64,000 nucleotides of DNA from Pseudomonadota bacterium (GTDB lineage: Bacteria > Pseudomonadota > Gammaproteobacteria > Steroidobacterales > JBCBZW01), in contig JBCBZW010000001.1 of assembly GCA_039815145.1 (NCBI GenBank), positions 62,001-126,000 on the forward strand, in the 5' to 3' direction. Shown in pieces: positions 1 to 64,000 of the stretch. The translations under genes were made by a program, and so were the position numbers. The notes beneath the pieces were generated by a model that had not been told where the DNA came from, made no database searches, and was given only the letters and a program-made list of their open reading frames with translations. Each line of letters starts with the position of its first letter. Positions within the stretch are counted from its first letter, which is position 1.

Positions 1-480
1 GAGGTGAACGGCGACGTGAAGCTGCACCCGCTCGACGAGCGCCTGGACCAGGCGGGGCTGCGCGATGCGGTCGGTGCCGTCGACGTCGTCCTTGATGGCA
101 GCGACAACTTCGCCACGCGCTTCGCCGTGAACGCGGCGTGCGCCCAGGTCGGCACGCCTGTGGTGTCAGGCGCGGCGATCCGCTTCGAAGGACAGCTCGC
201 CGTGTTCCGGCACGATCGTCGTCGACAGCACGGCGAGGACACGCCGTGCTATCGCTGCCTGTTCGCCGAGAGCGATGAGGCCAACGAGGACTGCCAGGGC
301 AACGGCGTCTTCGCTCCCCTCGTGGGCACGGTGGGCACCATGATGGCAGCGGAAGCCCTAAAGCTTTTGCTAGGGGTGGGCGAGGACAGCGCTGGGCGCT
401 TGCTCACCTACGATGCACTGAACATGCACTGGCGGTCCTTGCGCTTCGCACGGGACCCGGCCTGCCCGGTATGCGCCTGA
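1..480 (+). CDS. moeB: MoeB/ThiF-type adenylyltransferase, C-terminal part (5' end outside window)
   Basis: This is the C-terminal half of an E1-like enzyme that adenylates the C-terminal glycine of a small sulfur-carrier protein (MoaD or ThiS) for molybdopterin or thiazole synthesis. The frame is open from base 1, so the start lies outside the window. Visible family features are the DGSDNFATRF segment that follows the nucleotide site, the conserved cysteine region EDCQGNGVFAPLVG, and two zinc-binding pairs, CYRC and CPVC, the second at the extreme C-terminus. MoeB and ThiF cannot be separated reliably from this fragment; MoeB is the commoner annotation for this length and ending. It converges with the minus-strand gene that ends 7 bases later. 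Confidence 0.85.
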   Translation, partial: EVNGDVKLHPLDERLDQAGLRDAVGAVDVVLDGSDNFATRFAVNAACAQVGTPVVSGAAIRFEGQLAVFRHDRRRQHGEDTPCYRCLFAESDEANEDCQGNGVFAPLVGTVGTMMAAEALKLLLGVGEDSAGRLLTYDALNMHWRSLRFARDPACPVCA

Positions 481-487
481 AAGGCTG

Positions 488-958
488 CTAGTGTAGGTCG
501 GCCAGGCCCGGGTTGGCATACATGGCCGGCGCGCGCCCGCTGCGAAGGAGGCCGCGATCCGGCGCCCCCAGGCGTTTCAGGGGCAGCCCCGCCGCCGCCA
601 TCGCCTCGCGCAGACGACTCAGGTAACCGGGAACCTCCTCGGCCGTGCTCTCCACCACGCTGACGGCCTCCCGGTCACCGGTGAGAGCGGCAGCGAAGGT
701 CACCTCGTCGCGGGTCAACTCGCCCGACGACGGCTTGGCCACGACGAGCTGACGCGGCGTTTCCTGGGCCACGGCCACTACCAGGTCCTTCAGGCTGTCC
801 AGGGCGCTGGCAGCGCCCGCGATCTCGAAGCTGCGCGGCACGCACCACGGCGTCCCCTTATCGCGAATCGCGGCGCCCACCAGATGGCGCGCGGCCCACA
901 TGATGAGCTGTGCGCCCGTGCTCAATTCACTCATTCGCGTTACGGGGATAGCAGTCAT
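488..958 (-). CDS. hypothetical protein, possibly Fur-regulated
   Basis: I do not recognise this protein of about 156 residues. It is mixed helical, with no signal peptide, no membrane span and one Cys in a TPWCVPR segment. I chose the ATG at 958 because a good ribosome site (GGAG, 5 bases upstream) precedes it; the frame stays open upstream to an ATG at 985 and a GTG at 988, which would add about ten residues. An AATGAGAATCATT element lies about 70 bases upstream, so iron control by Fur is a fair inference. It follows metH by about 110 bases but probably has its own promoter. The coding frame looks real because its third positions are GC-rich and no better frame exists here. Confidence 0.6.
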   Translation of the reverse strand: MTAIPVTRMSELSTGAQLIMWAARHLVGAAIRDKGTPWCVPRSFEIAGAASALDSLKDLVVAVAQETPRQLVVAKPSSGELTRDEVTFAAALTGDREAVSVVESTAEEVPGYLSRLREAMAAAGLPLKRLGAPDRGLLRSGRAPAMYANPGLADLH

Positions 959-1025
959 TGGCACTCCGTCGTCCAGCAGATCCATCACGTGTTGGATACG
1001 GTAGTCTACCCGATCCTTAAATGCA

Positions 1026-1038
1026 AATGATTCTCATT
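1026..1038 (-). promoter_or_regulatory. Fur-box-like operator
   Basis: The minus strand reads AATGAGAATCATT, which matches 12 of the 13 central bases of the Fur consensus core AATGATAATCATT and is itself nearly palindromic. The outer three bases on each side match poorly. It lies between the metH stop and the start of the unknown gene at 488-958, in the right place to control that gene. Confidence 0.5.
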
Positions 1039-1066
1039 GATGGTAACGAAACGCCCGCGCTCCCCT

Positions 1067-4816
<3,750 letters not shown>

Positions 4817-4929
4817 GGGGAGATTCCTAGGGGATAGCGAGAATGCGGTCGAGACGACTACGCGCCGGGCGCCCGAGGGGGCGACCGACGCGCAGCGTAC
4901 GGTGATTGGTTCTATTCAGTGCCTGAACG
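4817..4929 (-). other. metF-metH intercistronic spacer with GC-rich imperfect hairpin
   Basis: The spacer holds a short GC-rich hairpin (GCGCCC/GGGCG around 4868-4883) but no T-run. It is too short for a cobalamin riboswitch and I see no conserved SAH-riboswitch core. It may modulate read-through or protect mRNA ends; that is inference. Confidence 0.25.
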
Positions 4930-6859
<1,930 letters not shown>

Positions 6860-6868
6860 GAATGCGAG

Positions 6869-6908
6869 TATGCAGATATCTTTATACTTTGCAAACGACG
6901 CGGTTCAA
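6869..6908 (-). promoter_or_regulatory. promoter and overlapping palindromic operator of the SahR-like/metF/metH operon
   Basis: On the minus strand a -35 TTGAAC (6903-6908) and a -10 TATAAA (6881-6886) are separated by 16 bases. The -10 box lies inside an imperfect palindrome TATAAAGATATCTGCATA (6869-6886), symmetric at 14 of 18 positions. The start codon is only 10 bases downstream of the palindrome and there is no clear ribosome site, so the transcript leader should be very short. A repressor bound here would block the promoter. The assignment to the neighbouring ArsR-type protein is inference. Confidence 0.6.
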
Positions 6909-7051
6909 AAGACCGCACAAGCGTCGAGGATCGGCCACTCAGCTCGCCGCCCTGACGCTGGACGCAGGCCGGCAGCACCGTCTGAATAGACTTTTATTTC
7001 AGAGTGTTAGGAAGGTAGCCGCCGCACGCGCCAGTGGACTCTGCCGCGATC

Positions 7052-7984
7052 CTAGGACGCGTTCGCGCGCACCAAATGCCGGCTGAGCCAGGCCTGGTAG
7101 GCCTGCTGGAGCCGCTCCACCAGGGGACCGCGCCGAGGCGTCAAGGCGCGGCCGTCCACCTCCGTCACCGGCACCAACCCGGCGAAGGTGCCCGTGACGA
7201 ACGCTTCGGCCGCCGAGTACACGTCGGTCAGGGTGAAGTTGCGCTCGCGAACGGTCATGCCCTGCTCGCGAGCCAGGGCGATGACGTTGGCCCGCGTGAT
7301 CCCGCCCAGGCAGTAGTCGCCCGTCGATGTCCAGAGTTCGCCATCGGGCTGCACGATGAAGAAGTGCGTGCTGTTGCAGGTGGCGACGAAACCGTGCGGG
7401 TCCAGCATCAACGCCTCGTCGGCGCCCGCCTTGGCCGCCTGAATACAGGCGGTGATGCAGTTGAGCTTGCTGTGGGAGTTCAGGCCAGGGTCCTGCACGT
7501 CGGGATACCCTCGCCGCACGTGAACCGTGAACAGGCGGATGCCCTCCTCCACGGTGCTCGGCAGAGGATTCTTGTGCTCGGCGATGATCACCACGGTCGG
7601 TTTGCCGATGGTCACCCGCGGATCCTGGTACGGCGTCGCCTTGATCCCGCGCGTGACCATGAGCCGGATGTGCACGCCGTCGTGCATCTGGTTGGCCGCA
7701 AGGGTATCGAACAGGCGCGTCGTCAACTCCTCTGGCGTGAGACCGATGTCCATGTCGATCGCCTTGGCGCCCTGAAACAGGCGACCGAGGTGCTGATCGA
7801 GGAAGGCGATGCCCCCGTCGTGCACGCGCAGCCCCTCCCACACGCCATCGCCCAGGATGAATCCGGAATCGAACACCGATACCGTGGCCTGCGCCCGAGG
7901 CACCAGCTCACCGTTGACGTTGATCAGGATCGTCGCGTTGCGCGGATCATCCACGTACTCGTGGGTGCCGGTGGTGGTGTTCAT
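7052..7984 (-). CDS. class IV (fold-type IV) PLP aminotransferase, atypical active site
   Basis: The 310-residue protein is of the branched-chain/D-amino-acid aminotransferase superfamily. The N-terminal block SVFDSGFILGDGVWEGLR and the PLP lysine (K173 in HSKLNCI) are clear. The position normally held by a Glu that contacts the pyridine nitrogen of PLP (E in HEGSSSN of the second family member in this window) is Thr202 in VATCNSTHFF, and the conserved Asn is His207. The substrate therefore cannot be guessed; it could be a branched-chain, D-amino-acid or other amine transaminase. It is 20 bases downstream of hslO and probably the last gene of the gatCAB-hslO unit. Confidence 0.8.
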   Translation of the reverse strand: MNTTTGTHEYVDDPRNATILINVNGELVPRAQATVSVFDSGFILGDGVWEGLRVHDGGIAFLDQHLGRLFQGAKAIDMDIGLTPEELTTRLFDTLAANQMHDGVHIRLMVTRGIKATPYQDPRVTIGKPTVVIIAEHKNPLPSTVEEGIRLFTVHVRRGYPDVQDPGLNSHSKLNCITACIQAAKAGADEALMLDPHGFVATCNSTHFFIVQPDGELWTSTGDYCLGGITRANVIALAREQGMTVRERNFTLTDVYSAAEAFVTGTFAGLVPVTEVDGRALTPRRGPLVERLQQAYQAWLSRHLVRANAS

Positions 7985-8004
7985 CGTGCTTTCCTGTGGC
8001 CGGA

Positions 8005-8976
8005 TCAGTGCAAGGTGACGTCGCTGCCATCAGGGCGCTCGTCACCGCGGGCGAACACCTCGACCACATCGTCGCCATCGAAGGCGTAGCTGCGACCGCA
8101 GAACTCGCAGGACACGCTGAGGGAGCCGCTCTCGGCGATCTCCGCGTCCACCTCCTCGCGCCCCATCATGCGCAGCACGCGCTCGATGCGCTCGCGCGAA
8201 CACGGACAGTGGAACTGCACAGGCGATGGATCGAACAGCCGCACATCGTCGCGCGGAAAGAGCTGGCGCAGGAGCGCTTCGTCGCCGTGACGGGGCAACA
8301 CGTCGGGCGGCGTCACGTCGACCAGGCCCTGCAGGCGATTCCAGTGATTGCCCGCCTCGATCTCGCTCGCCTCAGACGCGTTTTCCTCCAGGGGCATCTG
8401 CTGCAACAGCAGGCCCACCACGCGCTGGCGATGGGCGGACAGCCATAAGCGCGTGGGAAGCTGCTCGGAGTTGGCGAAGTAATCCTCTAGGCACGCCACA
8501 AAGGTCGGTCGGTCGAGGGCGATGATGCCCTGATAGCGCTGACCGTCGTCGGCTTCGATGCTGAGCACGAGGCGGCCCTCGCCCACCAGATCGCGGAAGC
8601 TGCTCACCTCGCGCGCCCGATCCTCCGCGTGCGCCATCGCACGCATGGTCAGATCGCTGCGACACTGAACCACCAACATCCGCAGGGGACCTTCGCCCGT
8701 CACCTGAAGGGTCATGCGGCCATCGAACTTGAGCGACGAGGCCAGCAGGGCCACCGCCCCCATGGCTTGACCGAGCACCTCACGCACGGGAATGGCGTAG
8801 GGCCGCGAGGCCAGCGCCGCCTTCCAGCTCTCCGTGAGGTCGACGAGCTGCCCGCGCACCGGCGTGTCCTCGAAGACGAAGCGCCGTACCTTATCGGGAT
8901 GGCGCTCTACGCGACGCGTGTTCTCGTCTTCCTCATCGTCGCGCGGCGGCGCGGGGGGCTCACCCGTCAGTGGCAT
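8005..8976 (-). CDS. hslO: redox-regulated chaperone Hsp33
   Basis: Hsp33 is a cytoplasmic holdase activated when oxidation releases zinc from four C-terminal cysteines. All four are present: C257 and C259 (HCPCSRER) and C290 and C293 (CEFC). The protein is 323 residues, a little longer than usual (about 290) because of a charged N-terminal extension before RRFVFED. The chosen start overlaps the gatB stop by 17 bases, which suggests coupled translation; later in-frame starts are possible. An Hsp33 gene attached to gatCAB is not the E. coli arrangement. Confidence 0.95.
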
Positions 8977-10408
8977 TGAGCTTCGCCTTCAACAGTTCGT
9001 TCACCTGAGCCGGGTTCGCCTTACCCTTGCTCGCCTTCATCACCTGCCCGACAAAGTACCCCAGGAGGGCCTCCTTGCCGGCACGGTATTGCTCCAGTTG
9101 TTTAGGATTATTGGCGATTGCCTCGTCTACCATCGCTTCGATGGCGCCGCTGTCGGTGATCTGCTTCAGGCCCTTCGCCTCGATCACCGCATCGGCATCG
9201 CCCTCGCCAGCCCACATGGCTTCGAAGATCTGCTTGGCGAGCTTGCCGGAGATCGTGTTGTCGAGCACCCGACTCAGGAGCCCGGCGAGCTGCTCGGCCG
9301 ACACCCGACTCTCGCCTATCTCCAGACCGTCCTTGTTGAGGGCCCCGGAGAGCTCCCCCATCACCCAGTTGGCGGCGAGCTTGGCGTTGCCCTGCCCCAC
9401 CTGCACCACCACCGCCTCGAAGTAGTCGGCGATGGCTCGGCTCACGGTGAGAAGGTCCGCATCATCGGCGGACAGGCCGTACTCCGCCTCGAAGCGCGCC
9501 AGTTTCGCCTCGGGAAGCTCGGGCAGGCTCGACCGCACCTCGTTGATGTAGGCGTCATCAATCTCGACGGGCAGCAAGTCCGGGTCGGGGAAGTAGCGGT
9601 AGTCGTTCGCCTCCTCCTTGCTACGCATGGAGCGCGTCTCGTCCTTGCCTTCGTCGTAGAGGCGAGTCTCCTGCACCACCTGACCGCCGCCCTCGATCAC
9701 ATCGATCTGCCGCTCCACCTCATAGTTGATGGCGCGCTCGAGGAAGCGAATGGAGTTCAGGTTCTTGAGCTCCGCCCGCGTGCCCAGCTTCTCATCCCCG
9801 AGACGACGAATGGACACGTTCGCATCGCAGCGCAGGGAGCCCTCCTGCATGTTGCCGTCACAGATACCGAGATACTGCACCAACGTTCGCAACTTGCGCA
9901 GGTAGGCCGCCGCCTCCTTGGCACTACGAAGATCGGGCTCGGAGACGATCTCCAGCAGGGGCGTACCGGCACGGTTGAGGTCGATGCCGGACTGTCCGTC
10001 GAAGTCCTCGTGCAACGACTTACCCGCATCTTCCTCGAGGTGCGCACGGGTGATGGCGATGCGCTTCGTGCTGCCGTCGTCGAGGGCGATATCCAGATGG
10101 CCCTTACCCACGATCGGCAGCTCGTACTGAGAGATCTGATAACCCTTGGGCAGATCGGGGTAGAAATAGTTCTTACGCGCAAAGACCGACCGATGGGCGA
10201 CCTGGGCATCTATCGCCAACCCCAGACGCACCGCCATCTCCACCGCTCGCGCATTCAGCACGGGCAACACGCCGGGATATCCAAGATCGATAAGGCTAGC
10301 TTGCGTATTAGGCTCGGCGCCATACGCCGTCGATGAGCCGGAGAAGATCTTGGCGCTGGTGAGCAGCTGGGCGTGGACTTCGAGCCCGATGACCACCTCC
10401 CAGCTCAT
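8960..10408 (-). CDS. gatB: aspartyl/glutamyl-tRNA amidotransferase subunit B
   Basis: GatB is the tRNA-binding, kinase-active subunit of GatCAB, which amidates Glu-tRNA(Gln) and/or Asp-tRNA(Asn). The 482-residue protein has the GatB catalytic N-domain ([13 protein letters not shown] at the start, [31 protein letters not shown], with [16 protein letters not shown]) and the C-terminal helical and YqeY-like tail that grips tRNA. The ATG at 10408 overlaps the gatA stop as ATGA; the open frame further upstream is only out-of-phase gatA sequence. Confidence 0.98.
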
Positions 10409-11871
10409 GACATCGCCCCCTCGGGGGCGAGCGAATGGTGATCCGTCGCCCGCTGGTAGGCATGGCCGACGCGCAGCATCCGCGCCTCCTCGAAGTGCGG
10501 ACAGATGACCTGCAGCCCCACCGGCAAGCCCTCGACCATCCCGCACGGCACGGACATGCCTGGCAGGCCCGCGAGGCTGACGCCGATGGTGTAGATGTCG
10601 TTCAGGTACATGGTGATCGGATCGTCGGTCTTTTCCCCGAGGGGGAATGCGGGCGTCGGCGAGGTCGGCGCGAGCAGCACGTCCACCTGTTGGAAGGCAG
10701 CCGCGAAATCGGCGGCGATCAGCTGGCGTACCTGCTGCGCCTTCAGGTAGTAGGCGTCGTAGTAGCCGGCAGAGAGGGCGTAGGTGCCGGTCATGATGCG
10801 ACGCTTCACCTCATCGCCAAAGCCTTCCCCGCGGCTGCGCGTGTAGAGATCGAGCAGGTCCTTCGGGTCTTCGCAACGGTAGCCGTAGCGCACCCCGTCG
10901 AAGCGCGAGAGGTTGGACGAGCATTCGGCGGGAGCGACGACGTAGTAGGCCGGCACGGACAGGCCGATGTTCGCAAGGCTCACGCCCTCCACCACCGTGG
11001 CGCCGAGCTCGCGCAGGGTCGCGATCGCCGCCTCGAGGGGCGCACGCATGGCGCCATCGAGTTGATCGCCGAAGAATTCCGCCGGCAGCCCGACCTTGAG
11101 GCCGTCGAGGCGCTCCGCGTCGGCGATCGCCGACGCGTAGCCGCCCATCGGTCGGTCGACGCTCGTGCTGTCGCGCGGATCGAAGCCACACATGGCGTCG
11201 AGCATAAGCGCCGCATCCGCCACACTCTGGGTGAGCGTGCCCCCCTGATCGAGGCTGGAAGCGAAGGCCACCATGCCGTAGCGCGGGACCGCGCCGTAGG
11301 TGGGCTTGACCCCGGTGATGCCCGTGAGCGCCGCGGGTTGGCGAATCGAACCGCCCGTGTCCGTGCCCGTGGCGCCGGGGACCAGTCGGGCGGCGACGGC
11401 GGCCGCCGATCCGCCGGAACTCCCGCCCGGCACGCGCGCCTCGTCCCAGGGGTTTCGCACCGGACCGAAGTAGCTGTTCTCGTTGGAGGAGCCCATCGCG
11501 AACTCATCCATGTTGGTCTTGCCGAGCATCACGCAACCGGCCGCGCCGAGGCGTTCCACCACGCTCGCGTCGTAGGGGGCGATGAAGTTCTCCAACATGC
11601 GCGACGCACAGGTGGTGCGCACGTCCTGCGTGCAGAAGAGGTCCTTGTGGGCAATCGGCACGCCCGTGAGCGGTCCACCTTCACCCGCCGCGATCCGCGC
11701 GTCGGCGGCCTCGGCCTGGGCCATCGCCTGGGCTTCGGTGACGGTGATGAACGCGTTCAGGCGGGGGTTGCGGGCCGCGATCCGATCCAGGAAATGGCGC
11801 GCCAGCTCGACGGCGCTCACCTCCCGGGCGCGCAGGGCGGTGGCCAGCTCGGACAGGGATCGGTCATGCAT
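10405..11871 (-). CDS. gatA: aspartyl/glutamyl-tRNA amidotransferase subunit A
   Basis: GatA is the glutaminase/amidase subunit of GatCAB; it frees ammonia that is channelled to GatB. The amidase-signature triad is intact: K76 (IAHKDLF), the cis-Ser S151 (GGSSGGS) and the nucleophile S175 ([11 protein letters not shown]). At 488 residues the length is normal. It lies 54 bases after gatC and overlaps gatB by ATGA. Confidence 0.98.
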
Positions 11872-11925
11872 GGCAGCGTCTCGGCGGAATGCGGGTCGGG
11901 GGGGCGATGAACGGCACTCGCGCCA

Positions 11926-12213
11926 TCACTCGATGACGCGTGGGACCAGGTACAGCCCGTCCTGCACGCTACTGGCGTTGCGCTGGTAGCGCTCGCGCTG
12001 GTCGCTCTCACTCACCTCATCGACGCGCAGGCGCTGGGTGCTCGGCACCGGATGGGCCATCGGCTGCACACCCTGCGTATCGGCAGCGTCGAGCTGCTGG
12101 ACGAAGTCGATGATGCGCGAGAGGCTGCCGACGAACTCGGGCACCTGCTCCTCGCCTATGGACAGGCGTGCCAGGTAAGCAATTTTTTTGACCTCGTCGG
12201 GGGTGAGGGACAT
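11926..12213 (-). CDS. gatC: aspartyl/glutamyl-tRNA amidotransferase subunit C
   Basis: GatC is a 95-residue belt protein that holds GatA and GatB together. It begins with the family pattern LTPDEVKKIAYLARL and ends with DGLYLVPRVIE, the usual conserved C-terminus. It is the first gene of the minus-strand gat operon and is divergent from mreB across 115 bases. Confidence 0.96.
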   Translation of the reverse strand: MSLTPDEVKKIAYLARLSIGEEQVPEFVGSLSRIIDFVQQLDAADTQGVQPMAHPVPSTQRLRVDEVSESDQRERYQRNASSVQDGLYLVPRVIE

Positions 12214-13369
<1,156 letters not shown>

Positions 13370-13578
13370 GCGCTGGATCGAAAGCACAGCGCCAAACGCA
13401 GCATCGTTTTGAACTGGCGCACGAAACGAGCATCGGGTGCCCGCGAATTGAACACATAACGTCGTTATCAGGCGCAATTTATTGATCTAACACTTGTAAG
13501 TGTTTGCATTGCCCTGTAAAACGGCGGGAATTGTGAAGTAATTCTTGCAACACACAGGCTGCCGAGCACCACCGAGCT
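13370..13578 (+). promoter_or_regulatory. mreB-mreC spacer with two short palindromes
   Basis: This 209-base AT-richer gap holds ATAACG-T-CGTTAT (13456-13468) and AACACTT-GT-AAGTGTT (13489-13504), both perfect inverted repeats. The second could be an operator or the stem of a short hairpin; TTGCAT at 13504-13509 is a possible -35 for mreC but no convincing -10 follows at the right distance. Separate control of mreCD is an inference. Confidence 0.35.
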
Positions 13579-14535
13579 GTGACGTACGACGATCATCAGC
13601 CCAACCCTCGCTTCCATCGCGGCAACCTCGGCCTGAGGCTGGTGCTCCTCGGCGTGATGTCCGTCTGCCTCATGTGGGCAGACGCGCGCTTCCACCACCT
13701 CGATCAGATCCGCCGCGTGCTGTCAGCGGTCGTTTACCCCGTGCAACTGGTGGTCGACGCGCCGACCTCGATGATCGCTTGGCTTGGCGACAACTTTCGA
13801 GATCAACGCAGCCTGCGTCGAGAGAACGCGGCCCTGCGCCAGCGCCAACAGGAGCTCGGCGTAGGCCTGCTCCGCCTGTCGGCCCTCGAAGCGGAGAACG
13901 CACGCCTGCGAGCGTTGATGGACTCAACAGCCCGCATCAGCGACCGCGTTCTGCACGGCGAGATCATGGCTGTCGACATCGACGATCGCTTCCGCCACCG
14001 CGTCGTCATCGACCGTGGTCTCCACGCGGGCGCCTTCCCGGGTCAGGCCCTGGTCAATGCCGAGGGCATCGTGGGCCAGGTCCTGCGCGCCGACGACATG
14101 ACCTCCGAAGCGATCCTGATCAGCGACCCCAGCCACGCCATCCCGGTGGCGATCAATCGCACGGGCCTGCTGACGATCGCCTACGGCACGGGTGACACGG
14201 GCCGCCTGAGCCTGCCCTTCGTGCCCAAGTCCGCCGATATTCGAGAGGGCGACCTACTCGTCACCTCCGGCCTCGGGGGAAGCTTCCCGGCCAACTACCC
14301 GGTCGCGCGAGTGACATCCATCGACCACCACGGTGACGAGTCCTTCGCCACCGTCGAGGCGGAGCCCGCCGCACGTCTGAACCAAACCCGCGAGCTCCTG
14401 CTCGTGTCGTCGCAACCGGGCACCGACACCCCCGCCACGCTCACGGCGGACGCCAGCAACGCCCCGTCGACCAAGGAAGACGCCGACGCGAAGAGCGCAA
14501 GCAGCGCCCTGACCGCCAGCACCCTGGAGCGATGA
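13579..14535 (+). CDS. mreC: rod shape-determining protein MreC
   Basis: MreC is an inner-membrane protein with a periplasmic part that couples MreB to PBP2. The 318-residue protein has a short cytoplasmic tail, one membrane segment (about 18-36), a coiled coil (about 70-105, rich in RRENAALRQRQ-type heptads) and the beta-rich MreC domain (about 120-275). The last 40 residues are a low-complexity Ser/Thr/Ala/Asp tail. The start is GTG. It overlaps mreD by ATGA. Confidence 0.95.
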   Translation: MTYDDHQPNPRFHRGNLGLRLVLLGVMSVCLMWADARFHHLDQIRRVLSAVVYPVQLVVDAPTSMIAWLGDNFRDQRSLRRENAALRQRQQELGVGLLRLSALEAENARLRALMDSTARISDRVLHGEIMAVDIDDRFRHRVVIDRGLHAGAFPGQALVNAEGIVGQVLRADDMTSEAILISDPSHAIPVAINRTGLLTIAYGTGDTGRLSLPFVPKSADIREGDLLVTSGLGGSFPANYPVARVTSIDHHGDESFATVEAEPAARLNQTRELLLVSSQPGTDTPATLTADASNAPSTKEDADAKSASSALTASTLER

Positions 14536-15026
14536 CTGGCGGCGCCAGCAAGACGGCCACCGGGATCATCGTCATCTCGGTGATCCTCGCCCTCGCCCTG
14601 AGCGTGATGCCCCTGCCACCCGAGATCGAACTTGCACGGCCGCCATGGCTGCCGATGCTCATCGTCTACTGGGTGCTCCGTCGACCGGAGAGCTTCGGCC
14701 TGATCGCCGCCTGGGTCTGCGGCATCTTGCTCGACGCCCTGCAGGGCACGTTCCTCGGCCAACACGCCCTGGCCCTGACCATCGTCGCAGCCCTGGCTCA
14801 GCGCTTCCGCCTGCGCATGCGCGTGTCGCCGATCAGCCACCAGACGGCCAGCGTGGCCCTGCTCGCTGCCCTCTACGAATTCCTGCTCATGTGGGTCGAC
14901 GGCCTCGCCGGCCAACCCACCGGCGGCATCGCCCGCTTCACCAGCGCGGCCACCGTGCTCGCGCTCTGGCCGCTGCTCGCCCTCGTGAGCAGCACCCGCG
15001 TCGCCACCACCGCCAGCGACAGCTGA
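14532..15026 (+). CDS. mreD: rod shape-determining protein MreD
   Basis: MreD is a small integral membrane partner of MreC. The 164-residue protein is strongly hydrophobic with about five predicted membrane segments and the family motif PEIELARPPWLPMLIVYW near the N-terminus. Its ATG overlaps the mreC stop, so the two are translationally coupled; mrdA follows after 27 bases. Confidence 0.94.
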   Translation: MTGGASKTATGIIVISVILALALSVMPLPPEIELARPPWLPMLIVYWVLRRPESFGLIAAWVCGILLDALQGTFLGQHALALTIVAALAQRFRLRMRVSPISHQTASVALLAALYEFLLMWVDGLAGQPTGGIARFTSAATVLALWPLLALVSSTRVATTASDS

Positions 15027-15053
15027 GCGCCCGACGGCGCTACCCACCCGACG

Positions 15054-16943
15054 ATGAGTGCCCAAGACGGACGCAACATAAAGGACACGGACCGGGAGGT
15101 CCGTCTCTACACCACGCGCATGGCGGTGGCGGCGCTGCTCGCCCTGGTCGCGGTGCTGGCCCTGGTCGGGCGCCTCACGTTCCTCCAGGTGCTCAACCAC
15201 GAGCACTACCAAGCCCTCTCCACAGGCAACCGCGTGAAGATCGAACCGATCCCGCCCACGCGCGGCCTGATCAGCGATCGCAACGGTATCCGCATCGCCG
15301 ACAACCTGCCCTCCTTCCAGTTGGAGATCACGCCGGAAGACGTTGATGACCTCGACGAAACGCTGGCGCGCCTGAGTCACGTGATCTCCCTTTCCGAGGG
15401 TGACCTGGAACGCTTCCGACGCGACTACAAGCGTCATCGACGCTTCGAACCGGTGCCGCTGAAGTACCAGCTAACGGAACAGGAAGTTGCTCAGTTCGCC
15501 GTGCAGCGGCAGTTCTTCGCCGGCGTCGACGTGCGCGCACGCCTGGCCAGGCGCTATCCCCTCGGCAGCATCGCCGCACACACCGTGGGCTACGTCGCCA
15601 GCCTCAACCAACGCGACCTGGAGCGCCTCGAGTCGGCGCGCTACGCAGGCACCACCCACACCGGTCGCACGGGCATCGAGCGCGCCCTCGAAGACACGCT
15701 CCAGGGCCGGCCGGGCTATCGCCAGATCCTGGTCAACGCCCAGGGCCGCTCCCTCAAGACCTTGAAGAACGATCCGCCCCAGGCGGGCCGGGACATCATG
15801 CTGACCCTGGACGTGCGCGTGCAGCGGGCCGCCGCCTCGGCGCTGCAAGGCCGGCGTGGCGCGATCGCGGCCGTCTCGCCCAAGGACGGCTCGGTCATCG
15901 CCCTCTACTCCAGCCCGGCCTTCGACCCCAACCTGTTCGGCACCGGCCTGTCCCAGGCGCAGTACGATCTGCTCGTGCGCAGCGATGACAAGCCCCTGTT
16001 CAACCGCGCGTTGCAGGGCGCATACCCCCCGGGCTCGACGATCAAGCCGATCCTGGGGCTCGCGGGCCTCACCCTACAGGTCGCCGACAGCACCGAAGCC
16101 CAATGGTGTCCCGGCTACTTCCAACTGCCGGGTGATTCGCATCGCTACCGCGACTGGAAGCCGCAGGGCCACGGCCATGTGAATCTGCGCTCGGCGATCG
16201 AGCAATCCTGCGACGTGTACTTCTACGAGTTGGCGACACGCCTTGGCGTCGACGTAATGCACGAGTTCCTGACCGGCTTCGGCCTCGGCTCGCGCAGCGG
16301 CCTCAACATCGGTAGCGAACACGCGGGTTTGGTGCCTTCCACCGAATGGAAGCGCACCGCCTTCCGTCGCCGCGCCGATCAGGTGTGGTTCCCGGGTGAG
16401 ACCGTCATCGCGGGCATCGGCCAGGGCTACATGCTGAGCACGCCGCTGCAACTGGCCCGCGCCACCGCGATCCTCGGCGCCCGGGGGGAGCGCTACGCCC
16501 CGCGCATCGTCGAGGCCGTGCGCGATGAGGAGGACGGGCGCATGCACGCCCAACCCCCGCAGAAGCTGGCCCCGCTAGAGGCCACCCCCGAGGCCTGGCA
16601 GCAGGTGCTGCTGGCGATGCAGGGGGTGGTGCACGGGCAACGCGGTTCGGCCCGCGCCATGGGGCGTTCGAGCCCGTACCTGATGGCGGGTAAGTCCGGC
16701 ACCGCGCAGGTCTTCACCGTCGCCCAGGACGACGAGTACGACGAGGAGGAGATCGCCGAGGCCCTGCGCGACCACGCGTGGTTCGTCGCCTTCGCCCCCT
16801 TCGAGGACCCGCAGATCGCCGTCGCCGTGATCGTCGAGAACGGCGGTAGCGGCAGCCGGGTCGCCGCGCCCATCGCGCGCACGGTCATGGATGCCTTCCT
16901 GCTGCCGGCAACGCCCGCGGCGGGCACGGTAGCGGGGCAGTAG
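15054..16943 (+). CDS. mrdA: penicillin-binding protein 2 (elongation transpeptidase)
   Basis: PBP2 is the class B transpeptidase of the elongasome, working with RodA. The 629-residue protein has one N-terminal membrane segment (about 24-46), a dimerisation/pedestal domain and a transpeptidase domain with the nucleophile in S328-T-I-K331 (PPGSTIKP), the SCD motif (IEQSCDVYFYE, the SxN equivalent) and KSGT (AGKSGTAQVF). RodA follows only 4 bases later. Confidence 0.97.
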   Translation: MSAQDGRNIKDTDREVRLYTTRMAVAALLALVAVLALVGRLTFLQVLNHEHYQALSTGNRVKIEPIPPTRGLISDRNGIRIADNLPSFQLEITPEDVDDLDETLARLSHVISLSEGDLERFRRDYKRHRRFEPVPLKYQLTEQEVAQFAVQRQFFAGVDVRARLARRYPLGSIAAHTVGYVASLNQRDLERLESARYAGTTHTGRTGIERALEDTLQGRPGYRQILVNAQGRSLKTLKNDPPQAGRDIMLTLDVRVQRAAASALQGRRGAIAAVSPKDGSVIALYSSPAFDPNLFGTGLSQAQYDLLVRSDDKPLFNRALQGAYPPGSTIKPILGLAGLTLQVADSTEAQWCPGYFQLPGDSHRYRDWKPQGHGHVNLRSAIEQSCDVYFYELATRLGVDVMHEFLTGFGLGSRSGLNIGSEHAGLVPSTEWKRTAFRRRADQVWFPGETVIAGIGQGYMLSTPLQLARATAILGARGERYAPRIVEAVRDEEDGRMHAQPPQKLAPLEATPEAWQQVLLAMQGVVHGQRGSARAMGRSSPYLMAGKSGTAQVFTVAQDDEYDEEEIAEALRDHAWFVAFAPFEDPQIAVAVIVENGGSGSRVAAPIARTVMDAFLLPATPAAGTVAGQ

Positions 16944-16947
16944 GCGC

Positions 16948-18096
16948 GTGAGCAGTGCCAACCCTCTCTCCACCGGCTACGCCGACGGCACTGCCAATCC
17001 GAGCCGCGCGGGGGCACTCTTTCGCATCTTCCATCTGGATCTCCCCCTGCTCCTCGCCCTGCTGGCGCTGTGCGCCCTCGGCCTGGTCGTGCTCTACAGC
17101 GCCAGCGGCCAGAGCGACTACCTGCTGATCCGCCAGGCCGTACGCCTCGGACTCGCCTTCTTCGCCATGTTGGTGATCGCCCAGATCCCGCCCAATTACC
17201 TGCGCATCTGGTCGCCTTGGGCGTTCCTCGGCGGGACGGGGCTGCTCGTCGCCGTCCTGTTCCTGGGCGATGAAGGTGGCGGTGCCCAGCGCTGGCTCGA
17301 CCTTGGCTTCATGCGCTTCCAGCCCTCGGAGATCATGAAGTTAGCGGTGCCGATGGCGGTCGCATGGCTACTCCATTCGAGACCGTTGCCGCCCTCGCTC
17401 ATGATCATGTTTCTAGCCCTAGCCATGGTCATGGTGCCCGCCGCCCTGATCGCCCTGCAGCCAGACCTCGGCACGGCCCTGCTCATCGCGGTCAGCGGCC
17501 TGATCGTGCTCTTTCTGGGCGGCCTCAGCTGGCGCCTGATCATGGCCGGCGGGCTGACCGCCGCCGCGGCCGCGCCCGCGCTGTGGTTCGTCTACCTGCA
17601 CGACTACCAGAAGGAACGCGTGCTCACCTTTCTGAACCCCGAGAGCGACCCCCTCGGCAGCGGCTACCACATCATTCAATCGAAGATCGCGATCGGCTCC
17701 GGGGGACTGTTCGGCAAGGGCTGGACCAACGGCAGCCAGGCGAGCCTGGACTTCCTGCCCGAGCCCTACACCGACTTCATCTTCGCCGTCCTCAGCGAGG
17801 AATTCGGCCTCATGGGCGTGCTCACCGTGCTCACCGCCTACGCCCTGGTGATCGGCCGCGGCTTGATGATCGCGGTGCAAGCGCAAGACACCTACTCGCG
17901 CCTGCTGAGCGGCAGCTTGAGCTTCACCTTCTTCGTGTACCTGATCGTCAATACGGGCATGGTGAGCGGCTTGCTGCCCGTGGTCGGCGTGCCCATGCCG
18001 TTGGTGAGCTACGGCGGCACCTCCATGGTGACCATCATGGCCGGTTTCGGTATCCTCATGTCCGTGCAGACACACCGGAGGCTGCTCTCGAGGTGA
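16948..18096 (+). CDS. mrdB: peptidoglycan glycosyltransferase RodA
   Basis: RodA is the SEDS-family polymerase that makes glycan strands for side-wall growth together with PBP2. The 382-residue protein has about ten membrane segments and the SEDS signatures FMRFQPSEIMKL, LQPDLGTALL (with the catalytic Asp region), LSEEFGLMG and PLVSYGGTSMV near the end. It starts with GTG and its TGA overlaps the GTG of the following lytic transglycosylase gene. Confidence 0.97.
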   Translation: MSSANPLSTGYADGTANPSRAGALFRIFHLDLPLLLALLALCALGLVVLYSASGQSDYLLIRQAVRLGLAFFAMLVIAQIPPNYLRIWSPWAFLGGTGLLVAVLFLGDEGGGAQRWLDLGFMRFQPSEIMKLAVPMAVAWLLHSRPLPPSLMIMFLALAMVMVPAALIALQPDLGTALLIAVSGLIVLFLGGLSWRLIMAGGLTAAAAAPALWFVYLHDYQKERVLTFLNPESDPLGSGYHIIQSKIAIGSGGLFGKGWTNGSQASLDFLPEPYTDFIFAVLSEEFGLMGVLTVLTAYALVIGRGLMIAVQAQDTYSRLLSGSLSFTFFVYLIVNTGMVSGLLPVVGVPMPLVSYGGTSMVTIMAGFGILMSVQTHRRLLSR

Positions 18097-19094
18097 GGAA
18101 AGGACTCTCCTGTGCCGCTTGGTTGACGCTGGCGCTCGGCGCCGCCGCCAACGTGGCCCACGCCCTGGATGTGGCCGACGCCGACGTCGCCGCATTCATC
18201 GACACCACTGCCCGCGAACGCTCCATCGACAGCGCATGGCTAACGGAATTACTGGCCGAAGCGCAGATCAAATCGTCGATCGTGAAGGCCATCAGCCGCC
18301 CCGCAGAGCGCACCAAGCCCTGGCATGATTACCGCGATCTGTTCGTGCGCGAACCGCGCATCAGCGCCGGCGCCCGCTTCTGGGCCAGCCAGCGCGAGGC
18401 CCTGGACGCCACGGCGGAACGCTACGGCATTCCGCCGCGGGTGTTCGTAGCCATCCTCGGCATCGAGACCAACTACGGCACCACCCAGGGCGGCTACCGC
18501 GTGATCGACGCGCTCAGCACCCTGGCCTTCGCCTACCCACCGCGCGCCAAGTTCTTCCGCAGCGAGCTGACCCGATTCCTCGAGCTGGCCCACGCGGGCG
18601 ATCTCGATCCGCGCACGGCCATGGGCTCCTACGCGGGCGCGATGGGCGCCCCCCAGTTCATGCCGAGCTCCTACATGGCCTACGCCGTGGACGCCAACGA
18701 CGATGGCAGCCGAGACCTGTGGCAGAACTGGCCGGACATCATCGGCAGCATCGGCAACTACCTGGACGAACACGGCTGGCGGCCCGGTGAGCCGATCGTG
18801 GTTCCCGCCACCCTCGCCGAGGGCACCGACCCCGCGTCGTTGCCCAAGACCAAGCTCGCCCTCTCGCACACGGTGGGGAGCCTGCGCGCCACCGGCCTGC
18901 GCATCGATGAGTCGCTGGCGGACGACGCCAAGGCGGTCTTCATGCAACTCGACGGCGACGACGGCCCCGAGTACTGGGTGGGCCTGCGCAACTTCTACGT
19001 CATCACGCGCTACAACCACAGCGTGCTCTACGCGATGGCGGTGGTGACCCTCGGCAACTCGGTCGCCGACCAGTTGGCGCAAGCGGCCCGGTGA
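18093..19094 (+). CDS. mltB: MltB-family lytic murein transglycosylase
   Basis: This enzyme cleaves glycan strands to 1,6-anhydromuropeptides in the periplasm. I place the start at the GTG at 18093, which overlaps the rodA stop (GTGA); the reading frame is open far upstream inside rodA but that part is out of phase with rodA and not family-like. The 333-residue protein begins with a cleavable signal peptide (cut near AHA-LDV at 24/25) and has no lipobox, so it is probably soluble, unlike lipoprotein MltB of E. coli. The catalytic Glu is E125 in GIETNYGTTQG; GAMGAPQFMPSS and the NYN-like ITRYNHS motif are also present. Confidence 0.95.
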   Translation: MRKGLSCAAWLTLALGAAANVAHALDVADADVAAFIDTTARERSIDSAWLTELLAEAQIKSSIVKAISRPAERTKPWHDYRDLFVREPRISAGARFWASQREALDATAERYGIPPRVFVAILGIETNYGTTQGGYRVIDALSTLAFAYPPRAKFFRSELTRFLELAHAGDLDPRTAMGSYAGAMGAPQFMPSSYMAYAVDANDDGSRDLWQNWPDIIGSIGNYLDEHGWRPGEPIVVPATLAEGTDPASLPKTKLALSHTVGSLRATGLRIDESLADDAKAVFMQLDGDDGPEYWVGLRNFYVITRYNHSVLYAMAVVTLGNSVADQLAQAAR

Positions 19095-19951
19095 GCAGCA
19101 CCGGCGCACATCGCCGGCAACCCTGGCTGCTCGGCATCCCTTCGGTACTCGCGCTCGCGCTGCTTATCGCGGGCTGCGCCAGCACCGGCGGCGGTAGCAG
19201 TAGCAGCGCTGGCGCCAGCCGCGCCCAGGCGAGCACGCGCGTCAGCCGCGCCGGCAACGCCCCGTTCTACGAAGTGATGGGGCAGCGCTACTACGTGATG
19301 ACGCAAGCCAGCGACTACCGCGAGCGTGGCGTCGCCTCCTGGTACGGGTCGAAGTTTCACGGTCGGCCGACGGCGAGCGGCGAGATCTACGACATGTACG
19401 CGCTGAGCGCCGCCCACAAGACCCTGCCGATCCCCACCTACGTGCGCGTGCGCAACCTGGCCAACGGGCGCGCCATCGTCGTGCGCGTCAACGATCGCGG
19501 CCCCTTCGTCAAGAACCGCTTGATCGACCTGAGCTACGAAGCCGCCCGGCGCCTGGAGCTGATCGGCCCGGGAACGGGCCTGGTCGAGGTGCAAGTGGTT
19601 CCGCCGCCAGCGGAGCCCCCAGCACCAGCGCCCACGGTCGCCGCGACCACGGCGGCGTACACGCCGACCGAACCCGTCGTCCAGCAAACGGTGCAAACCG
19701 CGCCACCGAGCGAAGGCTTCGCGGAGTTCTTCGTGCAGGTGGGCGCCTTCTCCGATGCCACCAACGCGCAGCGCATGCGCTCACGCCTGCAGGCGCTGGG
19801 GTTCGAGAACGTAGTGGTCCACCGTGCCTCGCCGCCGGAACCGGCGTTTCGCGTACGGGTCGGACCCTTCTCAGATGTCCGCGCCTACGACGAAATCGTC
19901 GAACGGATGCGGCTCGCGAGCATTACCGATACATTCCTGACCGGCTACTAG
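19091..19951 (+). CDS. rlpA: septal-ring lytic transglycosylase RlpA, lipoprotein
   Basis: RlpA is an outer-membrane lipoprotein with a double-psi barrel and a SPOR domain; in Pseudomonas it cleaves naked glycan at division sites. Here a lipobox LIAGC puts the lipidated Cys at 29. The barrel (about 78-160) has GVASWYGSKFHGRPTASGE, AAHKTLP and VNDRGPF, carrying the Glu, His and Asp needed for activity. After a Pro/Ala/Thr-rich linker a SPOR domain (about 210-286) should bind denuded peptidoglycan. The GTG start overlaps the mltB stop. Confidence 0.95.
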   Translation: MSSTGAHRRQPWLLGIPSVLALALLIAGCASTGGGSSSSAGASRAQASTRVSRAGNAPFYEVMGQRYYVMTQASDYRERGVASWYGSKFHGRPTASGEIYDMYALSAAHKTLPIPTYVRVRNLANGRAIVVRVNDRGPFVKNRLIDLSYEAARRLELIGPGTGLVEVQVVPPPAEPPAPAPTVAATTAAYTPTEPVVQQTVQTAPPSEGFAEFFVQVGAFSDATNAQRMRSRLQALGFENVVVHRASPPEPAFRVRVGPFSDVRAYDEIVERMRLASITDTFLTGY

Positions 19952-20032
19952 TAGCGGCGGCTGCGCGGGTGGATCGCTCCCCTAGCAGCGCCACCGGTCA
20001 GCTCCAACTGCCGAGAGGCTCAAGGTTCCCGC

Positions 20033-21190
20033 ATGCGTTCGATGTGCTCCCGATTATTGCTCATCCCACTGTTCCTGATCGCCGCTGGCAGCGCGATGGC
20101 GCAGCTCCCGTCCCTGCCTGTGCCCGCGCCACCACAAGTCGATGCACGCAGCTACATCCTCATCGACTTTCAGACCGGCAAGGTGCTGGCCGAACACGAT
20201 GCAGATCGCGTGGTGCCCCCCGCCAGCCTAACGAAGCTGATGACTGCCTACTTGGTGTTCACGGAGCTGCGCGACGGCCGCCTGCGCCTGGATGAGGAGG
20301 TGCTCGTGAGCGAGCGCGCCTGGCGCATGAGGGGCTCTAAGATGTTCATCGAGGTGGGCGATCGGGTGCGGGTCGAGGATCTCATCCGCGGTGTCATCGT
20401 GCAGTCGGGCAACGATGCGAGCGTCGCCCTCGCAGAACACATCGCGGGCACGGAAGACGCCTTCGCCCTGCGCATGGAGCAGCAGGCCCGCGCCATGGGC
20501 CTCAACAACAGCCAGTTTCGTAACGCCACCGGCATGCCCGCCGAGCGCCATCGCGTCACCGCGCGCGACGTGGCGAAGCTGTCGCGGCGGCTGATCGCCG
20601 ACTTCCCCGAGTACTACGCCATCTACTCAGAACGGGAGTTCAAGTTCGGTCCCATCAAGAAGCCCCAGCGCAACCGCAACCCCCTGCTCGGCAACTTCGA
20701 CGGCGCCGATGGCCTGAAGACGGGCTACACCGCCGCAGCGGGCTACTGCCTGGCCGCCTCCGCCGAACGCGAGGGGCAGCGACTGATCTCGGTGGTGATG
20801 GGCACCAAGTCGGCGAACGCCCGCGCCAGCGCCAGCCGCGCCCTGCTGAACTACGGCTTCCGCTACTACGCCACCCACCGCCTTTACGGCATGGGCGAGA
20901 CGATCGCCAGCGTCAAGGTGTGGAAGGGCGAGGTCGACGAGGTGCCCCTGGGTGTGCAGCAAGACCTGTGGATCACGATCCCCCGCGGCAGCTACGACCG
21001 CCTGCAAGCGAGCACCACCGTGAGCGAGCGCGCCATCGCGCCGGTCGATGGCGGCGAGACGCTCGGCCAGCTGCAGGTGATGCTGGACGGCGAGACGGTG
21101 GTCGATACGGAGCTCTACACCCTGACTCCGGTGCCGCCGGGCAGCTTCGCCAAGCGCACCTGGGATCAGGTGATGATGTGGTTCGACTAG
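20033..21190 (+). CDS. dacA: D-alanyl-D-alanine carboxypeptidase (PBP5/6 type)
   Basis: DacA trims the terminal D-Ala from pentapeptides in the periplasm. A signal peptide ends near AMA-QLP (23/24). The active-site motifs are S65-L-T-K68, S125-G-N127 and K229-T-G231. The C-terminal beta-domain and an amphipathic membrane-anchoring helix (KRTWDQVMMWFD at the end) are present. The 385-residue length is normal. An AAGG ribosome site lies 7 bases before the ATG at 20033. The next gene starts on the base after the stop. Confidence 0.97.
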   Translation: MRSMCSRLLLIPLFLIAAGSAMAQLPSLPVPAPPQVDARSYILIDFQTGKVLAEHDADRVVPPASLTKLMTAYLVFTELRDGRLRLDEEVLVSERAWRMRGSKMFIEVGDRVRVEDLIRGVIVQSGNDASVALAEHIAGTEDAFALRMEQQARAMGLNNSQFRNATGMPAERHRVTARDVAKLSRRLIADFPEYYAIYSEREFKFGPIKKPQRNRNPLLGNFDGADGLKTGYTAAAGYCLAASAEREGQRLISVVMGTKSANARASASRALLNYGFRYYATHRLYGMGETIASVKVWKGEVDEVPLGVQQDLWITIPRGSYDRLQASTTVSERAIAPVDGGETLGQLQVMLDGETVVDTELYTLTPVPPGSFAKRTWDQVMMWFD

Positions 21191-22078
21191 GTGACCGATG
21201 TGGTCGGTAGGGTTTACCTCGACGGCGAGTTCCTACCCATCGCCGAGGCGCGGGTTCCCGTGCTCGACCGAGGCTTTCTGTTCGGTGATGCCGTCTACGA
21301 AGTCATCGCCGCCTACGACGGCGCGCTGTTCCTCGCCGATCGCCACCTAGAACGCCTGGCGCGGAGCCTGCAGGCGATCGCGTGCCCCAATCCGCTCGCG
21401 TCGACGGACTGGGCCATCCTGCTGCAGGACCTGCTCGCCGCCAACGCGGGGCAGGTGCCGGCCAGGGCTGCCGTGTACATTCAGGTCACCCGAGGTGACA
21501 GCCCCAAGCGCGCTCACACCTTCCCCGCCAGCATCAAGCCGCGCGTCCTGGTGATGCTCATGGAGAGCCCGGCGCCGCCACGAACGGCACGAGAGACCGG
21601 GCTGCACGCCGTCACCCTCGATGACCTGCGTTGGCGCGCCTGCCACATCAAGACCAATTCCCTGATCGGTAACGTCCTGGCGCGGGAAGGGGCTCGCGCG
21701 GCCGGCGCGGCCGAAGCGCTCCTGCATCGAGACGGGCTCGTGCACGAGGGCTCGAGCAGCAACGTGCTGGCTTGGATCGACGACACCCTTGTGTCCCCGC
21801 CCGACGGCCCCGATATCCTGCCGGGCGTCACTCGCGACTGGGTGCTGGAGCAGGCCGCCCAGGCTGGCGTACGCTGCGAGAGGCGGCCGATTCCCCTGCC
21901 GGCCTTGCGCGAGGCCGAGGAGGTCTGGATCACCAGCACGACGCGCGAAGTGCTGCCGGTGACGCGGCTCGATGAGCACGCCATCGGCGACGGCCGGCCC
22001 GGTCACCACTGGCACGATGCATGGTCCCGCTACCAAGCGTCGATCGCCGCAGGAGGGCCAGGCGCACACCGGGCCTGA
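21191..22078 (+). CDS. dat: D-amino-acid transaminase (class IV)
   Basis: This 295-residue PLP enzyme of fold type IV has the canonical features missing in the other family member of this window: PVLDRGFLFGDAVYEVI near the N-terminus, the PLP lysine K154 (CHIKTNSL) and E186 in HEGSSSN. D-alanine/2-oxoglutarate transaminase activity is the best guess, which fits its position straight after DacA, an enzyme that releases D-Ala. An aminodeoxychorismate lyase or branched-chain role is less likely. It starts with GTG immediately after the dacA stop. Confidence 0.85.
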   Translation: MTDVVGRVYLDGEFLPIAEARVPVLDRGFLFGDAVYEVIAAYDGALFLADRHLERLARSLQAIACPNPLASTDWAILLQDLLAANAGQVPARAAVYIQVTRGDSPKRAHTFPASIKPRVLVMLMESPAPPRTARETGLHAVTLDDLRWRACHIKTNSLIGNVLAREGARAAGAAEALLHRDGLVHEGSSSNVLAWIDDTLVSPPDGPDILPGVTRDWVLEQAAQAGVRCERRPIPLPALREAEEVWITSTTREVLPVTRLDEHAIGDGRPGHHWHDAWSRYQASIAAGGPGAHRA

Positions 22079-22123
22079 GCCGGGACGCCATCACTAGTAG
22101 GAACTCGAAGAAGGAGGAGCGTT

Positions 22124-22459
22124 ATGACCAACCAGAACGGCAACGACACGCCGCCGCGCGTGCTGTCCCAAGCCAATCGCCTGAAGGCGCTGGAGGAGAC
22201 GCCCCTCGAATACCCCGTCGACTTCCCCATCAAGGTGATCGGCCAGGACAGCGACGGCGCCGGGAGTTTTCGCGCGATCGTGCTCGGCATCCTGGACCGC
22301 CACTTCGCGTCCGTGGAACGCAGCGGCGTCGCCGAGCGCCCGAGCCGCGGCGGCAAGTACACGTCGATCACGGCCACCGTGCGCGCCGACAGCAAGGACC
22401 AGTTGGACGCTGCCTACGCCGCCTTGACGGCAAGCGATGAGGTGTTGTGGGCCCTGTGA
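22124..22459 (+). CDS. ybeD: YbeD family protein (DUF493)
   Basis: YbeD is a small ACT-like cytoplasmic protein of unsettled function that is nearly always encoded between dacA and lipB. The 111-residue protein has the family core [21 protein letters not shown] and a C-terminal [13 protein letters not shown] strong GGAGGAG ribosome site precedes the ATG. It overlaps lipB. Confidence 0.93.
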
Positions 22460-23163
22460 CGCCAACACCGGGTGCCGTGCATCTGTGCCGCGTGGGCGAA
22501 GTCGCCTACGCGCACGCCCGCGAGGCGATGGCCCGCTACACCAGCGAGCGCGACAGCGACGGCCCCGATGAGGTGTGGCTGGTCGAGCACCCTCCTGTAT
22601 TTACCCTCGGACTGAACGCCTCGCGCGAGCACGTGTTGGTGATCGGCGATGACATCCCCGTCGTCGATACCGACCGCGGCGGCCAGGTGACCTACCACGG
22701 CCCCGGTCAACTGGTGCTCTACCCGCTGCTGGCCCTGCGCCGCTACGGCCTCGGCGCCCGCTCGCTGGTGAGCCTCCTGGAGCAGAGCGTGGTGAGCGTG
22801 CTCGCCCCCTTCGGCATCGAGGCCGCGGCCGATCCGGCCGCACCGGGGGTGTACGTGCAGGGCCGCAAGATCGCCAGCATCGGCCTGCGCATCCGCCGCG
22901 GCTGCAGCTACCACGGCATCGCCCTGAACGTGAACGCCGACCTCAGCCCCTTCGCTCGCATCAACCCCTGCGGATACCAGGGCCTCGAGGTGACGCGGAT
23001 GATCGACGAGGGGGCCCCAAGGGACCTCACGGTGGCGCGAATGGGCGACCTCCTGAGCGCCGAACTGCTGCGCCGTCTGGCGTACAATACGGGCCAACCG
23101 CTGCGCTACGTCGAGCAGACGCCGACCTGCGCGCCCCGTGCCCACGAGGAACACCCCGCATGA
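22447..23163 (+). CDS. lipB: octanoyl-[acyl-carrier-protein] transferase
   Basis: LipB moves an octanoyl group from ACP to the lipoyl domains of 2-oxoacid dehydrogenases. The 238-residue protein has [19 protein letters not shown], the catalytic Lys in QGRKIASIG and the catalytic Cys in [12 protein letters not shown]. The start is GTG at 22447 or, equally likely, the GTG at 22456 that overlaps the ybeD stop as GTGA. It overlaps lipA by ATGA. Confidence 0.96.
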
Positions 23164-24167
23164 GCGACACCCGCACGCCGCCCGCGCCGCCACCGGCCCG
23201 GGGGCAACGTCTCGAGCCCGGCCGCAAGATGAGCGCCGAGGAGAAGATGGCGCGCATTCCGGTCAAGGTGGAGCCGACCACCGAGCGCGTGCGCAAGCCG
23301 AGTTGGATCCGGGTGAAATCGCCGGCCACCTCGGCCGTCAGTGACCTCAAGAAGATCCTGCGCGAGAACGCCCTGCACACCGTGTGCGAGGAGGCCTCCT
23401 GCCCCAACATCGCCGAGTGCTTCGGTAAGGGCACGGCCACCTTCATGATCATGGGCGACATCTGCACCCGTCGCTGCCCCTTCTGCGACGTGTCCCACGG
23501 GCGACCGAAGGCCCTCGACGCGGACGAACCGGTGAACCTCGCCAACACGATCCGTGCCATGGCCCTGCGCTACGTGGTGATCACCTCCGTAGACCGCGAC
23601 GACCTGCGCGACGGTGGCGCCGGCCACTTCGTCGACTGCATTCAGGCCATTCGCGAACGCAGCCCCACCACCAAGGTGGAGGTGCTGGTGCCCGACTTCC
23701 GCGGCCGCATGGATCGGGCGCTGGACATCATGCATCGCGCGCCGCCAGACGTCTTCAACCACAATCTGGAGACGGTGCCCCGCTTGTACCGCCAGGCGCG
23801 CCCAGGCTCGGACTACCAGCACTCGCTGGATCTCATTCGCGAGTTCCACGCGGCACACCGCACGGTGCCGACCAAGTCTGGCCTAATGGTAGGTTTGGGT
23901 GAGAGTCGGGAGGAGATCCTCGAGGTCATGCGCGATCTGCGCGCCCACGACTGCGAGATGCTCACGATCGGCCAGTACCTACAACCGACCCGCCACCACC
24001 TGCCCGTGGAGCGTTTCGTGCATCCGGATGAATTCGCGGAGTACGAACGGGAGGGCTACGCCATGGGGTTCACCCACGTGGCCAGTGGCCCGCTGGTACG
24101 ATCTTCCTACCATGCGGATGTGCAGGCGGATCAGGTGCTCACCGAGCGCGGGGGCCACACCGCTTGA
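23160..24167 (+). CDS. lipA: lipoyl synthase (radical SAM)
   Basis: LipA inserts two sulfurs into the octanoyl chain. Both clusters are visible: the auxiliary cluster cysteines in [12 protein letters not shown] and the radical-SAM C-x3-C-x2-C in CTRRCPFC. The C-terminal RSSYHAD gives the conserved Arg-Ser-Ser-Tyr that ligates the auxiliary cluster through Ser. Length 335 is normal. It ends the cell-wall/lipoate series; a hairpin follows. Confidence 0.98.
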
Positions 24168-24175
24168 GCGACACT

Positions 24176-24208
24176 CGGGCGGGCACCCAGCGCCGCCCGA
24201 CCCGCCCG
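24176..24208. terminator. GC-rich hairpin between convergent lipA and DUF2490 gene
   Basis: CGGGCGGG (24176-24183) pairs with CCCGCCCG (24201-24208), an 8-bp perfect stem with a 17-base loop, in the 46-base convergent gap. No T-run follows on either strand, so its strength as an intrinsic terminator is uncertain. Confidence 0.5.
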
Positions 24209-24213
24209 CAGGC

Positions 24214-24924
24214 TCAGCGGAAGGACTGGTGCAAGCTGAGCTGTAGCTGCGGCTTGTCGATGCTCCCGCTCGATTGCAGCATCACGCCCCCCTGCACCTT
24301 GAGCTTGCTGCCGACGACGTAGCCGAGGGCGCCGTAGAGACGGTTGCGATCGATGCGATCCACGCGGCGGCCATCGCCGATGTTGCGCTCCAGGTTGATG
24401 AACACCTCATCGTAGAGGGCCAGGTAGAAGGCCCCAGGGTTCATGTCGCGCTGGGTGAGGGGAATGTCGACGAACAGGGCGTAGCGGAAGCGCGTGCGGA
24501 AGTCCTGGTCTTCCACCCAGCGCTGCTCCGTTCGCAGGCGATGGCGCAGGCGCACGCGTGCCCCGGCGCGCTGGCGGATGAGCGCTTCCTGGTAGAGTCG
24601 ATTCTCGTGCTGGCTCGCATCGCTCGGCCCGAAGGAGCCGGTGGTGATGCTCGCGTAGCCGAAGGTGAAGGTGGTGTTGCTACCCTGCGGCGTGAAGGTG
24701 GCGCCACTGCGCAGCAGCAGCTGCTCCAGATCGCCCGCGATGTCCCAGTTTCGCCATTGGCCGTCGCCCTGGAAGCCAAAGCGAGAGTCCTCGAAGCGGA
24801 CATCGTAGAAGTACATGTACCACGCGCCGAGCTGATCCTCGTCCACCGCTTGGGCGGCGCCGAGCGTAGGCATCAGGGAGAGCGCGGAGCTCATCATCAC
24901 GGCCGCTAGCAAGGACGGCTTCAT
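24214..24924 (-). CDS. DUF2490 family outer-membrane beta-barrel-like protein
   Basis: The 236-residue product has a signal peptide (cut after LGAAQA) and alternating hydrophobic/polar beta strands ending LQLSLHQSFR, with a terminal aromatic/Arg pattern as in outer-membrane barrels. The WYMYFYDVRF and RHRLRTEQRWVED segments are typical of DUF2490, whose members are predicted outer-membrane proteins without assigned function. I chose the ATG at 24924 because GAGGA precedes it by 6 bases and the signal peptide starts there. It is a single gene between convergent lipA and the chemotaxis-linked gene. Confidence 0.8.
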   Translation of the reverse strand: MKPSLLAAVMMSSALSLMPTLGAAQAVDEDQLGAWYMYFYDVRFEDSRFGFQGDGQWRNWDIAGDLEQLLLRSGATFTPQGSNTTFTFGYASITTGSFGPSDASQHENRLYQEALIRQRAGARVRLRHRLRTEQRWVEDQDFRTRFRYALFVDIPLTQRDMNPGAFYLALYDEVFINLERNIGDGRRVDRIDRNRLYGALGYVVGSKLKVQGGVMLQSSGSIDKPQLQLSLHQSFR

Positions 24925-25006
24925 GGCAGTTCCTCTTCGGTTTTCCGGGCGGCGCCCGTGGCGTAACCAGCTCTGCGACTCGCCGGCCGCGGGCCGGCGA
25001 CACCAC

Positions 25007-26935
25007 TCAGAACAAGATGTCACTCAGATCGTCATCGTCATCACCGGCGTCGACCGCTGCGTCCGTGCTTGGCGGCTCAACGGCCGCCTCATCGCCCAGC
25101 ATCAGAGCGAAGCCTTGGGTGATCCGCTCGCTCTCCATCGTGTAGTGCTTGTTGAAGTAGTCGGCCAGGGCCCGCACCAGGTTGGGCTGTAGCTGCGGGT
25201 CCAGCGTGTGCGCGTCTGCGCGAGCGGCCCAGGCTGCACTGGTGGCGGTCAGGCTGCGCACGGCGTGATGCAGGCTCGCGAACTCGCTGCGCGTGGCCGC
25301 GAATCCCGTGTAGATGTTCCGACAAAAGCCAAGCACCTCATCGCTGCGCTCACCGCGTTGCTCGAGCGCCACCATGAGTTCTGCAGAGCGCGCGCGCAAG
25401 TCGGTGTCGGAACTCACGACGGCATTCACCGCATCCTCTGCGGCATCTGGCGCTGAGGCGTCGTCGGCCAGCTCACTCTCTGGGTGAGGGGCTTGGGTTC
25501 CATGCGCCTGCTCGGCGGTGGCCACCGATGAGGCGGGCTGATCTTCCTGGGTGGTCTGCACGCACAGGGCCCGCAGCTCATCGGTCAACTTGCGCACCAG
25601 GCGAATGGCGGTTCCCGCCTCCGTGCTGTTGCTGCGCACCTGTTGCGCGATCTGCTCGATCGCGCGACCTTCCGCACCGAGCCGCGCTGCCAGTACCACC
25701 GCGTTGACCGCCAGCAGGAAGATCGCCTCCCCCACCTGCTCGAGATCGAGCAGATCCGCATCCATCTCGGTCAGCGCGGAGCGAAGGGAGCGGGTGATCG
25801 CCGAGCGGCCGCGGAACACCCGTCCCAGGGTGCCTACCTGGACAGCGTAGTTTCTGAGCGTGGAGTCCAGCGTGTGCTCGGCCGCTTGTCGGTCCGAGCC
25901 GCCGAGGGCCCGGCCCAAGTCCGTCCCCAGGGCATCGACCTGCTCCACCAGGCGATTCAAGGCGCTTTCGAGCTGCTGGTGCTCGGCCGCCAGGTCTCGC
26001 GCCAGGGCATGGGTCTGATCGTTGACGATGCTGACCAGCACCGTCTGGGCGACGGAGAGCTCAGGGCCCTCGAGCACACGGTCTGCATCGAAGCCGGGGA
26101 GCACGTGCTTCTCACGCAAGGACGCAAGCTGCTCCAAGGCGTGCTGGACGTGCTCCACCCGCTGCCGGAACGCATCCTGGAACTGCATAGACGACACCAG
26201 CTCAGTGGTGGCGGAGCTGATGGAGCGTTGGCGTTCCTGCAGCGTGCGAAACGCCCGCTCTTGCGTGCGCTCGTATGCCCCGATCCGCTCGGCGGACCGC
26301 TGCATGACCGACTCGGACTCGATCAGGGCATCGCGCAGGTGCTGCTCTCCCTCGAAGGCCTGGCGAATCGAGCCGCGCAGCTTCGAGGCCTGTCGCTTCA
26401 CCGTCACCAACAGGTTGCCGACCACCTGGCCGCCGCGATCCGCCTCGCTGCCGATGGCATCGGCGAACCAGTCGAGGTCGCGACTCTCCTCATCGAGCGA
26501 GCTGCCGTGGATCTGCGTAAGCACGCGCAACACCGGGAACATCTGGTAGCAGCGGTCAAGCGATTCGAGCTCGGCGCACATCGCCTCCGCCTTGCGCGCG
26601 ATGTTCTGCATGGCCGCCCACTCCGTCGACGACTCCTCGGCGCTCGGCTGCAGTGCCAGCGCATCCCCCGCGAGAGAGCTGATCTGCTCCTCCATCGAGT
26701 ACTCGATGGGCGTGAGTAAGCTCTCGACGAGCTGGCTCACGTGACGCAGGTCACGGGAGGTCTGCATCGTGCGCTTGCTGGCGCCAAGAAACGTCCTCTC
26801 GACGGCGGCGGAGACGTCCCCTAACGATTTGTTGACGCCGGCGAGGTCCTCGAGCGTCAAGGAAGGAGGCAGGGTCGATCCGACGGCCTCTACCGCGGAG
26901 TCGGTGACCGTCAATACGCTGGCGCTGCTGTGCAT
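25007..26935 (-). CDS. soluble helical chemotaxis-associated protein with CheZ-like motif and MCP-like segment
   Basis: I do not recognise this 642-residue protein as a named family. It has no signal peptide or membrane segment and is almost all helical with heptads. Three segments stand out. Residues 250-262 (MQFQDAFRQRVEH) contain F-Q-D-x3-Q, as in the CheZ active site FQDLTGQ, where the Asp and Gln act on CheY-P. Residues 399-444 (VGEAIFLLAVNAVVLAARL and EGRAIEQIAQQVR) resemble the hairpin tip of chemoreceptors but lack the usual Glu before AAR. The acidic C-terminus ends DDLSDILF, similar to the DDLLDSLGF tail with which CheZ binds CheY. It is divergent from a che operon that has no cheZ, cheC or cheX. 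Start chosen at the ATG at 26935; no strong ribosome site is visible. Confidence 0.7.
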   Translation of the reverse strand: MHSSASVLTVTDSAVEAVGSTLPPSLTLEDLAGVNKSLGDVSAAVERTFLGASKRTMQTSRDLRHVSQLVESLLTPIEYSMEEQISSLAGDALALQPSAEESSTEWAAMQNIARKAEAMCAELESLDRCYQMFPVLRVLTQIHGSSLDEESRDLDWFADAIGSEADRGGQVVGNLLVTVKRQASKLRGSIRQAFEGEQHLRDALIESESVMQRSAERIGAYERTQERAFRTLQERQRSISSATTELVSSMQFQDAFRQRVEHVQHALEQLASLREKHVLPGFDADRVLEGPELSVAQTVLVSIVNDQTHALARDLAAEHQQLESALNRLVEQVDALGTDLGRALGGSDRQAAEHTLDSTLRNYAVQVGTLGRVFRGRSAITRSLRSALTEMDADLLDLEQVGEAIFLLAVNAVVLAARLGAEGRAIEQIAQQVRSNSTEAGTAIRLVRKLTDELRALCVQTTQEDQPASSVATAEQAHGTQAPHPESELADDASAPDAAEDAVNAVVSSDTDLRARSAELMVALEQRGERSDEVLGFCRNIYTGFAATRSEFASLHHAVRSLTATSAAWAARADAHTLDPQLQPNLVRALADYFNKHYTMESERITQGFALMLGDEAAVEPPSTDAAVDAGDDDDDLSDILF

Positions 26936-27134
26936 GGGAGTTGGTTTCGCCCGATGTGGTGATCGTGAGCACCGAATCCTAAGGGGCGCCACGGGGGCCC
27001 AATCTCGGCGAATTCACGGTTTTCGATCGTACTTGCCGCACCGCCAGGAAAAGCGTGAACCACCCTGAGTTTTTGATTTTTGTTAGCTGGCAATCTCCGC
27101 TGCAAGGTACGACACCGCACAGGGAATCCCGAGC
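26936..27134. promoter_or_regulatory. divergent promoter region of the chemotaxis cluster
   Basis: This 199-base gap should hold promoters for the minus-strand helical protein and the plus-strand STAS-cheY operon. An AT-rich stretch lies at 27065-27085. I found no clear sigma-70, sigma-28 or correctly spaced sigma-54 element. Confidence 0.35.
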
Positions 27135-27425
27135 ATGAAGCAACTGACAATCTCAGCCATGAGCACCGAATCGCCGCAGGCGCTAATGGCAAAAATCATG
27201 TCTGAGGGTTTGGACCTGGACCGCGTGGAGCAGATCGACTTCGCCGGCCTGCAGCTACTCATCGCCACCTACCTGGAAAGCCGCGATGACTTCGACCAAC
27301 GCGTGCGAGGACGCCTTCCGACTAATGTCATCGGGAGCCTCCTGGAAGAAGGCGGCGCTCAAGTTAACAGCAGCGCTAGCACGCAACCCGACCTCGCCCC
27401 ACTGTGGAGTCAAATCTGTGAGTAA
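27135..27425 (+). CDS. STAS-domain protein (anti-anti-sigma-like)
   Basis: The 96-residue protein looks like a single small STAS domain: strand KQLTISAM, then VEQIDFAGLQLLIATYLES, the usual STAS helix-1 block. In SpoIIAA-type proteins the residue after ID is a phosphorylated Ser or Thr; here it is Phe, so that switch is absent. STAS genes are found at the head of several che operons and may act in signalling or scaffolding. Its stop overlaps the cheY GTG by 8 bases, so it is the first gene of the operon. Confidence 0.7.
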   Translation: MKQLTISAMSTESPQALMAKIMSEGLDLDRVEQIDFAGLQLLIATYLESRDDFDQRVRGRLPTNVIGSLLEEGGAQVNSSASTQPDLAPLWSQICE

Positions 27426-27783
27426 ACGCATCTTGGCGGTGGACGACAGCGAATCCATCCGCGACATGGTCAAGCTAACGTTGGAGGATGCTGGCTACCA
27501 GGTAGTCACCGCTGTCGACGGCGCGGACGGCCTGGACAAGGCTGACGAAACCGTCGACATGGTGATCACCGACCTCAACATGCCCAACCTCGACGGCATC
27601 GGCCTGATCAAAGGCCTTCGCGCAAAGGCGGGCTTCGCGGGCCGCCCCATCGTAATGCTGACCACCGAAAGCCAAGACAGCCGTAAGGCGGAGGGCAAGG
27701 CGGCCGGCGCCACCGGCTGGATCGTCAAGCCCTTCAAGAACGAACAGCTGGTCGCGGTCGTCAGGAAGCTGGTCGGGTCATGA
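27418..27783 (+). CDS. cheY: CheY-type single-domain response regulator
   Basis: This 121-residue receiver domain has the acidic pair D9-D10 (AVDDSES), the phospho-acceptor D52 (ITDLNMPNLDG), T82 (MLTTE) and K104 (WIVKPFKNEQ). It should be phosphorylated by the CheA encoded next. I chose the GTG at 27418; the frame is open further upstream but that part duplicates STAS sequence in another phase. Its TGA overlaps the cheA ATG. Confidence 0.95.
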   Translation: MSKRILAVDDSESIRDMVKLTLEDAGYQVVTAVDGADGLDKADETVDMVITDLNMPNLDGIGLIKGLRAKAGFAGRPIVMLTTESQDSRKAEGKAAGATGWIVKPFKNEQLVAVVRKLVGS

Positions 27784-29819
27784 GCGACGCCAACAGACGC
27801 GACCCGAGCGATACCTATCGCGAGGAAGCCGCTGAGCTCTTGACGCGTCTGGAGACCGCCCTGCTTGCCATGCAGGACGGCAACGAAGATGCCGAGCTGA
27901 TCAATGAGGCCTTTCGTGCCCTGCACACGATCAAGGGTTCCGGCGGCATGTTCGGCTTCGATGACATCGTGGCCTTCGCCCATCGCTTCGAGACGGCCTT
28001 CGACACGGTGCGCACGGGGCAAGTCGCCCTGACGCCAGAGTTGATCGAAATCTCCCTCGAAGCCGGAGACCACATCGCGCACCTGCTGGACGGCAGCGCG
28101 CAACCGGCGGACGGCGATCCGATCGCGGCGCGCCTGGAAGCGGCTATGGGGCCTTCGGCAAGCGGCAGCGCCAGCAACGGCGAACAGGCCAGCGAGGCCG
28201 CCTCAGACGGTGGCAACGACGGCAGCGGCGAGATGCACAGCTACCGCATCGTCTTCTACCCGGAAGAGAACGCCTTCCGCTACGGCACCAACCCGCTACT
28301 GCTGCTCGAGGAGATGCGCGAACTCGGGACCATCAGCGCCTCAATGCTGTGCGACCGCGTACCGCCCCTGAGCTCCCTGGATCCCTCGGCCTGCCACCTG
28401 GGCTGGGAGATCAATCTTGAGAGCGATGCCGGGCGCGAGCGCATCGAGGACGTCTTCGTCTTCGTCGCTGACAACGCCACCCTCGAGATCACACAGCTCG
28501 ACGCCGAGACCCCGCAAGCGCCTGCCTCGCCTGAGCCGCAAGCCGCCAAACCACCTGAACAAGCAAAGCCCGCCCCCGGCGAAGGCCCGAACAGCGCCGC
28601 CAAGGCACCCGCTTCGGCAAGCGCTAGCAAGGGGTCGGAGAGCCTTCGCGTCTCCGCCGAGAAGCTCGACAGCCTGATGGATCAGGTGGGCGAGTTGGTG
28701 ATCGCCCAGTCGCGCCTCGCGGACATCTCGGACCGTTACTCGGATCCCGCTCTGCGCTCGGTGTCAGAGGATATCGATCGCCTCGTCACGAACCTTCGCG
28801 ACGACACCCTCGACATCCGCATGGTGCCCATCGGCCTGCTGTTCTCGAAGTTCCGGCGGATCACGCGCACCTTGAGCAAGGAGCTCGGCAAGAGCATCGC
28901 CTTCGAGGTGCTGGGTGAGGACACGGAGATCGACAAGTACTTCATCGAGCTGCTGAACGACCCCCTGGTGCACCTCATCCGCAACTCCATGGACCACGGT
29001 CTGGAGTCCCCGGAGGCGCGCGTCGCCGCGGGCAAGCCTGAGAAGGGGCGCCTGCAGCTGGCCGCCCGTCACGAGGGAGGCGAGGTGCACATCACGATCA
29101 CCGACGATGGCGCCGGCATCAACCTCGAGAAGGTGCGAGAACGGGCCATCGAGCGCGGCCTGCTCACGGAGGATCAGGAGGTGCCGGATACCACGCTGCA
29201 GATGATGATCTTCGAGCCGGGATTCTCCACCGCGACGGTGGTCTCCAACGTGTCCGGCCGTGGCGTCGGCATGGACGTGGTCCGGCGCACGATCCAGGAC
29301 CAGCGCGGCAGCATCTTCGTGGAGACCGAACAGGGCCGCGGCACCCGGATCACCCTGCGCCTGCCGCTCACCCTGGCCATCGTCGAGGGCTTCCACGTGA
29401 ACGTGAACGGCGGTGCCTTCGTACTGCCGCTGGACGCCATCGAGGAGTGTGTGGACATCAGCGCCAAGGAGGACCTGGCCAGCGAGAGCCGGCGCATGAT
29501 CACCATCCGCGATGAATACGTGCCCTTCGCACGCATGCACGAGCTGTTCGACTTCCCCTACACCCCGGGCCAGGACCGCCGTGTGGTGGTGGTACGCGTC
29601 GGCCGTGAGCGCCTCGGGCTGGTCGTCGACGAGATCATCGGCCAGCGCCAAACGGTGATTAAGCCGATGACACGCCTGCATCGCCACTGCCGAGGCATCG
29701 CCGGCGGCACGATCCTCGGCGACGGACGCGTTGCATTGATCGTCGATGTGGGCGCCCTGATCCCCATCGCCAAGACCGGCTCCACCGACCGCCGTAGCAA
29801 ACCGCGAGGTGCTGCATGA
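27780..29819 (+). CDS. cheA: chemotaxis histidine kinase CheA
   Basis: The 679-residue kinase has an HPt domain (about 10-110) with H49 in FRALHTIKGSGGMFGF, an intermediate domain (about 153-240, beginning YRIVFYPEENAFRYGTNP) instead of the classic CheY-binding P2, an Ala/Pro/Lys linker, the dimerisation domain (from about 287), the HATPase with N box LIRNSMDHGLESPE and G boxes DDGAGINLEK and SGRGVGMDVVR, and a C-terminal CheW-like domain (about 534-670). The conserved intermediate domain is seen in other non-enteric CheA proteins. ATGA overlaps join it to cheY and cheW. Confidence 0.96.
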   Translation: MSDANRRDPSDTYREEAAELLTRLETALLAMQDGNEDAELINEAFRALHTIKGSGGMFGFDDIVAFAHRFETAFDTVRTGQVALTPELIEISLEAGDHIAHLLDGSAQPADGDPIAARLEAAMGPSASGSASNGEQASEAASDGGNDGSGEMHSYRIVFYPEENAFRYGTNPLLLLEEMRELGTISASMLCDRVPPLSSLDPSACHLGWEINLESDAGRERIEDVFVFVADNATLEITQLDAETPQAPASPEPQAAKPPEQAKPAPGEGPNSAAKAPASASASKGSESLRVSAEKLDSLMDQVGELVIAQSRLADISDRYSDPALRSVSEDIDRLVTNLRDDTLDIRMVPIGLLFSKFRRITRTLSKELGKSIAFEVLGEDTEIDKYFIELLNDPLVHLIRNSMDHGLESPEARVAAGKPEKGRLQLAARHEGGEVHITITDDGAGINLEKVRERAIERGLLTEDQEVPDTTLQMMIFEPGFSTATVVSNVSGRGVGMDVVRRTIQDQRGSIFVETEQGRGTRITLRLPLTLAIVEGFHVNVNGGAFVLPLDAIEECVDISAKEDLASESRRMITIRDEYVPFARMHELFDFPYTPGQDRRVVVVRVGRERLGLVVDEIIGQRQTVIKPMTRLHRHCRGIAGGTILGDGRVALIVDVGALIPIAKTGSTDRRSKPRGAA

Positions 29820-30334
29820 GCACTGCTGCCCCCCAAACCTCCCCGCCAGCCGAAGGGACCGACGAGGAGGAGAGCCTCAGCACGCTGCTCACCTTCGAGC
29901 TGGGCGGTGAGTGCTTCGCGATGAACGTGATGCGCGTGCAGGAGATCCTCGACATCGTCTCCATGACACCCGTGCCGCACGCCGACAAGTTCGCGCCCGG
30001 CGTGATCAATGTGCGGGGCAACGTGGTGCCCGTGATCGACCTGCGCTACCGCTTTGGCATGCCCCCGCGAGATCAAGGCAAGAGCACCCGCACGGTGGTG
30101 TTCGAAGTGCTCGTTGAGGGCGAGACGACCCGCGTCGCGATGGCCGTCGACGCCGTGTACAACGTCGAGCCCGTGCAAGACCTGAAGATAGAGAAGCTGC
30201 CGGAAGCCGGCAGCAAATGGAACGGCAAGCTGATCACGGGTATCGCTCGGATCCGCGAGCGACTGACGATTATCTTGAACCTCGAAAACGTCTTCGACAC
30301 CAGTATCGAATCCACCAAGCCGCTGAGCGCCTAG
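29816..30334 (+). CDS. cheW: CheW coupling protein
   Basis: CheW bridges chemoreceptors and CheA. The 172-residue protein is a single CheW domain: LLTFELGGECFAMNVMRVQEILD, then PGVINVRGNVVPVIDLRYRFG and a C-terminal ITGIARIRERLTIILNLENVF. A polar 20-residue N-terminal extension precedes the domain. It overlaps the cheA stop by ATGA and is 9 bases before the mcp gene. Confidence 0.95.
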   Translation: MSTAAPQTSPPAEGTDEEESLSTLLTFELGGECFAMNVMRVQEILDIVSMTPVPHADKFAPGVINVRGNVVPVIDLRYRFGMPPRDQGKSTRTVVFEVLVEGETTRVAMAVDAVYNVEPVQDLKIEKLPEAGSKWNGKLITGIARIRERLTIILNLENVFDTSIESTKPLSA

Positions 30335-30343
30335 GAGATCAGC

Positions 30344-32410
30344 ATGCGACTTACCATCAAACTCAAGCTCATAGGTGCGTTCACGCTGCTCCTCGCCTTC
30401 GCCGGCGGCCTGGGCTACATCGGCATCGACAAGCTCGGCGGCATGAACGCACGACTGAAGTCCCTCGCCACCGAGTCCGTGATGCGGGTGACTGCCGCCC
30501 AGGACATCCAGCGCCTCGCGTTGGAGATCGCTCGCTCCGAGAAGAACATCGTGCTCGCGGAAGATCCGGTGGTCGTGGAGCGCTACCAGGGCGTCATCGA
30601 TAGCAACCGACAGCAGATCGATCAGAAGCTCACCACCCTGAAGGAGCTCATCGGTGATGGCGATAGCGCCGACATCGCCGAGTTCGAGGCCGCCTGGGCC
30701 GGCTACGTCGAGAACAACGCGCAGGTTATCCAACTCGCAATGCTCAACTCCAACGCGCGCGCCCGTGAGCTGTCGTCGAACGAAGCGCGGGAGGCGATTG
30801 CTCAGGCCGAAAAGGCCGTCGCCATGCTGGTGGACCGCGCTGCGCAGATGCCGGCGATCGCCGACCAGGCCCTGCTCACCATCGCACGCCTGAAGGAGGA
30901 CATGGTGCAGTCCGTGCGGGCCGAGAAGAACCACATCATCGCCAGTGATGATGAGGAGATGAGCAAGCACTTTGCCAGCGGTCAGGCGCGTCACGCCTCC
31001 GCCGATGAGAAGATCGAGGAGTTGCGCACCCTGTTCGCCGGTGCAGGCGGGCAGGCGATAACGCAGCTCGCCGACGGCTGGGCGGGCTACAAGCGCTACT
31101 CCACCGCCGCCATGAAGATGTCCGCCGAGAACGGCAACCGCCGCGCCTTCGAGCGCTCCGCGGGCGCCGGCGACGAGTCCCTGTCCCGCACCCGAGAGGC
31201 CCTGCGCAACCTGGTCACCAGCAACCTGGCAGCCATGGAGCGGGACACGCAGATCAGCGACCAGAGCTACAAGTCAGCTCGCAACATGCTACTGCAGATG
31301 CTGGTAGCCGTGCTCGTGGTGGGCTTCGCAGCGGCGCTCTGGATCTCCAGCACGATCACGACGGCACTGAACAAAGCCGTTCGCATGGCGCAGGCCGTGG
31401 CCAAGGGCGACCTCACCGTGTCAGAGACGGCGAACAACAACGATGAGTTCAAGGACCTTCTCGACGCCAATGTGGCGATGTTGACGCGCCTGCGAGACGT
31501 GGTGAGCAACGCCGCGCACACGGCTAACCAGGTCGCCCACGGCAGCAGCCAACTCGCCTCATCTGCGGAACAGCTTTCCCGAGGTGCCACTGAGCAATCC
31601 TCGGCCACCCAGGAAGCCTCATCGGCGGTCGAGGAGATGGCGGCCAACATCCGCCACGCGGCGGACAACGCCTCCACCACCGAGACCATCGCCGACAACG
31701 CCTCGGGCGACACGCGCTCGAGCGGTGAAGTGGTCAACAAGGCCTTGGCTTCCATCGAGACCATCGCCGAGAAGATCAACATCGTGCAGGAGATCGCCCG
31801 CCAGACGGACCTCCTCGCCCTCAACGCCGCCGTGGAGGCGGCCCGCGCCGGTCAGCACGGCAAGGGCTTCGCGGTGGTGGCCGCCGAGGTCCGGAAACTC
31901 GCCGAGCGCAGCCAGCAGGCCGCCGCGGAGATCAATGAACTCAGCAGCGAGACCCTCGGTTTGTCCAAGGAAGCGGGTGCGAAGCTCGAGGCGCTCGTGC
32001 CCAACATCGAACGCACGGCCGAACTCGTACGCGAGATCTCGGCCGCGAGTCGCGAGCAGAACATCGGCGCCGAGCAGATCAACGAAGCGATGCGCCAGAT
32101 GGACGGCGTCGTGCAGCAGAACGCGAGCGCCTCGGAGGAGGTCTCGAGCGTGTCCGACGCCCTGGCCGGACAGGCCTCTGAGCTGCAGTCGCTCCTCGCC
32201 TTCTTCAAGCTCGATGAGCGCGGCAGGCAGCTCGCCTCGGCAGGCAGCGTCGCCTCCGCGCCCGCTCCGGTTCGCGCCCCGGTCGCGCCTGCCAGCCGGC
32301 GTGCTGCACCAGCCGCACCCACCGGCCAGGATGACGGCTTTGCCATCGACCTACTGAGCGGCGAAGAGGTGGACGACGCCCACTTCGAGCCCTATCGCGA
32401 CGCCGGCTGA
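30344..32410 (+). CDS. methyl-accepting chemotaxis protein, transmembrane
   Basis: The 688-residue receptor has membrane segments at about 9-29 and 315-338, a helical periplasmic sensor of about 285 residues, HAMP (about 339-390) and a signalling domain with the tip [21 protein letters not shown] at about 480-500. The sensor is longer than a plain four-helix bundle and repeats an R-x-EKN-x-I motif ([10 protein letters not shown] near 66 and [11 protein letters not shown] near 194), which suggests a tandem or helical-bimodular fold. The ligand is unknown. The C-terminal tail ends EPYRDAG; no NWETF-type CheR docking pentapeptide is present. Confidence 0.93.
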
Positions 32411-32426
32411 AGACAGACGTTCGCCC

Positions 32427-32457
32427 GATGCGCCAGCCCGCCAGGGGCTGGCGCATC
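32427..32457 (+). terminator. strong hairpin between mcp and cheR
   Basis: GATGCGCCAGCCC (32427-32439) pairs perfectly with GGGCTGGCGCATC (32445-32457) around a 5-base loop, a 13-bp GC-rich stem. No T-run follows. It may be a partial terminator or an mRNA stabiliser that lowers cheR-cheB expression relative to the upstream genes. Confidence 0.6.
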
Positions 32458-32498
32458 GCCCCTGTTAGGACAATCCAACTTGTGGTCGGCCAACGCCA

Positions 32499-33362
32499 GT
32501 GCAACAAGCGAACACCGCAAGCGCCTTCGCCGCCGGCCCCGTGGCGATGCTCGCACGCTACATCTTCGATCATTGGGGCCTGGTCATCGACGAGCGTCAC
32601 CGCTCGATGCTGCAAACCCGCCTGCAGCGTCGCATGCGCGAACTCGGCAAGGGCTCGCTGGAAGCCTACTGCGAGTACCTCTTCAAGCAAGGAGGCATCA
32701 GCAGGGAACATGACCTGATCTGCGAAGCGGTGACCACGCAGACCACCAGCTTCATGCGGGAAGCGCACCACTTCGAGTACCTCACGCAGGTCTACCTTCC
32801 CCAGACCCTCGGCACCCAGCGGCGCGGGGGACGACTCCTGCGCGTGTGGAGCGCGGCCGCCTCCATCGGCCAGGAGGCTTACACGCTGGCGGTGGTCCTT
32901 GCCGAGTACCAGCGCCTGCAGCAGGGACCTGCCTTCGAGATCCTGGCCACGGACATCAATGCCCAGGCCCTGGGCCAGGTGCAAAACGCCATCTACCCGG
33001 CGAAGGACGTGGAAACCCTCGATCCGGCATTGAGGGAGCGGTACTTCCTGCGCGGGCGCGGCAAGCTCACCGACTACGTGCGGGTCGCACCGGAACTGCG
33101 CCGCCGCGTGACCCCTCGCCAGCTCAATCTGGTGGAGACACCCTATTCAGTGGCGACGGGCTTCGACGTTATCCTGATTCGAAACTGTCTCATCTACTTC
33201 GATAGCCCAACCAGGCTCAAGGTGGTTCGTGCCTTGCGCGATCGCCTCGCCCCGGGCGGACTGCTCATCACCGGACATTCGGAGCACTTCCCAGCGAAGG
33301 ACCTCGACATGGAAGCGGTCGGTCCTTCGCTCTATCAGCGTCGTATCGGAGGTGCTCGATGA
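32499..33362 (+). CDS. cheR: chemoreceptor glutamate methyltransferase CheR
   Basis: CheR methylates receptor glutamates with SAM. The 287-residue protein has the N-terminal helical domain (GLVIDERHRSMLQTRLQRRM) and the SAM fold with LRVWSAAASIGQEAYTLA, EILATDINAQAL and FDVILIRNCLIYF. The start is the GTG at 32499; an ATG at 32547 is possible. Its stop overlaps the cheB ATG. CheR's SAM-site motif usually reads WSAGCSTGEEPYS; here it is WSAAASIGQEAYT, a mild variant. Confidence 0.94.
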   Translation: MQQANTASAFAAGPVAMLARYIFDHWGLVIDERHRSMLQTRLQRRMRELGKGSLEAYCEYLFKQGGISREHDLICEAVTTQTTSFMREAHHFEYLTQVYLPQTLGTQRRGGRLLRVWSAAASIGQEAYTLAVVLAEYQRLQQGPAFEILATDINAQALGQVQNAIYPAKDVETLDPALRERYFLRGRGKLTDYVRVAPELRRRVTPRQLNLVETPYSVATGFDVILIRNCLIYFDSPTRLKVVRALRDRLAPGGLLITGHSEHFPAKDLDMEAVGPSLYQRRIGGAR

Positions 33363-34459
33363 GCATCGAGGTCCTGATCGTCGATGACTCCGCCACCGTG
33401 CGCGAGGCCCTTCGCGAGATGATCGACAGCCAGCCCGACATGCACGTGATGGGCACGGCTCACGACCCGTTCAAGGCGGTCGACGTGATCAAGCAACGGG
33501 TGCCGGACGTGATCGTGCTCGACATCGAGATGCCACGCATGGACGGCCTCTCGTTTCTGCGCCGGATCATGTCCCAACGCCCCATCCCGGTGATCATCTG
33601 CTCTACCCTGATCAACGGCAACAACGCCACCTGCGTCGAGGCCCTGCGGGCGGGCGCAGTGGACGTGATGAGCAAGCCCAAACTCAGTTCGCCGGCAGCG
33701 ATCGAAGAGGGCAGGATTCTCATCACCGACAAGGTGCGCGCAGCCGCCAGCGTGCGACTGTCCCCCGTGAGCAAAGCCCCCGTGCGCCAAACGCCGCTGG
33801 CCGAACGCCAGGAAAGGCATACGGCAGATGTCGTACTGCCCGCCAAGCGCCTAGCACCTTCGCTCGGTAAGCGGAGAAAGCCCCTGGTTGCCATCGGCGC
33901 CTCCACCGGCGGCACGCAGGCTCTCGAGACGGTCTTCAAGGAACTCGACGACACGGTCCATGGGATCGTGGTCGTGCAACACATGCCCGAGCACTTTACG
34001 GCTGCCTTCGCACGGCGCTTGAACGGGGTATCCAAGCTCGAGGTGCGCGAAGCGTGCAACGGCGATGAGGTGGAAGCTGGCGTGGCGCTCATCGCCCCGG
34101 GTGGCCATCACCTGATCGTGCGTCCGCGGGGGGATGGCTACACGTGTCAGGTGGTAGACGGCCCCCTGGTGGCGCGCCATCGCCCCTCGGTGGACGTCCT
34201 GTTTCGCTCCGTCGCCCAGACCGCCGGCGACGCGGCCCTCGGCATCATCATGACGGGCATGGGCGACGACGGGGCCCGCGGCCTCGCCGAGCTGCGCAGC
34301 GCCGGCGCCCTGACGGTGGGCCAGAGTGAGCGATCATGCGTGGTCTACGGCATGCCAGCGGAAGCCGCGAAGCTCGGCGCCGTCGCTAAGGAGACAGACC
34401 TCAGGGGTATCGCCAGTATCGTCCAGTCCTTTGGTCGCACGGCGGCGGTTCGCCATTGA
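33359..34459 (+). CDS. cheB: chemotaxis response regulator methylesterase CheB
   Basis: CheB removes methyl groups (and deamidates Gln) on receptors when its receiver domain is phosphorylated. The 366-residue protein has an N-terminal receiver with D55 (IVLDIEMPRMDG) and a C-terminal esterase with the catalytic Ser182 (IGASTGGTQAL), His in VVQHMPEHFT and Asp in MTGMGDDGARG. No cheD gene is present in the cluster, so receptor deamidation probably depends on CheB. It ends the operon. Confidence 0.96.
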   Translation: MSIEVLIVDDSATVREALREMIDSQPDMHVMGTAHDPFKAVDVIKQRVPDVIVLDIEMPRMDGLSFLRRIMSQRPIPVIICSTLINGNNATCVEALRAGAVDVMSKPKLSSPAAIEEGRILITDKVRAAASVRLSPVSKAPVRQTPLAERQERHTADVVLPAKRLAPSLGKRRKPLVAIGASTGGTQALETVFKELDDTVHGIVVVQHMPEHFTAAFARRLNGVSKLEVREACNGDEVEAGVALIAPGGHHLIVRPRGDGYTCQVVDGPLVARHRPSVDVLFRSVAQTAGDAALGIIMTGMGDDGARGLAELRSAGALTVGQSERSCVVYGMPAEAAKLGAVAKETDLRGIASIVQSFGRTAAVRH

Positions 34460-34491
34460 GCGGCCGCGGCGAGCGCGAGCACGCCGCTCAA
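34456..34491. terminator. hairpin between convergent cheB and murU
   Basis: TTGAGCGGC (34456-34464), which contains the cheB stop, pairs with GCCGCTCAA (34483-34491), a 9-bp perfect stem with an 18-base loop. It fills the whole 34-base convergent gap and could end transcription from both sides. Confidence 0.5.
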
Positions 34492-34493
34492 CG

Positions 34494-35186
34494 CTAGGCG
34501 CTCGATAGCTGGGCATCGACCTCGGCCAGGCGCTCGGGGGTGCCCACATCACTCCACGCCTTGCGGTGCATCGCGCCGCTCAGGCGATCGTCCCGCGCCG
34601 CTTCGAACAATAGGGGCGCCAAGGGGAACCGCGCCTGGTGAGCGAACCCGCAGGCGTCCATGCGCTCGAATAGCTCGGCGCGCAGACAGGCGACGCCCGC
34701 GTAGGTGACCGTCGCCCCCCCTCGGCGCACGCGTGATCCGTCCACCAAGGTGAAATCGTGACGCGCCTTCCAACCTGGGGTCGGCACCAACATCAAGCCA
34801 CCCTCGTCACCCTCGCGCGTAGAGAGCGCTTGCCACCAGGACGCCAACCCGTCCACCCAGACATCGCCATTGACCACGAGAAAGGGCCCCTGCCCCAGCC
34901 AACAGAGTGCTCGGTAGATACCCCCGCCCGTCTCCAGGGCGCCTTCGGGCTCCGGCGAGTACACGAGGCGCATGCCGAATCGCTTACCATCACCCAGCGC
35001 TTCACGGATCTGCTCGCCTAACCAGGACACGTTGATCAGCACATCACGCACGCCGATGGCGTGCAGGCTGCGAAGATGATGAACGATGAGGGGCTCGCCA
35101 CCGACCGACAGCAAGGGCTTGGGGGTACGATCGGTGAGGGGCCGCATCCGCATTCCGCGCCCGGCCGCTAACACCATCGCCCTCAT
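34494..35186 (-). CDS. murU: N-acetylmuramate alpha-1-phosphate uridylyltransferase
   Basis: MurU makes UDP-MurNAc from MurNAc-1-phosphate and so lets recycled peptidoglycan bypass de novo (fosfomycin-sensitive) synthesis. The 230-residue nucleotidyltransferase has the signature MVLAAGRGMRMRPLTDRTPKP, NGDVWVDG for the metal site and WSDVGTPERL at the end. Its ATG overlaps the amgK stop. Identification rests on size, motifs and the known amgK-murU pairing beside lptD in pseudomonads. Confidence 0.92.
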   Translation of the reverse strand: MRAMVLAAGRGMRMRPLTDRTPKPLLSVGGEPLIVHHLRSLHAIGVRDVLINVSWLGEQIREALGDGKRFGMRLVYSPEPEGALETGGGIYRALCWLGQGPFLVVNGDVWVDGLASWWQALSTREGDEGGLMLVPTPGWKARHDFTLVDGSRVRRGGATVTYAGVACLRAELFERMDACGFAHQARFPLAPLLFEAARDDRLSGAMHRKAWSDVGTPERLAEVDAQLSSA

Positions 35187-36286
35187 GAGCTCGTCGCCTC
35201 CTCTCGCACGCGGGCGACAGCCGCCTCATCGCCAGGCCCCCAGTGCGCGATCAACTCGCCGAGCGCCTGAAGTGGCTCGTGGCGAGCGCACGCCTCGATC
35301 AGGTAGGCCCTCACGCGTGGCAGGTACTGCAAGTACTCCGCTCGCCCGTCTCGGTACCACAAGCGGGTGAAGATCCCGAGTACCTTCAGGTGGCGCTGAA
35401 TCGCCGCCCAATCGACTTGTTCACTCAGGGTATCCAGGGAAGGGACCGGCCCGTTCGCCCCGCCGCGGTCGGCGAGCCCGCGCTGGTAGCGCGTCAGGCA
35501 ACGTCGCTGGAACGCCGCCGGCAGTTCCAGATAGCAGTCCCGCAGGAGGCTGGCGAGATCGTAAGCGGGCGCGCCACGGACCATGTCCTGGAAGTCGAGC
35601 ACGCCGGGCAGCGGGTCGCTGCACATGAGGTTGCGGCAATGGTAGTCGCGGTGGACCGCGACGGGCGCCTGGGCCAGGGCGTACGCGACGAGCGCATCGC
35701 CCGCGGGCGCGAGCACCTGCGCGTGGCTGCCTGGCGCCAGGCCCAGGTGATGCTGCAGGTACCAATCCTCCAGCATCGACAGCTCGCGCCGAAGCAGGGC
35801 CTCATCGTAGGCCGGCAGCGCCGCGGTGAACTCGGGCGGTGCGCACTGCAGGTCCACCAGCGCGTCGATCGCCGCGTCGTACAACGCTTCGGCGCGGGTC
35901 GGATCGTGCTCCAGCGACGCGAGGTACGTGGTGTGGCCCAAATCCCCCACCAGGGCGAACCCCGCCTCGAAGTCGCTCGCGTGTATCGCCGGTACGTGAA
36001 GGCCGAGGGCGTGCAGGCGCTGGGCGAGGCCGACGAAGCGGCGCAGGTCTTCCTGCGGCGGCGGCGCATCCATCAGAATGACGCTCGCCGGTACGTCCTG
36101 CGCGGGCCATGGTGCCGTGCCATGCCCGATCGCGGATGGCAAGGCTCCATCGCCGCGCAGAGTCAGGCGATAATAGCGCCGGAAGCTCGCGTCCGTTGAG
36201 GCGGGCACCAGGCAGTCCTCGGGTATCTCGCCGAGATGGGGGACCAGCCAGTCACGCAGCTGATGCTGTCTCGAGGAGTCTTGCAC
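35183..36286 (-). CDS. amgK: N-acetylmuramate/N-acetylglucosamine anomeric kinase
   Basis: AmgK phosphorylates MurNAc at the anomeric carbon, the step before MurU. The protein (about 367 residues) is an aminoglycoside-phosphotransferase-like kinase: PASTDASFRRYYRL near the N-terminus, the catalytic loop VAVHRDYHCRNLMC and the metal-binding GVLDFQDMVRGAPAYDLASLLRD. The start is uncertain: three GTG codons lie at 36295, 36292 and 36286; I chose the last because GGTGG precedes it. It is divergent from lptD. Confidence 0.93.
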   Translation of the reverse strand: MQDSSRQHQLRDWLVPHLGEIPEDCLVPASTDASFRRYYRLTLRGDGALPSAIGHGTAPWPAQDVPASVILMDAPPPQEDLRRFVGLAQRLHALGLHVPAIHASDFEAGFALVGDLGHTTYLASLEHDPTRAEALYDAAIDALVDLQCAPPEFTAALPAYDEALLRRELSMLEDWYLQHHLGLAPGSHAQVLAPAGDALVAYALAQAPVAVHRDYHCRNLMCSDPLPGVLDFQDMVRGAPAYDLASLLRDCYLELPAAFQRRCLTRYQRGLADRGGANGPVPSLDTLSEQVDWAAIQRHLKVLGIFTRLWYRDGRAEYLQYLPRVRAYLIEACARHEPLQALGELIAHWGPGDEAAVARVREEATSS

Positions 36287-36339
36287 TGCCACCACCAGGA
36301 ACCAACGCTCGCACGCGCCACGGCGCCATTGTACGCACG
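36287..36339. promoter_or_regulatory. divergent amgK/lptD spacer
   Basis: Only about 50 bases separate the two chosen starts, so the promoters must overlap each other or the coding ends. I could not pick -35/-10 boxes with confidence. Confidence 0.3.
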
Positions 36340-38559
36340 GTGAGGCGCTCGGCGGGTGAGCGGACCGGGTGTCTCGCGGTGGCGGGCGCGATGTTCGTCT
36401 TGCTCGGCGCCACCCTGCCGCCCGTAGCGCGGGCCGAACCCTTGCAGTGTTTCGAGCCACCGGGTGCCGAAGACCTCCCGCCACCGGCGTCCGAGGAGAG
36501 CTTCACACGCGTGCTGGTCGAGGCCGACACTGCCCAGGTCAGCAGTCGCGGCGAATCGGTGCTGACCGGCGACGTCACCGTTACCTACCAAGGCCGTCAA
36601 CTGCGGGCCGACGAGGTGCGCTACGACCCCGAGACCCGGCGCATGCGGGCCAGCGGCAACGTGCGCTTGCTCGACCCGCAACTGCGCATCGACGGCACCA
36701 CCGCTGACTACGCGCCCGAGAGCACCGCGGGCTCGTCCTTCGCCGAGGCGAGCTTCAAACTGCTCGATCAACCCGGCCGTGGTGGGGCCGAGCTCATTCG
36801 CCGCATCAACGACGATGTGGCCGTGCTCGAGAACGTGACCTACACGGGCTGCCCCGAGCAAACCTCCGGTTGGCGCCTGCGTGCCCCCCACATCCGCCTG
36901 GACCGCGAAAAGGACGTGGGCACGGCGCGCAACGTGCGCATCACCTTTCAGGGTGTGCCCATTCTCTACGCACCCTGGCTGACCTTCCCCTTGAGCGACA
37001 AGCGCAAGAGCGGGTTGCTGACGCCCAACTTCGGCACCTCACGACGCGCCGGCACGGACATCTCCGCCCCCTGGTACTGGAACATCCGGCCGAATATCGA
37101 CGCCACCTTCACCCCGCGCCTGCTCACCGATCGCGGCACCCAGCTGCGCACGGACTTGCGCTACCTGCTGCCGAAGAGCGAGGGCGAGGCGCGCTTCGAG
37201 TTCTTGAGCGACGACGAACAGACCGGTCGCAACCGCAGCTTCGGCACCCTCTACCATGAGACCCGCATCAGCGACGTGCTCACGCTCACGGCCGACCTGG
37301 CGCGCGCCTCGGACGGCAACTACCTGGAGGATTTCGGCGGCTCGCTGAGCGGCGCCAGCATCACCCACCTCGAGCGCCGGGTGGACCTCACCCTGCGTGA
37401 GGAGAAGTGGAACCTGCTCGCGCGCGTACAGGACTTCCAAACTCTCGACGCCAGCATCCCGCGCTCGGCGCGCCCCTACGAGCGGGTGCCTCAGCTGGTG
37501 GGCGGCGGGCGCTGGCCGAACCTGTGGAACGGGATCGACTTCGCCCTCGACGGCGAGCTCGTCAACTTCGACCGCGCGGACGGCGTCACGGGGGTTCGCC
37601 TCGACACGGCAAGCACGTTCTCCCTGCCGCTGGTGCGCCGCGGGGTCACCATCCTGCCGGCGGTCACGGTGTCGCATACGCGCTACGCTCTGGCCGATAT
37701 CGAAGATTTGGGCATTGACAGCAGCCCCTCGCGCACGCTGCCCATCGTCAGCCTCGATGCGCGAGCCACCTTCGAGCGCCAGCCGCGCAAGGACGGCCCG
37801 ATTCAACTGCTCGAACCGCGCATCCGCTACACCTACATCCCCTTCCGCGACCAGGACGATCTGCCGGTCTTCGACACCGGTGCGCCCGATCTGAACCTCG
37901 TGCAGCTGTTTCGGTCCAATCGCTTCGCAGGGACCGATCGCATCGGCGACGCCAATCAGGTGAGCGTCGGCGTGACCGGGCGCCTCATCGACCAGGAGAA
38001 TGGCAACGAGTTTCTCACGGCCACCGTGGGCAGCATCATCTCCTTCGCCGATGAGGACGTGACCATCCCCGCGGGCCGACCGGAGGTGGACGACCTCTCG
38101 GACCTGCTCGCAGAGGTGGGCTTGCGCCTTGCAGATCGCTGGAACGCCGACGTCGGGCTGCAGTTCGACGCTGGCAGTCGCAGCTGGGACAAGGCCGCCG
38201 TGCGCGTGCAGTTCCGGCCCGGCAAACGGAGCGTGGTCAACGTAGGCTACCGATTTCGCGATGACGACCTCGAGCAGACCGACTTCTCCTTCGCCTTCCC
38301 CTTGGGGAACCGGTGGGAATTCGTCGGCCGCTGGAACTACTCCCTCGATGAGCGGGAGACCCTCGAGCGCTTCGTCGGGATCGGCTACGAGAGCTGCTGC
38401 TGGGCCCTACGCCTGGTGCAGCGAAACTTCGTGTCCACGCGCCTCGGCGATCGAGACAACCAGTTTTACGTTCAATTCACGCTGAAGGGCCTGACCAGCG
38501 TCGGCTCCGCCACGAGCCGCCTGCTGGACCGTGGTATCCTAGGATATTCAGACCTTTAG
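36340..38559 (+). CDS. lptD: LPS-assembly protein LptD
   Basis: LptD is the outer-membrane barrel that inserts lipopolysaccharide with LptE. I chose the GTG at 36340, which gives 739 residues and a good signal peptide cut after PVARA; an ATG at 36391 is the alternative. An OstA/LptA-like N-domain (about 50-200: GESVLTGDVTVTYQGRQLRADEVRYD) precedes the large barrel. Cysteines C37, C171, C686 and C687 (ESCCW) correspond to the four cysteines that form the two non-consecutive disulfides in E. coli LptD. SurA, which folds it, is encoded next. Confidence 0.97.
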   Translation: MRRSAGERTGCLAVAGAMFVLLGATLPPVARAEPLQCFEPPGAEDLPPPASEESFTRVLVEADTAQVSSRGESVLTGDVTVTYQGRQLRADEVRYDPETRRMRASGNVRLLDPQLRIDGTTADYAPESTAGSSFAEASFKLLDQPGRGGAELIRRINDDVAVLENVTYTGCPEQTSGWRLRAPHIRLDREKDVGTARNVRITFQGVPILYAPWLTFPLSDKRKSGLLTPNFGTSRRAGTDISAPWYWNIRPNIDATFTPRLLTDRGTQLRTDLRYLLPKSEGEARFEFLSDDEQTGRNRSFGTLYHETRISDVLTLTADLARASDGNYLEDFGGSLSGASITHLERRVDLTLREEKWNLLARVQDFQTLDASIPRSARPYERVPQLVGGGRWPNLWNGIDFALDGELVNFDRADGVTGVRLDTASTFSLPLVRRGVTILPAVTVSHTRYALADIEDLGIDSSPSRTLPIVSLDARATFERQPRKDGPIQLLEPRIRYTYIPFRDQDDLPVFDTGAPDLNLVQLFRSNRFAGTDRIGDANQVSVGVTGRLIDQENGNEFLTATVGSIISFADEDVTIPAGRPEVDDLSDLLAEVGLRLADRWNADVGLQFDAGSRSWDKAAVRVQFRPGKRSVVNVGYRFRDDDLEQTDFSFAFPLGNRWEFVGRWNYSLDERETLERFVGIGYESCCWALRLVQRNFVSTRLGDRDNQFYVQFTLKGLTSVGSATSRLLDRGILGYSDL

Positions 38560-38583
38560 CCTGCCCAACGTCACGGAGCCAGC

Positions 38584-39900
38584 ATGCTTCACACCCGCAC
38601 CGGTATCCGCCGCCGCGGCGCCATCGCCCTATTCGCCTTGTTCGCCAGCAGCCTGCTGCACGCTCAGGAGCTGCCGAGCGAAGGCCTGCTGCTCGATCGT
38701 ATCGTTGCGATCGTCAACGAGGGTGTCGTCCTGCAGAGCGAGTTGGATGAGGAGATCGACACGATCGGTCAACGCCTGCGCGACCAGGGCACCATGCTGC
38801 CCCCGCGAGACATCTTCGAGACCCAGGTGCTCGAGCGCCTGGTGGTGCGCCAGATTCAGCTGCAGCGCGCCGAGCGCTACGGCATGCTGATCGATGACAA
38901 CCAGCTGAACCGCGCTCTTACGGCCGTTGCCGAGCGCAACGGCATCAGCTTCGCTGACCTCCCGCGCGCGCTGGCTGCCCAGAACATCGACTACGGCGTC
39001 TACCGCCGCCAGCTGCGCCAGGAGATGATCATCGAGCAGCTGCGTGCACGCGATGTGATGTCGCGCATCAACATCACCCAGAGCGAGATCGATCGTCGCC
39101 TGGCCGAGCAGGCCGGCCGCGATACGAGCATCGAGTACAAGATCAGCCACATCCTGGTGTCGACGCCCGATGCGGCCTCCAACGAGGAGATCGCCGAGGC
39201 CCGCGAGCGCACCGGCGAGCTGCGCGATCGTATCGCCGAAGGTGAAGACTTCGGTCAGCTTGCCGTGAGCTACTCCTCTGGGCAGACCGCACTGGAAGGG
39301 GGCGACCTCGGGTGGATGAACGTCTCCCAGATGCCGACGCTGTTCGTGAACGTGGTCACTCGCCTGACGCCAGGGGAGTTATCGCAGCCGATTCCGAGCG
39401 GTAGCGGATTCCACCTGATCCGCCTCGAGGAAACGCGCGGCGCGTCGAAGATGATGGTGCAACAGGCCCACGCGCAGCACATCCTCATCAAGCCCAACGA
39501 AGTGGTCACCAACAACCAGGCCTACCGTCGAATCCAGGAGCTGCGCGATCGCGTCATCGGTGGCGAGGACTTCGAGTTGATGGCCAAGCAGTACTCGGAG
39601 GATCCCGGCAGCGGCAACGCGGGCGGTGACCTCGGCTGGACCTCGCCGGGCTCCTTCGTGCCCGACTTCGAGAAGGTGGTGTACGACCTGCAGCCCGGAG
39701 AGGTGAGCGAACCGGTGCGCACACAATTCGGCTGGCACATCATCCGCGTGCTCGGCTTCCGTGAGTACGATCGCAGCGAGGAGGTGGCACGCCAGGAGGC
39801 CATCCGCGCCCTGCGCCGAGACAAGCAGGTGGTGGAGACCGAGCGCTGGATTCGCCAGCTGCGCGACGAGGCTTACGTCGAAACGCGCCTAGAGTCCTAG
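38584..39900 (+). CDS. surA: periplasmic chaperone and peptidyl-prolyl isomerase SurA
   Basis: SurA escorts outer-membrane proteins across the periplasm. The 438-residue protein has a signal peptide (cut after LLHA), the helical N-domain (LDRIVAIVNEGVVLQSELDE), two parvulin domains (about 190-290, IEYKISHILVSTPDAA, and about 300-400, QQAHAQHILIKPNEVVT) and a C-terminal helix. A GGAG site lies 5 bases before the ATG. It sits 24 bases after lptD. Confidence 0.97.
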   Translation: MLHTRTGIRRRGAIALFALFASSLLHAQELPSEGLLLDRIVAIVNEGVVLQSELDEEIDTIGQRLRDQGTMLPPRDIFETQVLERLVVRQIQLQRAERYGMLIDDNQLNRALTAVAERNGISFADLPRALAAQNIDYGVYRRQLRQEMIIEQLRARDVMSRINITQSEIDRRLAEQAGRDTSIEYKISHILVSTPDAASNEEIAEARERTGELRDRIAEGEDFGQLAVSYSSGQTALEGGDLGWMNVSQMPTLFVNVVTRLTPGELSQPIPSGSGFHLIRLEETRGASKMMVQQAHAQHILIKPNEVVTNNQAYRRIQELRDRVIGGEDFELMAKQYSEDPGSGNAGGDLGWTSPGSFVPDFEKVVYDLQPGEVSEPVRTQFGWHIIRVLGFREYDRSEEVARQEAIRALRRDKQVVETERWIRQLRDEAYVETRLES

Positions 39901-39913
39901 GAGCCCACGAGCC

Positions 39914-40900
39914 TTGGCACTGCTGCTGAGTACCGGCGAACCGGCCGGCATCGGGCCGGATATCGCCCTCGCCCTGGCGGCGGACCCGAGCGTACGCCTG
40001 CCCGCACTGATCGCCCTTGGCGATGTTGAGGTGCTGGAGGCGAGAGCCCGCCAGCTCGGACTCGCCCTGACCCTCGAGCGGGTGCACGCCCCGCAGCAGG
40101 TCGAGGGCGCCCATCGTCCTGGCCACCTGCCGGTCTGGCACTTCCCCGTGCGCGAAGCCGTCGAGCCCGGCGTGCTCAACCCCGCCAACGCCGCGAGCGT
40201 GCTGACGATGCTGGCTGCCGCCGCTGACCTGTGCCGGGAGGCACCCAAGCGCCACGCCCTCGTGACGGCACCGGTGCACAAGGGAGTGATCAATGACGGC
40301 GGTGTGCCCTTTACCGGCCACACGGAGTTCCTCGCCGAGCGTGCGGGTGTCGCGCGCACGGTAATGCTGCTGGCGGCGGGTCGCCTGCGCGTGGCGCTCG
40401 CCACCACCCACCTTCCGCTCAGCAAGGTGAGCGAGGCACTCACGCCGCAAAGCCTGACCAGCACGGTGAACGTGCTCCGCGACGGCTTGATGCAACGCTT
40501 CGGTCTGCACCGTCCACGCATCCTGGTGTGCGGCCTGAACCCCCACGCGGGCGAGGACGGGCACCTCGGACACGAGGAGATCGAGGTGATCGCACCCGCC
40601 TTGGCCCGCTTGCGCGAGGACGGCATGGAAGGCCTGGTCGGCCCGCTCCCGGCCGACACCGCGTTTACCCCGCGCGCCCTCGCCCACGCAGATGCGGTGT
40701 TGGCGATGTACCACGACCAGGGCCTGGGCCCGCTGAAGGCGGTGGGCTTCGGTGAGGCAGTCAACGTGACCCTGGGCTTGCCCTTCGTCCGCACTTCCGT
40801 GGACCACGGCACCGCCCTCGACATCGCCGGCACCGGGGCCGCCGAACATGCCAGCCTGCTCACAGCGCTACTGCTCGCGGCCGAACTGGTCGTGCGGTGA
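39914..40900 (+). CDS. pdxA: 4-hydroxythreonine-4-phosphate dehydrogenase
   Basis: PdxA catalyses an NAD-dependent step of pyridoxal phosphate synthesis. The 328-residue protein opens STGEPAGIGPDIAL and has TAPVHKGVINDGG, FTGHTEFLAE, GLNPHAGEDG, and MYHDQGLGPLK, which carry the metal-binding histidines. The start is a TTG at 39914, with GGAG overlapping the surA stop as ribosome site; no better codon gives the family's N-terminus. Its stop overlaps the rsmA GTG. Confidence 0.95.
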   Translation: MALLLSTGEPAGIGPDIALALAADPSVRLPALIALGDVEVLEARARQLGLALTLERVHAPQQVEGAHRPGHLPVWHFPVREAVEPGVLNPANAASVLTMLAAAADLCREAPKRHALVTAPVHKGVINDGGVPFTGHTEFLAERAGVARTVMLLAAGRLRVALATTHLPLSKVSEALTPQSLTSTVNVLRDGLMQRFGLHRPRILVCGLNPHAGEDGHLGHEEIEVIAPALARLREDGMEGLVGPLPADTAFTPRALAHADAVLAMYHDQGLGPLKAVGFGEAVNVTLGLPFVRTSVDHGTALDIAGTGAAEHASLLTALLLAAELVVR

Positions 40901-41685
40901 GCGAGCACGTCCCGCGCAAACGCTTCGGCCAGCACTTCCTACACGACCCCAACGTACTGCGGCGGATCGTCGATGCCATCTCCCCCGCGCCCGATGATCG
41001 CCTGGTCGAGATCGGCCCCGGGCAAGGCGCCCTCACCGCGCCCCTGCTGTCGCGCGATGTCTCGCTGACGGCGATCGAGCTGGATCGCGACCTGGCCCCA
41101 GCCTTAGGCGAGCTGCCGGGTGCCGCGGGGCGCTTGTCGGTGATCGAGGCCGACGCACTCACCCTCGACTACGCCCACCTAGCCGATTCGCTCGGTGGTC
41201 CGATTCGCCTGTGCGGCAACCTGCCGTACAATATCTCCACCCCCTTGCTGTTCCATCTGCTGGCCCACCGTGAGCACGTGATCGATATGCACTTCATGCT
41301 GCAGAAGGAAGTGGTCATGCGCATGGCAGCGCCCCCTGGCAGCAAGACCTACGGGCGCCTCACGGTGATGCTCGGTGCCGTCTGCGAGGTGGAGGCGCTG
41401 TTCCATGTGGGGCCCGGCGCGTTCAAGCCGCCACCGAAGGTCGATTCGAGTGTGGTGCGCCTTCGTATTCCGAACCAGGCGCCGGTGGCGATCGAGCACC
41501 CGGAGCTGTTCGCCCAGCTTGTGCGCCAGGCCTTCTCCATGCGCCGCAAGACCCTGCGTAACTCCCTGAAGCGCCTGATGGGTGCCGACGCGATCGAGGC
41601 GGCAGGAATCGACCCAGGGGCGCGGCCAGAAACCCTGACGCCGGCCGACTACGGCGCCCTCACGCGAGTCGCCGCCAACCCCTGA
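40897..41685 (+). CDS. rsmA: 16S rRNA dimethyladenosine transferase
   Basis: RsmA (KsgA) dimethylates two adjacent adenines near the 3' end of 16S rRNA. The 262-residue protein has RKRFGQHFLHDPNVL, the SAM motif EIGPGQGALT, and the NLPYNISTPLLFHLL catalytic motif. It starts with a GTG that overlaps the pdxA stop. A short stem ACCCC/GGGGT (41678-41694) spans its stop codon. Confidence 0.97.
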   Translation: MSEHVPRKRFGQHFLHDPNVLRRIVDAISPAPDDRLVEIGPGQGALTAPLLSRDVSLTAIELDRDLAPALGELPGAAGRLSVIEADALTLDYAHLADSLGGPIRLCGNLPYNISTPLLFHLLAHREHVIDMHFMLQKEVVMRMAAPPGSKTYGRLTVMLGAVCEVEALFHVGPGAFKPPPKVDSSVVRLRIPNQAPVAIEHPELFAQLVRQAFSMRRKTLRNSLKRLMGADAIEAAGIDPGARPETLTPADYGALTRVAANP

Positions 41686-41756
41686 CGAAGGGGTCCGAGC
41701 CGTGCCCTATACTGAGCCCACTTCCCGGCGCCCCAGGGCGAAGCAGGAATTCGCAG

Positions 41757-42203
41757 ATGAGTGACCCATACCGCACGATCCTGGCCGCCGTCGACCTCTC
41801 CGACGACAGCCATCAGGTGGTGGCACGAGCCATGACCCTCGCCCGCGCCCAGGGCGCAGCGCTCACGCTCCTGCACGTGATCGAGGTAGCAACGGGCAGC
41901 AGCGGTGGGACCAAGGCAGCGGGCGCACCGGCGCCACCGCTCACGGACGAATTGGAAGCGAGCGCACGCAAGCGCTTCGACGCCCTCAGCGAGCGCGTCC
42001 ACCTGGGCGACGTGCATCAAGTAATCAGAATCGGTGCCCTGCGCGAGGAGATCGTCGCGCTCGCCAGCGAGCAATCCGCCGATCTGATCGTGCTCGGCAG
42101 CCGCGAGCGCCACGGCCTCGCCATGATCCTGAACCTGACCGAAGACACGGTGTTGCACGCGGCGCCGTGCGACGTCTTGGCCGTTCGGATCACCTCAGGC
42201 TAA
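41757..42203 (+). CDS. universal stress protein (UspA family)
   Basis: This 148-residue cytoplasmic protein has the Usp fold: YRTILAAVDLSDDSHQVVARA, the LTLLHVIEV strand and a C-terminal APCDVLAVRI. The ATP-binding G-x2-G-x9-G-[ST] motif of one Usp class is broken: the region reads LGSRERHGLAMILNLTEDTV, with Glu and Asn-Leu where glycines and Ser are expected, so it is probably of the non-ATP-binding UspA class. A TATACT -10-like box lies about 45 bases upstream. Its insertion between rsmA and apaG is not the E. coli arrangement. Confidence 0.88.
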   Translation: MSDPYRTILAAVDLSDDSHQVVARAMTLARAQGAALTLLHVIEVATGSSGGTKAAGAPAPPLTDELEASARKRFDALSERVHLGDVHQVIRIGALREEIVALASEQSADLIVLGSRERHGLAMILNLTEDTVLHAAPCDVLAVRITSG

Positions 42204-42257
42204 TGTGCAGCGATGGGAGAGGCTGACGCTTCATCGCACTGACCGGACAGGACACCC

Positions 42258-42659
42258 ATGATCGAAGACACGCCAAGTGCGGCGGACGACGCTCACCCCA
42301 TCGCGGTGGAGGTGCAGACCCAGTTCCTCGACGAACAGTCGGACCCGGGCAGCGGGCGCTACGTATTCGCCTACACCATCACCATGCGCAATGACGGCGA
42401 GCAGGCGGCGCGGTTGCTCACCCGCCACTGGCTGATCACCGACGCCAACGGCAAGGTGCAGGAGGTGATCGGCGAGGGCGTCGTGGGCAAGCAACCCTAC
42501 CTGCGCCCCGGCGAGGACTTCAGCTACTCGAGCGGCGCGATCCTGGAGACGCCGGTCGGCGCCATGCAGGGTCACTACGAGTGGATCGGTGACGACGGCG
42601 AGCGCTTTCGCGCCCCCGTCAGCCCCTTCACCCTCGCCATCCCCCGCGCCCTCAACTAG
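42258..42659 (+). CDS. apaG: ApaG (CorD) protein
   Basis: ApaG is a small fibronectin-III-like protein of uncertain function linked to divalent cation tolerance. The 133-residue protein has the family core VEVQTQFLDEQS, RYVFAYTITMRNDGEQAARLLTRHW and PLRPGEDF-type turn (LRPGEDFSYSSGAILETPVGAMQGHY). Its TAG shares one base with the apaH GTG (TAGTG). Confidence 0.96.
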   Translation: MIEDTPSAADDAHPIAVEVQTQFLDEQSDPGSGRYVFAYTITMRNDGEQAARLLTRHWLITDANGKVQEVIGEGVVGKQPYLRPGEDFSYSSGAILETPVGAMQGHYEWIGDDGERFRAPVSPFTLAIPRALN

Positions 42660-43504
42660 TGGCGATCTACGCGATCGGTGATGTGCAGGGCTGCGCGGAC
42701 GCCCTCGCGCGCCTCCTCGACCAGCTGCGCTTCGATCCCGCTGACGATCAGCTTTGGTTCTGCGGCGATCTGGTCAACCGCGGCCCCGAGTCACTGAAGA
42801 CCCTGCGCCTCGTGCGATCCCTCGGCGCTGCTGCCATCACCGTGCTCGGCAACCATGACCTGCACCTGCTCGCCGTCGCCGCCGGCGTACGCCCCTCTCG
42901 TCCCCACAAGGGCGACACGCTGGACCCCATCCTCGAAGCGGCAGACGGCGCCGAACTGCTCACCTGGCTGGCGCAGCAGCCGCTCGCCCACTACGACCCC
43001 GAGGTCGGTTGGCTGATGGTGCACGCGGGCCTGCCGCCCCAGTGGACCCGCGATGATGCGCTCACCAACGCAGCGCTGGTGCAGCGCGTTTTGGCCAGCG
43101 CCGATGCCGACGCCTGGTTTTCACGCATGTACGGCAACGACCCCGATCGCTGGCAACCGGATCTCACCGGCGACGAGCGCCTGCGCTTCACAGTGAACTG
43201 CCTCACCCGCATGCGCTACTGCACGGCCGAGGGTGAATTGCAGTTCAAGGCAAAAGGCGCGCCGGGCAGCCAACCTGCCGGCCAGTTGCCCTGGTTTGCC
43301 GTGCCGGGCCGGCGTTCGGCGGATACGCCGATCGTCTTCGGCCACTGGTCGACGCTCGGTCGCTACCAGGACCACAACGTACTGGGCCTGGACACGGGTT
43401 GCGTGTGGGGCGGCTGCCTGACGGCAGCGCGACTGGCCCCGCATCCGGTAGACTTCACCGAGGTCGCCTGCCCTGGCGGCCTACCCGTCGACGAGCACGC
43501 ATAG
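42659..43504 (+). CDS. apaH: symmetrical diadenosine tetraphosphatase
   Basis: ApaH splits Ap4A to two ADP and also removes Np4 caps from RNA. The 281-residue metallophosphatase shows the full set of metal motifs: AIGDVQGCADAL, FCGDLVNRGPES, VLGNHDLHLLA and MVHAGLPPQW. It starts with GTG overlapping the apaG stop by one base. The kynurenine-pathway genes begin 8 bases after its stop. Confidence 0.97.
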   Translation: MAIYAIGDVQGCADALARLLDQLRFDPADDQLWFCGDLVNRGPESLKTLRLVRSLGAAAITVLGNHDLHLLAVAAGVRPSRPHKGDTLDPILEAADGAELLTWLAQQPLAHYDPEVGWLMVHAGLPPQWTRDDALTNAALVQRVLASADADAWFSRMYGNDPDRWQPDLTGDERLRFTVNCLTRMRYCTAEGELQFKAKGAPGSQPAGQLPWFAVPGRRSADTPIVFGHWSTLGRYQDHNVLGLDTGCVWGGCLTAARLAPHPVDFTEVACPGGLPVDEHA

Positions 43505-43512
43505 GGGGGACG

Positions 43513-44049
43513 ATGGCTAACCCGTCTGAGGGCCGCGCACGCTTGCCCGCGCCGATCAACTTCCTCCAATGGATCGAGGAACACCGCGACGCGCTCAAAC
43601 CCCCGGTATGCAACAAGCGCATCTTTCCGATGGGCGAGTTCATCGTGATGGTCGTCGGCGGCCCGAACAGCCGCAAGGACTACCACGACGATCCCGGCGA
43701 GGAGCTCTTCTATCAAGTGGAGGGCGACATGCTGCTAAAGACCATCCAGCACGGCGAAGTCGTCGACATTGCGATCCGCGAAGGGGAGATGTTCCTGCTG
43801 CCCGCACACGTGCCGCACAGCCCCCAGCGCTTCGCCGATACGGTGGGGTTGGTGGTCGAGCGGCCGCGCCTTGCCGACGAGCAGGATGGGTTTCTCTGGT
43901 ACTGCGAGAACTGTGGCGCGCAGTTGCACAGCGAGTACTTCGCCCTCGAGAACATCGAGACGCAGCTCGCACCGCTGTTCGCCAAGTTCGCCGCCGATGA
44001 GAGCCTGCGCACCTGCCAACGCTGCGGCACAGTGCAAGACCCTTCATGA
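43513..44049 (+). CDS. nbaC: 3-hydroxyanthranilate 3,4-dioxygenase
   Basis: This cupin enzyme opens the ring of 3-hydroxyanthranilate to ACMS, the last oxidative step of the kynurenine pathway. The 178-residue length fits the bacterial type. Iron ligands are the His and Glu of [13 protein letters not shown] and the His of [10 protein letters not shown]; the C-terminal rubredoxin-like pairs C-E-N-C and C-Q-R-C bind a second iron in bacterial members. The ATG at 43513 follows a GGGGGG-type ribosome site. It is 8 bases behind apaH. Confidence 0.95.
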
Positions 44050-44083
44050 GCCCTTCGACGCAGTCGACACCGCCCCCGACCCC

Positions 44084-45136
44084 ATGCTGAAGATCGACTG
44101 CCACACGCATATCCTGCCGAGCAAGTGGCCGGACCTCGCCAAGCGCTACGGCTACGGCGGCTTCGTACGCCTGGAACACCACGGGCCTGGCTGCGCGCGC
44201 ATGATGGTCGACGACAAGCTGTTCCGGGAGATCGAGTCCAACTGCTGGGATCCGCATACTCGGCTCCACGACTGCAATCGCGACGGCGTACACGTCCAGG
44301 TGCTCTCCACCGTACCCGTGATGTTCAGCTACTGGGCGCGCGCCGAGGACACGCTGGATCTCTCGCGCTTCCTCAACGATCACATCGCGAGCGTCGTCGC
44401 CCAGCGACCCGACCGCTTCATCGGCCTCGGCACGGTGCCCATGCAGGCCGAGGCCCTCGCCGTGCGCGAGCTCGAGCGTTGCGTCAAGGAGCTCGGCCTC
44501 GCCGGCATCGAGATCGGCTCCCACGTGATGGGGTGGAACCTCGACGACGAGCGCTTGTTCCCCATCTTCGAAGCTGCCCAGGAGCTCGACGCCGCCATCT
44601 TCGTGCATCCCTGGGAGATGCTCGGCCGCGAACGGATGGGGCGCTACTGGCTGCCGTGGCTGGTGGGCATGCCGGCGGAGACGTCCCTGTCGATTTGCTC
44701 GATGATCTTCGGCGGCGTCTTCGAACGCCTGCCTAAGCTAAAGGTCTTGTTCGCTCATGGTGGCGGCGCCTTCCCGGCGACGATCGGCCGCATCGAACAC
44801 GGCTTCAACGTGCGGCCGGACCTGGTGGCCGTGAACAACCAGATCAACCCACGCGAGTACCTTGGGCGCTTCTTCGTCGACTCCCTGGTGATCGACCCGA
44901 ACATGCTGGACTACATGATCCGCTTGATGGGGGCGCAGTGCATCGCTGTTGGCAGCGACTATCCTTTCCCCCTGGGCGAACACCCGCCCGGGGCGATCGT
45001 CGAGCGCATGTCCCTCGACGCCGACACGCGCGCCCAGCTATACCACCGCACGGCCCTCGAGTGGCTGGGACTGGATGCAGCGCGCTTCGGCGGCGTGGAG
45101 GCACCCGCCCCGGCAGCGTCCCAGGGCGAGGCGTAG
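44084..45136 (+). CDS. nbaD: 2-amino-3-carboxymuconate-6-semialdehyde decarboxylase
   Basis: ACMSD decarboxylates ACMS and steers carbon away from quinolinate/NAD towards 2-aminomuconate catabolism. The 350-residue amidohydrolase-2 protein begins [15 protein letters not shown] with the zinc HxH, has [24 protein letters not shown] and the zinc Asp in [12 protein letters not shown] chose the ATG at 44084, the first residue of the family's conserved N-terminus; no clear ribosome site precedes it, so coupling to the dioxygenase upstream (34 bases) is likely. Confidence 0.95.
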
Positions 45137-45141
45137 GCGCG

Positions 45142-45993
45142 ATGCACGGCGTGGTGATCTGCGAGATCTGTCTGGAGGGCAACCGCTACCTGGCACGCCT
45201 CGACCAACCTGCCCGCCTGCACATCCCCCTGCAGTTCGACCACGCCGGCGATGAACCGGCGCCAGCGCTGCAACCTAATCACTTCGCCGCACCGCGCGCC
45301 CGGGCTCGAGCCCTGACCGGCGACGGCTTCACCGGCGACACCCGGGAGGGTGGCAGCTGCAACGCTCTCACGCTGGAACTCACCCCTCATTGCAACGGCA
45401 CCCACACGGAGGGCGTCGGCCATCTGACCAAGGCGCGCAAGAGCGTCGACGAACTGCTCGTCGAGACGCTGATCCCGGCAGCCGTGATCAGCGTCGCCCC
45501 GCGCCCTCCCGCGGAGTCGGACGAGAGGGCTCGCCATGCCCTGCGCAGCGACGATCGACTGGTCACCGCCGACGCCCTCGCCAAGGCCCTCGCCGGCGTC
45601 CCTCACCTGCCAGGGTTGATCGTGCGCACCTGGCCCAACGATCCGGATAAGCGTCACCGCACCTACGAGGGGGCCTCACCTGCTCCCTTCTTCACCCTGG
45701 ATGCGGCAGCCTTCGCACGCGACCGCGGTGTGCGCCATCTCCTGGTGGACACCCCGTCCCTCGATCGGGCCCACGACGAGGGCCACCTCGGTGCCCACCG
45801 CGCGTTCTGGGGCATGCAGGAGGGCGGCGACACACCGGACCCTGGCCGCGAACACTGCACGATCACCGAGATGATCTACGCCGACGACAGCGTCGCTGAC
45901 GGCCTTTACCTATTGAATCTGCAAGTCGCTCCCTTCGATTGCGACGCGAGCCCCGCACGGGTGTTCGTCTACCCCCTGGAGGTGGCCAGATGA
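45142..45993 (+). CDS. cyclase-family metal hydrolase, probable kynurenine formamidase
   Basis: Kynurenine formamidase hydrolyses N-formylkynurenine to kynurenine; context strongly suggests that role. At 283 residues it is much longer than typical KynB (about 210). The cyclase metal motif, normally H-x-G-T-H-x-D-x3-H, reads C84-N-G-T-H88-T-E90-G-V-G-H94, with H83 one residue early and Glu for Asp, so it belongs to a divergent branch. RHLLVDTPSLDRAHDEG is the usual second metal/substrate block. Another cyclase reaction cannot be excluded. It lies 5 bases after the decarboxylase gene and overlaps kynU by ATGA. Confidence 0.75.
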   Translation: MHGVVICEICLEGNRYLARLDQPARLHIPLQFDHAGDEPAPALQPNHFAAPRARARALTGDGFTGDTREGGSCNALTLELTPHCNGTHTEGVGHLTKARKSVDELLVETLIPAAVISVAPRPPAESDERARHALRSDDRLVTADALAKALAGVPHLPGLIVRTWPNDPDKRHRTYEGASPAPFFTLDAAAFARDRGVRHLLVDTPSLDRAHDEGHLGAHRAFWGMQEGGDTPDPGREHCTITEMIYADDSVADGLYLLNLQVAPFDCDASPARVFVYPLEVAR

Positions 45994-47300
45994 GCGAGAC
46001 CTCACGCCATGACGGGGCGGGTGAGTTCACTGACGTCGCGTTGGACCAGGCCTTCGCCCAACGCCTCGATCAGGAGGACGAACTCGCCAGCTTCCGCGAT
46101 CGATTCCACTTTCCACGCAACGGGGAGGAACCCGTCCTCTACCTGTGCGGCAACTCCCTGGGGCTACAACCGCGCACCACCCGCAGCTACGTGGAAGAGT
46201 TGCTGACGAGCTGGGCGGAACGCGGCGTGGAAGGCCACTTCGAGGGTGAACGCCCCTTCGCGCCGTATCACGAGTTCGCGCGGGACGGCCTGGCACGCCT
46301 GGTCGGGGCCGAGCCCATCGAAGTGGTGGCGATGAACTCGCTCACCGTCAACCTGCATCTCATGCTCGCGAGCTTCTATCAACCGCAGGGACGCCGGCGG
46401 CGCATGGTCATCGAACGGGGCGCCTTCCCGTCCGATCGTTACGCCTTGCTTTCCCACCTGCAGGTGCGCGGCATGGACCCCGAGCAGGATCTCGTGGAGC
46501 TCGCGCCGCGCGAGGGCGAGCAGTGCCTGCGCACGGAAGACATCTGTGCCGAACTCGAGTCCCTCGGCGATAGCCTGGCCACCGTGATGCTGCCCGGCGT
46601 GCAGTACTACACGGGCGAGGTGTACGACATGGCGAGCATCGCCGAGACGGCCCATCGCTGCGGCGCCACCGTCGGCTTCGATCTCGCCCACGCCATCGGC
46701 AACATCCCGTTGGCGCTGCACGACTGGCAGGCTGACTACGCCGTTTGGTGCAGCTACAAGTACCTGAACTCAGGGCCAGGTGCCGTCGCCGGCGCGTTCG
46801 TCCATGAACGACACGCCCACACCGCCCTGCCCCGCTTCGCGGGCTGGTGGGGCCATGACGCCAGCAACCGCTTCAAGATGGGGCCCGAGTTCAGCGCCAC
46901 GCCCGGCGCTGACGGCTGGCAGCTGAGTAACCCACCGGTCCTGGCCCTGGCCCCCGTGCTCGCGTCCCTCGAGGTCTTTGACGCGGCTGGCATGACGCGA
47001 CTTCGCGAGAAGGCCCTGCGTCAGTGGTCGCTGATGTACGCCCTCCTGCGCAACCGTCTGGGCGAGCTGGTCGAAATCATCACGCCCGAGCAAGCGCAGC
47101 GCCATGGCTGCCAGCTGAGCCTGCGCCTGCGCGGGGACACGGCGCACCGACGCGATGTGTTCGCCCGCCTCGCCGCCGCCCACGTGGTGTGCGACTGGCG
47201 CGAGCCCGACGTCATCCGCGTGGCGGCCGCGCCCCTCTACAACCGCTATGAAGACGTGTGGCGCTTCGTCGAGGTGCTCCACGAGTTATTGCAGGATTGA
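45990..47300 (+). CDS. kynU: kynureninase
   Basis: KynU splits kynurenine or 3-hydroxykynurenine to (3-hydroxy)anthranilate and alanine. The 436-residue PLP enzyme has VLYLCGNSLGLQPRT, GFDLAHAIGNIPLALHDW with the PLP-binding Asp, and K257 in WCSYKYLNSGPG. The WWGHD block (FAGWWGHDASNRFKM) shapes the substrate site. The ATG at 45990 overlaps the previous stop. Together with the neighbouring monooxygenase it should supply 3-hydroxyanthranilate. Confidence 0.97.
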   Translation: MSETSRHDGAGEFTDVALDQAFAQRLDQEDELASFRDRFHFPRNGEEPVLYLCGNSLGLQPRTTRSYVEELLTSWAERGVEGHFEGERPFAPYHEFARDGLARLVGAEPIEVVAMNSLTVNLHLMLASFYQPQGRRRRMVIERGAFPSDRYALLSHLQVRGMDPEQDLVELAPREGEQCLRTEDICAELESLGDSLATVMLPGVQYYTGEVYDMASIAETAHRCGATVGFDLAHAIGNIPLALHDWQADYAVWCSYKYLNSGPGAVAGAFVHERHAHTALPRFAGWWGHDASNRFKMGPEFSATPGADGWQLSNPPVLALAPVLASLEVFDAAGMTRLREKALRQWSLMYALLRNRLGELVEIITPEQAQRHGCQLSLRLRGDTAHRRDVFARLAAAHVVCDWREPDVIRVAAAPLYNRYEDVWRFVEVLHELLQD

Positions 47301-47316
47301 GCGAGACACCAGAACC

Positions 47317-48732
47317 ATGACGCCTTCGACGACCAACACACCCGCGGTGAGCATCCTTGGGGCTGGCCTCGGGGGCGCCCTGATGGCCGTGCTCCTCGCC
47401 CGCCGCGGCTTCGAAGTAGACGTCTACGAACGGCGTCCAGACCTGCGCCGAACGGAGCTCTCGGCGGGCCGCTCGATCAACCTCGCCCTCGCCAACCGCG
47501 GCCTTGCGGCCCTGGAGCGCGCCGGGCTCTCCACCGCCGTGCGCCGTCTGCTCACCACCATGCGCGGGCGCATGCTCCATGCCCTCGACGGGGGCCAAGC
47601 GCTGCAGCCCTACGGCCAGCGTGAGGATGAGGTGATCTACTCGGTTTCCCGCCCTGGCCTCAACCACCTGCTCCTCGATGCGGCCGAGCTGTACCCGGGG
47701 GTGCGCCTGCACTTCGAACACTCAGGGACAGCCATCGACTTCGAGCAGCAAACGCTGCACATCCAGAACCTGCGCAGCGGCAACACCAAATGCATGCAAG
47801 GCGGTCCGATCATCTGTGCCGACGGCGCCAGCTCGCGCCTGCGGCGTGCGTTCGTGGAGCAGACGGGCGCTGAGGCCACCGAGGACTTCCTCCCCCACGA
47901 CTACAAGGAACTTACGATTCCTGCGGCGCCTGGTGGTGGCTACCGCTTCGATCCCGCGGCCCTGCATATCTGGCCCCGCGGCGGCTTTATGCTGATCGCC
48001 TTACCGAACAAGGACGGTAGCTTCACCGCCACCCTGTTCGCCCCGCGCGAAGGCGAGGCCGGCTTCGACACCTTGCACGACGGCGTAGCCGTGCAGGCCT
48101 ACTTCGAGGAGCACTTCGCCAACGTCGTGCCTCACCTCCCGGACCTCGCGGAGCAATTCGAGGACAACCCCCAGGGGCGCATGGTCACCGTGCACTGCGC
48201 CCCCTGGCGTCACCACGATTTCACCGTGCTCCTCGGCGACGCCTCCCATGCCATCGTGCCCTTCCACGGCCAGGGGATGAACGCTGCCTTCGAGGACTGC
48301 GACACCCTGGACACGATCCTCGCCCAGGAGATCGACGGATGTGGGGGAGCGTGTGCCGATGTGGATTGGAGCAAGGTCTTCGCCCGCTTCGAGAGCGAAC
48401 GCAAGCCCAACGCCGATGCGATCGCCCAGATGGCCGTGGAGAATTACGTGGAGATGCGCGATTCCGTGCGCGACCCACTCTTCCATCGGCGTAAGGAGGT
48501 GGCCTTCGAGCTGGAGCGACGCTTCCCCGATGTGTTCATCCCGCGCTACTCGATGGTGATGTTCCACCGCCTGCCCTACGCGCACGCCCTCGAACGGGGC
48601 CGCCTGCAGCAGGAGATTCTGGAGCGCCTCATGCCGACGGTGCAGAGCACGGTGGACTGGAGCCTGGCCGAGCAGCTTGTGGTCGATCACCTGCGCCCAT
48701 TGGTACGTTCGCTCGCCGGCGAGCGCGCCTGA
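47317..48732 (+). CDS. kmo: kynurenine 3-monooxygenase
   Basis: KMO hydroxylates kynurenine at C3 with FAD and NADPH. The 471-residue flavoprotein has the dinucleotide fold ILGAGLGGALMAVLLARRG, the SINLALANRG block and the second FAD motif LLGDASHAIVPFHGQGMNAAFED. A hydrophobic C-terminal tail, membrane anchor of the mitochondrial enzyme, is absent. It lies 16 bases after kynU and is the last gene of the run; the next gene is convergent with a 3-base gap. Confidence 0.96.
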   Translation: MTPSTTNTPAVSILGAGLGGALMAVLLARRGFEVDVYERRPDLRRTELSAGRSINLALANRGLAALERAGLSTAVRRLLTTMRGRMLHALDGGQALQPYGQREDEVIYSVSRPGLNHLLLDAAELYPGVRLHFEHSGTAIDFEQQTLHIQNLRSGNTKCMQGGPIICADGASSRLRRAFVEQTGAEATEDFLPHDYKELTIPAAPGGGYRFDPAALHIWPRGGFMLIALPNKDGSFTATLFAPREGEAGFDTLHDGVAVQAYFEEHFANVVPHLPDLAEQFEDNPQGRMVTVHCAPWRHHDFTVLLGDASHAIVPFHGQGMNAAFEDCDTLDTILAQEIDGCGGACADVDWSKVFARFESERKPNADAIAQMAVENYVEMRDSVRDPLFHRRKEVAFELERRFPDVFIPRYSMVMFHRLPYAHALERGRLQQEILERLMPTVQSTVDWSLAEQLVVDHLRPLVRSLAGERA

Positions 48733-48735
48733 GGG

Positions 48736-49917
48736 TCAGCGCTCCCCGGCAGCCCCGGCGAGCGCCGTGCGAAGCCAACCGGCGTACCATGCGTCAAAGG
48801 CGTGCACGCACTCCTCGCTCGCGTGGTAGGGGCCCGGCGCGTAGCCGCGAGCACGCACACCGTCCTGGTTGCGCTCGCAGAGTTGCCAGTCTTGCCGGTT
48901 GGTCAGATCCCAAAACTGCACGGCGTCTTCGATCGCCTCACGATCGCGTAAGGCTTCCGGCAACACCAACCAGTCGCAGCTCACGCGGGTCCGGTCCGGT
49001 GCTGTCGGGGTGAGCACGTGGAGCAGCACGTAGTCGGGGTGCAGACTCAGCAGGAGATTGGGGTAGATGACGTAGTAGTGCACGAGGTGCTGATCGGATG
49101 GGGGCACCGACGCGATCCTCGGCAGGCGAGCACGCCCCGTCATCGACATGGTGCCGACACTGTCGCGCAAGGCCATGGGGCCGCCGTTGAAGGATGCACC
49201 GAAGTGGGTCGCCCCTGGCGCCGTCTTGTCACCGCCTCCTACGTAATCGCTGATCCGGGCAAGCTGCGGGTGCGACCCCGGACAGTGGTAGCACTCGCTG
49301 TAGTTCTCGCACAGGAGCTTCCAATTGGCCCGCACCTCGTACACCTCACGGTGCGCCAAGCGCAGGCTCGGCAGCGCGTAGGCCGAGAGATCGGGGAGGT
49401 CCTGCCATTGGGTCTGGAGGGCGGGGGCATCGGCGTCCAGATTGACCAGCACGTAGCCCTGCCACTCGGTCACCCCCACCGGCGCCAAGCGACGCAACGG
49501 CACCTCAGCCTGGCGAGGCACGTGGGTGAGCTCACCATCGAGCGAGTAGCACCAGGCGTGGTAGGGGCAGCGAATTTGCTCGAGCTCGCCCTCAGGTGCA
49601 TCGACCAGCCGTGAGCCGCGATGGAGGCATACGTTGTAGTGCGCGTGAAGCCGACCGTCGCTCGCCCGTGTCAGCAGCAACGGCTGGCCGAGGAGTTCAA
49701 CGCGACGAAAGCGCCCAGGTGCGGCAAGGTCCTCGACGCGTGCGACGGGGTGCCAGGCGAGCTCGAACAGCGCGGTGCGCTCGAGGCCGAGGATCTGCGG
49801 ATGGTGGAAGCAGGCGCCGGGAAGGGTGTGGGCCCGCTCGAAGCCCTCGCAGGTGTCCCCGAGGGCTTGATAGAAGCGGCTGCCGGGGGTGAGACCGGCA
49901 GCCGCAGGCGAGGTCAT
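48736..49917 (-). CDS. Rieske non-heme iron oxygenase alpha subunit, quaternary-ammonium type
   Basis: The 393-residue protein has a Rieske domain with C97-x-H99 (NVCLHRGSRL) and C117-x2-H120 (CPYHAW), then a catalytic domain with ENYSECYHCPGSHP, giving iron ligands H211 and H216 and a bridging E208. A Glu at this bridging position is typical of choline, carnitine and glycine-betaine monooxygenases; naphthalene-type enzymes have Asp. N-demethylation or hydroxylation of a quaternary amine is the likely chemistry, substrate unknown. No reductase gene is adjacent. Its ATG overlaps the stop of the PEP-CTERM gene upstream, so the two are co-translated. Confidence 0.85.
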   Translation of the reverse strand: MTSPAAAGLTPGSRFYQALGDTCEGFERAHTLPGACFHHPQILGLERTALFELAWHPVARVEDLAAPGRFRRVELLGQPLLLTRASDGRLHAHYNVCLHRGSRLVDAPEGELEQIRCPYHAWCYSLDGELTHVPRQAEVPLRRLAPVGVTEWQGYVLVNLDADAPALQTQWQDLPDLSAYALPSLRLAHREVYEVRANWKLLCENYSECYHCPGSHPQLARISDYVGGGDKTAPGATHFGASFNGGPMALRDSVGTMSMTGRARLPRIASVPPSDQHLVHYYVIYPNLLLSLHPDYVLLHVLTPTAPDRTRVSCDWLVLPEALRDREAIEDAVQFWDLTNRQDWQLCERNQDGVRARGYAPGPYHASEECVHAFDAWYAGWLRTALAGAAGER

Positions 49918-50501
49918 TTGCGGCGCGAGAACCCGAAGGCCAGACCGCCGAAGGCGAGCAGTGCCAGGACGCTGGGCTCAGCCACGTCCATCATGTCGCC
50001 CACCACGCCCGTGAAGGCGAAGTTCATCTGGCGACCGTCCTGCTCGAGGGTGGTCCCGCTCAGGAAGGCGCTGAAGACGCCGTTCTCGAGGGTGGTGGTG
50101 TTGAACGGCGTGCCGTCGATGTTTTCGTTGTTGAAGAGGATGGTGAAATCCTCGCCATCGAAGCTGCCGGTGAGCGTGCCGCCCAGGAAGCCGTCGCCAT
50201 CGTTGATGTTGAGGCTCATGCCCGAGAGCAGCAACAGGCCGGAGTCCCCGTCCGCGTTCTCCAGGAGGAACAGCTGCTCGTTGGTGAGGCTCACGATGCC
50301 GGAGGCGGCGTCGAAGTCGAACTCGAAGGGCGTGTCGTCCTCGAAGAAGAACGGCATGTCCATGCGGTCCGGCTGGTAGAAGCTGAACAGGTCCTGGTCG
50401 TCGTTGACGATGTTGCCGTCGATCAGGTCTGCGTTAGCTGCACTCGCGGCGAAGGCGAGCAGCGCGGTGGCGAAAACCGCCCGGCGGGTGTTCGTATGCA
50501 T
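49914..50501 (-). CDS. PEP-CTERM-type sorted exoprotein
   Basis: The 195-residue protein has a signal peptide (MHTNTRRAVFATALL..., cut near ASAANA) and a C-terminal sorting tail: AEPSVLALLAFGGLAFGF followed by SRRK, that is the E-P-S motif, a hydrophobic segment and a basic end, the pattern recognised by exosortase/XrtA systems. The mature part is acidic, rich in Asp, Asn, Gly and Phe and has no known domain. A perfect sigma-54 promoter match lies about 90 bases upstream, consistent with RpoN/PrsR control known for PEP-CTERM genes. Exosortase genes are not in this window. Confidence 0.85.
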   Translation of the reverse strand: MHTNTRRAVFATALLAFAASAANADLIDGNIVNDDQDLFSFYQPDRMDMPFFFEDDTPFEFDFDAASGIVSLTNEQLFLLENADGDSGLLLLSGMSLNINDGDGFLGGTLTGSFDGEDFTILFNNENIDGTPFNTTTLENGVFSAFLSGTTLEQDGRQMNFAFTGVVGDMMDVAEPSVLALLAFGGLAFGFSRRK

Positions 50502-51057
50502 CGGTCTAGCTACCTTATCGTGTCCGTACGAATGGCTCGTCGTGGGGCCCGGCATTTTGCGCTGGGCGACGAGCGGTATCCCCATCAGCGGTAGCAAGTG
50601 GCGTGCCATTCCCCGACCCACCTCAAAACTACTGCTGAATCAGCCAGCTACGCCCGGCTCAAAACCGAGTTCTCGCGCTGACCAGCCGCTACCCCCAGCG
50701 ACTGTAAAGTTTGCCGATAGTTTGTGTTGTGACTTAAGGGTGCCACATTACCCCAGCTTATCGGTAGCGTCTGCCGTCGCTGAGCGGCAACGGGTGAGCG
50801 CGCAAGCTGTCACCCAATTGTCTTGGAGCGCCAAAAACTTGACGTAGTAAGTTCGAATTCTCGGTCATATACTGAATGCTCAGGCCGGAACCCCAATGCG
50901 GGCGTGGACTTAATCCCTCCCTTATTCCCCCGGCGCCACGACAGCACAGCATAACCGCAGCGCGTAAATCTCGAGCCACTTCGCCATCAAGGCACCGCAC
51001 GCAATAGGGATCGGGGCGTCGTGTTGTGTCGTGGAGGGGCTCTCTCGGAGTTCTGGA
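50502..51057. other. 556-base intergenic region between PEP-CTERM and RRM genes
   Basis: This is the longest gap in the window. It holds the sigma-54 promoter for the minus-strand gene. On the plus strand TTGACG (50839-50844) and TATACT (50868-50873) look like promoter boxes but are 23 bases apart, so only one is likely used; the RRM transcript would then have a leader of about 180 bases. TGCCG/CGGCA (around 50771-50789) can form a small stem. No convincing small gene is visible. Confidence 0.5.
50593..50608 (-). promoter_or_regulatory. sigma-54 (RpoN) -24/-12 promoter
   Basis: The minus strand reads TGGCACGCCACTTGCT, a perfect fit to the consensus TGGCACR-N4-TTGCW, with GG and GC separated by exactly 10 bases. 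Transcription would start near 50583 and give a leader of about 80 bases before the PEP-CTERM gene. An 11-base palindrome GCTGA-T-TCAGC (50634-50644) lies upstream; its role is unknown. Confidence 0.85.
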
Positions 51058-51342
51058 ATGACCAAGCTTTATGTAGGAAATCTGCCCTGGCGCGCATCAG
51101 ATGAAGATCTGCGCGACCTGTTCGCCAATATCGGCGAGGTGCACTCGGCGGTGGTGATCACCGATCGGGAGACCGGCAGATCACGAGGGTTCGGTTTCGT
51201 GGAAATGGAGTCTGGCGACGCCGCCAACGCCATCTCGGAACTGAACGGCAAGGACTACGGCGGTCGCCCGCTGCGCGTGAACGAAGCGCAGGAGCGTGAG
51301 CGTCGGCCTCGCCCTGGCGGCGGCGGCCCGCCCCGCCACTGA
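51058..51342 (+). CDS. RRM-domain RNA-binding protein
   Basis: The 94-residue protein is one RNA-recognition motif: RNP2 is KLYVGNLPW and RNP1 is RGFGFVEM, followed by a short Arg/Pro/Gly tail. Such glycine/arginine-tailed RRM proteins in bacteria are often cold- or stress-induced RNA chaperones. I chose the ATG at 51058, 7 bases after GGAG. Two hairpins follow the stop. Confidence 0.92.
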   Translation: MTKLYVGNLPWRASDEDLRDLFANIGEVHSAVVITDRETGRSRGFGFVEMESGDAANAISELNGKDYGGRPLRVNEAQERERRPRPGGGGPPRH

Positions 51343-51349
51343 GGCCCGA

Positions 51350-51372
51350 AGCACCGGTCACTGGCCGGTGCT
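51350..51372. terminator. hairpin downstream of the RRM gene
   Basis: AGCACCGG (51350-51357) pairs with CCGGTGCT (51365-51372), 8 bp perfect with a 7-base loop, 7 bases after the RRM stop. No T-run follows. It lies between convergent genes. Confidence 0.6.
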
Positions 51373-51386
51373 GAAGCGCTGAACAG

Positions 51387-51407
51387 GCCGACCTCATCGG
51401 GGTCGGC
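51387..51407. terminator. second hairpin in the convergent gap
   Basis: GCCGACC (51387-51393) pairs with GGTCGGC (51401-51407) around a 7-base loop. It is the tandem partner of the preceding hairpin and may serve the minus-strand EAL gene that ends at 51428. Confidence 0.5.
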
Positions 51408-51427
51408 AACGAACGCTCGCGGCCCGC

Positions 51428-53698
51428 TTACCCTGCCAGGGGGCGGATTTGCTTCGGCGCCTGATCCATCTGGGGATCCTCCGCCTCGAGCACGATGATG
51501 TCGTCGCCGGTTTGCACACCGGTGCCTGCCGACGCCATCGCCTCTCGGGCTGCTTCGTTACCCGGCTGCCTCGCGCTCGGCGGCATCAACCCCGTCGTGA
51601 AGTCTTCTGCGGCCATCGGTTTGCCGTACAAGAAGCCCTGAACCTCCTCGCAGCGTAGCGCCCGAAGCAGCGTCAACTGCTCCTCAGATTCCACGCCCTC
51701 AGCGCAGACGCGCAGGCCCAGTGCCTGGGCCAGCTGCACCGTGAACCTCACGATCACCTCGTCGGTCTGGTTCACGCCCAGCCCCTTGATGAAGCTGCGG
51801 TCGATCTTCAGCGTATCGACGGGCAGCTCGCGCAGGTAGCTCAGGGAGCTGTAACCGGTGCCGTAGTCATCGATCGCCACCCGCACCCCGATCTGCCGGC
51901 GTGCCTCGAGCAACCGTGAGGCCAACTCGAGGTCGCTGAGCAGGGTGTTCTCGGTGATCTCCAGCTCCAGGCAGGCGGGCGCGACATGCTCGTTGCGCAG
52001 CACCAGCTCGATGTGCTCGAACAGATGCGGATCCTGGAATTGGCGGGGCGAGATGTTGACGGACATGACGAAGCGACGGTCCACCAACCCCAGACTCTGC
52101 CATTGACGCAGCTGACGAATCGCTTCGGCCACCACAAAGCGACCGAGCTCCACGATCAGGCCGAGCTCCTCGGCTAACGGGATGAACTCAGAAGGCGGCA
52201 CCAGCGAGCCGTCCTCCGCACGCATGCGCAGGAGTGCCTCGGCGCCGCCGACACGCCCCTCCTCGAGATCGATGCGAGGCTGGTAGTAGACCAGGAAGCG
52301 ACCGTCGTCGAGGGCCGAACGAAGGGCAGCCTCCCGCCCCCAGCGCTCACGAATCTGCTCCTCGATGGTGACGTCGAAGGCGACGGCGCGACCGCCGCCC
52401 GCTCGGACCGCGGCACCGAGCGCAGCCTCGCTGGCCCGCACCAGGGTTTCCGGGTCCTCGGCGTGGAGGGGGTACAACGCCACGCCTGCACTCACGCTCA
52501 GATAGATGCGTTGACCACCCACCTCGAAGGGCAGCTCGAGCTCGGATCGCAGGCGATCGGCCACCTCGAGCGCCACCGGCACTCCATCGATCTTGCCCAG
52601 CAGCACGGCGAACTCCGCGCGCCCCACGCGAGCCGCGATGTCCTGCCGGCGACCGCGACGTGCGCCTGGGCCAGGCTTACGTTCACGATAGCGGATCGCT
52701 GAGTTGAGCCTGGCGCCGATCAAACGCAGTAGCTCATCGTGTTGCTCGCGCGACAGAGACTCGGCGACGCGGCGAAACTCATCCAGGCCGAGGCGCACCA
52801 GCGCCGACTTCGCCCCACGCCCCGTGTGGCGGGCGAGCCAGCTGTCCAACTGGCTCTCGTTCGGCAAGCGGGTGACGGGATCGTAGTTCGCCAGATAGCG
52901 CAACTGCGCCTGCTGCGAGCGTTGGTCGGTGATGTCGAGCACGGATCCGACCAGCGTAGGCTCGTCCGCCAGCTCTTCGCTCTCCTGCTGTCCGCCGAGC
53001 TGGACGGTGCGCAGCTTGCCGTCACCACTCAGCACGCGGCACTCGAAGCTGAAGGAGGTGCCTTGATCCATCGCCGTGACGAAGGCATCGGCGACCATGG
53101 AGGAGTCCTCCGGATGCAGCCAACCGAGCAGATCGGCGAGCGTGCTCAAGCTCGATCCATCGGTAGCCTTGAGGATGCGTACGAGCTCGTCGGAACAGCT
53201 GAGCCGCCCCGACTTGCAGCCCAAGCGCCAATCACCCAGGTGAGCGACCCGCTGCGCCGCCTCCAGGCGCTGCTGACTGCGCTGGAGCGAGCGTGTCACC
53301 TCGCGGGCCTGTAGCAGCTGCTCCAAGCGGCGCTGAAGAATGAGGTACTTGGCTGGGCGCGCGATGCAATCCGTCGCCCCCGCCCCGAAGGCCGCCTCGA
53401 GCAGCGCCTCGGCGCCTGCCTCTCGGCTCATCGCGATCAGCACCAGATGCTCGCTGCCGGGAAGCGCCCGGAATTGGCGACACAGGTGAAGGCCCTCGCT
53501 CTGACTCGGCCCTTCGCCGCCGGCGAGCTCGAACAACACGGCCGCAGGCCGCAGGCGAAGGAACTCCTGGAAGGCATCGCGAAGCGACGCGGCGACCGCC
53601 ACTTGATAGCCGGCTCGCGCGAGCGCGTCGCTGAGCGAGTCGCGCAGCAGCGGATCGGAGTCGATGATGAGTAGGCGCTGCGGTTCCGTCATCGTCAC
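51428..53698 (-). CDS. REC-PAS-GGDEF-EAL signalling protein, probable cyclic-di-GMP phosphodiesterase
   Basis: The 756-residue protein has an N-terminal receiver-like domain (about 6-130), a PAS domain (about 145-260), a GGDEF-like domain (about 275-440) and an EAL domain (about 455-700). The receiver has FELAGGEG where the phospho-acceptor Asp is expected, and the GGDEF signature reads GRAEF, so both are probably inactive. The EAL domain is intact: EALLRM, NISPRQFQ, ELEITENTLL, DDYGTGYSSL, LKIDRSFIKG and CAEGVESEEQ. The net role should be cyclic-di-GMP hydrolysis, perhaps gated by PAS. The start is GTG 53698 or ATG 53692. Confidence 0.88.
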   Translation of the reverse strand: MTMTEPQRLLIIDSDPLLRDSLSDALARAGYQVAVAASLRDAFQEFLRLRPAAVLFELAGGEGPSQSEGLHLCRQFRALPGSEHLVLIAMSREAGAEALLEAAFGAGATDCIARPAKYLILQRRLEQLLQAREVTRSLQRSQQRLEAAQRVAHLGDWRLGCKSGRLSCSDELVRILKATDGSSLSTLADLLGWLHPEDSSMVADAFVTAMDQGTSFSFECRVLSGDGKLRTVQLGGQQESEELADEPTLVGSVLDITDQRSQQAQLRYLANYDPVTRLPNESQLDSWLARHTGRGAKSALVRLGLDEFRRVAESLSREQHDELLRLIGARLNSAIRYRERKPGPGARRGRRQDIAARVGRAEFAVLLGKIDGVPVALEVADRLRSELELPFEVGGQRIYLSVSAGVALYPLHAEDPETLVRASEAALGAAVRAGGGRAVAFDVTIEEQIRERWGREAALRSALDDGRFLVYYQPRIDLEEGRVGGAEALLRMRAEDGSLVPPSEFIPLAEELGLIVELGRFVVAEAIRQLRQWQSLGLVDRRFVMSVNISPRQFQDPHLFEHIELVLRNEHVAPACLELEITENTLLSDLELASRLLEARRQIGVRVAIDDYGTGYSSLSYLRELPVDTLKIDRSFIKGLGVNQTDEVIVRFTVQLAQALGLRVCAEGVESEEQLTLLRALRCEEVQGFLYGKPMAAEDFTTGLMPPSARQPGNEAAREAMASAGTGVQTGDDIIVLEAEDPQMDQAPKQIRPLAG

Positions 53699-53798
53699 TC
53701 CAGCGCGGCGTACGGCCGCTTGGTTGGGGCATAAGCTGGGCGCATGACGAGGTTAACGACGGGTCTGGAAGTGACTTGAGATCAGGGCCCGGCAATGC

Positions 53799-53829
53799 TT
53801 GACAGGCACGAGGCTCAACCCGCTAGACT
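53799..53829 (+). promoter_or_regulatory. possible cysB promoter
   Basis: TTGACA (53799-53804) is a perfect -35 box and TAGACT (53824-53829) a 4/6 -10 box, separated by 19 bases, which is longer than ideal. The leader to the cysB ATG would be about 65 bases. Confidence 0.4.
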
Positions 53830-53902
53830 GCGAACCAGTTCACCGGCGGTACCCCAGGGCCCAGCCCGCCGCCTACCCTTTCGCCGTCCAGGCGGGTTTC
53901 CC

Positions 53903-54913
53903 ATGAAGCTCCAGCAGCTACGTTATCTCCTCGCTATCGCGGATAACGAACTGAACATTACGGCCGCGGCCGAACGCTTGTTCACCTCGCAACCGGGCGT
54001 CAGCAAGCAGCTGAAGCTCCTCGAGGACGAGCTCGGCGTTCAGGTCTTCACCCGACGCGGCAAGAGCCTGGACAGCGTCACGCCCATCGGTCGGGAGATC
54101 ATCGAGCGGGCCCGCCGCATTCTGAGCGAGGTGGAGAACATTCAACACCTCGCCGCCAATCAACACAGCGAACAGAGCGGCAGTCTCTCGATCGGCACCA
54201 CCCACACGCAGGCCCGCTACGTGCTGCCGCCGGTGATCAAGCGCTTCCGCGACTGCTTCCCGAGCGTCTCCCTGCACCTTCACCAGGGAACGTCGGAGCA
54301 GATTTGGCAGATGATCCGTGGCAAGGAGATCGACTTTGCGATCGTCAGTTCGAGCGGCCAGCCCACGCCTCGCTCGGAGCTCATCATGCTGCCGTGCTAC
54401 CGGTGGGATCGCACGGTCATCGTGCCGAGGCAACACGCCCTGGCGGAGAGCGACGAGAAGCTGACCCTGCCGCGCCTCGCCGAACACCCGCTGATCACCT
54501 ATGTGTTCAGCTTCAGCGGCGAGTCGTCGCTGAAGCACGCCTTCGAGCAGGAGGGGTTGACGCCGGAGGTGGTCTTCACGGCACGCGATGCGGACGTGAT
54601 CAAGACCTACGTGCGTATCGGCATGGGCGTGGGAATCGTCGCCAGCATGGCGGCCGAGTGCGATCCGCAGGGGGATCTCATGACCCTCGATGCGGCGGGC
54701 CTGTTCCCCCGCTGCACCACCTGGGTCGCCCTGCGCCGCGACGCGGTGTTGCCGCGGTACATGCAGGTGTTCCTGGAGCTGTTCGCCCCTCACCTAACGC
54801 ATGAGCTGACCATGCAGGCGATGGAAGCGCCCGGTCAGACAGCCGTCGATGCCTTGCTGGCCGACACGGAACTCAAGCTCTACGGCCCCTGCGCGCAGGC
54901 AGAGGCCGACTGA
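53903..54913 (+). CDS. cysB: LysR-family regulator CysB
   Basis: CysB activates sulfate-assimilation genes when N-acetylserine signals cysteine shortage. The 336-residue protein has the CysB-type N-terminus MKLQQLRYLLAIADNELNITAAAERLFTSQPGVSKQ (helix-turn-helix about 18-40) and the effector domain with SIGTTHTQARYVLPP, QGTSEQIWQMI and ARDADVIKTYVRIGMGVGIVA. The ATG at 53903 gives the conserved start. The cysHIJ genes, its expected targets, lie just downstream in the opposite direction. Confidence 0.95.
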   Translation: MKLQQLRYLLAIADNELNITAAAERLFTSQPGVSKQLKLLEDELGVQVFTRRGKSLDSVTPIGREIIERARRILSEVENIQHLAANQHSEQSGSLSIGTTHTQARYVLPPVIKRFRDCFPSVSLHLHQGTSEQIWQMIRGKEIDFAIVSSSGQPTPRSELIMLPCYRWDRTVIVPRQHALAESDEKLTLPRLAEHPLITYVFSFSGESSLKHAFEQEGLTPEVVFTARDADVIKTYVRIGMGVGIVASMAAECDPQGDLMTLDAAGLFPRCTTWVALRRDAVLPRYMQVFLELFAPHLTHELTMQAMEAPGQTAVDALLADTELKLYGPCAQAEAD

Positions 54914-55042
54914 GCATCAGGCTAGGAAAGCTCCGCATCAGCCTGGTCGCCAGCCCCGTGCGTCCAGCGGCGCGAGATCAAGGCGCGCGAAGTTCGCATC
55001 GCTGGTGCGCGGGGATGGTGGGCGGACCTGTGCAGAGATTCC

Positions 55043-55822
55043 CTAGGGCGCGGCGGCCCCGTCCACCTGCTGCAGGTCGATCTCGTGAATCCCGCACTCG
55101 CGTAGCAGACCGAAAAAGCGCGTGTCATCCACACTGCCCGCATCGTGCAACGACTGGGTGGTATGCACGTCGCCGATCGATACGTAGCCCTCGAACCACA
55201 GGGGGTGGTACGGCAACTCGTGGGCCTTCAGGTATTCGAAGACATCGCGGTCGCTCCAATCGACTACCGGCAGCACTTTCCATCGCTCCCCGCTGCCGCT
55301 GAGCACGGGCAAGGCACGCCGGGTGCTCGCTTGAACCCGGCGAAGACCGGAGAACCAGGTACCCACCTGCAGGTCGCGCAGGGCGCGCTCCATTGGCTCC
55401 ACCTTGTTCTCACGGTTATACGCGGAGATGCCTTGCGCACCCTGCTCCCAACGCTTGCCGTAACGAGCCTCCTGCCAGGCCGCGCTGGTGGCGGGCCGGT
55501 AGACCTCGAGGTTCAGGGCCAAGCGCTCGGTCATCTCGTCGACGAAGCGATAGGTTTCGGGGAAGAGGTAGCCGGTGTCTATCAAGATAACGGGAATGTC
55601 GGGCCGCTGCTGAGTGACCATGTGCAGCATGACAGCGGACTGGGCACCGAAGCTCGACGTCATGGCCACGTTGCTCGGCAGGTGCTCGAGGGCCCAAGCG
55701 ACGCGCTCGGGTGCCGTCATCGCAGCCAGGGTGTGGTTCGCATGCTCGACGGCGATCTCGCGGGTCTGTCCCTCATCGAGCACTTCCGTGGGTCTCATCA
55801 GGAGCTGTCGTTCAGCACTCAT
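55043..55822 (-). CDS. cysH: phosphoadenylyl-sulfate (PAPS) reductase
   Basis: CysH reduces PAPS to sulfite with thioredoxin or glutaredoxin. The 259-residue protein has SSFGAQSAVMLHM (the PP-loop), LIDTGYLFPETYRF, WFSGLRRVQASTR and the catalytic Cys in RECGIHE near the C-terminus. The extra CC pairs that hold an iron-sulfur cluster in APS reductases are absent, so PAPS is the likely substrate. The ATG at 55822 lies 7 bases after the cysI stop. Confidence 0.95.
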   Translation of the reverse strand: MSAERQLLMRPTEVLDEGQTREIAVEHANHTLAAMTAPERVAWALEHLPSNVAMTSSFGAQSAVMLHMVTQQRPDIPVILIDTGYLFPETYRFVDEMTERLALNLEVYRPATSAAWQEARYGKRWEQGAQGISAYNRENKVEPMERALRDLQVGTWFSGLRRVQASTRRALPVLSGSGERWKVLPVVDWSDRDVFEYLKAHELPYHPLWFEGYVSIGDVHTTQSLHDAGSVDDTRFFGLLRECGIHEIDLQQVDGAAAP

Positions 55823-55829
55823 GGCGTCC

Positions 55830-57536
55830 TCATCCGGTAACCGCCGCCGCCAGGCGGTGGTAATCGCGACCGTGGTCCAAGGCTGGCACATGGCCTGCCC
55901 GCACCACGAAGTCACCAAAGCGCTCGCCCTCGTGACGATGCGCGGCGTAGTCCCCTAACAAGCGATCCAGCTCGGCGAGGATCTGCTCCTCACCGATGTT
56001 CTCCCGATACTGCGTATTCAGACGACTGCCGTCGGGCGCCGCACCGAGCAAGAGGTTGTAGGTACCAGGCCCCTTCCCCACGAGGCCGATCTCCGCAAGG
56101 TACGGCCGGGCGCACCCGTTGGGACAGCCGGTCATGCGGGTGACAATCGGGATGTCCCCAAGACTGTGCTCTGCCATCAACGCCTCGATGCGACTCAACA
56201 GCGACGGTAGGTAACGCTCCGCCTCCGCCATCGCCTGCGAACAGGTGGGGAAGGCGACGCAGGCCATGGCGTTTTGGCGCAGCGCTGTCGGCCCCTCCTT
56301 TCCCGTGACCCGATAGCGCTCGAGAAGTTCGCTCACCGCGTCTTTGCGTTGCGCATCGAGCCCGACGATCACCAGGTTCTGATTGGGCGTGATGCGGAAA
56401 TCGGCACCGAACGCCGTCGCCAACTCACGCATGGCCGTGCGCATCTGGTGCTCCGCGTTGTCCGCGATGCGACCGTTCTCGACGAACAGCGTGTAGTTCC
56501 AGCGACCGTCCTCACGCTCGACCCAACCGTAGCGATCGCCGGTGGTATCGAATGCAAAGGGCCGCGCCGCCTGCAGTGGTTGCGCCAGGCGCGCGTTGAG
56601 CGTCTCGACGAACCAATCGACGCCGCGATCTTCGATCGTGTACTTAAGGCGAGCATGCTTACGGTTGGTGCGGTCACCGAAGTCGCGCTGCACGGTGACC
56701 ACGTGCTCTGAGACGTCACGCACCTGATCGGGCGCGCAGAAGCCGATCACGTCGGCGAGGCGCGGGAACGTGCCCTGGTCGCCGTGGGTCATGCCGAGGC
56801 CGCCGCCCACGGTGACGTTGAAACCGACCAGCTCGCCGTCTTCCACGATGGCGATGAACCCCAGATCGTGGGCGAAGATGTCCACGTCGTTCACCGGCGG
56901 TAGGGCGACGACGGACTTGAACTTACGCGGCAGGTAGGTATCGCCGTAGATCGGCTCGACGTCAGGCCCTTCGACCTTCTTTCCGTCGAGCCAGATCTCG
57001 TGATACGCGCCCGTTTGGGGCGTCAGATGATCGTGCACCTGCTGTGCAGCCTCGAACACTTGGCGGTGAAGCGTCGAGTCATCCGGGTGGGCCGTGCACA
57101 TGACGTTGCGGTTGACGTCGCCGCAGGCGGCCAGGGTGTCGAGCAGGGTCGCGTTGATCGAGGCCATGGCTTGCTTCAGGCCACGCTTGACGATGCCGTG
57201 GTACTGCACGGCCTGCCGTGTCGTGAGCCGCAGCGTGCCGTTGGCGTACTCGTCGGCGATGTCATCCAGGGCCACCCATTGCTGGCCGGTGACCAGTCCG
57301 CCGGGCACGCGCACGCGAATCATGAAACTGAACGCCGGCTCCAGCTTCTGCTTGCGCCGTTCGGCGCGCAGGTCGCGGTCGTCCTGCTGGTAGATGCCGT
57401 GAAACTTGCTCAGCTGCGTGTCATCGTCAGCCAGGGCGCCGGTGACCGCGTCGCCGAGGCTCTCCGAGAGGGTGCCCCGCAGGTGACGGCTGGCGGTCTT
57501 GATGCGCTCGACATCAGACAGGGGCGTATCGCTCAT
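55830..57536 (-). CDS. cysI: sulfite reductase (NADPH) hemoprotein beta-component
   Basis: CysI reduces sulfite to sulfide on a siroheme coupled to a 4Fe-4S cluster. The 568-residue protein has the cluster ligands in MACVAFPTCSQAMAEAERYLP (C-x5-C) and TGCPNGCARPY (C-x3-C) and siroheme-binding Arg/Lys blocks (RVRVPGG, DRTNRKHARLKY). It is 21 bases after cysJ and followed by cysH, forming a cysJIH operon. Confidence 0.97.
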   Translation of the reverse strand: MSDTPLSDVERIKTASRHLRGTLSESLGDAVTGALADDDTQLSKFHGIYQQDDRDLRAERRKQKLEPAFSFMIRVRVPGGLVTGQQWVALDDIADEYANGTLRLTTRQAVQYHGIVKRGLKQAMASINATLLDTLAACGDVNRNVMCTAHPDDSTLHRQVFEAAQQVHDHLTPQTGAYHEIWLDGKKVEGPDVEPIYGDTYLPRKFKSVVALPPVNDVDIFAHDLGFIAIVEDGELVGFNVTVGGGLGMTHGDQGTFPRLADVIGFCAPDQVRDVSEHVVTVQRDFGDRTNRKHARLKYTIEDRGVDWFVETLNARLAQPLQAARPFAFDTTGDRYGWVEREDGRWNYTLFVENGRIADNAEHQMRTAMRELATAFGADFRITPNQNLVIVGLDAQRKDAVSELLERYRVTGKEGPTALRQNAMACVAFPTCSQAMAEAERYLPSLLSRIEALMAEHSLGDIPIVTRMTGCPNGCARPYLAEIGLVGKGPGTYNLLLGAAPDGSRLNTQYRENIGEEQILAELDRLLGDYAAHRHEGERFGDFVVRAGHVPALDHGRDYHRLAAAVTG

Positions 57537-57557
57537 GCTCTCGCTCCTTGTGCTTAC

Positions 57558-59393
57558 TCAGTACACGTCACGCTGGTAGCGACCGTTGGCGCGCAGCTCG
57601 GCCAGGTATTCGCTGGCCTGCTCATCGCCCCTCGCTCCGTGGGTTGCCACGATGCGCCGAAGGGTTTCGTCAACGTCGTTGGCCATACGCGAGGCATCGC
57701 CGCAGACATAGACGTGAGCGCCTTCCTGCAGCCAGGCGTAGAGCTCTGCGCCACGCTCTTGCAGACGATCTTGCACGTAAATCTTCTCGCGCTGATCACG
57801 GGAGAAGGCGACATCCAGCTTACTTAAGCTGCCCTGGCGCAGATGGCGTAGCCACTCGATTTGATACAGGAAATCGGTGTCGAAGTGCCGCGCGCCGAAG
57901 AAGAGCCAGTTGCGTCCGTTCGCGCCCAAGGCCTGGCGATGCTCGACGAAGGCCCGAAACGGCGCCACGCCGGTGCCTGGGCCGATCATGATGACCGGCG
58001 CGTCGTTGTTCGCAGGCAACCTAAAGCGACTATTGGGTTGGATGTAGACCGGGGCCGTGTCACCTTCAGCCACCGCGTCGGCAAGGTAGGTGGACGCGGC
58101 GCCCCAATGGCGCTCACCGAACAGCTCGTAACGCACCTCAGCCACCGTGAGGTGCACCTCCTCTGGGCTCGCCAACGGGCTGGAGGCGATCGAGTAGAGG
58201 CGCGGCGTGAGCTTGCGCAACATGCCAGCGAACTGCTCCGGCGCCAGCACCACAGGAAACTCGCGGAGCACGTCGATGACCTGACGCTGGCCAGCCCAGT
58301 CGCCGTAGACGCTGCGATCCCCGGCGAGCAGATCGGCAAGCACACTCGACTCGGCCACCTCGGCGTAGCGCTCGACGAAGCTGCGGCTGAGCACCGTCAC
58401 TTCCAACCGCGATGCCAACGCCTCGTGCAGGGGCAACGCCTCGCCATCGTTCAGCGTGACCTCCTCGTCACCGCGCGCCTGCAGCCGATCCAGCAGCTGG
58501 GCGACCAGGGGCTGGGGGTTGCGCGGCATCACGCCGAGCGCATCGCCGGGTTCGTAGTCGAGGCCGCTGTCCTCGAGGGAGAACTCCAGGTGCCGCACGG
58601 GCCAGCCGGAGCCGCGCCCTGTGATCGGCTGGTTGGCCAGCAGCGGCGCGGGGAAGGGACTGCGCTTGTCATAGCGCGGCGCGTTCGCTACCGCGTGCAG
58701 GTGCACCGCCGGTCGCGGCGCCGCTGATTCGGTCGTGTCCTTGGCGAACACCTCTTGCACCTGGGCCAGCATGGCGTCGCGCCAAGCGTCGGCAGGGGCC
58801 TCGTAGTCAACGTCGCAATCGACGCGATCGGCCAGGCGCGTCGCGCCGAGGGCCGCGAGCCGCTCGTCGAAGTCTCTGCCGGTCTGGCAGAAATGCTCGT
58901 AGCTGGAGTCGCCGAGGGCGAGGACGGCGTAGTGCAGATGATCCAGGCGCGGCGCCCGCTTGGAGCCGAGGAACTCGTGCAGCGCCGCGGCCTCATCTGG
59001 CGGTTCCCCCTCACCGTGGGTGCTCACCACCACGAGCACGTGGGACTCCTTCTTCAGGCTCGCCGGGCGGTAGTCCTGCATCGCCTTGAGCTCCACCGCC
59101 ATGCCTTGTTCGCCGGCCACGCGCGCGAGATCTTCGGCAATCGCCTGTCCGTTGCCGGTCTGGGAGCCAAACAGGACGGTAAGCGTGGGTGACGCCTCGG
59201 CCAGGGTGACGGGTGCCGTGGCGGTGTCGAGGGGCACGGTGGCACCCGCTGTTGCCGCAAGCCCTGCCAGGTAGCCGCTCACCCAGGTGAGTTGGGTCAC
59301 GTTCAAGCCGTCGACGGCTTGACTGACCGCGGCAGCCTGAGCGGGGTCCAGGGGACCTTGATTGAAATCGAGCGCGGTGCTGGGTTGTGCCAT
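57558..59393 (-). CDS. cysJ: sulfite reductase (NADPH) flavoprotein alpha-component
   Basis: CysJ passes electrons from NADPH through FAD and FMN to CysI. The 611-residue protein has a flavodoxin-like domain (about 70-210: LFGSQTGNGQAIAEDLA, VVVSTHGEGEPPDEA), an FAD-binding domain with RLYSIASSPL, and an NADPH domain with MIGPGTGVAPFRAFVEHR, FFGARHFDTDFLYQ and a C-terminal ELRANGRYQRDVY. It heads the operon; a CysB-like operator region lies upstream. Confidence 0.97.
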   Translation of the reverse strand: MAQPSTALDFNQGPLDPAQAAAVSQAVDGLNVTQLTWVSGYLAGLAATAGATVPLDTATAPVTLAEASPTLTVLFGSQTGNGQAIAEDLARVAGEQGMAVELKAMQDYRPASLKKESHVLVVVSTHGEGEPPDEAAALHEFLGSKRAPRLDHLHYAVLALGDSSYEHFCQTGRDFDERLAALGATRLADRVDCDVDYEAPADAWRDAMLAQVQEVFAKDTTESAAPRPAVHLHAVANAPRYDKRSPFPAPLLANQPITGRGSGWPVRHLEFSLEDSGLDYEPGDALGVMPRNPQPLVAQLLDRLQARGDEEVTLNDGEALPLHEALASRLEVTVLSRSFVERYAEVAESSVLADLLAGDRSVYGDWAGQRQVIDVLREFPVVLAPEQFAGMLRKLTPRLYSIASSPLASPEEVHLTVAEVRYELFGERHWGAASTYLADAVAEGDTAPVYIQPNSRFRLPANNDAPVIMIGPGTGVAPFRAFVEHRQALGANGRNWLFFGARHFDTDFLYQIEWLRHLRQGSLSKLDVAFSRDQREKIYVQDRLQERGAELYAWLQEGAHVYVCGDASRMANDVDETLRRIVATHGARGDEQASEYLAELRANGRYQRDVY

Positions 59394-59463
59394 GGCGGTG
59401 CCTTCCTCGGACTGAGGACGGGGAGTGTAGGGACGGCAACCCCGGGACCGAACGATCCTTTAC

Positions 59464-59500
59464 TTATCCGCTTATAACGCTCCGCGATATTCGATTCGAA
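59464..59500 (-). promoter_or_regulatory. cysJIH promoter region with candidate CysB sites
   Basis: The minus strand holds a TTAT-AAGCGG-ATAA dyad (59464-59477) of LysR T-N11-A type and a TTCGA-A-TCGAA palindrome (59490-59500). TATAAG in the dyad (minus, 59472-59477) can serve as -10 with a weak -35 (TTCGAA) 17 bases upstream, which suits an activator-dependent promoter. Assignment to CysB is inference. Confidence 0.4.
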
Positions 59501-59561
59501 ACAGCGTCTTACAGCGCTTGCCCGGCGATGACGGGAGCAACTTGTGACCTTTCGACGGCCC

Positions 59562-60941
59562 TCAGAGCAGCAGCAGGGACGCTACTGCGGTGACCACACC
59601 CACGGCCACGAGGTTGATCACGAAGCCCTCCCGAGCCATCTCGCGAATGCTGAGTCGACCGCTCGAGAACACGACGGCGTTCGGCCCGGTGGCCACGGGC
59701 AGCATGAAGGCGCAGCTGGCGGTCATGGCCGCAGGCGCCATCAGCAAGCGGGGGTCCAGTCCTGCCGCCACCCCAGCAGCGGCGAGGATCGGCATCAGCA
59801 ACGCCGTGGTGGCGGTGTTGCTGGTGACCTCCGTCAGGTAGGTCACCATCACGCAGATCAAGCCGATCAACAGCCACGGCGGCAGCGCGCTGAGCCCGGC
59901 GAGGGCCTCCCCCAGGCTGGCGCTGATGCCGGTGGCTGCGAAGCCCTTGGCGATCGCGATGCCGGAGCCGAACAGCAGCAAGATGCCCCAGGGAATTTCC
60001 GAGGCCGTCTCCCAGTCGAGGAGGCGCCCGCCGCGACCGTTCGGCACCAGGCACATGAGCACCACGGCCAGCAGGGCCACGCTGGCATCGTTGGCGCCCG
60101 GCAGCCCCAGCCATTGGCTCCAACCCCCGCCGGGCTCCGTTCGCGTGATCCACGCGAGCGCCGTGAGCGCGAAGATGGCAAGCGTGCGCACCTCCTCCGC
60201 CCGCCAGGGGCCCGGGCTCGGAATGTCGATACGCTCCTTGGTACTGATCCCACGCGTTAGCCAAATGGCGATGAAAGGCACGAGGAGCAGCACCACGGGG
60301 ATAGCAAACCCCATCCAGGAGAGAAAGCTCACCTCCGTGCCGGTGGTCTCCTGGTAGACGCGCAGGAAGATCAAGTTCGGCGGCGTGCCCACGGGCGTAC
60401 CTATACCCCCCACGCTGCCGGCGTACGCGATGCCGAGGAGCAGTCCTCGCTGGAGCGCGCGATCGTCAGTCTTCTCGATGATGGCCACGACGATGGGCAG
60501 CAACATGAGCACCGTGGCGGTGTTTGAAATCCACATGCTCAAGGCGGCCGACACGGTCACAAAGCCGAACACCAGGGACCGACCACCACCGCGACCGAAG
60601 GCACGCACGGCGTTCAGCGCGAGGCGACGGTGGGCGCCGCTTCGCGCCATGGCGGTGGAGAGCATGAAGCCGCCCATCAGCAGCAAGATGAGGGGACTGC
60701 CCACGGACTCCCCCACCTGGCCGGGCGAGAGGATCCCAAGCAGCGGCAGCAGGGCCAGAGGCAGCAGAGAGGTGACCGGGATCGGGATCGGCTCGAAGAT
60801 CCACCACACGGCAGCGAGGGTGGTGATGCCCGCCACCCACGGTGCCCCGGCGGAGCCGACGCCCTGCGCGGCGACCAGCATGCCCACCAGCGTCGCTATC
60901 ACGGGTCCGCCCACCAGGGCTGCGTTTCGGATGATCTGCAA
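59562..60941 (-). CDS. DASS/SLC13-family anion symporter, possible sulfate transporter
   Basis: This integral membrane protein has about 11-12 membrane segments and both SNT motifs of the divalent anion:sodium symporters, WISNTATVLMLLP and EVTSNTATTALLMP, plus PVGTPPNLIFL and PVATGPNAVVFSSG. Substrates of the family are dicarboxylates or sulfate; its place beside cysJIH and cysB favours sulfate. The start is uncertain: I chose a TTG at 60941 (about 459 residues) with GGAG 10 bases upstream; the longer open frame upstream runs through the neighbour's promoter. Confidence 0.85.
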   Translation of the reverse strand: MQIIRNAALVGGPVIATLVGMLVAAQGVGSAGAPWVAGITTLAAVWWIFEPIPIPVTSLLPLALLPLLGILSPGQVGESVGSPLILLLMGGFMLSTAMARSGAHRRLALNAVRAFGRGGGRSLVFGFVTVSAALSMWISNTATVLMLLPIVVAIIEKTDDRALQRGLLLGIAYAGSVGGIGTPVGTPPNLIFLRVYQETTGTEVSFLSWMGFAIPVVLLLVPFIAIWLTRGISTKERIDIPSPGPWRAEEVRTLAIFALTALAWITRTEPGGGWSQWLGLPGANDASVALLAVVLMCLVPNGRGGRLLDWETASEIPWGILLLFGSGIAIAKGFAATGISASLGEALAGLSALPPWLLIGLICVMVTYLTEVTSNTATTALLMPILAAAGVAAGLDPRLLMAPAAMTASCAFMLPVATGPNAVVFSSGRLSIREMAREGFVINLVAVGVVTAVASLLLL

Positions 60942-61065
60942 GTCGCTTCGGCTCCGCTCGACACACCACGGCGGCCTAGTGGCCGCGCGCTCATGTATTC
61001 TACGCGCGGTGCTCGCGCCCTGTGGACGGGACGCGGTCGACGCGGTTGAGGACGCAGGGGAAAGC
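60942..61065. promoter_or_regulatory. divergent spacer between the two transporter genes
   Basis: This 124-base region should hold two promoters. For the plus-strand gene TATTCT near 60996-61001 is a 4/6 -10 candidate; I could not pair it with a good -35. Confidence 0.3.
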
Positions 61066-61836
61066 TTGGAGATCTGGCAGGCAATTGCCCTGTGCGGCGT
61101 CGGCGTCGCGGCGGGTTGGATGAACGTGATGGCCGCCGGCGGCTCCATGCTGACCGTGCCCGTGATGCTCCTGTTCGGCCTCGACGGCCCCGTGGCGAAC
61201 GGCACCAACCGGGTGGCCATCCTGGCCCAGAACGCCGTCGCCGTCCTCGCCTTTCGCAAGCGCGGCTACGAACAACCCCTGCTCGGCCTGTCCCTGGGGC
61301 TGGCGACGCTCCCGGGGGCGCTGGTCGGTGCGTTTACCGGCGTCCAGCTACGGGGTGAGCGCTTCGAACTCGTGCTGGCGGTAGTGATGCTCATCTCCAT
61401 GGCGGCCATGTGGAGCCAAGGCCGGGAGAAGCAGCGACCCGACGCGCCTCCTACCGCCACACCAAGCCAACGGCCTAGCCGTCAGCGCCTGATCCTCGGA
61501 CACCTGTGCATGATCGGCGTTGGTTTTTGGGGCGGACTGATTCAGGTGGGCGTGGGCTTCGTGCTCATGCCCGTACTCCACCGCGTCCTCGGCTTCGATC
61601 TGGTGCGCGTGAATCAGTACAAGGTGCTCGCCGTCCTCACCTACACGGTGCCCGTGCTCGCGGTGTACGCCTGGCAGTCCGGCGTGCTGTGGCTCACGGG
61701 CGCCGCCCTGGCCCTCGGCAATGCGATCGGGGGCTGGCTCGGCGCGCACCACACCATGACCCGCGGTGCGGGGCTGGTGCATCTGGTGTTCAACCTGGCG
61801 CTGATCGCGCTGGTGATTCGCCTAGTGTTCTTCTAG
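61066..61836 (+). CDS. TSUP (TauE/SafE) family membrane transporter
   Basis: The 256-residue protein has two repeats of about four membrane segments, each opening with a Gly-rich helix: GVGVAAGWMNVMAAGGSMLTVP and IGVGFWGGLIQVGVGFVLMP, as in sulfite/sulfonate exporters or permeases of the TSUP family. It starts at a TTG (61066) preceded by AGGGGA at 4 bases; no better start lies nearby and this gives the usual family length. Sulfite or sulfur-compound transport is suggested by the cys context. It overlaps the tail of aceK by 15 bases (convergent). Confidence 0.85.
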   Translation: MEIWQAIALCGVGVAAGWMNVMAAGGSMLTVPVMLLFGLDGPVANGTNRVAILAQNAVAVLAFRKRGYEQPLLGLSLGLATLPGALVGAFTGVQLRGERFELVLAVVMLISMAAMWSQGREKQRPDAPPTATPSQRPSRQRLILGHLCMIGVGFWGGLIQVGVGFVLMPVLHRVLGFDLVRVNQYKVLAVLTYTVPVLAVYAWQSGVLWLTGAALALGNAIGGWLGAHHTMTRGAGLVHLVFNLALIALVIRLVFF

Positions 61837-63678
61837 GCCATCGCGTGGGCCATCGCGCAACGCGTCTTGCTCGCCGCGCCGTCGGTAGGGCACCAGTTCG
61901 AGCACCTCGCCGCGCTCGTGACGCGCCTTCACATCGCGCCACCACGCCGCCGTGAACAACTCGCCGTGGAGTTCCAGGAAGCGATCGCGCAGTTCGCCGC
62001 CGAAGCCGAGGAACGAGGCGAACTGATGTGGGAAGACGTCGTTCTCCGCCACGTAGAACCAATCGGAGGGCCGCATCTCGTCTTCCTCGTAGGCGGCCTG
62101 CACCGGATCGCGGAAATTGCAGTCCGTAACGAGGCACAGCTCATCGTAGTCGAAGAACACGACCCGGCGCTGGCGACTCACGCCGAAGTTCTTCAATAGC
62201 AGATCGCCGGGGAAGATGTTGGCGTGGGCCAGGTCTCGAATAGCTTGTCCGTAGTCGATCACCACCTGCATGCGATCCTCACCGCTGGCCTCGCGCAAAT
62301 ATTTGTTGAGCGGGATCAGACGCCGCTCGACGTAGACGTGATCCAGCACCAGCGTGTTCTCGCCCTCGAGATGGGTGCTGGCGGTGGCTTCATTCAGCAA
62401 CTCATCGCGAAGGGTGGGTTCGAAGCGATCCGCTGCGAACTTCATGCCGGCGAACTCCTGCGCCTCGACCAGGCGACCGACCCGATCGTGGGTCGCCACC
62501 AGGCGGTACTTGTCCTTCACGTCCTGCCGGGTGGTGGTTTTCGGGTAGGCGAAGTTGTCGCGGATCACCTTGAACACACCGCCGTAGGACGGCAGGGCGA
62601 ATACGATCATCACCATGCCCTTGTCGAGGGCCGCGTCGCGGAAGCGTTCGCTGGACAGGGCGAGGTGCTCGCGAATCTCGTGGTAGCGCTGGGTCTTCCC
62701 CTGCTTGGCCCGCCCCAACATCGTGAACAGGTCCACCACGGACTTATGCGGCATGATCGAATGCAGGAAGATCACCGCGCTGGTCACGCTCTCTAGATCT
62801 ACGTGGAAGTACGAGCGAGCGAAGCCGAAGACGAAGCTAACCTCATCGTCGTCGAGGAGCACCGCATCCACCTCGATACCCGTTTGCGCGTTGCGCAAGG
62901 CGATCAGCAACGGGTGTTGGCGGCTGGCGGAGGTCAGGCGGCCCACGAGGTAGGCGCGCGTATCGCGAAAAAAGACGGGACCGATCATCTCCACCAGCTG
63001 CGGCTCGCCTGCCCCAGCGCTCTCGAGGAACTCGCGCACCTCGCTCGCCACATGGTCACCGCTGCTCACGATGTCGCGATAGGTCACGGCGAAGGGGTAG
63101 TCGGCGAGCAACACGGTAAACAATTGTGTCAGGGACCCGCCCTGCAAGGCGTAGCGTCGCACGCCCAGCGGATGGGCAGACTGGGCGAGGGGCTGGCTGT
63201 CCTCCGACTGGAAGACGATGCGCTGCACGGCGTCGGCCACCCCGAACACCCGGCGCGCCACCGAATTGAAGTAGGTGCGCGTGAACTCGATGTCTCGGTA
63301 GGTGGCGATGTTCTCGGCGAAGCGCCGGCGCATGGCGTGCCAAACGCGCTCCTCGAGAATCGGGCAAGTCGGTGTTTGCTCAAACAATTCGCGCACGCGC
63401 GCGACGGTGGCGTTCACACAGTTGTCGTAGAGCTGAATCCGCTCCACCGCGTCCGCGCGACTTGCCGCCCACTTGCGTTGTTCGAAACGTTGCTTCGCGC
63501 GCTGTGTGATGGAGCGAAACTCGGAGTTGTAGCGCACAAAATCGATGAACACCTGGTGCGCGCAGGCATGCACGAGGCGCTCTTGCGCCTGGGGGTCGTT
63601 CGCCGACGCTCCGGGCCCTTCGCCGCTTGACGATGACTCAGGCGATCGCCTCACGCGCGGGTCCATGCTTTGTGTCAC
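61822..63678 (-). CDS. aceK: isocitrate dehydrogenase kinase/phosphatase
   Basis: AceK phosphorylates and dephosphorylates isocitrate dehydrogenase to divert carbon into the glyoxylate shunt. The 618-residue protein has the regulatory N-half (FTRTYFNSVARRVFGV) and the kinase half with FALPSYGGVFKVIRD, the AMP/ATP region and VVIDYGQAIRDLAHANIFPGDLLLKNFG, the catalytic loop, then FFDYDELCLVTDCNFR. aceA and aceB are not adjacent. The start is GTG 63678 or ATG 63666, no strong ribosome site. Divergent from the response regulator gene across about 40 bases. Confidence 0.96.
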   Translation of the reverse strand: MTQSMDPRVRRSPESSSSGEGPGASANDPQAQERLVHACAHQVFIDFVRYNSEFRSITQRAKQRFEQRKWAASRADAVERIQLYDNCVNATVARVRELFEQTPTCPILEERVWHAMRRRFAENIATYRDIEFTRTYFNSVARRVFGVADAVQRIVFQSEDSQPLAQSAHPLGVRRYALQGGSLTQLFTVLLADYPFAVTYRDIVSSGDHVASEVREFLESAGAGEPQLVEMIGPVFFRDTRAYLVGRLTSASRQHPLLIALRNAQTGIEVDAVLLDDDEVSFVFGFARSYFHVDLESVTSAVIFLHSIMPHKSVVDLFTMLGRAKQGKTQRYHEIREHLALSSERFRDAALDKGMVMIVFALPSYGGVFKVIRDNFAYPKTTTRQDVKDKYRLVATHDRVGRLVEAQEFAGMKFAADRFEPTLRDELLNEATASTHLEGENTLVLDHVYVERRLIPLNKYLREASGEDRMQVVIDYGQAIRDLAHANIFPGDLLLKNFGVSRQRRVVFFDYDELCLVTDCNFRDPVQAAYEEDEMRPSDWFYVAENDVFPHQFASFLGFGGELRDRFLELHGELFTAAWWRDVKARHERGEVLELVPYRRRGEQDALRDGPRDGLEEH

Positions 63679-63715
63679 AGTGGGTCATCGCCTTGTCTCC
63701 TGGAGTGAGGGTCCC

Positions 63716-64000
63716 ATGGTAACGGGTCGTCGTTATTCCGTGCTGCTGGTCGAGGATCAGGCCCTGGTGCGCGAGATGATCACCTCAGTGCTAGAGGCGA
63801 ACGATTTCCGCGTCACCCCCGTGGCCTGCATGAACGAGGCAATCGACGCGTTCAGCGCCGCGTCGCTGGAGATCGACACGGTCTTGTCGGACGTGCGCCT
63901 GGGGGACGGCCGCAACGGCATCGAACTGGCCGATTGGGTGCGCGAGCGCCACGCGGACATGCCAGTGATACTGATGTCAGCGCTCACCGACGCGTCGTAC
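63716..64000 (+). CDS. response regulator, receiver domain (3' end outside window)
   Basis: The first 95 residues form a receiver domain: YSVLLVEDQALVREM with acidic residues, phospho-acceptor Asp in TVLSDVRLGDGRNG, and VILMSALTD with the conserved Ser/Thr position. The output domain is cut off. The ATG at 63716 has GAGG 5 bases upstream. The VRLGDGRNG loop resembles those of receiver domains of hybrid kinases or GGDEF/EAL regulators, but the type cannot be told. Confidence 0.85.
   Translation, partial: MVTGRRYSVLLVEDQALVREMITSVLEANDFRVTPVACMNEAIDAFSAASLEIDTVLSDVRLGDGRNGIELADWVRERHADMPVILMSALTDASY

Follow-up and report, generated by a model that had tools for sequence, protein, structure and literature searches.

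A proposed CheZ-like CheY-P phosphatase on a degenerate chemoreceptor scaffold, encoded beside a che operon without cheZ

Many che systems apparently have no CheY-P phosphatase, and phosphate sinks have been invoked for some of them (PMC8429497, PMC10579534). In CheZ, an AxxF(Y)Q motif adjoins the active site (PMC7750401). The McpA-like receptors of F7 clusters (PA0180, VCA1088) have a highly conserved C-terminus, of which the role is considered important yet unclear; this tail has no CheR pentapeptide (Val occupies the second position) and shows no interaction with CheR, and the receptor is dispensable for array formation (PMC7184735). F7 clusters of stages 1-2 possess cheY and no cheZ, cheZ being present only in F6 clusters, and when mcpA was lost at stage 3 the F6 cheY/cheZ pair was kept and later recruited (PMC7184735). 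McpA-like receptors have been reported to join F6 arrays (PMC9855816, PMC7184735), and the McpA of S. oneidensis is located with the F6 array (PMC9855816). The tail of Mlp44 (VCA1088) reads E-W/V-E-x-F and has been suggested as a CheR site (PMC11940527). VC1394 of the F9 system has the same topology as the McpA-like receptors (PMC7534058). The open-access literature yielded no mention of a CheZ-like motif for McpA-like receptors.

The gene studied here, P0001, lies in a stretch of 64,000 nucleotides that was analysed as a whole (the window). The features of the locus are collected in Table 1. As the preliminary description had stated, P0001 is divergent from a run of STAS-like, cheY, cheA, cheW, mcp, cheR and cheB genes, and no cheZ, cheC or cheX is present in this cluster; this was confirmed, with the reservation that the STAS_2 match stays below its cut-off. 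CheZ, CheC and CheX were also absent from the whole assembly (99.5% complete), which contains FliM and three CheA genes. A phosphatase of the CheC/CheX type was thus ruled out for this genome. The STAS-like gene is very divergent, and its 3′ end runs, in a different frame, into the beginning of cheY; a frameshifted STAS gene was ruled out, because a congener keeps the same frame.

Table 1. Features of the P0001 locus and of the second che cluster of the same genome
Feature	Position	Strand	Evidence or remark
P0001	25007..26935	minus	642 aa soluble helical protein of the ~600-aa che-associated family; proposed CheY-P phosphatase (activity untested)
FQDAFRQ, residues 252-258	26162..26182	minus	D254 and Q258 are the proposed catalytic pair
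Degenerate MCP signalling hairpin tip, residues 399-458	25562..25741	minus	PF00015 E 0.012, below cut-off
YTMESER, residues 598-604, second invariant family signature	25124..25144	minus	Y, T, M, E and R invariant in alignments A2 and A3
DDLSDILF C-terminal tail, residues 635-642, proposed CheY-docking peptide (no binding data)	25010..25033	minus	Predicted short helix; LF/FF ends family-wide
STAS-like gene, first of divergent operon	27135..27425	+	PF13466 STAS_2 partial match, E 0.0097, below cut-off
CheY, receiver only, D52; proposed substrate (inferred)	27418..27783	+	PF00072 E 6e-25
CheA	27780..29819	+	Hpt, H-kinase_dim, HATPase_c and CheW domains
CheW	29816..30334	+	PF01584 E 2e-33
Membrane MCP, 4HB sensor, HAMP and signalling domain	30344..32410	+	Domain matches
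CheR	32499..33362	+	PF01739 E 3e-48
CheB	33359..34459	+	PF01339 E 1e-60
Compact 173-aa family member, own genome, contig C35	L141 4425-4943	minus	LQFADNQAQRLEHL and tail SSIELF; order cheR-cheB-[compact member]-cheA-cheY-cheW

Both sequence features on which the preliminary description rested, FQD-x3-Q and the DDLSDILF end, are present in the translation, the C-terminus reading ...DDDDDLSDILF. The profile search that it had proposed did not identify P0001 as CheZ: PF04344 (Pfam) gave no match, and the NCBIfam model Phos_CheZ (NF041271) covered the motif (residues 227-270) at E 0.014 and 14.9 bits, far below the cut-off of 350. Apart from this, searching Pfam, NCBIfam and the PDB with the P0001 sequence on its own gave only weak MCP and coiled-coil matches. 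The cut-off of the MCP signalling domain PF00015 was not reached (15.9 bits versus 34.6), the hairpin tip reads LLAVNAVVLAARLGAEGRAIEQIAQQVR and has lost the MCP tip consensus, and no sensor domain or HAMP match was obtained. MCP cytoplasmic domains were, on the other hand, found by the family profile A2 described below at E 1e-15. The structure of P0001 was predicted with AlphaFold2 from 20 sequences; the model is all helical (pLDDT 66, pTM 0.44), with a helix break at residue 251, a new helix from 252 at the motif, and a low-confidence stretch at 613-642 containing a short terminal helix (636-641). The model of a homologue from R. johnstonii (pLDDT 79.5) breaks at the same place and has a terminal helix at 571-579. 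Foldseek and VIA-align searches with these two modest-confidence models were non-discriminating, with generic helical bundles and MCP cytoplasmic domains among the matches listed; CheZ did not figure among those listed, and nothing can be concluded from this.

Within a single protein the motif is weak evidence, and it is conservation that decides. FQD-x3-Q arose in 105 of 20,000 shuffles of P0001 (0.5%). The bare D-x3-Q arose in 19,028 of 20,000 and occurs four times in P0001 itself, so that it carries no information. The D and Q of the motif were invariant in 13/13, 20/20 and 114/114 related sequences, and because D, Q and the terminal Phe persist in homologues of 15-25% identity, the motif exceeds chance. 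The preliminary description had regarded FQD as the CheZ-type pattern and had held that homologues lacking both motifs would refute it. The comparison upheld the D-x3-Q and the hydrophobic C-terminal end, both of which are kept, but not the Phe, which is replaced in relatives carrying QxGD or QYDD; the invariant string is Q-x2-D-x3-Q-R. The family was gathered partly by the motif, which inflates the conservation of D and Q but not the tail count.

P0001 has a homologue of 78% identity within its genus and divergent ones in other Proteobacteria. Its own branch consists of collinear soluble proteins of about 580-670 aa, found in alphaproteobacterial and some other genomes and adjoining che genes. 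Their layout is a helical N-terminus, Q-x-[GQD]-D-x-x-[RSA]-Q-R, a degenerate MCP hairpin, YTMxxER, an acidic linker, and an end such as ..DDIELF or ..ADALF. This che-associated D-x3-Q family is uncurated and was defined here by alignment A2, with 13 members at 15-44% identity to the first row (one 74% pair excepted). Only 13 columns of A2 are invariant, including the D and Q of the motif, Y-T-M and E-R, and the C-terminal Phe is more than 90% conserved. A phmmer search linked P0001 to one ~600-aa relative at E 3e-7 (residues 36-453), and P0001 meets the family traits: Q-x2-D-x3-Q-R, YTMxxER, a terminal Phe, the collinear layout and the che neighbourhood. A scan of named genomes yielded 387 relatives, of which 80 were kept, including one from Rhizobium johnstonii 3841; that all 80 belong to Rhizobiaceae or Hyphomicrobiales is due to the query used. 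The gene was divergent from cheY-cheA-cheW-mcp in 10/10 of the Rhizobiaceae loci examined, as in the window, and a STAS-like ORF lay between the gene and cheY in those checked for it.

Homology matches to P0001 extended across the class to MCP-like proteins with [LM]QF[QEG]D-x3-Q and ends such as EVTFF, IELF and GEVELF. A profile of the motif segment (A1; 63 positions, 19 sequences, no CheZ among them) had hits in 104 of 274 genomes in the class and in 147 of 398 in the phylum. D, Q and the Q three residues before D were present in all 114 non-redundant family ORFs, and the Phe in 82% of them, although it was fixed in the seed. The C-terminal tail lay outside the profile with which these ORFs were collected. 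An LF or FF end was nevertheless observed in 107 of the 114, versus 1 of 66 other MCP ORFs (Fisher p 1e-39) and 35 of 4,753 other ORFs. The lone LF-ending MCP, an McpA-like protein from Vibrio, carries LQFTDIIVQQ and EEGEVELF and is itself part of the family. Among 78 fetched loci with a family gene, 55 had at least two core che genes within 9 kb; cheA lay within 9 kb in 41 and cheY within 800 bp in 40. Two architectures recurred: MCP-like proteins of about 330-680 aa, placed as FQD-cheY-cheA-cheW-mcp-cheR-cheB or 3′ of cheB, and compact proteins of 152-231 aa. The same module was seen in McpA-like/VC1394-like receptors of F7/F9-type clusters and in compact proteins of 150-230 aa. The compact members lack an MCP domain but retain D-x3-Q and, in most cases, the tail, and many are encoded next to cheY; none of the compact and ~600-aa proteins tested exceeded a cut-off of the curated families.

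Module and tail were also seen in McpA-like/VC1394-like proteins of a large Vibrio replicon, of an Aeromonas plasmid and of many other genomes. The 98-kb Aeromonas plasmid record (L143, 9959-21170) carries a whole che cluster with a VC1394-like family member, annotated as methyl-accepting chemotaxis protein, as its first gene. A tblastn search of plasmids with P0001 and one compact protein gave no matches. In one che region (G248:C16, 139079-148456) a divergent CheZ is encoded about 9 kb from an McpA-like family member, so the presence of one does not preclude the other. In the genome of P0001, a second che cluster on contig C35 contains a compact member, LQFADNQAQRLEHL ... GESSIELF, which probably serves as that system's phosphatase; both che clusters, leaving aside the one with a 1,924-aa CheA, thus have a family member.

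Some further proteins were recorded in passing. A 722-aa protein in the che cluster of another genome (L206, 3746-5911) has QFQDITRQRLEHA and an IQLF end. Proteins of 190-231 aa with the module and DDIELF tails are encoded away from che operons (L176-L179, near 5100-5300). Between cheY and an mcp, two loci (L184, 5141-8875, minus strand; L185) encode proteins of about 1,240 aa that have LQNIDRVMQRL-like segments and, near the C-terminus, a YVMEEER motif, without an LF tail; the one tested gave no match in Pfam.

The sequence link to CheZ was observed at the level of the wider family. The weaker matches of A1 included true cheZ genes (E 3e-6 to 2e-4 per genome), with coordinates in agreement with an independent PF04344 search. 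In hhalign, A1 aligned with CheZ at P 9e-6, FQD on FQD; with the motif masked the register was unchanged (P 0.016). The masked-motif scores were 17.0-17.6 versus at best 15.7 for windows of ordinary MCPs, but one motif-free window of the family itself scored 17.4, so the masked scores barely match or exceed the controls. A profile built without the P0001 group found P0001 at E 2e-6, together with most of its ~600-aa relatives; it also found all 32 CheZ proteins among about 5,000 ORFs, weakly (best E 0.0018). Alone, P0001 and its congener aligned with CheZ only at P 0.16, and the ~600-aa family at P 0.03, in register, which is no better than the score of some other windows of the family. CheZ-profile scores separated the family from ordinary MCPs weakly overall (p 0.026), and a PDB search with the short A1 profile gave spurious matches to a repeat protein. 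As far as the profile alignment of the wider family can place them, D254 and Q258 are in register with the CheZ pair; for P0001 alone this is weak.

The comparison with CheZ shows both likeness and difference. P0001 shares with it a D-x3-Q in register in a predicted amphipathic helix, an apparently disordered linker, an acidic Phe-ending C-terminal peptide and the coupling to cheY. In contrast to CheZ, it is three times longer, is built on an MCP-derived scaffold, falls below the family cut-off, has Q rather than D at -3, and ends, like its relatives, in LF or FF rather than LGF. AxxF(Y)Q is not kept, P0001 having S-M-Q-F-Q and the position being variable among relatives. By eye, the SQ-x2-[MV]-D-like spacing of McpA-type tails such as NPVSQESMDEGDVDLF recurs in CheZ tails, for example VSGQDEVDDLLSSLGF, and the CheY-binding N-terminus of FliM (LSQAEIDALL) has a similar SQ spacing. 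With PF00015, P0001 has in common the degenerate hairpin of its C-terminal half. The phosphatases CheC, CheX and FliY have the role predicted for P0001, with an unrelated fold and motif. The McpA-like F7 receptors (PA0180/CttP, VCA1088/Mlp44, SO_2117) and VC1394 of F9 have the same D-x3-Q module and hydrophobic-acidic tail and, like P0001, stand beside cheY in clusters that have no cheZ of their own; for PA0180 and VC1394 themselves, membership and presence of the motif are inferred, not taken from their sequences. In these receptors the MCP tip is intact, a membrane anchor is mostly present and the module follows the tip, whereas in P0001 it precedes a degenerate tip.

These results lead us to propose, with a probability of about 0.7, that P0001 is a CheZ-type CheY-P phosphatase with a soluble scaffold that goes back to the degenerate signalling domain of a chemoreceptor; the activity is inferred. 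By the PF04344 cut-off it falls outside that family, yet its mode of action is most likely that of CheZ. The acidic linker and the hydrophobic tail DDLSDILF would tether CheY, as the CheZ tail does, and D254 and Q258, four residues apart on one helix face, would enter the CheY active site at D52 and position a water for attack, so that CheY-P would be dephosphorylated. P0001 would in this way end the signal of the STAS-cheY-cheA-cheW-mcp-cheR-cheB system, which is otherwise without a known phosphatase. That P0001 binds CheY-P, that it is catalytic and which CheY is its substrate are inferences only. Because the module sits on an MCP-derived scaffold, its action may be tied to the receptor array, which is speculation.

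The preliminary description had left open whether this large soluble protein is a CheZ-like phosphatase or a CheY-P-binding adaptor, and the family-level evidence supports that pair of readings at the sequence level, without showing activity. An adaptor would bind CheY-P by tail and helix and sequester or localise CheY without dephosphorylation. The conserved tail and che neighbourhood, the MCP-derived scaffold and the reported presence of McpA-like receptors in F6 arrays all suit it. We nevertheless hold it unlikely, as a pure adaptor would have no need for a D and a Q that never vary, stand four residues apart and align with the CheZ catalytic pair. A degenerate chemoreceptor or array scaffold, in which the invariant Q, D and Q serve as packing residues at a kinked helix and CheR, CheB or CheW docks on the tail, appears quite improbable. 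It could draw on the MCP-like hairpin, on a predicted helix break exactly at the motif and on the CheR site suggested for the Mlp44 tail, but compact members keep D-x3-Q and mostly the tail without any MCP domain, many of them beside cheY, and the McpA tail neither contains the pentapeptide nor interacts with CheR. The tail as a CheR pentapeptide was ruled out, since its second position misfits.

It was also cautioned in the preliminary description that FQD-like motifs occur in other MCP-like helical proteins and that chance is possible. The occurrence is real, but the proteins concerned have the tail and the che setting in common and belong to a single family. A coiled-coil FQD-x3-Q standing alone, together with an acidic tail unrelated to it, could be argued from the shuffles, but it cannot easily account for a D and Q invariant at 15-25% identity and associated with the tail, and this already disfavoured reading is in our judgement very improbable.

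The phosphatase proposed for P0001 may belong to something larger. Whether an unrecognised, widespread branch of the CheZ superfamily, comprising the McpA-like/VC1394-like receptors, the ~600-aa soluble proteins and the compact proteins of 150-230 aa, provides a CheY-P phosphatase for those proteobacterial che systems in which none is thought to exist is, in our estimate, an even question. Most family members are filed as ordinary chemoreceptors or match no named family, and a phosphatase role would change the reading of a set of MCP-annotated proteins. The CheZ-like reading may explain the conserved tail of McpA/CttP and VCA1088. For McpA-like receptors, such a function would fit the absence of cheZ from F7, the conserved C-terminus, the dispensability for arrays and the retention of the F6 cheY/cheZ pair after the loss of mcpA (PMC7184735). 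If it is true, many annotated chemoreceptors, McpA/CttP of P. aeruginosa and VCA1088 of V. cholerae among them, would be signal terminators, instead of or besides being receptors.

Follow-up and report, generated by a model that had tools for sequence, protein, structure and literature searches.

A probable two-part sigma-54 promoter of the PrsK/PrsR type before a PEP-CTERM gene, and its apparent link to EP-type sorting tails

The site that precedes proteobacterial PEP-CTERM genes has been described as having two parts (Haft et al. 2006; PMC1569441). Motif 1 is 17 nt long with TTTACA at its end, motif 2 is of the sigma-54 type, and the spacer between them measures 62.8 ± 10.6 nt (range 32-92). 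That paper also records a small number of sites in front of genes of other kinds and calls the trigger of the PrsK signal obscure. The pepA gene of Aquincola tertiaricarbonis RN12 is RpoN1-dependent and its transcription start has been mapped (PMC9850573), and a PEP-CTERM gene of Zoogloea is reported to depend on PrsK/PrsR (PMC9012009).

Here we consider a regulatory element in the intergenic region 50502-51057 of a 64-kb window, the whole stretch of DNA that was analysed, which lies between a PEP-CTERM gene and the divergent gene of an RRM protein. The window was compared with its source genome (G000; 6.0 Mb in 295 contigs) and with one genome of the same genus (G001). We propose that positions 50593-50609 are where RNA polymerase binds in an enhancer-dependent promoter made of two elements, which would be driven by PrsK/PrsR and would serve a regulon of exosortase A (XrtA) cargo proteins, a reading to which we give a probability of about 0.88.

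The element and the gene it precedes

A preliminary description of this DNA had noted a perfect -24/-12 match, and this is confirmed, since on the minus strand at 50593-50608 TGGCACGCCACTTGCT agrees with the consensus TGGCACGNNNNTTGCW at all fixed positions, has GG-N10-GC spacing and is the sole exact match in the window. If up to two mismatches are allowed the window contains 10 matches, where shuffled sequence would lead one to expect 11.9, so that only the exact match is notable. Base composition predicts about 0.015 exact matches per window and about 1.4 per genome, and seven were observed in the genome; the 16-mer by itself is therefore suggestive, and it is a second element, motif 1, placed 93 nt upstream, that lifts it above chance. 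Taken at its 17-nt length, motif 2 (ATGGCACGCCACTTGCT; 50593-50609, minus strand) is identical in G001 and its end lies 91 nt from the start codon. Transcripts from -24/-12 promoters usually start about 12 nt past the GC, which would place the start here at about 50582 (50575-50590, minus strand). We regard 50593-50608 as almost certainly a genuine sigma-54-type on-switch of a known type.

Motif 1 (TATCGGCAAACTTTACA; 50703-50719, minus strand) is the predicted upstream activator site and the putative PrsR site. Its 93-nt spacer to motif 2 is the longest among the boxed PEP-CTERM genes of G000 and G001 (the others have 61-84) and is one base beyond the published range, which is within the uncertainty of the motif boundaries; the window copy reads TATCG, most others YGTCG. 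In G001, the only same-genus genome compared, motif 1 reads TATCGACATACTTTACA, with two bases different, both halves are kept at identical spacing, and the orthologue of the window gene is 87% identical.

A -24/-12-like site was present in 72 of 3000 random 350-nt stretches drawn from the window, and motif 1 together with motif 2 in none of them. The pattern TTTACA-N36..96-TGGCNCN5TTGCW occurs five times in the 6.0-Mb genome versus zero times for a reversed-pattern control. Motif 1 alone (YRYCGRNNNNNYTTACA) gives 18 matches in G000 against two in the reversed control, a count that is partly circular because the pattern was derived from eight PEP-CTERM genes of that genome, and 26 against five in G001. 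A TTTACA pair at C1:236897 and a motif-1 match at C7:85441, both of which appear to lie within coding sequence, were set aside as chance. Compared with Haft et al. (2006) by its TTTACA end and 17-nt length, the other positions having been derived from G000, the window pair is on sequence grounds their two-part "motif 1 + motif 2" site.

The gene downstream (49914-50501, minus strand) encodes 195 amino acids, in which a beta-rich domain lies between a signal peptide and a sorting tail, VAEPSVLALLAFGGLAFGFSRRK, as judged from profile matches, sequence and a structure model. It starts at ATG 50501, which is followed by the signal peptide; an upstream start at GTG 50621 was rejected, as the signal peptide begins at ATG 50501 and the upstream stretch shows single-base indels relative to G001. 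The tail reads VAEPS and not the canonical PEP, and is a weak PEP-CTERM match. TIGR02595 gives it 21.0 bits, above the cut-off of 16 and with E 0.006 in a search of one genome, whereas with Pfam PF07589 it has 17.9 bits and does not reach the required 20.7. The preliminary description was right to call it a PEP-CTERM gene. In the structure model (mean pLDDT 73.9) an N-terminal helix (2-21) is followed by beta strands and a C-terminal helix (176-193), and the protein is predicted from sequence and model to have an N-terminal signal peptide and a C-terminal membrane helix with a basic end. Comparison of the model with solved structures gave 0 of 1173 matches at E <= 0.001, and a search of the named-genome collection found no relative.

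The stop codon of the PEP-CTERM gene and the ATG of a gene for the alpha subunit of a Rieske ring-hydroxylating oxygenase (48736-49917, minus strand; PF00848 180 bits, PF00355 72 bits) overlap by 4 nt in the ATGA at 49914-49917, and this overlap is kept in G001. The Rieske oxygenase gene would thus probably be the second gene of the PEP-CTERM transcript. The window protein had been called an orphan exoprotein, and its gene is unlinked to that of exosortase A; because of the overlap the gene is probably not transcribed alone. On the other side of the element lie the small RRM RNA-binding protein gene (51058-51342, plus strand) and a gene for a GGDEF/EAL response-regulator protein (51428-53698, minus strand).

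Regulatory genes of the genome and readings of the promoter

The proposed link to this regulon presupposed that the genome has RpoN and an exosortase system, and both are present. There is one rpoN locus (PF04552 232 bits, TIGR02395 475 bits), and contig C8 carries genes for PrsR (738 bits, cut-off 502.6), PrsK (712 bits, cut-off 300), PrsT (474 bits, cut-off 312.2) and exosortase A (TIGR03109 328 bits, cut-off 208). The XrtA-locus models TIGR03108, 03019, 03006, 03007, 03027 and 03013 are also above their cut-offs on C8, where XrtA export, chain-length, deacetylase, FemAB, amidotransferase and sugar-transferase genes were found, and the ATPase model TIGR03015 is just below (310.9 bits, cut-off 324.5). 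The XrtA polysaccharide locus of G000 is nearly complete. A second exosortase, on contig C6, is XrtD, of the VPLPA-specific type (TIGR04152 597 bits, cut-off 400).

From these genes and the paired elements we infer the following mechanism. PrsK, a membrane kinase, would phosphorylate PrsR, which would bind at 50703-50719 and, through a DNA loop, meet the sigma-54 polymerase held closed at 50593-50609, where the AAA+ domain of PrsR would open the promoter. The transcript from about 50582 would cover the PEP-CTERM gene and would probably run on into the Rieske oxygenase gene that overlaps it, and the exported protein would be processed by the unlinked exosortase A.

A real sigma-54 promoter could instead answer to another NtrC-type activator, such as one that controls flagella or pili. 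The PrsR model has about 15 long matches in the genome, of which one is above the cut-off and the others look like other sigma-54 activators, and several exact -24/-12 sites stand before flagellar-looking genes. These flagellar-type promoters, whose genes were judged by eye, have the exact -24/-12 core in common with the window site, but no motif 1 of the TTTAC type was seen in the 200 nt upstream of them that were examined, whereas the window has motif 1, rightly placed and common to other PEP-CTERM genes, and we think it improbable that an activator other than PrsR is responsible. The same comparison refines the earlier claim of a link to PrsK/PrsR, in that the link is supported but an isolated -24/-12 match does not indicate it, because other exact matches in G000 precede flagellar-looking genes without the upstream site; the specificity for the PrsR regulon comes from motif 1, which was absent from the preliminary description. 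That the 16-mer is a chance match, with the gene read from an ordinary sigma-70 promoter, would be in keeping with the roughly 1.4 exact matches expected for a genome of this size and composition. It is very unlikely indeed, given the position 91 nt before the start, the motif 1 upstream, the conservation in G001 and the enrichment before EP-tailed genes described below, and a PrsK/PrsR-driven promoter is the reading that we retain.

The box and the sorting tails of PEP-CTERM genes

At E <= 1, TIGR02595 matches 28 places in G000, of which 26 were used; 16 of these have EP-like tails, a single SAP tail included, and the other 10 have VPxPA-like tails; L087 (a match inside an unrelated longer frame, not PEP-CTERM) and L079 (starting at a contig edge) were left out. 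For G001, 28 of 31 places were used; L128 and L140, whose frames are broken or very short, were left out, as was C4:57863, which lacks a locus assignment. The tail class and start codon of each gene were assigned by eye. A box was defined as a -24/-12 element that scores 10 or more and lies no further than 350 nt from the start, by a matrix written from the published consensus and not fitted to data, together with a motif 1 in which one mismatch was allowed.

The search of other PEP-CTERM genes that had been suggested found the same promoter at 9 of the 16 EP-tailed genes of G000 (the window gene included), against 0 of 10 VPxPA-tailed genes (Fisher p 0.0037), and at 10 of 18 against 0 of 10 in G001, two counts that are not independent, as most of these genes are orthologues present in both genomes. 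Seven of the 16 EP-tailed genes of G000 are without the box; the proportion of nine in 16 is close to the published 99 of 167 (Haft et al. 2006; PMC1569441). With the -24/-12 element alone the split in G001 is 10 of 18 EP versus 2 of 10 VPxPA (p 0.076), two VPxPA-tailed genes there having a -24/-12-like site, at 316 and 325 nt upstream, that no motif 1 accompanies. L070, whose -24/-12-like site is some 600 nt upstream of the chosen start, was counted as having none. The box seems reserved for EP-tailed proteins, and the window gene would be one of a dispersed XrtA-cargo regulon, the box also preceding eight other EP-tailed genes. The orthologous EP-tailed genes L082 (G000) and L131 (G001) are 81% identical and form one pair with the same tail class in which the box differs, being present in L131 and absent in L082, where it has possibly decayed.

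When the protein bodies were clustered without their tails, two families with mixed tails were obtained. In one, L033, L067 and L086 of G000 and L124 and L141 of G001 have an EP tail and the box, and L083 and L144 have a VPxPA tail and no box, L067 (EP) and L083 (VPxPA) being 52% identical. In the window gene's own family, L068 (the window gene), L135, L090 and L091 have an EP tail, a -24/-12 element and motif 1, with spacers of 93, 93, 148 and 81 nt, of which the 148 of L090 exceeds the limits of the box count and is accepted under a looser rule only, and L092 and L093 have a VPxPA tail and neither element. By these comparisons, tail and box change together in two homologous families, the window gene's own included.

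Box sites outside PEP-CTERM genes, and known systems

Of the 18 motif-1 matches in G000, twelve are followed by a -24/-12 site after a spacer of 61-93 nt, eight of them before PEP-CTERM genes and four not, and all four of the latter recur in G001 with identical motif 1. The box at C2:38506 precedes a gene for a product of 101 residues (region C2:38073-38522; L151 4073-4522), and the single-sequence model of this protein (pLDDT 70.6) matches PilZ domains (best 4rt0, E 5.9e-05), with a Pfam PilZ score of 17.5, below the cut-off of 22.5. Between the two genomes this gene has 31 synonymous and no other codon changes, and no relative of its product was found in the named-genome collection. The box at C24:16229 precedes a 48-codon frame (region C24:15950-16245; L150) that is open in G001, and its coding status is only suggested because 11 synonymous changes stand against 11 others. 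At C13:58416 (C13:58416-58740; L149) the box is followed by a stretch of about 200 nt that ends in a strong terminator (z-score -4.95) and has 92% mean column identity with G001, two paired changes and no conserved reading frame, and which we regard from its structure and conservation as a candidate sigma-54-driven small RNA. The conserved box at C8:77841 (C8:77841-77939; L148) is on the contig of prsK, prsR and xrtA, and no convincing frame was seen downstream of it. When the C8 and C13 stretches were compared with Rfam, tRNAs were the only matches.

Two further places in G000 were noted. At C133:651 (L116) motif 1 is followed about 140 nt on by a GG-N10-GC site, as read by eye, and in both genomes these precede a short frame with a signal-peptide-like start. 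At C65:4144-5705 an exact -24/-12 site stands before a gene that by eye resembles those for polysaccharide-export lipoproteins, just downstream of another NtrC-type regulator, and no TTTACA was seen upstream.

We tentatively suggest, as a model that could well hold but falls somewhat short of probable, that in genomes with two exosortases the XrtA tag is linked to the PrsR/sigma-54 promoter and the XrtD tag is without it, so that a family that changes its tag also changes its promoter. In this model the PrsR regulon would not be confined to cargo but would take in a c-di-GMP receptor with a PilZ fold, a protein of 48 residues and a structured small RNA driven by sigma-54, and would tie the production of matrix proteins to c-di-GMP and RNA control. 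The split between EP and VPxPA genes might instead have been inherited along a small number of gene families that have common ancestors, with no regulatory rule tied to the exosortases, an explanation that bears on the split and not on the identity of the promoter. It is favoured by the small numbers of genes (26 in G000 and 28 in G001), most of them orthologous so that the counts are not independent, but in both mixed families the EP-tailed members are boxed and their VPxPA-tailed homologues are not, and we therefore take common ancestry to be a serious possibility, if a rather doubtful one.

If the main reading is correct, a sixteen-base match found by eye is a genuine member of a regulon dispersed over a 6-Mb genome. 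Where a cell has two exosortases, the promoter would predict which of them the tag of a cargo protein is meant for. The targets other than cargo that are conserved in G001 (the PilZ-fold protein, the small open reading frame and the candidate small RNA) would provide testable outputs of the PrsK signal.

The closest described system is that of Haft et al. (2006), with which the window site shares the order of its parts, from a motif 1 of 17 nt that has TTTACA at its end, through a spacer and a -24/-12 element, to the start codon, and the co-occurrence of PrsK, PrsR and PrsT. It differs in the distance from motif 2 to the start (a published mean of 71 nt against 91 here), in the spacer (32-92 against 93 nt) and in that the published sites mostly serve single genes, whereas a two-gene transcript with the Rieske oxygenase is probable here. 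Aquincola pepA is likewise a PEP-CTERM gene with a TGGCAC/-12 element, an upstream enhancer and PrsK/PrsR in the genome, but it adjoins prsT and has a mapped start, whereas the window gene is unlinked and known here from sequence. We found no publication on a box split by exosortase tail, or on a PilZ or small-RNA target of PrsR, in a search that covers subscription journals poorly and is weak evidence. The kind of promoter is already known from these systems; what appears, within the reach of this search, to go beyond Haft et al. (2006) is the probable two-gene transcript with the Rieske oxygenase, the link from tail to promoter, and the box sites that both genomes keep before genes other than cargo, the last two being computational results mainly from one genus.
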